Part shown: positions 1 through 30,832 of the stretch, piece after piece | Numbering within the stretch: position 1 is the stretch's first letter | Layout of the letters: the number at the start of each line of letters is the position of its first letter | Assembly: GCA_030605085.1 (NCBI GenBank) | Contig: JAUWBH010000059.1 | Span: forward strand, 1 to 30,832 | Reading direction: 5' to 3' | DNA from: Promethearchaeota archaeon | Lineage (GTDB): Archaea; Asgardarchaeota; Lokiarchaeia; Sigynarchaeales; SOKP01 | Length of the DNA stretch: 30,832 nt | The notes under the pieces: generated by a model | What the model was told of the DNA's origin: nothing | Seen by the model: only the letters and a program-made list of their open reading frames with translations | The model's database searches: none | Position numbers and translations under genes: made by a program

Positions 1-284
1 CCCGTGAGCGGGTATTTCAAGTCGAAAAGCTCGTAAAGGATCATTTTAATTTTTTGTTGATAAGATAACAAATTCCACATTCTAATATCCCTTCCAAACC
101 GCTTCCCGCATGCTAAGCACTTAATTCTATGAAATCTCCCATCTTCCACGTTATTAAATCCGTTATATGCAAGTGTACCTAAATGAGAGCATGGTTTTTG
201 TGAATTAGATTTTGAATTCCGCTTTTTTGGACCGGAAAAAAAATTTATACGGATTTCATCTTCTAAATTAGTATAAATCGTCAT
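1..284 (-). pseudogene. DDE transposase, N-terminal part, cut by window edge
   Basis: The minus strand encodes the first ~94 residues of a transposase nearly identical to the one beginning at 616, in the opposite orientation. The start ATG (282-284) sits in the same context as that copy, with an AAAAATTGGTG stretch just upstream in both. Visible features are a Cys pair in KCLACGKR, probably part of a zinc finger, followed by the start of a helix-turn-helix-like region. The two copies differ at several residues (for example NNVEDGRFHR here against NIVNGGRPHR), so they are separate insertions or an older duplication. Completeness cannot be judged because the window begins inside it. Confidence 0.8.
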
Positions 285-339
285 TTTATTCCACCAATTT
301 TTAACTTCTAATTAATAATGGGGAGAATTTCTATTTTAA

Positions 340-376
340 TGTTTCCCCGGAAGCTGGGGCGCCTAGCGGCCCAAAG
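340..376. other. GC-rich hairpin island between the two transposase copies
   Basis: A short GC-rich patch stands out in very AT-rich sequence. It holds a CCCC...GGGG stem with a 7-nt loop, followed by a second GC-rich stretch with partial self-complementarity. It may be a relic of a mobile-element end or of a structured RNA. The rest of the 285-473 interval shows no gene. Confidence 0.35.
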
Positions 377-473
377 AGTGATAGTTCAATTAACATGAAT
401 GGAACAGATCCAAAGGTTTAAATGACATCCATCTAAATTTTTACAAAATAAGTAAAAGAAAAAAAATTGTGTA

Positions 474-1958
474 ATGACCTAAAAGGCATTAATGCCAAAA
501 TGAGTGTATTTTTAATTTTATCTTTTTGACTAAAATTTAAAAATCATAAATTTAAGACCGACAATAATCTTTGCTATATCAATATTATTTAGATATAAAA
601 AATTGGTGCTGCAAAATGACGATTTATCTAAATTTAGAAGATGAAATTCGTATAAATTTTTTTTCCAGTCCAAAAAAGCGGAATTCAAAATCTAATTCAC
701 AAAAACTATGCTCTCATTTAGGTACACTTGCATATAACGGATTTAATATTGTGAACGGGGGGAGACCTCATAGAACTAAATGCTTAACGTGCGGGAAGCG
801 GTTTGGAAGGGATATTGAAATGTGGAATTTATTATCTTATCAACAAAAAATTAAAATGATCCTTTACGAGCTGTTTGACTTGAAATATCCGCTCACAGGA
901 GTAGCAAAAAGATGGGGAATTCCTCAAGAAAAATTAAGTCGATTTAAAAAATGGTATATCTCGCAAGTATTTCAACAGAATTCGGAGTTAATTGAACAGA
1001 AATTAAAAGCCCTTCCAAGAGGGGTTATTTTAGGTGACGAGACATACATGGGTCCTCTAGGCAATTCCAATGCAGAAATTGTATTTATCAACAATGATTA
1101 TGAAACGCTTTCCACTGGACTCGTAGGCGAGGAGATCTAAAGGAATCGATTCTTAAAGCATTCGAAAAAATCCCTGAAGCGTGTAGGAAAAAGCTTAAAA
1201 TCCTCATCACGGATGGAGAGCCTTCCTATAAATCAATTGCCAAACAATTCGGCAGTAAAGTAATCCATGTTGTCCAATTTCACAATAAAGATCAACGCGG
1301 AGAAATTATCATCAGCAAATACCAAAACTCGGTCCTCACTACTTGCATTATAAGATCTATACGCATTGGAAGGCTTTTTATCGCGATAAGCACGAGTTAA
1401 AGTTTAAGCGGGAGATCAAGTTCATTAAAGGGAAAGTTCAAGCAAAGAGAGGCAGACCTCGAAATTCAAATCAGGTTCAAAACAAGAACGCACGATGGCG
1501 GCAAAAATTGGAGAACTATCAATCCGATTCGTTCCAGAAAGAAGGTTCTGCCAAAGTCTATGTGAATTTCGAGACTAATAAATTATCAATGCGAGCGGGC
1601 ACCAAGAAGTGGATGATTCAGATGCTCACCCCAATTTTCAAAATTTTTAGGGGAAAACACGTTACTACTAACTTGATAGAAAGCAAACATTCACAAGTAA
1701 AGGGGAATGGAGCGGGGAAAAAGCAAAGAGATGTGGAATACGGTCATCAATTATTCACGTTAAATGCGTTCTTCGTTGAATTCCACTATTTGCCGTTTAC
1801 AAATCTGACGGGATGCCCCTTGTACAAGTATTTAATGATAGAAAGTAAAAAAAAAGAATTGGGGTATAGAATCCTTGAGGGCAAGCGAAAATCCATTCAA
1901 ACCGTTTTAATCGCATTCGACTAAAACTTTAAATTTCTTTATGACCTAAAAGGCATTA
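474..1958 (+). mobile_element. Insertion sequence bounded by an 18-bp direct repeat
   Basis: The sequence ATGACCTAAAAGGCATTA occurs at 474-491 and again at 1941-1958 in the same orientation, on either side of the transposase gene. A direct repeat this long could be an unusual target duplication, or a repeat belonging to the element. At the left end it continues into the palindrome GGCATTAATGCC. No longer terminal inverted repeats were found by eye, so the true ends are uncertain. The opposite-strand relative at 1-284 makes this an inverted pair that could recombine. Confidence 0.55.
616..1924 (+). pseudogene. DDE-type transposase broken by two frameshifts
   Basis: The protein runs in three frames. 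Frame one (616-1140) carries a Cys-pair N-terminus, a helix-turn-helix region (GVAKRWGIPQEKLSRFKKW) and a first acidic motif GDETYMG. It ends at TAA near 1138, just as the next frame opens (DLKESILKAFEKIPEACRKK), which holds a second acidic motif ITDGEPSYKSI and HVVQFHNK. Near 1320-1335 the frame changes again and continues to 1924 with TTNLIESKHSQVKG, the likely third catalytic acid. Start 616 is chosen because the opposite copy shares it. A programmed shift is possible at the first junction, but two shifts make decay or indel errors more likely. The IS family was not identified. Confidence 0.75.
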
Positions 1959-2137
1959 TACCCGAATTTTCACATTTTTACTTTTTTTCCAAGATTTTAT
2001 ATAATAGTTCTATAATTTCATGTAAAATACAGTATTCTTATTAACATTTATATAGACCTTTGTAATTAATATATAATTAATTAAAACATTTAATAAATAC
2101 AAAAACATCAAATAATTTTATAAATAAAATAAATTAT

Positions 2138-2141
2138 GGAG
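2138..2141 (+). promoter_or_regulatory. Ribosome binding site of the transporter gene
   Basis: GGAG lies 5 nt before ATG 2147 and 8 nt before the adjacent ATG 2150, so either could start translation. An AT-rich TATA-like stretch (around 2045-2085) lies upstream. Confidence 0.5.
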
Positions 2142-2146
2142 AATTA

Positions 2147-3550
2147 ATGATGAGTTCTACAGAATTAGATGAAAGTGGATGGGGTACCGCTTCTACATGG
2201 AAAATGCTTTCTTATTCGTTTGGTTATCTAATTGGGACCGCTTTAGGAGGAGCATTTTTCGTTGTTGTCTTTTACTATTATGAAGTCGAACTCGGCATGA
2301 ATGTGGCATTATTAGGCTTGGCAATAGTAATATATGGAGTTTATAACATGTTCAATAATCCACTATTCGGCTACTTGACAGACAGACCTTTAAAATGGAC
2401 TAGAAAGTGGGGAATGCGGTTCCCATGGATAATGATCGGGATTTTTCCGACAATAATTTTGTATTATTTTCTATTTGCGGTTCCCGAGACTTTTCTTGGC
2501 GATGACTGGGCATTATTTTGGTGGTTTTTAATTATCGCCTGTTTATTAGACACATTTTATTCGATTTTTCTACCACAAATACATGGTGGCGTAGCGAACC
2601 ATTTTCGAACGGAGTTTGAACGCAGGAAGTTCAGTGCTATAAACAATACTATTCCAGGTTTATTAGCTGTTCCTTTAGCTATTATTATACCGCTTATTAT
2701 TGTGTATGGGGATAGGGGGAGTTTTATTTTAGCAGCTTTTATTACAGTAATAGCTTGGTTAATTTTCGCTTTTTTACTGATTCCAGGTGCACGAGAATCT
2801 GAACAATTAAAAGAATCTTTCATTAAGGGATACGAGACTTCCGGAACTAAGACATTTTGGAAAACGATGAAAACTGGGCTTGGACGGAGAAACTTTGCGG
2901 TATCTCTTACCGTTCTCGCCTTAGTGAGCACCGCAGGAGCTTTATATTATGCTTCTGGTATCTATTTCATGAAAGACATCGTAAGATTGCCTTTAATATA
3001 TTCGATTTACACTACTTTAGCAGCTTTTATTGGTTTTATAATAGCAGTACCCTTATGGACTAAATTTGCTAAGAAAAAGGGATTTAAAAAAACATACACA
3101 CTAGGTTTGTTGATGATGGCATGTTCTTACCTACCCGTTTTATGGATAACGACATTAAACGAGGCTATCATATTTGGTTTTATAGGCGGTTTTGTTGCAT
3201 CGTGCGCTACTATAATGTATGCGCCGATTGTATCGGATTGTTACGATGATGTCGCTACAGTGACAGGAAGGCGGGATGAGGCTACACTCCAGGGGATTAG
3301 AAACTTTTTCTTCCGTATTGCTATAGTCGTCTTTGGTCCTATAATCGCAGTTGTACATATTATATATGGATACAATCCAGATCCGAAAGCTACGCAAACA
3401 GCAATGGCTATATGGGGTATACGCGTTCACATGGGGGTTATACCAATGATCATTACATTTATCGCGTTTTTGATTGTGTGGAGATTTTATGACCTTGAAG
3501 GTGCAAAGAAGCAAGAAATGATCTCCAAATTGAAGGAAATGGGTTTTTAA
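2147..3550 (+). CDS. GPH-type MFS sugar transporter
   Basis: A 467-residue polytopic membrane protein with about 12 hydrophobic segments. The N-terminal half has YNMFNNPLFGYLTDR, the loop typical of the glycoside-pentoside-hexuronide:cation symporters (MelB-like), followed by RFPWIMIG. These proteins move sugars across the cytoplasmic membrane with a cation. The central loop (IPGARESEQLKESF) separates the two bundles. It is followed, after one opposite-strand gene, by a GH31 enzyme resembling sulfoquinovosidase. In bacteria YihQ is encoded with GPH transporters (YihO/YihP), so uptake of a sulfoquinovose glycoside is a reasonable inference, but substrate cannot be read from the sequence. Confidence 0.85.
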   Translation: MMSSTELDESGWGTASTWKMLSYSFGYLIGTALGGAFFVVVFYYYEVELGMNVALLGLAIVIYGVYNMFNNPLFGYLTDRPLKWTRKWGMRFPWIMIGIFPTIILYYFLFAVPETFLGDDWALFWWFLIIACLLDTFYSIFLPQIHGGVANHFRTEFERRKFSAINNTIPGLLAVPLAIIIPLIIVYGDRGSFILAAFITVIAWLIFAFLLIPGARESEQLKESFIKGYETSGTKTFWKTMKTGLGRRNFAVSLTVLALVSTAGALYYASGIYFMKDIVRLPLIYSIYTTLAAFIGFIIAVPLWTKFAKKKGFKKTYTLGLLMMACSYLPVLWITTLNEAIIFGFIGGFVASCATIMYAPIVSDCYDDVATVTGRRDEATLQGIRNFFFRIAIVVFGPIIAVVHIIYGYNPDPKATQTAMAIWGIRVHMGVIPMIITFIAFLIVWRFYDLEGAKKQEMISKLKEMGF

Positions 3551-3678
3551 TTGGTTTCGCTATTTAAGATAGCTTTTTTTTTTTAATTAATTCTTTTTTA
3601 ATCTTATAATATAGAATAAATGACCTTAATATAGTGTAAATGAGATTTTTATAATGAAATCCAAAAGCGAGCTTTTAA

Positions 3679-4536
3679 TTAAAGCATCCCTCCAAATAAT
3701 TTCGAATCCAGACTTATTGTAAAATCTTCTCTGATATATATTTGAGTTGAAAAATAACTTGACAATATTTTTATTAAGTGCCAAATTTCTGCGGCTTTTA
3801 ACTTAACATGATATTTATTGAACAAGTGATCCTTTATTTCTTGTGTTGTAAAATAATCTTTTTCTCCCTTTTGATCGTTTAATTCCTTAATAGAATCTGA
3901 GAGAGTATAGATTTTTTTAATTTCGTTCCTTGATGTTGCTAGAAAAGATTTGAAATCTTCGTGAATAAAGAATTTTTGTACTATTTTTTTCTCGTTTATT
4001 ATTGAGCTTTCTTTGAATTTTTTAGGCCTAATAATCTTGTTTCTTTCCACAATAATATAATCTTTATATGAATTTTTTTCTTGTTCGTATTCTTCCCTTG
4101 TCATTAGCTTAATATAAAAATTGAAAGACTCTTTAAAAATGTATGAAAAGTATTTTAAAATATGTTCCTTTAGATCTTTCAAGTAGTAATCTATTATGAT
4201 TAAAATTTTTTCGCCTCTGAAGCTTCCATATAATACTGTAGCAATCGTAACGATACTGATGTTCTGTTTAATCTTCTCTACATCTATCTCATCAATTAAT
4301 TGATTTAATTCGTCTGTTGGTTGCGGAATAGAAAACTCAAAATCTACAGCCGTATATCCTCGAACTATAAAATTAGTATCAATATGTGCTTCAAAAGCGT
4401 GTTCACAAATAAGTTTCTTGGGAATGTGAATTGTAGTAAGTTTTTCTTTATTCATAATATCAATTGGAACATATACGGCCTTTTTTGTATTACATTTAGG
4501 ACACACACAAACTACACTTTTTTGAGGATTTATCAT
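3679..4536 (-). CDS. Zinc-ribbon protein of unknown function
   Basis: A 285-residue soluble protein. The N-terminus has a CxCPKC cluster (residues 10-15) and a single later Cys-x-His (CEH), suggesting a metal-binding ribbon, followed by HIDTNFIVRGYTAVDFEF. The middle (about residues 85-150) is predicted mixed alpha/beta. The C-terminal 70 residues (YFTTQEIKDHLFNKYHVKLKAAEIWHLIKIL) look like a winged-helix fold. I do not recognise a named family. It is read opposite to the flanking transporter and GH31 genes and so belongs to neither unit. A regulatory or adaptor role is only a guess. Confidence 0.65.
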   Translation of the reverse strand: MINPQKSVVCVCPKCNTKKAVYVPIDIMNKEKLTTIHIPKKLICEHAFEAHIDTNFIVRGYTAVDFEFSIPQPTDELNQLIDEIDVEKIKQNISIVTIATVLYGSFRGEKILIIIDYYLKDLKEHILKYFSYIFKESFNFYIKLMTREEYEQEKNSYKDYIIVERNKIIRPKKFKESSIINEKKIVQKFFIHEDFKSFLATSRNEIKKIYTLSDSIKELNDQKGEKDYFTTQEIKDHLFNKYHVKLKAAEIWHLIKILSSYFSTQIYIREDFTISLDSKLFGGML

Positions 4537-4658
4537 TTAAAAAATAACACCATAATTAAAAAATTAGTATCCCAACTTAATTTGAAAAATTAATATATGA
4601 TCTATCCCTATTTGGATTAATAAAATTATGCTTTTTATATTTTTGTGATATATGTAAA

Positions 4659-6349
4659 GATGCTACCATTAATCGATTTTGGATTTCAATTCAAGCCTAT
4701 CCATCTGAAGCAATATATGGGTGTGGGGAGCAATATTCTGAATTAAATTTAAGGGGGAGAGAAATTCCTCTGTGGGTTGAAGAACAGGGGATTGGAAGGG
4801 GTTCGCCACCTATTACAGGGGATTGGTATACTACATATTACCCCAACCAAGTTTTGTATCATCCAATAACTATTTTTGCCATGTTGAAGCAACAAGTTAT
4901 TCAAAATTTAATTTTGAAGATGAAGATTTCCATAGATTACATATGTGGTGTATCCCCGAAAGAATATTAATTGGTAAATTTAACACTTCACTTGAAGTCG
5001 TTAGTAAATTATCAGAACATTTAGGTCGTCAACCAGAGTTGCCTGATTGGGCATATGATGGGGTATGGCTTGGAATACAAGGAGGACCCGAAATTGTAGA
5101 TCAAAAAATAAAGCGTGCTGTTGAAAAAGGCGTTAAAATTGCTGCTGTGTGGTGTCAAGATTGGCAAGGGGTTCGCATGCTACCTTCAGGTAAACGATTA
5201 TTTTGGAATTGGGAATATGATAATAAAATTTACCCAGATTTACCAAATTTTATTAAAAAATTAAAAGAAAAAGGAATCAGATTTCTTGGATATATAAATT
5301 CATTCTTAGCGATGGATGGTGACCAATACAAAGAGGCTTCAAAAAATGGTTTTTGCATAAAAGATCAAGAAGGAAACGATTATAATGTTCCAACAGATAG
5401 TCAAGAAGCAACTTTGATCGATTTATCGAACACTAAAGCGATTGAATGGATTAAATCAATAGTAAAAAAAAATATGATTGAGGTTGGACTTTCGGGATGG
5501 ATGCATGATTATGGGGAATATCTTCCAACAGACGCAGTATTACACTCTGGAGAGGATCCGGAACTTTTTCATAATAAATATCCTGTTATTTGGGCTAAAA
5601 TTGTATATGATGCTGTTAAAGAAGCTAACAAGTTAGGAGAAATTGTATTCTTTACCAGAGCAGGCTATACAGGAACGTCAAGATATACAACATTAGTTTG
5701 GGCGGGAGATCAACTTGTCAATTGGAGTATGGATGACGGATTAGCATCGGTTATTCCTGCGGGAATCTCGTTAGGTATATGCGGTATAGGCTATTTCCAT
5801 TCTGATATCGGTGGATTTCATACGTTTCCAAAAATCACTAGGGATAAGGAGATATTTATGCGGTGGGCTGAGTTGGAGGTTTTCAGTCCTGTTATGAGAA
5901 CTCACGAAGGTGTTAATCCTAATTTGAATTGGCAATTTGATTCTGATGATGAGTGTCTTGAACATTTAGCTAAAATGAGTCGAATTTACTTTCATCTTAA
6001 ACCCTATTACAAGCATATATCTAAAAAATACATAGAGAGTGGTTTACCTCTTATCCGAGCAATGTATTTGCACTATGAAAACGATCCTGGAATCCACAAA
6101 ATTAAATATCAGTATTTATTAGGAAGAGATTTGCTCGTTGCCCCAGTAATTAAGCTGAAACAAATTGAATGGAGAGTGTATTTTCCCAACGATTTATGGG
6201 TTCATGTTTGGTCCGGTAAAGAATATGGTAAAGGTTGGAAAGAAATAGATGCTCCAATAGGAGAACCACCTGTGTTTTATCGAAAAGAATCGAAATTTAG
6301 GAAGCTCTTTGAACAATTAAATAATATTAAACGAATTAAAAGATTGTAA
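4659..6349 (+). pseudogene. GH31 glycosidase, sulfoquinovosidase (YihQ)-like, 5' end decayed
   Basis: From 4823 onward the 508-residue frame follows E. coli YihQ closely from memory: LGRQPELPDWAYDGVWLGIQ, CQDWQGVRMLPSGKR, then SGWMHDYGEYLPTD with the expected nucleophile Asp (codon at about 5507), FFTRAGYTG, WAGDQLVNWSMDDGLASV, and HSDIGG with the expected acid/base Asp. The product would hydrolyse an alpha-glycoside, probably of sulfoquinovose. Upstream, 4659-4843 encodes YihQ-like IYGCGEQYSELNLRGREIPLW in another frame. One extra C in the CCCC run at 4841-4844 would join the two frames. About 110 N-terminal residues of the beta-sandwich domain are not recognisable and no start codon is visible in the first frame. 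It is either a decaying gene or an indel combined with a 5' truncation. Specificity residues were not verified. Confidence 0.8.
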
Positions 6350-6354
6350 TTACA

Positions 6355-7122
6355 ATGCGAGAAAAAGTAAAAAAGTTGATAAACAATTATATTCAGAAAT
6401 ACAAAAAAGAATATAGAATAGAAACTATAGAAAAGCCGCTTATCGCCTTTGCAAATGCACACGATCCACTTTTTTTAGAATTAAAGAAAATTATAGGCGA
6501 TTCTCATAAACTTCCTAGGGAATTACTGCCAAATGCCAATTCTATAATCTCATATTTTATCCCGTTTAAAATGGAAATTGTTCAAAGTAATAGTAAAGGT
6601 GAAAGATGTTCCGAAGAATGGGTTCTTACCTATATTAAAGTAAATAAGTTAATTACGGATTTAAACGATTTTTTAGCGTACAAATTAAAAAAGTTAGATT
6701 TTGATTCAATAAATATCCCGCCGACTCATAATTTTGATAAAAGTAAATTAGTTAGTTATTGGTCCCATAAGCACGCTGCCTATATTGCGGGATTAGGTAA
6801 ATTTGGTTTACATAAAATGTTAATAACTGATAAAGGATGTTGTGGCAGGCTAGGAAGCTTGATAACAACAGCCAAAATTAAAGCATCAGAAAGAAGAAAT
6901 AATGAGTATTGCCTTTATTTTTACAATAAATCGTGTAAAAAGTGTGTTGAAAATTGTATATTTGGTGCTTTAAAATTAGGTACTTTTGATAGACATAAGT
7001 GTTATTCGGTATTAAAAGACAATGGTAAATTTTATTCAAAGTTTGGTTTAGCTGATGTATGTGGTAAATGCGCGTGTATCGTCCCTTGTTCTTTAGAAAA
7101 TCCTGTAAAATCAGCAGAATAA
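6355..7122 (+). CDS. QueG-like iron-sulfur reductase
   Basis: A 255-residue protein of the epoxyqueuosine reductase-like iron-sulfur group. GLGKFGLHKMLITDKGCCGRLGSLIT matches the core motif of QueG and the related reductive-dehalogenase-like domain. Two C-terminal clusters (CKKCVENC; CGKCACIVPC) fit paired [4Fe-4S] sites. Family members reduce a substrate using cobalamin and iron-sulfur clusters. This one is shorter than bacterial QueG (about 350-380 residues) and lacks its C-terminal repeats, so true epoxyqueuosine activity is doubtful. It starts 5 nt after the GH31 stop and is probably cotranscribed with it. Confidence 0.7.
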   Translation: MREKVKKLINNYIQKYKKEYRIETIEKPLIAFANAHDPLFLELKKIIGDSHKLPRELLPNANSIISYFIPFKMEIVQSNSKGERCSEEWVLTYIKVNKLITDLNDFLAYKLKKLDFDSINIPPTHNFDKSKLVSYWSHKHAAYIAGLGKFGLHKMLITDKGCCGRLGSLITTAKIKASERRNNEYCLYFYNKSCKKCVENCIFGALKLGTFDRHKCYSVLKDNGKFYSKFGLADVCGKCACIVPCSLENPVKSAE

Positions 7123-7149
7123 ATTTTTAAATACAATGTCATTTAATTA

Positions 7150-8401
7150 TAGTCTAGACCATTAAAATGAATAAAACTATACTCACTTTATTTCAAATAA
7201 TAGTATCAACGATGTTGTGTTGAATTATTTGTGGCATCAGTCCGAATGCCTCTATCCCATCAACCGAAACGGAATTTGGGAATGCTTTTCTCAAGATGTT
7301 GTATCCCGCATTTACATCTGCGTTAATAATCGTTCCGTTTGAAGTTCTAAACAATCCTCTTGAGATTCTTCTTCCTAAATATGTATCGTGTTTTTTAATT
7401 TCTTCATTGTCTAAGAAGCTACATTTTGATGTGTAAGATTCGTCATCCGTTTCAAACTGTATTCCTACTAATTTCGATTTATATTTGATTTGTTGTAGTA
7501 ATTTATGAAAAGGAATTTGAACGAAATTTTGGTTATTTTTCTTTCCTATTTTAATTTTTTGTTTCCAACCATGATTGTATCCAATTACGATCGTTCCAAT
7601 ATTATTTTGAACGCAATAATCTACGATAAATCGCGAAATTCGATGAAATAATGTAGTAATCTTATTATTTCGTTTCAAATGTAATTTCATAATTCTTTCT
7701 GTATCCTGAAAATTACCTTTTTTGGTTTCAACGCTTCTGTAATACGCTAATTGTTTGTTGTAAAATTGATTTATGGATTTTAAAATCTTACCTTTAACAA
7801 CAATCGGCTTTTTACCGATATTGTTTACCGCAGTTATAAGATTGTTCAATCCCAGATCAATTGCTAAAATATTAGCTTGATTTAATCCTAAATTCTGTTC
7901 TTCTTTTTCGTACACGATTTCTATTTTGTAATTTATTCCTAACGGTACAATTCTTATTTCTTTTAATTTATTTTGAATCCTTGTTTTTATAGGTTTGAGA
8001 TTAACTCTTTTAGGAAAGTAAAGATAACCATTCTGAATTCTACATTGTTGATTTGTAAAAATAACAATAGACTCTCCGTTCTTTTGTTTGTATTTTGGAA
8101 TCTGTGGTTTTCTTTTATATTTATGAGAATTTACTTTATAATCTTTATTAGCTCTAAAATACGATTTCCAATTTCTTGAAACATACTTAAGAATCTGCTG
8201 AGATGTTTGAGAAGGTAAATTTTCATACGCTTCTTTGTGTTTAAGAATGAAATCCAAATCGTAATAAGAAAGAATATTACTCAAATGAAAGAAATCTTGT
8301 CTAAAGTACCAATTAGCTAAATTGTATAAATTTTTGGCTTTATGACACAAATTAGATAATTTCATCGAAGATTTTACTTGAACAATCTCAGTTAATCTCA
8401 T
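7150..8401 (-). mobile_element. TnpB-only IS200/IS605-type element
   Basis: No tnpA is present, so this is an IS1341-like element carrying tnpB alone. The sequence just past the tnpB stop (7150-7192) recurs at 9944-9983, which places the element's right end at about 7150. No repeat marking the left end was found in 8402-8651, an AT-rich stretch without a gene. Confidence 0.65.
7193..8401 (-). CDS. tnpB: TnpB RNA-guided nuclease (OrfB family)
   Basis: A complete 402-residue TnpB. The first RuvC acid is in LAIDLGLNNLIT and the third in NADVNAGYNIL. The zinc-finger region is reduced to ESYTSKCSFLDNEE. In the second RuvC position, where many TnpBs have IVIEDL, it has IGTIVIGYNHGWKQ with no Glu. 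The acidic cluster FETDDESYTSK could supply it, as I recall for a TnpB subfamily with a relocated glutamate. TnpB nucleases are guided by an RNA made from the 3' end of their own element. Start ATG 8401 gives the usual N-terminus. It ends in TGA. A 3' fragment of a close relative lies at 9984-10082. Confidence 0.9.
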   Translation of the reverse strand: MRLTEIVQVKSSMKLSNLCHKAKNLYNLANWYFRQDFFHLSNILSYYDLDFILKHKEAYENLPSQTSQQILKYVSRNWKSYFRANKDYKVNSHKYKRKPQIPKYKQKNGESIVIFTNQQCRIQNGYLYFPKRVNLKPIKTRIQNKLKEIRIVPLGINYKIEIVYEKEEQNLGLNQANILAIDLGLNNLITAVNNIGKKPIVVKGKILKSINQFYNKQLAYYRSVETKKGNFQDTERIMKLHLKRNNKITTLFHRISRFIVDYCVQNNIGTIVIGYNHGWKQKIKIGKKNNQNFVQIPFHKLLQQIKYKSKLVGIQFETDDESYTSKCSFLDNEEIKKHDTYLGRRISRGLFRTSNGTIINADVNAGYNILRKAFPNSVSVDGIEAFGLMPQIIQHNIVDTII

Positions 8402-8651
8402 CCTATTAAAATTAATTTGTCTCCATTAATGTTATCAAATAAATATGTAATATATTAATCTTTACATATAGTTTTGTAGTAATATTATAAAATGAGTGTA
8501 TTCTTTATATTGATTATAGATTGTTAATTTACTAATTTATTAAAAACGATCATTATTACATCCTGATAATATCAAATGATATAATTTTTATGTAATGTAT
8601 TCATTTTCTCTTTTTATAAAAAACATTTGCACTAAATTGGAGTGTTAAAAT

Positions 8652-9488
8652 ATGATATTTGAATACATTTATATGATAAGAAATGGTTCTGTGGGAATAA
8701 ACTACGAAAGTAAATTAATATTTACAATAGTTTCTTTCATAATATGCCTATATGATTGGAAACAGAATAAGCGAAAAGATTATTTCTGGATTTTCTTAAT
8801 AGGGTCAATTTTTTGGACTTTGGTTGAATTGAGCTTACATTTATCAGGAACTCGAAAAATGGTCCCGCCTTATTTATTCGGTGCTGAAATTCCAAGGTTT
8901 TTTGGAATCCTACTACAAGGAACATTCGAAGGTGCTTTTATGGGTGTATTGGGAGTGTTTTTTGGAGATAGAATGATGAACCCTGAGACTCGTAAAAAAT
9001 ACATTGTTATTTACGCCGTTGTTCTAAGTTTATTACTCGGCTCAACATTATTACAAAGAGTTCCAACTAAAGATGTAGGTGGAGACGTTGCTTCAAGACG
9101 ACAAATGTTCGGGATCACTGGTACAATCTTTTTATTGTCAATAGTAGCAATAAATTTAATTTGGTTATGGAAAAGAGCCAATAAAACCCAGAGGAATAGG
9201 ATCATTTATATGTTCATAGTAATGTTCCTGTTTACAACTGTTTGGACGATTGGCGCATATATAGCAAATACTCGTTGGATTGAAGTAGGGGTTGCACCAG
9301 ATAATTTAAATGAAGCATCAGATAATTTAAGACAAGCTCCACCATTATTAGGGTTTGCCGCTTTAAATTATAATAATGCAATTGAATTCGCCAGCGCATA
9401 TGTACTATTCATCATAATTCCGTACGAGTTGAAACTCATAAGAATTGATAGTGAAATATTGAAAAATGATGAATTGGTTTCCAGATAA
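8652..9488 (+). CDS. Multi-pass membrane protein of unknown function
   Basis: A 278-residue protein with about seven hydrophobic segments (for example FTIVSFIICLYDW, YFWIFLIGSIFWTL, YIVIYAVVLSLLLGS, GITGTIFLLSIVAINLIW, IIYMFIVMFLFTTVW, and a final ASAYVLFIIIPYELKL). A soluble loop near residues 215-235 is rich in Asn and Asp. I recognise no family motif. It is flanked by TnpB sequences on both sides and appears to be a single-gene unit. The ATG at 8652 follows TTGGAGTG, whose GGAG lies about 9 nt upstream and is a good ribosome site. Confidence 0.65.
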   Translation: MIFEYIYMIRNGSVGINYESKLIFTIVSFIICLYDWKQNKRKDYFWIFLIGSIFWTLVELSLHLSGTRKMVPPYLFGAEIPRFFGILLQGTFEGAFMGVLGVFFGDRMMNPETRKKYIVIYAVVLSLLLGSTLLQRVPTKDVGGDVASRRQMFGITGTIFLLSIVAINLIWLWKRANKTQRNRIIYMFIVMFLFTTVWTIGAYIANTRWIEVGVAPDNLNEASDNLRQAPPLLGFAALNYNNAIEFASAYVLFIIIPYELKLIRIDSEILKNDELVSR

Positions 9489-9555
9489 GCTTAAGGTTAT
9501 CAATTTTATTAAAAATGTTAAATAGTATTAAAATATTTTAATAAAAATTGTTTAT

Positions 9556-9845
9556 GTGAAGGTTGCATCCATGTGCCTTATTCATGAGGGCTAAAACCTG
9601 TAGCCTCTATCGAGTAGGTGTTTAAACCATTCCCGACTACTTTAGTCTTCTGAAAGGTATCCACATCCTATTAGGCGTGGGCTTTCAGCCATATTCTCCG
9701 GCTCTCGATACGAGAGGTTTTTTCCACAAGTGAGGGAACTCCTCAGAAAAAAAACTAAAGGAGACTTCCCATTTATCATAACGTCAATTAGTAAAGGGAA
9801 CACTAAAACGCAAAATAAACAAAGTTTAATAAAATTCTTTAACAA
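9556..9845 (-). pseudogene. 3' remnant of a second TnpB element
   Basis: On the minus strand the frame ending at 9642 reads RSSLTCGKNLSYREPENMAE, then SPRL and a short tail. AESPRL-type tails are common at the extreme C-terminus of TnpB proteins. None of the catalytic domain remains. After the stop the sequence continues GC-rich and folded to a TTCAC end at 9556, like an IS605-family right end. It belongs to a different TnpB subfamily from the intact gene at 7193. Confidence 0.5.
9560..9746 (-). ncRNA. Candidate omega-RNA (TnpB guide scaffold) relic
   Basis: A GC-rich, hairpin-dense stretch in AT-rich surroundings. The stems are TGAGG/CCTCA (9731-9745), CTCTCG-ATA-CGAGAG (9702-9716), CTGAAAG/CTTTCAG (9650-9656 with 9682-9688) enclosing CCAC/GTGG, and a GGCTA/TAGCC stem near 9590-9605. 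The same stems recur at 10087-10184 with compensating changes, which points to an RNA fold under selection. Its position over the last tnpB codons and the element's right end matches where omega-RNA is encoded. Exact ends are not known. Confidence 0.5.
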
Positions 9846-9983
9846 TTTTTAACAAATTTAATAAAATTAATGATGATATTACGCAAATTTTTTTTGATAA
9901 AAATTAAACTCAAATTATTATTAATTCTAGATTATGAGACCACCTAGACTATTAAAATGAATAAAATGGGATTCAAATTATTT

Positions 9984-10082
9984 CAAATAATATTATCAAC
10001 GATTTTTTGTTGTATTATTTGTGGCGTTAGTCCGAATGCCTCTATCCCATCAACCGTTACGGAATTTGGGAATGCTTTTCTA
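9984..10082 (-). pseudogene. 3' fragment of a tnpB close to the intact copy
   Basis: The minus strand encodes RKAFPNSVTVDGIEAFGLTP then QIIQQKIVDNII and TGA, nearly the same as the C-terminus of the TnpB at 7193. The similarity continues past the stop to about 9944, the shared right end. It stops abruptly at 10082, where structured sequence of the other TnpB subfamily begins, so this is a junction between relics of two elements or a deletion derivative. Confidence 0.8.
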
Positions 10083-10083
10083 C

Positions 10084-10200
10084 TCCGAAAGGTCGTCGTC
10101 CAGAACTGCGCCAGACGGACTTTCAGTTATACTCTTCTATTCTCGATACGAGAAAACTTTTCTACTATTGAGGGAACTCCTCAATATATTAATATTGAGT
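10084..10200 (-). ncRNA. Second candidate omega-RNA relic
   Basis: Homologous to 9642-9746. It keeps TTCTCG-ATA-CGAGAA (10140-10154), TTGAGG/CCTCAA (10168-10184) and GAAAG/CTTTC (10087-10091 with 10120-10124), with pair-preserving substitutions against the first copy. The corresponding frame has a TAG (REstopKSITESPSGAVL), so only the RNA shape, not the protein tail, has been kept. Confidence 0.45.
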
Positions 10201-10313
10201 TAAAGTATTTAAGCGTCTATAGAGTAAAGTTTTTCTGATTTACAGTAGTATTTTCGAAATAATTACAAAAATAATATTATTTGACAATATTGGGTAAAAT
10301 TTTATTGATTTTT

Positions 10314-10538
10314 TTGACTATATGTTGTATTTGTAAAAAGAAAATGGGTATTGATGATGGTGGTTTAATTTATTTTAAAAAACGCCCTTCTGATTTAGAG
10401 TGGGAAGAAAGAATGAGAAAGATTCAGGGTACCGGACATCCGCCGTATGCTGAATGGTTTTGTAGTGAACATTACGAAAAAGCGAAGGAATTAAGTCGTT
10501 TAACGATTGATGACGCCTTGAATAAATTAAAGCTTTAA
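10314..10538 (+). CDS. Small zinc-ribbon protein
   Basis: A roughly 74-residue protein if it starts at the TTG at 10314 (MTICCICKKKMGIDDGG). CCIC near the N-terminus and WFCSEH near residue 53 form a CxxC...CxxH metal-binding set, and GGLIYFKKRPSDLEWEE and GTGHPPYAEWFC look well conserved. No start codon between 10314 and the cysteines gives a better fit, and starting later at ATG 10344 would lose the first Cys pair. Function is unknown. It stands alone between the TnpB relics and the redox operon. Confidence 0.55.
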   Translation: MTICCICKKKMGIDDGGLIYFKKRPSDLEWEERMRKIQGTGHPPYAEWFCSEHYEKAKELSRLTIDDALNKLKL

Positions 10539-10638
10539 AATTCTAATTGAATAATTGATTAGACACAATTAATCAGCATTTTAACCAAAATAAAAGAAAA
10601 TTGAATTTATTATTAAATCAATCGTAAAACTCGAATAA

Positions 10639-11751
10639 TTACATGATTTTCTCCATAAATTTTTCCTTACGTTGGACTTTCGATTGAGAAAACGCAGTAA
10701 TTAGATTTTCCATTTTATTTTTTCTATTGGTATCAAGATCTAAGGAAATTATAACACCTGCATCAATAACTTTTGCTAATATCTCTTTTCCTTTCTCTGT
10801 TCGTGTGATTACAGTAGTGTATTTATCAGGTGAACCTAGTCCTCCAAACGAAATATCAGCATAAATATTAGTAAAATCGCTGCATGCGTTACAAGCAAGG
10901 CGCATATAATCGTTTAAATGGTTAAAAGGGATATGTATAACTTTCTCGCCAGTCCCTACATCTTTAAGTTTTAGGATTAAATCTTCTTTAATATTTATTT
11001 TTTTAATATCAGTAAAGTTTATATTAAAATCTTTTTCAAATTTTTCAATTTGAGTTCTTTCGAAAAGGAAATTTTCATAACAAAATAATCCAAGGCAGAT
11101 CTCAATATTCTGACTTGGTGTAACTCCAAGATCTTGCATGCATCTAATTGTATAAAGTTGACAAGGCGTTCCAACAACAGCTAATTTTTTGAACTTATAA
11201 TGGTTTAATTTAGATATTGAATGCGTATACGTACAAAATTTCTGGATTTCGTCCAATTGAGGAGATATCTCCAATTTTGCCCCAGAAGCCTTAAGTAAAG
11301 CATCTCTACTATTTGTGAATGTAGCTTCTCTCGAAAAAGGAGCTTCTGCTTTAGATACGATTGCTCCGTCAATTAATTTTTTCTCAATTAAATAGTTTAT
11401 AATTGAGTTTACAACGCCTCCGTCTGTACCATATTTTAGGAAGTCTTTATCTGTAGCTTGACACGAATAAATTTCTTCGTAATTACCTAGTGGCATAGAA
11501 GAAAAATCAGAAAATTTATACGTTTTATTAAGTTCAGCATCTAATATATGTGTCTGAGGGCAAATATAATAACATATTCCACACTCAAGACATTTATCTT
11601 TATTGATATATTCTGGAGGAGAATAAGGATCCTTTAAACCAATAACATCGAATTCTGCTGAACTGCAGAAGGAAACGCAGCCGCCACATTCTTGACAAAT
11701 TCCTTTTTTATGGACCTCTTCAATTAAATCTTCAAATGTTTTTGAACTCAT
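10639..11751 (-). CDS. FrhB-like F420/flavin oxidoreductase subunit (frhB2)
   Basis: A 370-residue member of the coenzyme F420 hydrogenase/dehydrogenase beta-subunit family. Two N-terminal [4Fe-4S] clusters (CQECGGCVSFC, about residues 18-28; CLECGICYYICP, about 54-65) precede the FrhB domains. DGGVVNSIINYLIEKKLIDGAIV and VVGTPCQLYTIRCMQ are family signatures, and CNACSDFTNIYADISFGGLG supplies the usual Cys pair near the flavin site. Relatives carry FAD and pass electrons between F420H2 and iron-sulfur partners. It lies 18 nt after frhB1 and is the last gene of the hdrA operon, so it probably acts as an electron-input or output module of that complex. F420 as partner is inferred. Confidence 0.85.
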   Translation of the reverse strand: MSSKTFEDLIEEVHKKGICQECGGCVSFCSSAEFDVIGLKDPYSPPEYINKDKCLECGICYYICPQTHILDAELNKTYKFSDFSSMPLGNYEEIYSCQATDKDFLKYGTDGGVVNSIINYLIEKKLIDGAIVSKAEAPFSREATFTNSRDALLKASGAKLEISPQLDEIQKFCTYTHSISKLNHYKFKKLAVVGTPCQLYTIRCMQDLGVTPSQNIEICLGLFCYENFLFERTQIEKFEKDFNINFTDIKKINIKEDLILKLKDVGTGEKVIHIPFNHLNDYMRLACNACSDFTNIYADISFGGLGSPDKYTTVITRTEKGKEILAKVIDAGVIISLDLDTNRKNKMENLITAFSQSKVQRKEKFMEKIM

Positions 11752-11769
11752 AATAAATGAATATCTTTT

Positions 11770-13273
11770 TTATTTATTGTTTTCATATAAGCTGATTGTT
11801 TTGCATTTTTTTCTTTTAATCTCTCCAATTCTTTCTACGAGGGGCTGTCCTGGTTTGATATCTTTTAAAGCTTTGGACTTAATCAATTTTGCTTTGATGG
11901 CACCTTTGAATATATCATCCCCTTCTTTCGTACGTGTAATTACTGAAGACCAACCACCTTGAGAACCGATCGATCCAACAGAAATATCCGCATAATCAGA
12001 GGTTAGATCTTCACAAAAATGACAATTATCCCGTGCATAAGATTGGACTTCTTTTAATTCAACGGCCATCTCTTCCCCAGATTTTAGATTAATAATGAAT
12101 TTACCCTTATCTATATTCATTTTGGTTAAATTTTGTATATCTTGTTCGAACTTATCCTTTACCAGATTGATGATGCTCTCATAGCTGAAGGACTCCATGC
12201 AGAACAATCCAATCGTATATTTTATGTTCTTGAAAAAGGGTAACCCACTAGGGAATAGGTTTCCTTTAGCAATCGCTTTCATCATACAAGGAACTCCTAC
12301 GATCGCAATCTTTTCGTATTTTTTCGTTTTGTCAATTATTGATAAAGAGGGAGAATTGGCGTATTTAGTTCCACCAGTTTTATACAACTCTTTTACATCG
12401 TCCACGATTATAGGTTCGGGTCTCCATAAATCTTTTGAATGTTGAACCGCAACAATTGCATCTACTAAGTTATTTGTCAATAAATACTCAAGTAAGGAAG
12501 TTACAATCCCTCCATCTTGTCTTACTTTTATAATTTCTTCTTTTGTAGTAGTACCTGAATATGCGTTTATGTATGCCCCTATTTTATCAGACCATTTCAA
12601 TTTCTTATCCAACCTTTTTATGCTCTTATAAGCTTGGTTAATTAAAAAGGAACGAGGACAAACCGTAAAACATAATCCGCACTTCATACAAGTTTCTTCG
12701 TTAATCTCTAAGTTATCTGCTGTTGTGGTAATCGCATCGACAGGACATACAGAAGAACACCATCCGCATTGACAGCATACTCCTGCATCAAAAACTATCG
12801 AAACAGGTTCAAAATAATGTTCAACAAAATCTTCAGAAAGCTCTTTGACTTGATACCTAAAAAAATACTCTTTTTCTTCGACTTCTTTTTCTACTCCCTT
12901 TATTTTTTTTTATTACTTTTTTAACTTTTATTTCAACAAGTTCTTCCACATAACCTTGTTCTTTTAAATAAATCACATCCCTTATCACATTCTCGGGTGG
13001 AAAATCTATTATTTTTTCAGCAATTTCCTCTAAGAATAAAGGATCTAATCCTCTCATTTTTTCTAAAACTAATTTTCTTTCAGTTTCAGCGTCAATCATT
13101 TGATCTAAAATGTCATAGAACTCGTTTTCACTATATTTACCTGTCTTTAAAATTTCATCTTTAGCTTCAAAAAAAGCTCTAACTTGAAAATTTTCTGCCG
13201 CCTTATAAGTCGCTTCCATTAAAGCTTTAGGCGACAGCTTGTCGAAATTCTTATTATTTTTAATTTGAACCAT
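11770..13273 (-). CDS. FrhB-like oxidoreductase with N-terminal helical domain, frameshifted (frhB1)
   Basis: Two frames join into one protein of about 500 residues. The first (13273 down to a TAG at 12857-12859) encodes a charged, helix-rich domain (FDKLSPKALMEATYKAAENF, then EIAEKIIDFPPENVIRDVIY). The second encodes CCQCGWCSSVCPVDAI and CMKCGLCFTVCP [4Fe-4S] motifs, then DGGIVTSLLEYLLTNNLVDAIVA, GVPCMMKAIAKGN and CHFCEDLTSDYADISVGSIG of the FrhB family. Removing one base from the A9 run (T9 at 12903-12911 on the plus strand) makes the join continuous (VIKKIKGVEKEVEEKEYFF). This is either a homopolymer indel or a slippery-site frameshift. It sits between mvhD and frhB2 and is probably part of the same complex. 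Confidence 0.8.
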
Positions 13274-13280
13274 ATTTCCA

Positions 13281-13389
13281 TCATTCTTTATAATTCTTTC
13301 AAAAAAATATAAAAAAACACTAAAAACTTTTAAAAACCCCTTACCCTAGCATGGTTAGTCATCTTGTAACTAAAATTTTTTTACAAGAA
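13281..13389 (-). promoter_or_regulatory. mvhD 3' region, candidate SECIS location
   Basis: Archaeal SECIS elements lie in the 3' untranslated region, and this roughly 115-nt gap is the only sizeable one after the UGA-containing genes. It holds a 7-bp stem CTTGTAA/TTACAAG (13363-13369 with 13381-13387), then AAGATGAC and the GC-rich CCATGCTAGGGTAAGGGG, which can form short stems. I could not settle on one convincing SECIS fold by eye. One element here could serve both genes if they share a transcript. Confidence 0.3.
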
Positions 13390-13851
13390 TCATTCAACAG
13401 GGGTAGTTAAGACTTTTTTTACTTCTGATTTTTGTGCGGTTTCAAGTGACTTGATCGGATTTGGTCCAGCCCTATGAACCTTTTCTACTGCGTCTTCAAT
13501 GCTTTTTACTAATTTCTGTGACTCCGCTCCACTTAGCCAATATTGATTAATTCTCTGATTTCCGAATCCCCTACGATCTAATATTCTATTTGCCAAATCC
13601 ACGTGTGTTTGAGCTTTAAAATTACCATTTTTGAATTGACACTCGTTTGGTCGTCAACCTACAATCATAACTCCGTCAGCTCCAGATTTTATAGCGTATA
13701 GTAGGTGTTTCACATCAATCCTACCAGTGCATCTTAGTTTAACGATTTTTACTTCTGGAGTATATTTTAAACGCGACATCCCAGCCAAATCTGCCGCACT
13801 ATAGCCTCATTTTAAACAAGCAAACATAATTATATTATAATTATTTTCCAT
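13390..13851 (-). CDS. mvhD: MvhD/VhuD-like iron-sulfur subunit with two selenocysteine codons
   Basis: A 153-residue protein when two in-frame UGA codons are read through. Codon 15 (13807-13809) gives FACLKUGYSAADLAG, where the family has CxxC. Codon 66 (13654-13656) gives VGURPNEC, where the family has GCHPGDC. Cys12, Cys in RCTGR and Cys in NEC are kept, so four or five ligands of the [2Fe-2S] cluster remain as Cys or Sec. MvhD passes electrons to HdrA, and Sec-containing VhuD is known in methanogens. The GAGGTG site (13860-13865) lies 8 nt before ATG 13851, 22 nt after hdrA. The terminal codon is also UGA, followed by TTC TTG TAA, so a three-residue extension with a third Sec cannot be excluded. 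Confidence 0.9.
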
Positions 13852-13859
13852 TTTTTGTA

Positions 13860-13865
13860 CACCTC
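13860..13865 (-). promoter_or_regulatory. Ribosome binding site of mvhD
   Basis: GAGGTG on the minus strand, 8 nt before the ATG at 13851. It supports the long reading frame that requires UGA decoding, because the later GTG/ATG candidates after the UGA codons have no comparable site. Confidence 0.6.
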
Positions 13866-13873
13866 TATATAGT

Positions 13874-15835
13874 TTAAGATTCAAGTAAGGCAGAAATTTC
13901 AGAGTATAGTTGATTGTCTCTATAATATCGAATATCTATTGCTATTGTAGGACAACAAGTCGCACAAATTCCACATCCATCGCAATTTATTTCGTCTACT
14001 ACAGCGCCTTCTGTATCAACCATCTTAATGGCACCTTTAGGACATTCTTTTTCGCATCTGCCACAGATTATACAAATGTCTTTGTTGACTTCGGCAACTA
14101 TAAGTTCTATGTCAACTTCTCCTGGAGAAGTTAGTTCGGCTACTTTACTCGCAGCGGCTCGTGCTTGGGAAACCGAATATGCAATATTTTTCGGACCCTG
14201 AGCGAATCCCGCGATAAAGATACCTTTAGTTTTAGTCTCTTGTGGCATTAGTCCAAAATGAGATTCCGTAAGGAAGCCATACCGATCCGCATCTAAATTT
14301 AACACTTTGGCAATTTGCTCCGTGCCTTTTGACGGTAACGCAGCAGACGATAGGATTACTAAATCAGCGTCGATGTTAATAATCTCATCTGTCAAAGACG
14401 AATAGACTCGAACTTTTACATTCTTAGTTTCAGTGTCCTCGCTAATTTCCCCGACTTTTCCCCGAATCATTTTGATACCTGCTTCTTTAGCACGCTGATA
14501 ATACTCCTCAAAGCCTTTTTCATTCGTTCTGATATCAATGTAGCAAATCGTAATGTTAGCATCAGGAAACTCTTCTAAAAGCAATCGACCGTTTTTAAGA
14601 GCCAACATACAACAAACGCCGCTACAATAGGTTCTTTCAGTTTCCCGACTTCCAACGCACTGAATAAATACAATTTCTTTAGGTTTCTTATCGTCCGAAA
14701 TTCTATGCACATGTCCCTCAAGTGGGCCATTAGGAGCCAACATTCGCTCTAACTGTGGTTGCGTAATGACATTTTCAAACTCCCCGTACCCATATTCGCC
14801 AAAAGGTTCATAGATATCCCAACCAGATGCAATGATAGCCGTGCCCACTTTAAAATTCATTTCTTTCGGTTCTTGACTGAAATCTATGGCATCTAATTCG
14901 CACGCTTCAACGCAACTGAAGCATTCAACACACGCGTTTCTATTGATGTCGTATACAAAAGGAACCGCTTGACCAAACGCAATATCAATTGCTTTTCGCG
15001 CTCCTAGATATTCGTCAAAGTAATTCTCACAATAAATAGGACAGACCTCTGTACAAGCTCCGCAACCGTTACAATCGTCGGTAGTGTATCGCGGCTTCAA
15101 TTCAACAGTTACATCGTAATTCCCGACATATCCTTCTACTTTTTTCACTTCAGCGTAACTTATAATTTCAATATTCTCGTTTCTGTTTACTTCTAGCATT
15201 TTTGGACCGCAAATTCATATCGCGCAATCGTCAGTAGGGAAGGTTCTATCCAGTTGAGCCATTCTACCTCCAATAGTAGATTTTCTTTCGACTAGATAAA
15301 CTTTAATTCCCTGATTAGCTAAGTCCAACGCAGCGTTCATACCAGCGATTCCGCCACCAATAACTAAAGTAGCTTTTTCGACTGGGACAGTTTTGATTGG
15401 AACCACTTCTAAGAGTTTTGATCGTGCAATACCGCTTTTTACTAGAGATTTCGCTTTTTCTAAAGCTTCTTCCTTAGTTTCCGTGACCCAAGAGCAATGT
15501 TCTCTTACATTTACCATTTGAAAGTAGTAGGGATTTAAATCTGTTTTCGCGAGGGTGTCTCGATAAATGGGTTCGTGGGTTCTTGGGGTTCAAGCAGATG
15601 CTACTATTCTAGTTAAATTTTTTTCTTTGATATCTTCTATAATTTCATTTTGCGCAGCGTCAGTTCATAGAAACGCGTTAGCTTTCGAAATTATCACATT
15701 TTCGTCTATTTCCTTAGCATATTCTACTAATTTACCGCAATCAACTTTTCCTCTAATATTTATACCTCACTGACACGCGTAATATCCGATTCTCTGTTCT
15801 CCGTCTTCATTCCGTTGATTATGACTTTTTTCCAT
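13874..15835 (-). CDS. hdrA: HdrA with four selenocysteine codons
   Basis: A full-length 653-residue HdrA when four in-frame UGA codons are decoded: codon 23 (ACQU, family CHCG), codon 57 (FLUTDAAQ, family MCSDPGQ), codon 82 (ASAUTPRTHEP, family ACSPRTHEP) and codon 207 (DDCAIUICGPKM, family DCSxCxxxPKM). The FAD motif GGGIAG is at about 160-165. Four ferredoxin-like clusters keep all their Cys (CNGCGACTEVCP near 255, CVECFSCVEAC near 302, and CIICGRCEKECP and CDGCGICATCCP near the C-terminus). HdrA is the flavin subunit that splits electrons between ferredoxin and a disulfide or other acceptor. A GAGGTGG lies 14 nt upstream of ATG 15835, rather far. It is the first gene of the operon with mvhD, frhB1 and frhB2. 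No HdrB or HdrC is in the window. Methanogen HdrA with one Sec is established; four is more than I recall. Confidence 0.93.
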
Positions 15836-16092
15836 CTTTAGTTACACATCCACCTCGTATTTTCTATACAAAATTGTATGTTCTTTTATTTCCATAACTT
15901 CTTTTAATTATAGATCTTTTAAAATTCCAAATTTTTATATTTATCTCGAAATTTCTTTATTTTTTAATTAAATAGTATTCAATATTAAAATTTTTATATC
16001 TTATTATTTATTAATATAGGCAAATTTTGGGGAAATCACGATCTAATTGGATCATTTTGTATCTAATCTTTGATTTATAATGAATTATTTTT

Positions 16093-16132
16093 GGGAACCG
16101 AATACAGATCATTTAAAAAATGATCAAGTTCC
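16093..16132. repeat. Nested inverted repeat in the hdrA/HEAT intergenic region
   Basis: GATCATTTAAAAAATGATC (16107-16125) is a perfect 8-bp inverted repeat with a 3-nt loop, enclosed by GGAAC (near 16095) and GTTCC (near 16128). It lies in the 542-nt gap between divergent hdrA and the HEAT gene, which otherwise shows no gene. It could be an operator, a small hairpin RNA, or a relic of a mobile element. Confidence 0.5.
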
Positions 16133-16377
16133 TATATTTCTGACTTTTCCAACTATTTTAATTACATCTCGATTGTAGAAAAATTTAGGAAAAAGGAAAT
16201 TCTACAAGTCTTTTTGTCGAATTTCGATAAAAACCAATTCAATTTTCTCTGTGTTGGGAAATTTTGCCGATTTACTGTTATGTATTTCGTTAATTTGATC
16301 CTATCCGATAATTTTATAAACATCAATGTTCTATTATGATAATAATTGAATTAGTTTTTGAATAGAACCTTTTTTTA

Positions 16378-17988
16378 ATGTTGAATCAAAATCAAAAAAT
16401 CCTTCCAAAGGAAATTTATCAGAAGCGTGAAAGTTTAGGTTTAAGTAATTCAATTCAGATGTTATCTGAAATAATAGACTCACGCGAAGATAATAAAATC
16501 AGAAAAGATGCTATAAATTGTTTAGGAAAAATTAGCGCAAATTCAAGCGCAGTAAAAAAAGAATGTTTTGAAACCTTAGAAAATTTGTTAATTTCCGATG
16601 ATAATATTGAGATAAAGTGTGAAGCAGCAAAATCCCTAGGAAGGACAAAATACGAAAAAGCCCTAAAACCACTAAAGTGGATAATTGAGCAGGAATCAAC
16701 TGATACTGAAGTCAAAGCTGCTTCTTTAAAGGCAATATCAAATATAAGATTCGAGGAAGCTGAAATTAATCTTTTTATCAAAGAATTAGACACTAACGAT
16801 TACTCAATTAAAGAGTTTATTAAGAATCAACTAATAACGACAAAACCCGAAATACTCATTAAATCACTGTTAGAATCGCTAAGAAATGAAGATTATCGCG
16901 CGAAACATAAAAACGATATTATAGCATTAATTGGGTTAGAGATATTAAGCGTAGATGTCTCTTTTGAAGATATTAGTTATATTAAGGTAAAATATCCAGA
17001 AATTATATTAATGCTAAAGGAAAATAAAAGCAATTTATTGGAACATATCGTACAAAATCTAAAGGAAAAGCATTCTGAACTAATGGAAAGCGCTTTAACT
17101 ATATTAAAATTATTAGGAAGTGAAACGAACGAAGAGCTAATTGCTTTCTTAAATAACGACGATTTTATAGTAAAGAAAAATGCAACACAGTTGATTGGGA
17201 AGCTACAAATCAAAGAGAGTGTAGGTTCGTTATTAGAAAATTTAGATGATATGTACGAAGAAGTCAGTAAAGCAACAATTGAGGCACTGGGAGATATTGG
17301 TGATTTAACAGCAGTTCCTGAATTATTAAAAGTGCTAAACATTGAAGACATTCATTACGAATATTTAGATTTAGATATGAAATGGATAATTGTAGACGCT
17401 ATAAAGAAAATTTATTTGCAAAATAAAGATGCTTCGTTTGATTATTTAAATTCGGCTCTGAGCACAAATAACGACGTATTAAAGGAAAGCGTTGCTCATA
17501 TTTTAGGGGAAATCGGTTACGACGACTTAGTTTTTCCTTTAATTGAATTATTAAAGGAAAAAAATTTAGATACTCGTAAAAACGCAGCTATCGCTTTAGG
17601 AAAAATTGGAAATAAGCATGCTATAGATCCTTTAATAAAAATTTTAGAGGATAAATATACCTATTGGCTTCTAAAAAAGGTTGCAATTGACGGTATCTAT
17701 AATATTTATGTTAAAAATTTGCATGTCGAAGGAGAGAGCATTTCGGAGCCGAGTAGATTTTACATCAGGAACAGGGCAAAATTAATTGAACATTTAAATT
17801 ATAATCTGGACGAAAATTACAAAGTAAAACTAAGTATTATTAAATTTTTAGAAGTATTTGGCGATAATACTGCCTTAAATGCTCTATTAAAGCAAGTCAA
17901 CGATTTTTATAGGATAGTTAGAATAGCTTCTTCAAATGCTATAAAGAAGATTGAGAAGCGACTTGAACTAGAGAACGAATCAAATTGA
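16378..17988 (+). CDS. HEAT-repeat (PBS lyase-type) scaffold protein
   Basis: A 536-residue soluble protein made of repeated helical pairs. Units such as KCEAAKSLGRTKYEKALKPL, KATIEALGDIGDLTAVPELL, ESVAHILGEIGYDDLVFPLI and KNAAIALGKIGNKHAIDPLI each have the A-A-x-A-L-G-x-I-x-x-x-x-A pattern of HEAT_2/PBS lyase repeats. Such proteins form curved surfaces that bind partner proteins. It has no catalytic domain and no signal peptide. It is divergent from hdrA and ends in TGA 6 nt before the convergent GNAT gene. The ATG at 16378 has no clear ribosome site, so it may be leaderless. The partner is unknown. Confidence 0.85.
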   Translation: MLNQNQKILPKEIYQKRESLGLSNSIQMLSEIIDSREDNKIRKDAINCLGKISANSSAVKKECFETLENLLISDDNIEIKCEAAKSLGRTKYEKALKPLKWIIEQESTDTEVKAASLKAISNIRFEEAEINLFIKELDTNDYSIKEFIKNQLITTKPEILIKSLLESLRNEDYRAKHKNDIIALIGLEILSVDVSFEDISYIKVKYPEIILMLKENKSNLLEHIVQNLKEKHSELMESALTILKLLGSETNEELIAFLNNDDFIVKKNATQLIGKLQIKESVGSLLENLDDMYEEVSKATIEALGDIGDLTAVPELLKVLNIEDIHYEYLDLDMKWIIVDAIKKIYLQNKDASFDYLNSALSTNNDVLKESVAHILGEIGYDDLVFPLIELLKEKNLDTRKNAAIALGKIGNKHAIDPLIKILEDKYTYWLLKKVAIDGIYNIYVKNLHVEGESISEPSRFYIRNRAKLIEHLNYNLDENYKVKLSIIKFLEVFGDNTALNALLKQVNDFYRIVRIASSNAIKKIEKRLELENESN

Positions 17989-17994
17989 GATTTC

Positions 17995-18447
17995 TCAAAT
18001 ATTTTTTTCTAAAAATACCAAAGTGAGATTTTCGTCAATTTTTTCTCTTTTAAATACTTTATATCTTAGTTTTTCGTATAAATAGAGGTTTTTCTTGCTC
18101 TTATGACCTGTAAATAATTCAAATCTATTAACATCTACGAAGCTCGATTCTATTTTTTCCATTAATTTCGTACCTATTCCTTGATTATGAAAGTCTGGAT
18201 GAACAATCAGCCTTCCAATATTACAAGTGTTATCTTCCTTATATGCCCTCACAGAGCCTACTATTTTATTGCCAATAACAGCTTTAAGAAATATATACTC
18301 AGAGAAATCGTTTTTTATTTCATCAAAGGTCTGAATTAGTGGTGGAATAGTGTAATCGTTATAAATCTTTGCTTGAATTTGAAAAGCCAACTTTTGAAGG
18401 TTAAGAATTTCTCGTAAATCTGTGTCGGAGGCTTTTTCTACTTTCAT
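17995..18447 (-). CDS. GNAT-family N-acetyltransferase
   Basis: A 150-residue protein with a complete GNAT fold. IVGSVRAYKEDNTCNIGRLIVHPDFHNQGIGTKLMEKIE contains motif A, with the acetyl-CoA binding Q/R-x-x-G-x-G/A in HNQGIGTKL. RFELFTGHKSKKNLYLYEKLRYK matches the C-terminal part, including the Tyr that often acts as general acid. It transfers an acetyl group to an unidentified amine. It converges with the HEAT gene and is a single-gene unit. Confidence 0.9.
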   Translation of the reverse strand: MKVEKASDTDLREILNLQKLAFQIQAKIYNDYTIPPLIQTFDEIKNDFSEYIFLKAVIGNKIVGSVRAYKEDNTCNIGRLIVHPDFHNQGIGTKLMEKIESSFVDVNRFELFTGHKSKKNLYLYEKLRYKVFKREKIDENLTLVFLEKNI

Positions 18448-18480
18448 TAGTGTCTCAACTTTATTTTAAATTAGAAAGTT

Positions 18481-18536
18481 CCAGAAAGCTTTTTAGTTTT
18501 TTTTATCTTCGTCTTAAAATTTATAATCTTTTTATG
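18481..18536 (+). repeat. 56-bp direct repeat, copy A
   Basis: Matches 20707-20762 at 54 of 56 positions. It contains a TATA-like TTTATAATC 9 nt before an ATG (18534). From that ATG a 29-codon frame (MSRDFRLLDGIRTTIFRDVG, ending in TAA) runs on, which may be the start of a gene cut by insertion. The two copies bracket the orphan gene at 18863. Confidence 0.85.
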
Positions 18537-18862
18537 TCCAGAGATTTTCGCTTACTTGACGGAATTAGAACAACAATTTTTAGGGATGTGGGAGATCCAT
18601 CGAAAAATTGGCAAGGTAATTAAAATTATAAAATAAGGCAAATTTAATTTTTATGATAGAGCATAAATCCATAATTCTCCACAGTTTTATGATATAAAAG
18701 AAACAAAGTTCTATTTTACATGTAATAATGATAATCATTGATCCTGTTAAGGAATTATATGGGGAAAACAATCGTGGGGAAGTTACAAGAAATTGACCGT
18801 TACAATATGTGGTTAACAGATAATAAGTACAAAAAAATAAGTTTTTAGTTAAAGCGCAGAAA

Positions 18863-20524
18863 ATGGACCACCGAGAAAAGAAAAACATTCGGAAAAATAC
18901 GGAATTGTTTTGCTCAGAGTCATGTAAGAGCACCAGATGTTTCGATACAGGAAGGCAAGATCTGTGTATAAGTCTGCCCGAATTTGGAATTAAAAATAGT
19001 TTTGTCACAACAGGAATTTCACTAACGCCTGAACAGATGAAAATTGTAATTCATGCATTAAGAAGGGAGGTTATAAGCTCTAATCCTAAGTCTCTTAGCA
19101 AATTATCCAAAACCTTTGATTTTTATTTGTCTGATGTATCACTTGGTGAAATAGCCTTAAAAAATTTTCCGCAAGATTACATTAGGATTTGGAAAAAAAA
19201 AACTCCAACCGTTAAATATACAGAACAAGATGACATATTATTTAAAACTTTATTTGAACAATTGGGAACTTATGATAACGTTAGGCTAAGAATAATTAAA
19301 GATACTAGCGGTAAAAAGACACCCAAAGTAATAACTATTTCAAAAAGACTTAAAAATTTATTTAAAGGAAGAAAAGATCTCTTTTTAGGATTTTCTACTT
19401 ACGATGATTGGTTTAATTCATATAGTAAACAATATGAATTAGCTGTTAAGGGAGGATTTAAGACTTTTGTTTATTCTGAGAATGATGTTAAAAAATGGAT
19501 CTCTCTTTTTGAACAAATGGGCTTTTTTTCATCTGTCGCAAAATTTCTTAAAAATATTAGCAAAGGAAAGAATTCCCCAGAATTTAGAACAATCCAAAGG
19601 AGAATTAATGAGTATTTTGAATTGAACAATATGGATTTCTTAAGTTGGGTTAAAAAATATCATAATAATTTCTTTGTTTGGGAAGCTCAGAAAAGAAAGG
19701 GAATATATACCACTAAAGACGACGAATTTTTGATTAAATCATACGAACAGTTAGGAAATTTTCCTGAAGTTTCAGAGAATTTCTACGAGCTTTTTGATAT
19801 TAAAATTAAATATCAAACAATTATTGCACGCCTTAGTAAATATTTTGGTGAAGGATTTGAGTCTTGGAGAGCACATTATTTCAATTCAGTCAATGGAAAA
19901 AATTATTATATTGGCAAATTAATTCATAATGTTTTGGAATACCTTTTTGTAAAGTTCTCAATTTCAAATAACTTAACTTCCTTTTTTGAAGTAAGACATA
20001 GAATTTATTCAAACAATTTTCGTGTAGATAATGCAATAATTAGGAATAGAACTTTTACTGATGTAATAGAAAAAAATCAAAATATTTTACTCATTCCAAA
20101 AAATATAAAAATAATTACTATCGACTATACAATTGCTAGGCATGAAGAAGATTTTGAAGATAAACTTCTAAAATATCATGGACCTAAAACATTTTTGATA
20201 GTTGTTGCTCTAAAGAACGATATATTTAAAACTAATTTTTATAATAATTTACATAGAGTAAATAATAATGTAGCTATTCTTAATATTCAAGATTTTTCGA
20301 GTTTTATGAATTATGAATCTGATCCTAAAATTAAACAAGTTTATCGTGATTCCATCCTATTGGCTCGGAATGCCAATGAAAGAGACACGAATATGAAAAA
20401 TTTAGCTAACTTATCGCAAAAATTTAAAAAAGAACTTGATTTAATAAAAAATAAATTTAGTCATAATTCATACATTAGATATATTAGAAAAAAAGGTTTA
20501 GATTACCTTCTTTATCAACCTTAA
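18863..20524 (+). CDS. Orphan protein with tandem helical modules and nuclease-like C-terminus
   Basis: A 553-residue protein of no family I recognise. Three modules of about 65-70 residues (about 120-190, 205-266, 284-339) share acidic start, LFEQLG/LFEQMG/SYEQLG, a short link, a T-I-x-x-R-L stretch and a final F-x-x-W-x-x-x-Y, suggesting repeated DNA-binding helix bundles. The C-terminal part (about 350-470) reads EVRHRIYSNNFRVDNAI then ITIDYTIARHEEDFEDKLL, compatible with a PD-(D/E)XK-like fold in which Asp389 and Asp421 could be acidic residues. No lysine matches the expected position well, so catalysis is unproven. The first ~50 residues are Cys-rich and may not be translated. A fragment of a paralogue follows at 20552. 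A mobile or defence role is inferred from context. Confidence 0.6.
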   Translation: MDHREKKNIRKNTELFCSESCKSTRCFDTGRQDLCISLPEFGIKNSFVTTGISLTPEQMKIVIHALRREVISSNPKSLSKLSKTFDFYLSDVSLGEIALKNFPQDYIRIWKKKTPTVKYTEQDDILFKTLFEQLGTYDNVRLRIIKDTSGKKTPKVITISKRLKNLFKGRKDLFLGFSTYDDWFNSYSKQYELAVKGGFKTFVYSENDVKKWISLFEQMGFFSSVAKFLKNISKGKNSPEFRTIQRRINEYFELNNMDFLSWVKKYHNNFFVWEAQKRKGIYTTKDDEFLIKSYEQLGNFPEVSENFYELFDIKIKYQTIIARLSKYFGEGFESWRAHYFNSVNGKNYYIGKLIHNVLEYLFVKFSISNNLTSFFEVRHRIYSNNFRVDNAIIRNRTFTDVIEKNQNILLIPKNIKIITIDYTIARHEEDFEDKLLKYHGPKTFLIVVALKNDIFKTNFYNNLHRVNNNVAILNIQDFSSFMNYESDPKIKQVYRDSILLARNANERDTNMKNLANLSQKFKKELDLIKNKFSHNSYIRYIRKKGLDYLLYQP

Positions 20525-20551
20525 GAATAGAAATAATCAATGCCCTAGAAC

Positions 20552-20722
20552 GATTATACAATTGCTGAGCATGAAAGGGATTTTGAAGACAAGCTTTTGA
20601 AAGGTTATCACGGAGCTAAAAATTTTTTGATAAATTATCACGGAGAATCTTCTTTGTATTACGATGATTTTCAATATTGGTCAAGATTTTTAGAAGAATT
20701 AAATTTCCAGAAACCTTTTTAG
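20552..20722 (+). pseudogene. Remnant of a paralogue of the orphan gene
   Basis: Encodes DYTIAEHERDFEDKLLKGYH then GAKNFLI, closely matching DYTIARHEEDFEDKLLKYHG of the gene just upstream, and ends at TAG 20720-20722. No start codon is present. Its last bases run into direct repeat copy B, so repeat and paralogue appear to have been duplicated together. Confidence 0.75.
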
Positions 20723-20762
20723 TTTTTTTTATCTTTGTCTTAAAATTTATAATCTTTTTATG
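20707..20762 (+). repeat. 56-bp direct repeat, copy B
   Basis: Matches 18481-18536 with two mismatches. It overlaps the end of the paralogue remnant and ends in ATG, which opens only a ten-codon frame. The rest of the gap up to 20858 shows no gene. A run from here to copy A spans about 2.2 kb. Confidence 0.85.
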
Positions 20763-20858
20763 GAGTTTTTTAATAATCTTTTTTTTTTCTAATCCATTTT
20801 GTTTACACAATATATAATTAATTAAAATCAAACCATTAAGTATTTTTTACGATTTAAT

Positions 20859-22388
20859 ATGACGGAAAACGAGGTTGATCACGAGCAAGCTAGTACCAAA
20901 TATAAATATTCCTTTGATTACATTCAAAAGAAACTCGAAGGTAAAAAGATTTCTTAACTAAAGAACTTGCTTAGAAGAGATTCTTACGGAATGTTAATGA
21001 AAGAAATTATCCGAACTGGTGTTTGTACTGAATGTGGGACTTGTGCCGCTGTGTGTCCCGTTTTAGAATGGGACGAATTAGCAGGTCAACCAAAATTAAT
21101 CGGAAAATGCACGGGTTGTGGGATATGTTATAATCAATGTCCTAGGACGATTACTGATCCTATCCAGCTAATGGGCGAATTTAAAACGGGATATGTGGCT
21201 AATACGAATATTCCTGAAGTAATTGGAGGTCAGGATGGGGGAACAGTGACTAGTCTTTTATGCTATCTATTTGACGAACATTTAATCGATGCCGCAATAG
21301 TGACAATGAGAGACCCAAATAACCCGTGGCATCCTGTTGCTCAGATTATAACAAGTAAAGATGATGCCATAAAATCTTCGGGCTCTATTTATAGTCATTC
21401 TCAAACGGTTGAGGCATTAATGGAAGCTATTCGTAAAGATTATCGTTCAATTGCGTTTGTTGGCACGCCGTGTAATATAGATGCAGTTGACAAAATGTTT
21501 AGTAGTCCTACGGGAATGTTAAAATATTTTATGCGATGCCACGTACTCAAGATTGGGTTGTTCTGTATGGATTCTTTTGCACCAGAAGCGTTATATCCAT
21601 TTTTTGAAAAGGAAGGTATCGATTTGGCTAAAGTCGTTAAAATGGACATTAATAAAGGTAAATTCCATTTATATTACGAGAATCAAGAAGAACCAGTTAA
21701 ATCTTTTACAATTAAACAATTAGACAAGTTTAAATCAAGTAGCTGTAATTTCTGTACTGATTTGGCGGCAGAAAAAGCGGATCTTTCAGTAGGTTCAGTA
21801 GGAAGCGGTCCTAATAAAAATACTGTTTTTGCTAGAACGGGTATGGGTGCTGAAATTATAGAAGATGCTGCTGAGAAAGGATATTTGAAAATAGAATCTT
21901 TTAACGCAATAAATCTGAACGCTGTACTATTTTTAGCGAAACTTAAGAAAGTATCTCAATATACCATCCAAAGAAGAAAAGTTTTCATTGTAAAAGACAC
22001 TGCTGAGGTAGAAGAGCCAAGAATTGAAACTAAACCTGAAGAAGTAGATGTTACAACTAAAACTTTACTTGGTGCAAGAAGGGCATTAAGCGTTACTCAA
22101 AAGTTAAAGGAAAATGAAAAGTCTATTGAATTTTCAATTACAAATACTATAGGATTTACTTTAGAAGGCATTAAAATTCGGATTGCGACTCTTGACGAAT
22201 TATTTGAGAAAAATGTGTGGAACACAAAAATTAAAGAAATGTTTCCTTTTGAGGCCCTTGAGATAAATTATCCTTTGGATATTAAGGATGGTGAAGAAAT
22301 TTCGGGAAATGTATTAGTTGAAGCGTCTACAGAATCTTTTGGGAAGATATTTTCCAGAACTTATAAATTAAAAAAAGAAACATCGTGA
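20859..22388 (+). CDS. FrhB-like oxidoreductase fused to a beta-rich domain, interrupted by TAA (frhB3)
   Basis: A third FrhB-type protein. From ATG 20859 the frame reads MTENEVDHEQASTKYKYSFD and then IQKKLEGKKIS, meets TAA at 20955-20957, and continues in the same frame with LKNLLRRDSYGMLMKEIIRT. Clusters CTECGTCAAVCP and CTGCGICYNQCP are followed by DGGTVTSLLCYLFDEHLIDAAIV, VGTPCNIDAVDKM and CNFCTDLAAEKADLSVGSVG of the FrhB family. The last ~110 residues (from about KTLLGARRALSVTQKL) are rich in alternating hydrophobic residues and look like an Ig-like or CARDB-like beta sandwich, not usual for FrhB. Translation could restart at TTG 20967 or ATG 20991. The stop could be a mutation or a pair of compensating indels. 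It is unlinked to the hdrA operon but is an obvious paralogue of its FrhB genes. Confidence 0.8.
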
Positions 22389-22639
22389 ATTATTTTAAAT
22401 TGTAAAAATATCAAATGTATTGAATTATTGGATGTTTTAATTTAGATCCGTCTTTAATAAAAATATAATCTTTTTCATCAAGATTTACATCTAAATTCCT
22501 GTTCTTTTTATTATATTGTTTGAAATTCATCCAGAAAGTAACAACATCTAATTTTTTTCGCTCCAAATTTGCTATTAAACTTATTATATTTATATTACAT
22601 AAATTTATATACAATTTAAGATATTGTATACTTGATATT

Positions 22640-22942
22640 ATGAAGACGTTATCATTTCGAATTGATGAGAAGGAAGAAAAAGAGCTCGAGGCTATAGCTA
22701 AGAAAATGAAAATTGATAAATCTACCCTTGCTCGCAAGGCAATTGCACTAGGAATTAAAGATTTGAAAAAGAAAGAGGCATTTGAAAAAGTGAGATTACG
22801 AAAATGGACGATCTGGAAAGCCGCAGAATATTGTGGTGAATCATATCGATCACTCCTACATTTATTGCGAGAAGAAAATATCCCATTTCCTCTCTCCATT
22901 GAAGAATTAAAACGTGAATTTAATGAGAATAGCAGTGAGTAA
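22640..22942 (+). CDS. Antitoxin, RHH and UPF0175-like
   Basis: A 100-residue protein starting at MKTLSFRIDEKEEKELEAIA, a ribbon-helix-helix DNA-binding start. It continues with KWTIWKAAEYCGESYRSLLH, then ENIPFPLSIEELKREF, the UPF0175 pattern. UPF0175 proteins accompany DUF3368 PIN toxins, as here, and usually bind the toxin and repress their own operon. The start at 22640 is chosen over upstream codons because the RHH motif begins there. Its stop overlaps the toxin start by 20 nt. Confidence 0.85.
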   Translation: MKTLSFRIDEKEEKELEAIAKKMKIDKSTLARKAIALGIKDLKKKEAFEKVRLRKWTIWKAAEYCGESYRSLLHLLREENIPFPLSIEELKREFNENSSE

Positions 22943-23447
22943 TTCTGGTCCATTAATTCATCTAGCAAAAGTAGGTTTAATTGATTTTTTACTTAGACTT
23001 TTTGATAAAATTCTGATCCCCGAATCAGTTTATGATGAAGTGGTAATAAAAGGTAAAGAAAAAGGACATTCTGATGCACTAATTATTGAACAAGCTATTT
23101 TGGATAATAAGATCGAAGTGAAAAAAGTAGAAATAGGAAATGAAGAATTTATCTCATCCAAATTACACCCAGGAGAACTTAAAGCTATAAAACTTACTTT
23201 CAATTCAAAGATTAAACTCATTTTATTAGATGATGAAGAAGCCAGAATCTTTGCTAGAGGATTGAATCTTAAGGTAAAAGGAACCCTAGGAATTCTAATT
23301 GATTTAGTAAAAAATGGGTATTTTAATTTAAAAAAAGCTTTCCATTATCTAAGGGAGTTAAATTCCATAATGTATTTATCATCCGATGTGTATAATTATG
23401 TAGAAGATGAGCTTAAAAAGATAAATGGAAAGGAATATTCCGCTTGA
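22923..23447 (+). CDS. PIN-domain toxin (DUF3368)
   Basis: A 174-residue PIN-like RNase. AVSNSGPLIHLAKVGLIDFL matches the DUF3368 start (SNxSPLIxLxxIG), LIPESVYDEV holds the second acid, HPGELKAIKL the third, and LLDDEEARIFARGLNLKVKG the C-terminal acids. It is expected to cut RNA when unbound from the antitoxin. ATG 22923 is used because MRIAVSN begins the conserved strand and fits the 20-nt overlap with the antitoxin. Confidence 0.88.
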   Translation: MRIAVSNSGPLIHLAKVGLIDFLLRLFDKILIPESVYDEVVIKGKEKGHSDALIIEQAILDNKIEVKKVEIGNEEFISSKLHPGELKAIKLTFNSKIKLILLDDEEARIFARGLNLKVKGTLGILIDLVKNGYFNLKKAFHYLRELNSIMYLSSDVYNYVEDELKKINGKEYSA

Positions 23448-23504
23448 AATTAATATTTCAATATATATATAAAGAATATATTATTCGTTGTTTGAAAGGT
23501 CTTT

Positions 23505-23540
23505 TCGAAACAGAACTTCCCGCGGGAGTATGATCGAAGA
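23505..23540. other. GC-rich self-complementary patch
   Basis: CTTCCCGCGGGAG lies in an AT-rich gap of 262 nt, within a TTCG...CGAA outer pair. It resembles a small hairpin. No gene is visible in the gap. Confidence 0.3.
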
Positions 23541-23709
23541 TATACAAAAAAATATGCAATTTTTTTTAAAAATCTATGTGAAAAGGAATTTAGGCAAAAT
23601 AATATTCAGTTTATTTATGGTTATGAGTTTAAATTTCCTTGATTATTAAAGTTAAATTTAATGAATAATTTTATAAATCAAAAATAAATTAATAATAGAG
23701 GAAAAAAGT

Positions 23710-24652
23710 ATGAAAATTAGTTTGGTAGGTCTTGGAGGTTGCGGAAAAACTTCAGTATATTCAGTTGCTTTTGCTGAAGCAACACCAGAGCAAACCAAAT
23801 CCTTAAGCCCTACGATACTCTACGAGACAAGACGTCATCTTTTCCTTGGCTTACAAGTCGGTATATTCGATTTCGGTGGGCAAACAGATTAGAACTATTG
23901 ATTTTAACCTGGCCTAAGAACAATACAGAAAGGAATATATGGATAAGCCTGAGATATTTAGAGGGACTGATATCTTAATCCCTATTGTTGATCTCCATGA
24001 TCCTGATAAATACGATGAAGCAAAAGAATATTTTGTTGGGCTATTAGATATATACCGTAAAAATAACGAAAAACCAAAAATATTCTTGTTCTTGCATAAA
24101 TATGACACGGAGAGCTATCAAAAGGAATTATTAGATACTAATGTAAAAAATGCGAAAGAGATTTTTTTAGATTTGTTTAAGGATTACGATTTTAATCATA
24201 TGCTTACTAGTATATACGAACACGATAAATTAGCGAAAACATTTCGAGACATATTGATGTCCTCGTATGCCGAGTTAAAAGGCCATGTCGAAAAAGCAGA
24301 GGCGCAGCTTAAAGAAATTAAAGCTAAAATCATTGTTGCGGATATTTCGGGAAATGTTATCGTCCATAACGTTCAAGGAGTTAGTAGGGGATTAACTTTA
24401 AGAGGCGATTTAAGAGACTTTATTAACGCTTGCAACACTGTGCGCGAAAACATCTTTATGTCTGATTCAGCTGAATTTAAGGGTCGAACTGACGAGGGAA
24501 AAGAAATCGAACTGTACATTTTTAAATACATCATCTCCGTACTTGTGATGAGTTCTGGAGAGTTAGATAGAGATTCGCAGGATAAACTCAACATATTATT
24601 AAAAGATATGAATCTTTTTGCGGATTTAATAATTTCAGCGCATACAGATTAA
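23710..24652 (+). CDS. Rag/Gtr-like small GTPase interrupted by a 34-nt insert
   Basis: Two coding parts, 23710-23883 and 23918-24652, join in frame to give about 302 residues. G1 is GLGGCGKTSV, G2 includes the Thr in SLSPTILYE, G3 is DFGGQ, and the G4-like motif is HKYD as in Rag GTPases (HKMD). The C-terminal part (AKIIVADISGNVIVHN onward, with LRGDLRDFINACNTVRENIF) resembles a roadblock/longin fold as in Rag proteins. Joining the parts gives GGQEQYRKEYMDKPEIFRGT, a natural Rag sequence. Without removal the first frame hits TAG eight nt after the break. GAGG (about 23699-23702) precedes the ATG. Rag relatives control nutrient signalling in eukaryotes; Asgard copies are common but their role is unknown. 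Confidence 0.8.
23884..23917 (+). other. 34-nt stop-containing insert in the GTPase (candidate intron)
   Basis: Precise removal joins CAA (Gln of DFGGQ) to GAA and restores the conserved frame. Boundaries are ambiguous by two bases because both ends carry AA. The insert carries several stop codons in the GTPase frame. At its start TGGGC can pair with GCCTA, and CAG with CTG, leaving AAA as a three-base bulge at the 5' junction. The expected second bulge of a bulge-helix-bulge intron at the 3' junction was not found, so the intron reading is tentative. Confidence 0.5.
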
Positions 24653-24950
24653 CTTTTTTTATTTTTTATATTTTTTTATTTTAAATCGTTCTTTCATTTT
24701 CTTTTTTGAGTTCACTATGATTTTATTACTTTCTTCACCGTAAATAATTTGGGCGGGTTTTTCTGTAAGGGATTATCTCTAAAGAGAAGGTAGATTCAAT
24801 AGAACAATTTTTTTTAGCAATTTTAAAAGATTAAAATTTAATTATTCGAAAACTATAAGTAATTTTTTCGGAGAATAATTTTAGTTAGCTAAGCAAATCT
24901 TACAATTGTTTAGCGAAACTTAAATTTTTAGACTAGATTTTATCATTAAT

Positions 24951-25217
24951 ATGACGATTGTAAATATTAGTAACCATGGAAGAATAACTATTCCAGCGGA
25001 TTTAAGAAAGAAATATGGATGGAAAGATGGAGATAAAATCATAATCATTGATCACCCTTTAGAAGGGATTAAGATTTTACCCTATATTTCAGAAGAAAAA
25101 TTACAAGGTATTTTAGATAAAAATTCAGGAATTAAAATAATAAAAGATGTTTCTGAAGAAAGAAAGTTAGAAATTAAAAAAGAAAGGGAAAGATTGTACA
25201 AAATAGCTTTAAAATGA
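24951..25217 (+). CDS. AbrB/SpoVT-like DNA-binding protein
   Basis: An 88-residue protein. NISNHGRITIPADLRKKYGWKDGDKIIIID is a clear AbrB/MazE swapped-hairpin domain (G-R-I-T-I-P-x-x-x-R). The second half is a charged helix. Family members repress nearby genes or act as antitoxins. No toxin gene follows directly, since the next gene is convergent, so a transcription-regulator role is more likely. The 298-nt upstream gap shows no gene, only AT-rich sequence and a short GC patch near 24750. Confidence 0.85.
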   Translation: MTIVNISNHGRITIPADLRKKYGWKDGDKIIIIDHPLEGIKILPYISEEKLQGILDKNSGIKIIKDVSEERKLEIKKERERLYKIALK

Positions 25218-25224
25218 AAAATTT

Positions 25225-25965
25225 TTAGGACTTGTTATTGTTTTTTATTTTAAGTAATTTCTCCAAATCTGCTAAAGTGCCGCGATAATTCGGTTCGGGT
25301 GTATTTGGATCAAATTCTTTATTCGATCCCAACACTAGGAATGTTTTCAATCCTAAATTTGCAGCCATCATATCTTTATCTTCATCACCAACCATCAAAC
25401 ATCGCTCTGCAGGATGACCAATTTCCTCTAATATTTGCTTATAATAAATAATATTGGGTTTGTTTGCGCGTGAATTTTCAAAAGTAGTTATTAACCGAAA
25501 TGGAAAATCAGTAACGGGTACACCTGCCCATTCAAGCCGTTGTACTATTGCAGTCTCAGGTAAAAGAGGTGTAGTGGCAATGACTACATCGATACCTCGA
25601 TCAAAAGCCAGTTGAACAACTGAGCGAGCTTCAGGTTTTCTTCGAGTATATCTACGCAACTCAGGAAAAACTTGATCGTAGAAATTATCGAAAATTGGCT
25701 CAATTTCTTCGCGTTTATATCCAATTAACGGGAAAAAAATCTCTTCAAAGACCTTCTCGTTTGTTTTGGTCCCATCGTTTTTATCTAAAGCCGCAGACGC
25801 TTTCAAAAGGCATGGAATGAGCTTTTTTGGTGCGATAAAATGGGCCAAGCTCTCAGATAATAGCTTTAAATATTGTTGTATAAATAAATCCAAATTAACA
25901 GCGAGTAAAGTACCATCCAAATCAAAAAGAATGGCTTTTATGTCGCTGTCTAAACTTTCTCTCAT
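25225..25965 (-). CDS. HAD-family hydrolase
   Basis: A 246-residue haloacid dehalogenase-type phosphatase. Motif I ILFDLDGTLL supplies the nucleophile Asp and general acid Asp, motif II is VIATTPLL, and motif IV is MVGDEDKDMMAA, with a Lys (ANKPN) as motif III. A helical cap lies between motifs I and II, as in phosphoglycolate phosphatase. Substrate is not evident. It is a single gene converging with the AbrB-like gene. Confidence 0.9.
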   Translation of the reverse strand: MRESLDSDIKAILFDLDGTLLAVNLDLFIQQYLKLLSESLAHFIAPKKLIPCLLKASAALDKNDGTKTNEKVFEEIFFPLIGYKREEIEPIFDNFYDQVFPELRRYTRRKPEARSVVQLAFDRGIDVVIATTPLLPETAIVQRLEWAGVPVTDFPFRLITTFENSRANKPNIIYYKQILEEIGHPAERCLMVGDEDKDMMAANLGLKTFLVLGSNKEFDPNTPEPNYRGTLADLEKLLKIKNNNKS

Positions 25966-26149
25966 TATTACGCTCTTAAAATATCAAATTAAATTAAAAG
26001 TTATCCATTCTTTTTTTAGGGAATTCAATAATTCTATAAAATAACGATTGTTGAATTAAAGAATCGGGAAGATTTGTTAGTTGATTAAAATATAAATGTA
26101 ATTTCTGTAATGAAGAAAGTTAACTTATTGACTCTGGAAGTTTTCATTA

Positions 26150-26237
26150 AATGATTGATAATCTTCTGCTTGTTTAACATCTTTTAATAACCATCCAATG
26201 ATTGATAATCTTCTGCTTGTTTAACATCTTTTAATAA
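26150..26237. repeat. Tandem 47-bp duplication at the 3' end of the nuclease-like gene
   Basis: A 41-bp unit occurs at 26150-26190 and again at 26197-26237 with a 6-nt spacer, unit length 47. Because 47 is not a multiple of three, reading into the second unit changes frame. Before duplication the protein would have ended KQAEDYQSFNENFQSQ; it now ends QSLDGY. Confidence 0.9.
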
Positions 26238-27713
26238 TTTATTCCAAGTATAGAGAGGAAAATTCGTTTTTAAGTCTATTCCGTGACCTTTTAAAAGTTG
26301 TCTTTTTAATTCTTTAATTATGAAGGCTTGCCGCTCATATTTTTTAAGATCGTCAAGAGAGATAACGATATGTATATCTAAAAATCCTTCTTCCCATAAG
26401 AGCTTTTTTAAGTTATCATATACTTTTAGCCTTTTATAATCTGCTGATGTCTTTCTAGGATACAACTTTGAATGAAGTCTTAAGCTTTTATGATGAGGGC
26501 CCCAAACTTCGACCGAAATTTTAAATTCTTTTCCTTTGATTTTGACTATTCCAAAACAATCTATAGATGATCTTTTATAGTTATCATAGGAAATACTATT
26601 TTTAGTCAAATAATCTCTTATTCTTTTGTTATTTATAATTTTTTTATACATTAAATCACCTATTTCCTGTAAATATTTAACCTCTTCGCCAAATTGGTGA
26701 TTTCTAAACATAGAGTTAAGTATATAACGAATAATTCTTTCGTCTGTAATTTTTCCTTTTGAACATTTACGACAATATGCCTTGGATAACTTTGAAAAAT
26801 AAGGAGAGCAAGTTATCTCCTCTTTATGCTTTATACATTGCCATTGTAAGGATTTACATAATTTTATTCTCTCAAGAGCTTGGTTTGGAGGAGTGACTAA
26901 CTCAAAACCAAATTGTAAGCCCCTACTTTTTATCTCACTAATAGATAATTTCAATGATTCATAAAAGCAACCTATACAACCATGTTTCTGTTGCAAATTA
27001 TTGCTATTCGTTGGAAAAGAGTCGTGTCCCACCCTACATTTTACTTTAATAGGAATGAAAGATGGAGGTTTATCACTAGTAAAAATCATATCAATCCATT
27101 CTTCTTCTGAAGAAGGTGTTTCAACATCAAGTCTTAATTCGTCAGCAACAGATATTATAGTTGCATATTTAGTTGACTGTGATGAAAGTTTAATAAATGC
27201 AAGTCCCGTTTTAACTTCATGACCTTTTGATATCTTGAGATCATAATAATTTGGTCTAATATCGTTATCTAGTACTTCACTGAGAAATTCATCAAATGTT
27301 GTCTCTAATAACCATCCGCTTCTTACTATGATATTTCTGTAATGATTATATTTTATAAATAATTTTTTCTTGACATATTCTGTCGTACTTTTAAGATGTG
27401 TCGCATGAAGATCAAAAAATCGTCTTTTTTCACATTCTTCAATTTTATTCATCTCTAGTTCCTGTTCTAAAACTTCATACCAAGAGTTTAATTTTTTATA
27501 ATACTTTAAAGCGGATAATTTACCTTTAATGATATCCCACTTTAAGTTCTGTAGATATGATGGACCATTACCAAATTTAACACTTAAATGCTTTATCTTT
27601 ACTTTAAGTATTTCCTTTAATCCTTTAATGTAGTGTGAGACCTCTTCAGCCAAATGATCCCTCAAAGATTGAATGGCTATTGAATCGGATCTTCTTATCA
27701 AAGGATACTCCAT
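26184..27713 (-). CDS. Zinc-finger protein with nuclease-like C-terminus
   Basis: A 509-residue protein. The N-terminal third is helical and charged. Two zinc-knuckle modules follow: CRVGH...CIGC (about residues 226-249) and CIKH...CRKC (about 293-317), both like the DUF723-type finger found near homing and Vsr-like nucleases. The C-terminal region (about 383-450) reads SSIDCFGIVKIKGKEFKISV, EVWGPHHKS, then DYKRLKVYDNLKKLLWEEGF, which matches an endonuclease pattern with acidic strand, E-V-W-G-P-H-H in place of E-Y-D-G-x-Q-H, and a following helix. No named family is certain. Its end was altered by the 47-bp duplication. Confidence 0.65.
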   Translation of the reverse strand: MEYPLIRRSDSIAIQSLRDHLAEEVSHYIKGLKEILKVKIKHLSVKFGNGPSYLQNLKWDIIKGKLSALKYYKKLNSWYEVLEQELEMNKIEECEKRRFFDLHATHLKSTTEYVKKKLFIKYNHYRNIIVRSGWLLETTFDEFLSEVLDNDIRPNYYDLKISKGHEVKTGLAFIKLSSQSTKYATIISVADELRLDVETPSSEEEWIDMIFTSDKPPSFIPIKVKCRVGHDSFPTNSNNLQQKHGCIGCFYESLKLSISEIKSRGLQFGFELVTPPNQALERIKLCKSLQWQCIKHKEEITCSPYFSKLSKAYCRKCSKGKITDERIIRYILNSMFRNHQFGEEVKYLQEIGDLMYKKIINNKRIRDYLTKNSISYDNYKRSSIDCFGIVKIKGKEFKISVEVWGPHHKSLRLHSKLYPRKTSADYKRLKVYDNLKKLLWEEGFLDIHIVISLDDLKKYERQAFIIKELKRQLLKGHGIDLKTNFPLYTWNKLLKDVKQAEDYQSLDGY

Positions 27714-28170
27714 CTTGTATTGTTTTTCCGTCTTTTACTTATAATTGTATAATTTTTCCTTATCGTGTTTTATTTTTTTATGAACTTCCATATTCTTTGG
27801 CAACATCTTGTTGTAAAAAAAACAAAATTCCGGATTGTCTTGTGTATTTGTTCCCGTTACTTCTTGTTAAGAGATATCTTAATCTTTATAACGCGAATCA
27901 TTTATCCATTACAGAATAAGAAAGATCTGTTAAGAAGGTTTAGTGTCCAATGATTTAGTAATTTCTTCTCAGGCTTAATTCAGGAGATATTCTTAAGAAG
28001 TCATAATAAATTTAAAAAATATAAAAAAAAATATAGATTATAAGTACATTTTAAAACCGAATTTATTAGTCTTTATAGTTTAATAAGTAATAAAAAAAAT
28101 TAATAAAAATTTAATTCCTTAATAAATTAATATATAGAAATAGTTCTTGAAAAGGTTTTGAAAAAATTAA
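27714..28170. other. 457-nt AT-rich gap without a gene
   Basis: Between two divergent genes. I see no reading frame with recognisable homology and no strong repeat, only promoter-type AT-rich runs, including TTAATATATAG near 28125, roughly 40 nt before the arrestin-like start. Confidence 0.5.
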
Positions 28171-29364
28171 ATGAAACTGGAGATCACTGACTTAAACAAC
28201 GGTTCAGTTTTTACTGGAGATAAATTAAACATAAGGACAAAATTTCTATTTGAAGAAGATACCTCAATTTTGTGGTCAGGAGTTGGTTTGATCACTAATC
28301 CTCCTTGTATGAAAGAGCTGCAAATTGCGAAACAAGAAGTTTTCTCAAGGGGTAATTTCGAGGCGGGAGAATATATCCGAGAGAGAGGAATTCTAATAAA
28401 ATCAAACGCAGTTCCTACCATTGAAAAGAGAAATTTATTGTATAGACTTATTCTCCTTTTAAGACAAGTAAATCCAATTAATCCAGACGACGATATAATA
28501 GTTAAAAAACCTCACGACATAAAAATCAACGCAAAAGAATCGAGGATTCGACCAGTTTCTCAGAATCCGATTTCTTTTTCCATATCGGGTTTAAATATTA
28601 ATCTTACGAAAGATATTTACAGACCTGGAGAGACGATTAAAATCAATTATTCTTCAGAAGATCTTAATAAAATCGAAATAAGACTTTTACAAGAAGCTAA
28701 TATTGTTTGTTATTGCGAAGCTTACGGTCAAAATTGCAGACAGGTGGAAGAATTGCCACCAGCAATTGCGGGAGATGTAAAGACTACTAATACGGAGGAA
28801 GGCTTTATGTTGTTAAAAGTACCAGAGATTGCAGAACCACGTCACGATTATCTATATGCTCCTTCAGAAAAGGAATATTGGGGTTTTCGGTACGGTGATT
28901 ACACTAAATGGTCGTTATTAGTATTAGGTAAAAAAAGAACGGGACGCGATGTTATTAAGCTTGAAGTACCCGTGACGATTGCCGCAAAATCCCCAGTTAG
29001 TGGTAGAGAAGGAATCGATTTATTTGTAAGTGGAGCTTCAACTTCGCCTTCTGTACTTGAGTTGTCTTCCAAATTTCAAAAAGTGGTTAAAGTAATTTCA
29101 ATAGATTCTGATCTAGATAATCTTGAAAGGTATAAAATTAAATTTAAGAATACTTCTAAAGAAGATCTTAAAGGAGCGACAGTAAAGATTTCAGGGCTTC
29201 AAGAGGGGTTATTCGAAACGGCACCTTTTTTAACTGGATTCAATATATGGAAAAAAGACGAGGAAAAAGAAATCGTTTACGAAACGAAGCAGAATATCTC
29301 AGCAATTATATTGATTTTAGAAGATAATAGTCAAAGGAATATTAGAATCCAAACGAGGATTTGA
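28171..29364 (+). CDS. Arrestin-like beta-sandwich protein
   Basis: A 397-residue protein rich in beta strands, with no signal peptide or membrane segment. The N-terminus (MKLEITDLNNGSVFTGDKLN; then IRTKFLFEEDTSILWSGVGL) and the first ~115 residues follow the arrestin N-terminal pattern, as does the second region (SISGLNINLTKDIYRPGETI onward). The last ~80 residues (YKIKFKNTSKEDLKGATVKI) look like an Ig-like or CARDB-like domain. Arrestin-like adaptors link membrane cargo to trafficking in eukaryotes; the archaeal role is unknown. A Cys-rich loop CYCEAYGQNC sits between domains. It begins a rightward unit with the next gene. Confidence 0.7.
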   Translation: MKLEITDLNNGSVFTGDKLNIRTKFLFEEDTSILWSGVGLITNPPCMKELQIAKQEVFSRGNFEAGEYIRERGILIKSNAVPTIEKRNLLYRLILLLRQVNPINPDDDIIVKKPHDIKINAKESRIRPVSQNPISFSISGLNINLTKDIYRPGETIKINYSSEDLNKIEIRLLQEANIVCYCEAYGQNCRQVEELPPAIAGDVKTTNTEEGFMLLKVPEIAEPRHDYLYAPSEKEYWGFRYGDYTKWSLLVLGKKRTGRDVIKLEVPVTIAAKSPVSGREGIDLFVSGASTSPSVLELSSKFQKVVKVISIDSDLDNLERYKIKFKNTSKEDLKGATVKISGLQEGLFETAPFLTGFNIWKKDEEKEIVYETKQNISAIILILEDNSQRNIRIQTRI

Positions 29365-29478
29365 GGATTTGATTCTGAAACGGGGATTGAAAAAATTGAT
29401 AAATAGATTTAATAGAATGGATTTTCTATAATAAATAAAATTGACTTAAACCCCAGAAATCAATTCGATTGGTATAAA

Positions 29479-30297
29479 ATGATTAAATCAAGCATAAAAG
29501 AAATTAATGAAACGATAAAGACAATGTTGAGTTATGCGCTAACATTGTCAGAAAGTCAAGTTCCGACAATTTATGAGTTAGGACATTATTTAGCAGACAA
29601 TATTTTAACGAAAGTGTGTCTAGTCGTTGCAATTGAAAAATGTGAAGTACAACAAACATATACAACAACAAGACATGGAAATAGAACAAAAAATCTTTTC
29701 GATTTATACAATGACCATTTAAAAAACCATTACCCAAAGGCACCAGATTACGATCCCCATATCAAAAAGCTTCACGAAGAAAGAAATGTATATCAACATG
29801 ATGTAGAATCGTTCGACATGACGATGAGACAACCAAGAGCAAAAGCGTATGTTGATTTAGTTGAGAAAATCATGAAAACGGTTGGTATTATTAAGAGCAG
29901 TGAAATTATCCGTCCATCGAGTTTAAGTCCGTTTGGAGGGTATAATTTTGCGAAGCAACAGATTAAAACAAAAGAAACGAAATACCAGAAATTACACGAT
30001 TTGTTTAAAGTGAAAAACAACGAGGACATTTACATAAAACTCGAAAACATCATTAAAGAAATTTTTGATTTAAAAAAGACATTAACAATGGAAGGTAGAA
30101 TATCAAGAGGAATGAGAAATTTACATAATAGCAAATGGGATATTCAAATATCACGCCACGGAGTAAGTGTCCACAGTAATGAAAAGCAACAGGGATATTC
30201 ATTAAACGAACCAAATAAAAATATTGATATATTAGAAGATTTTTTACAATATTATCGTGAATGTTGCGAAAATATTGATTTGAATATAAATCCATAA
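29479..30297 (+). CDS. HEPN-like protein
   Basis: A 272-residue soluble helical protein. HEERNVYQHDVESFDM contains R102-x4-H107, the R-x(4)-H signature of HEPN ribonuclease domains, and the following helix (ARAKAY-type, PRAKAYVDLVEKIMKTVGI) fits that fold. The rest is helical with a C-terminal stretch of unclear type. HEPN proteins are often RNases in toxin-antitoxin or defence systems. No partner such as MNT is adjacent. It starts 114 nt after the arrestin-like gene. Confidence 0.55.
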   Translation: MIKSSIKEINETIKTMLSYALTLSESQVPTIYELGHYLADNILTKVCLVVAIEKCEVQQTYTTTRHGNRTKNLFDLYNDHLKNHYPKAPDYDPHIKKLHEERNVYQHDVESFDMTMRQPRAKAYVDLVEKIMKTVGIIKSSEIIRPSSLSPFGGYNFAKQQIKTKETKYQKLHDLFKVKNNEDIYIKLENIIKEIFDLKKTLTMEGRISRGMRNLHNSKWDIQISRHGVSVHSNEKQQGYSLNEPNKNIDILEDFLQYYRECCENIDLNINP

Positions 30298-30580
30298 AAT
30301 AATAACATTAATTCGTGTTAAAAATGAGAGAATCACATAAAAATGTTAGAAAAATATATGCATTTTTAAAAGAAAACAATATTGAGGGTTTTTCCAAATT
30401 TAATTCCAATGTTTTTGGAAGTATTTTGATAGATTAGAAAAATTTTCAGTATTTTAGAAAATTAAAAATAAATTTATGTTTCATACCAAAGTTCTAAATT
30501 ATACCCAAAAACTTTTATTTTTAGATCCTTATTAGAATTTTAATTAAGTTACTTAATTTTACATAAATCCAAGGATTTAG

Positions 30581-30832
30581 GTGATAAAATTGCTCGAAGA
30601 CATAAAAAGAGTTATAGGAAAAATAGCGAAATTCCCATTAGAAAATTTAAATAAGGAAATTCAAAAATATTTTAAGATGATTAAAAAAATAAGATTACCA
30701 AAAATAAAAGAAGTATTGGATAGACCTAAAGAGGAAATTTTAAAAAATTATAACTTAACTGATGAAAATTTGCGAAATCCTCTATATTTACCTGAAATTT
30801 TATCATTAGCAGAAGAAATAAAAGAAAATAAT
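30581..30832 (+). CDS. Hypothetical protein, cut by window edge
   Basis: An open frame of 84 codons running off the end. GTG 30581 is chosen because AAGGA lies about 6 nt upstream; TTG 30590 is an alternative. The sequence is charged and helical (IKRVIGKIAKFPLENLNKEI onward). No domain is recognisable in this part. The 283-nt gap upstream shows no gene. Confidence 0.5.
   Translation, partial: MIKLLEDIKRVIGKIAKFPLENLNKEIQKYFKMIKKIRLPKIKEVLDRPKEEILKNYNLTDENLRNPLYLPEILSLAEEIKENN

Follow-up and report, generated by a model that had tools for sequence, protein, structure and literature searches.

Six in-frame UGA codons of an hdrA–mvhD gene pair in a Lokiarchaeial genome are almost surely read as selenocysteine, probably through one shared SECIS hairpin

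In a contig of a Promethearchaeota archaeon (assembly GCA_030605085.1, contig JAUWBH010000059.1), two neighbouring genes for redox proteins, hdrA and mvhD, carry six in-frame UGA codons, which raises the question of whether these codons are read as selenocysteine (Sec, U), are read as another residue or mark damaged genes. The whole stretch of DNA that was analysed, hereafter the window, is 30,832 nt long. The two genes and the codons at stake are as follows:

13874..15835, minus strand: hdrA, heterodisulfide reductase subunit A-like, with four in-frame UGA codons (matches to an FAD domain and two ferredoxin domains)
15767..15769, minus strand: UGA codon 23 of hdrA, predicted Sec, in a CxU motif of the N-terminal cluster domain (UGA in 47 of the 48 loci covering the column; in the 48th, UGA behind a 10-residue insertion)
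15665..15667, minus strand: UGA codon 57 of hdrA, predicted Sec (48 loci: UGA in 32, Cys in 16)
15590..15592, minus strand: UGA codon 82 of hdrA, predicted Sec (UGA in 48 of 48 loci)
15215..15217, minus strand: UGA codon 207 of hdrA, predicted Sec, in a CxxU motif of the FAD domain (all 49 loci have UGA; 9sfi_A has X)
13390..13851, minus strand: mvhD, FlpD family (PF02662), with two in-frame UGA codons and a stop UGA at 13392-13390 (Pfam and PDB sequence matches)
13807..13809, minus strand: UGA codon 15 of mvhD, predicted Sec (all 47 loci have UGA; 9sfi_K has X)
13654..13656, minus strand: UGA codon 66 of mvhD, predicted Sec (all 46 loci that cover this column have UGA; 9sfi_K has X)

Once UGA is taken as U, hdrA forms a single 653-residue frame running from ATG 15835 to TAA 13874 on the minus strand, and the UGA codons that a first-pass annotation of the DNA had listed (23, 57, 82 and 207 of hdrA, 15 and 66 of mvhD) all reappear when the frames are reread in this way. 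On the same strand, mvhD begins with ATG 13851, after a gap of 22 nt (13873-13852), and the order hdrA-mvhD is kept in 47 relative loci. The hdrA product matches the PDB sequences 9sfi_A, 5odc_A and 8rvu_a over nearly its full length and has the features of a type I HdrA, i.e., an N-terminal iron-sulfur domain (identified by alignment to PDB HdrA only), an FAD domain, inserted and C-terminal ferredoxin domains, and an unfused MvhD. The HdrA2 model NF040770 is matched with 756 of 1100 bits, below its curated cut-off, and mvhD, here a separate gene, matches the end of that model.

The UGA codons were described in the first-pass annotation as lying at or next to conserved Cys positions, with alignment to the HdrA and MvhD families proposed as the check. 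The alignments narrow this description, since all six UGAs fall exactly on Cys columns and none is merely adjacent. In the three PDB alignments of HdrA (9sfi, 5odc, 8rvu), Cys occupies columns 23, 57 and 82 throughout; at column 207, 5odc and 8rvu have Cys and 9sfi has X. Both MvhD columns are Cys in 9sw2_D and 5odc_D and X in 9sfi_K (VhuD/MvhD alignments). We read the X of the 9sfi chains as Sec, because these positions match known methanococcal Sec sites. The four aligned database HdrAs of the Cys type also have Cys at columns 23, 82 and 207. In the HdrA of the window, the Cys columns of the ferredoxin-type motifs and of 393-409 are all Cys. By simple arithmetic, the chance that four out of four randomly placed UGAs would fall within the 32 Cys columns of a 653-residue protein is about 6e-6.

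The same pattern recurs in relatives. A scan of genome contigs yielded 56 loci; the set counted here consists of the Lokiarchaeota among them, L001-L050. In these 50 loci, 183 of the 184 in-frame HdrA UGAs lie on Cys columns, the 184th being the column-23 codon of L040, displaced by its 10-residue insertion, and in-frame UGA is found at none of the 29,911 aligned non-Cys HdrA positions; in-frame UAA or UAG is absent from the HdrAs of the same loci. Columns 23, 82 and 207 together hold UGA in 144 of 145 cells, and UGA occurs rarely at columns 305 (4/49), 308 (2/49) and 621 (1/48). Among the 46 full-length HdrAs, 11 have three UGAs, 33 have four and two have five (L040 being entered with its three aligned UGAs). 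In mvhD, the relatives show UGA at no aligned column other than 15 and 66; L050 has a UAA at mvhD column 140, close to the gene end.

Beyond these orthologues, a phylum-wide search in which up to five candidates were scored per genome gave an HdrA match at E <= 0.001 in 225 of 227 genomes, with one to five UGAs per sequence among the matches listed, one of which also has a UAG; a plasmid search gave one bacterial homologue. From the matches listed, 40 paralogues (50-54% identical) were picked, sequences with three or four UGAs being favoured and the sample therefore not random. UGA stands at column 207 in 40/40 of them and at column 23 in 39/40, at column 82 in 14 and at column 57 in four, or six if L120 and L132, whose UGA is one residue off column 57, are included. 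Two paralogue UGAs lie off Cys columns (column 170, a Leu, in L134; an insertion near 119 in L135). The paralogue mvhD, found in 38 of the 40 loci, has UGA at codon 15 in 38 and at codon 66 in 36, with Cys in the other two. On a tree of 90 rows (orthologues and paralogues; quick LG+G4), the minimum number of changes is at least nine for column 57, at least six for column 82, at least one for column 23 and zero for column 207.

Such a distribution bears on two ways of explaining the UGAs without Sec. The first is that UGA has been reassigned to tryptophan or another residue in this organism, as gene callers seem to assume when 16 full-length database proteins among the homologues listed show W at each of columns 23, 82 and 207; these are evidently UGAs translated as Trp. 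Yet in-frame UGA is limited to Cys columns and Cys-type HdrAs have Cys there, and UGA terminates eight of the 25 window ORFs tallied, mvhD included (not all 25 are proven genes), as the first-pass annotation had already held in arguing that UGA ends other genes here normally. We thus rejected a wholesale change of the genetic code, and reassignment in any form appears extremely improbable.

The second is that the genes are decayed, mis-sequenced or made in pieces, for instance as the annotated 441-residue protein that would start after codon 207. In the database annotation, 91 of the 120 homologues listed, the window's own included, have 441-443 residues, which is the length after UGA207, and a neighbouring frhB-like gene of the window does have a frame break in an A-run. 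Against this, the UGAs stand at Cys columns in all 46 full-length orthologues, and a start after codon 207 would split the conserved DCxxCxxxPKM motif. Moreover, pN/pS of hdrA against 37 relatives is low in every segment, with 0.23 before U23, 0.26 from U23 to U57, 0.21 from U57 to U82, 0.14 from U82 to U207 and 0.13 after U207, values that are rough given nearly saturated synonymous sites (pS 0.67-0.86). All five segments between the UGAs look to be under purifying selection as one frame. A pseudogene and an assembly error were both discarded in view of the recurrence of the UGAs in the 46 full-length orthologues and of the low pN/pS, and decay or piecewise synthesis in general is very unlikely.

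If the codons are read as Sec, a SECIS element is expected to serve them, and one candidate overlaps the end of mvhD; the first-pass annotation was silent on this hairpin, on its sharing by both genes and on the conserved frhB genes downstream.

13337..13403, minus strand: SECIS, eukaryote-like type I (pattern, fold, covariation and covariance model)

It is composed of a CCCC lower arm, the AUGA core, one base, an 8-bp upper stem, an 11-nt loop beginning with AAAAA, one base, GA and a GGGG lower arm, and thereby fits the type I eSECIS-like form (AUGA_[G/A]A core, upper stem of 7-15 bp, apical loop of 8-20 nt); covariation was counted on the 8-bp upper stem, while the lower arm comes from the predicted fold. 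The pattern is present in the window and in 42 of the 47 mvhD-bearing loci, the exceptions being L021, which is cut off, and L042-L045, which are divergent but matched by the covariance model. In the 43 aligned sequences, 99.4% of the stem cells pair, and seven of the eight stem pairs show compensatory change with both sides altered (24 cells); none of 500 shuffles reaches any of the five covariation measures, and slid versions pair at 38-60%. The covariance model, built from the orthologue sequences themselves, gives one match each in 37 of 38 orthologue loci (359 kb in all), the one locus without a match, L010, having its contig edge at the end of hdrA. Among the 36 UGA-bearing paralogue loci, it matches only 18 at E <= 1. 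Taken alone, the window hairpin folds no better than shuffled sequences (z 0.36; 130 of 200 fold as well), and Rfam returns nothing above gathering scores in the window and, for the SECIS stretch, two weak unrelated matches and no SECIS. We attribute to chance a marginal match of the covariance model elsewhere in the window (23310-23404, E 0.99).

The AUGA core (13393-13390) holds the stop UGA of mvhD, an overlap that recurs in 31 of 42 loci. We considered that this terminal UGA might itself be Sec, two codons before a UAA, and set the idea aside: a stop is simpler because 10 of the 42 relatives close the mvhD frame ahead of the AUGA core by a UAA or UAG, and one by an earlier UGA. At the far end of the pair, codon 23 of hdrA lies 2,376 nt from the SECIS in the window and 2,331-2,396 nt from it in 39 loci.

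Candidates for the Sec machinery were sought in eight relative genomes and, for comparison, in 14 control genomes. The position of a match and the model cut-off weigh more here than its E-value, because the searches for tRNA-Sec, SelB, SelD and PSTK also match the controls (at E <= 0.001, the first three in 14/14 each and PSTK in nine, one of them above cut-off). SepSecS is above cut-off in all eight relatives (E < 1e-110), as well as in 4/14 controls. According to the coordinates, SepSecS has a tRNA-Sec-family match at a distance of 210-230 nt in six of the eight and a SelB match less than 7 kb away in seven. With respect to cut-offs, tRNA-Sec exceeds its own in 3/8 relatives and 5/14 controls, SelB in 2/8 and 2/14, and SelD, with one in-frame UGA, in 6/8 (controls above cut-off: 2/14). 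PSTK reaches E < 1e-40 in seven of the eight and is above cut-off in none. ARAGORN calls a tRNA-SeC(UCA) in two of the genomes (G003 and G005), and at the best tRNA loci of the other six it calls three tRNA-Gly and gives no call for three.

Because the UGAs occupy Cys columns and follow the same pattern in relatives, because the SECIS covaries, and because related genomes hold candidates for the Sec machinery, the six UGAs of hdrA and mvhD are, judging from sequence comparison, almost surely read as Sec. The proposal of a multi-selenocysteine operon made at first pass is thereby supported, the recurrence extending to dozens of other assemblies. A subtler possibility is that the UGAs are decoded mostly as Cys or another residue, for example through a tRNA-Sec mischarged under selenium scarcity, which would give a Sec/Cys mixture. 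A title in the reference list of PMC9622424 indeed refers to selenocysteine-independent UGA suppression in Methanococcus maripaludis, and column 57 alternates between UGA (32) and Cys (16) among the 48 relatives. If Cys were as good as Sec, UGA would be expected to drift to UGU or UGC, whereas it persists at columns 23, 82 and 207, in those 144 of 145 cells, and at both mvhD columns, with the SECIS conserved as well; we consider predominant insertion of Cys or another residue improbable.

Under the Sec reading, the single SECIS at the end of mvhD is likely to serve both cistrons and all six UGAs. An archaeal SelB/EFSec would deliver the Sec-tRNA, and recoding would apply to UGAs that precede the hairpin by over about 230 nt. 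The last UGA, located in the SECIS core, would terminate mvhD, as the hairpin would be melted by the arriving ribosome.

Much of this arrangement has precedents. A pair of adjacent hdrA and frhD genes with a common eSECIS-like element was reported in Asgard archaea by Huang et al. 2024 (PMC11227280), and the likeness is close: the two genes lie on one strand with Sec in both, a single type I eSECIS-like element with AUGA_GA and an A-rich loop serves the pair, and the stop UGA often overlaps the AUGA motif. The main text of that paper, as far as it was accessible, gives no number of Sec per protein, whereas the present HdrA has four UGAs and its partner MvhD two, with up to five in the HdrA of relatives. 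Sec-containing HdrA is also described in other Asgard lineages (PMC9723677, PMC11291895). In Methanococcales, HdrA and VhuD are selenoproteins (PMC11097638, PMC9622424), and vhuD of M. maripaludis has two TGA codons (PMC9622424). At the sequence level, 9sfi_A has X at the U207 column and 9sfi_K has X at both VhuD columns, but the three N-terminal columns of 9sfi_A are Cys.

The number of Sec per HdrA is another matter. The motif CxxU is given for HdrA in PMC9312934, and a 2026 review (PMC13188914) describes a small subset of prokaryotic selenoproteins with two or three Sec, its table listing one Sec for HdrA and two for MvhD. The CxxU of such a one-Sec HdrA is present here, along with three more UGAs, so that the first-pass impression of four Sec in one HdrA as unusual agrees with that table. 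A 2022 review (PMC9499178) puts the number of Sec encoded by an archaeal selenoprotein gene at one or two, located 70-1,500 nt from the SECIS. Our literature search found no statement of four Sec in HdrA within the texts it covered; Mariotti 2016 or the supplements of Huang 2024 may describe one. What is already known is therefore the Sec-HdrA/MvhD pair with one SECIS in Asgard archaea, and what is apparently new is the presence of four, and up to five, Sec per HdrA.

The function of the pair can be approached through the genes that follow mvhD in the same direction:

12857..13273, minus strand: first piece of a conserved frhB-like gene, an N-terminal domain without Pfam match (forms an unbroken frame with the following ORF in the 26 relatives inspected)
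11770..12687, minus strand: second piece of the same frhB-like gene, with a ferredoxin motif and an FrhB/FdhB domain (found in 44 of 50 loci)
10639..11751, minus strand: second gene of the FrhB/FdhB type, carrying ferredoxin motifs (36 of 50 loci have a close copy)

The frame of the first gene is broken in an A-run in the window and unbroken in the 26 relatives inspected, the break accounting for the short FrhB ORF. We had considered whether the 305-residue FrhB piece has a further Sec at its start, since its first ferredoxin Cys seemed to be missing; the upstream frame has a Cys codon, and the candidate was dropped. In eight further loci, the second gene appears only as a cross-match to the first, and three of these loci (L012, L024, L032) are long enough to show it. 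Among the 20 window proteins scanned, there is no HdrB/HdrC-type gene product and no CCG-domain protein, while CCG proteins are numerous elsewhere in the eight relative genomes.

A model for the electron path is offered by the Elp-Hdr complex of Methanothermobacter marburgensis (PMC12350162), in which electrons from F420H2 pass through an FdhB-like subunit to the N-terminal clusters of HdrA, then to the [2Fe-2S] cluster of an MvhD homologue and to the bifurcating FAD. The FdhB-like partner, HdrA and the MvhD homologue are common to both systems. They differ in that the accessible part of that paper mentions no Sec, and in that two FrhB-like genes follow mvhD here and HdrBC were not found in the window. 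By analogy, HdrA, MvhD and the two FrhB-like proteins are predicted to form a soluble electron-bifurcating or confurcating complex, which would draw electrons from F420H2 and pass them along a wire that starts at the FrhB clusters and leads through the N-terminal [4Fe-4S] of HdrA and then the [2Fe-2S] of MvhD, with Sec at two of its five Cys columns, to the flavin, whose domain contains Sec207. We regard the explanation as a whole, i.e., six Sec, one shared SECIS and an F420H2-fed HdrA/MvhD/FrhB complex with a Sec-rich input wire, as highly probable.

Two uses of the N-terminal Sec residues can be envisaged. Each of the three PDB HdrAs and four Cys-type database HdrAs compared has Cys at columns 21, 23, 57 and 82. 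At column 114, 5odc and those four database proteins have Cys and 9sfi and 8rvu have Asp, and the residue varies in a few Lokiarchaeota HdrAs. Since Cys is conserved at the former columns, unlike at 114, we infer that 21, 23, 57 and 82 ligate the N-terminal [4Fe-4S] cluster, with Sec as three of its four ligands, which would place all six UGAs on the electron-input branch. A different view accepts the insertion of Sec but holds that Sec23, Sec57 and Sec82 are not ligands, and that CxU (21-23) and CxxU (204-207) form selenenylsulfide redox pairs. C204xxU207 does lie inside the Pyr_redox_3 match (residues 154-247), and relatives of this domain type use redox-active cysteine pairs. U207 aligns with Cys197 of 5odc, a site that we presume to be near the flavin. 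Redox pairs nevertheless fit poorly with Cys at 21, 23, 57 and 82 in the three PDB and four Cys-type HdrAs and with Asp at 114 in 9sfi and 8rvu, and we see them as a possible but rather unlikely use of these residues. We lean slightly towards an N-terminal [4Fe-4S] cluster held by one Cys and three Sec, thus mainly by selenolates, which together with the two Sec of MvhD and Sec207 would make up a selenium-lined input branch, all six Sec being inserted through one SECIS up to 2.4 kb away and across two cistrons. Selenolate ligands may tune the potential of the clusters or resist oxidation.

Current annotation conceals the multi-UGA HdrA, 91 of the 120 homologues listed being shortened to the length after UGA207 and 16 carrying Trp. 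If our reading is true, four to five Sec per HdrA, with codon 23 at 2,331-2,396 nt from the SECIS, would extend the limits stated in both reviews, and column 57, which switches between UGA and Cys at least nine times on the tree, would provide a natural test of Sec as an iron-sulfur ligand.

Among the HdrA homologues listed as matches in public protein databases, 91 of 120, the window's own entry being one of them, are 441-443 residues long, which is the length of HdrA remaining after the in-frame UGA at codon 207; in 16 full-length database homologues, tryptophan stands at the UGA sites.

Two features lie downstream of mvhD or at its predicted selenocysteine insertion hairpin (SECIS):

13357-13337, minus strand: putative second, small hairpin of the CC-UUGCRA-GG type, seen by eye in the alignment
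11770-13273, minus strand: frhB-like gene after mvhD, in two pieces in the window

The putative small hairpin is located 3' of the SECIS core, ahead of the GGGG arm, and, as judged by eye, looks conserved in many relatives, among which its register differs. As for the frhB-like gene, an apparent frame break at an A-run divides the window sequence, while the gene is a single frame in all 26 relatives whose frame was printed.

In the genomes of two relatives, G006 and G119, the covariance model built from orthologue SECIS sequences matched twice, the two matches being separated by about 300-400 nt in both:

G006, contig C27, 41909-42477: two matches
G119, contig C46, 15247-15773: two matches

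Elsewhere in the window, three further genes were identified:

7193-8401, minus strand: IS605 OrfB/TnpB-type protein (PF01385 and a Cas12f1-like TNB domain)
20967-22388, plus strand: further FrhB/FdhB-family protein with ferredoxin motifs (family match), on the strand opposite to hdrA and mvhD
23939-24652, plus strand: protein with a match to the small GTPase family Gtr1/RagA

The Gtr1/RagA match is in keeping with an Asgard source.
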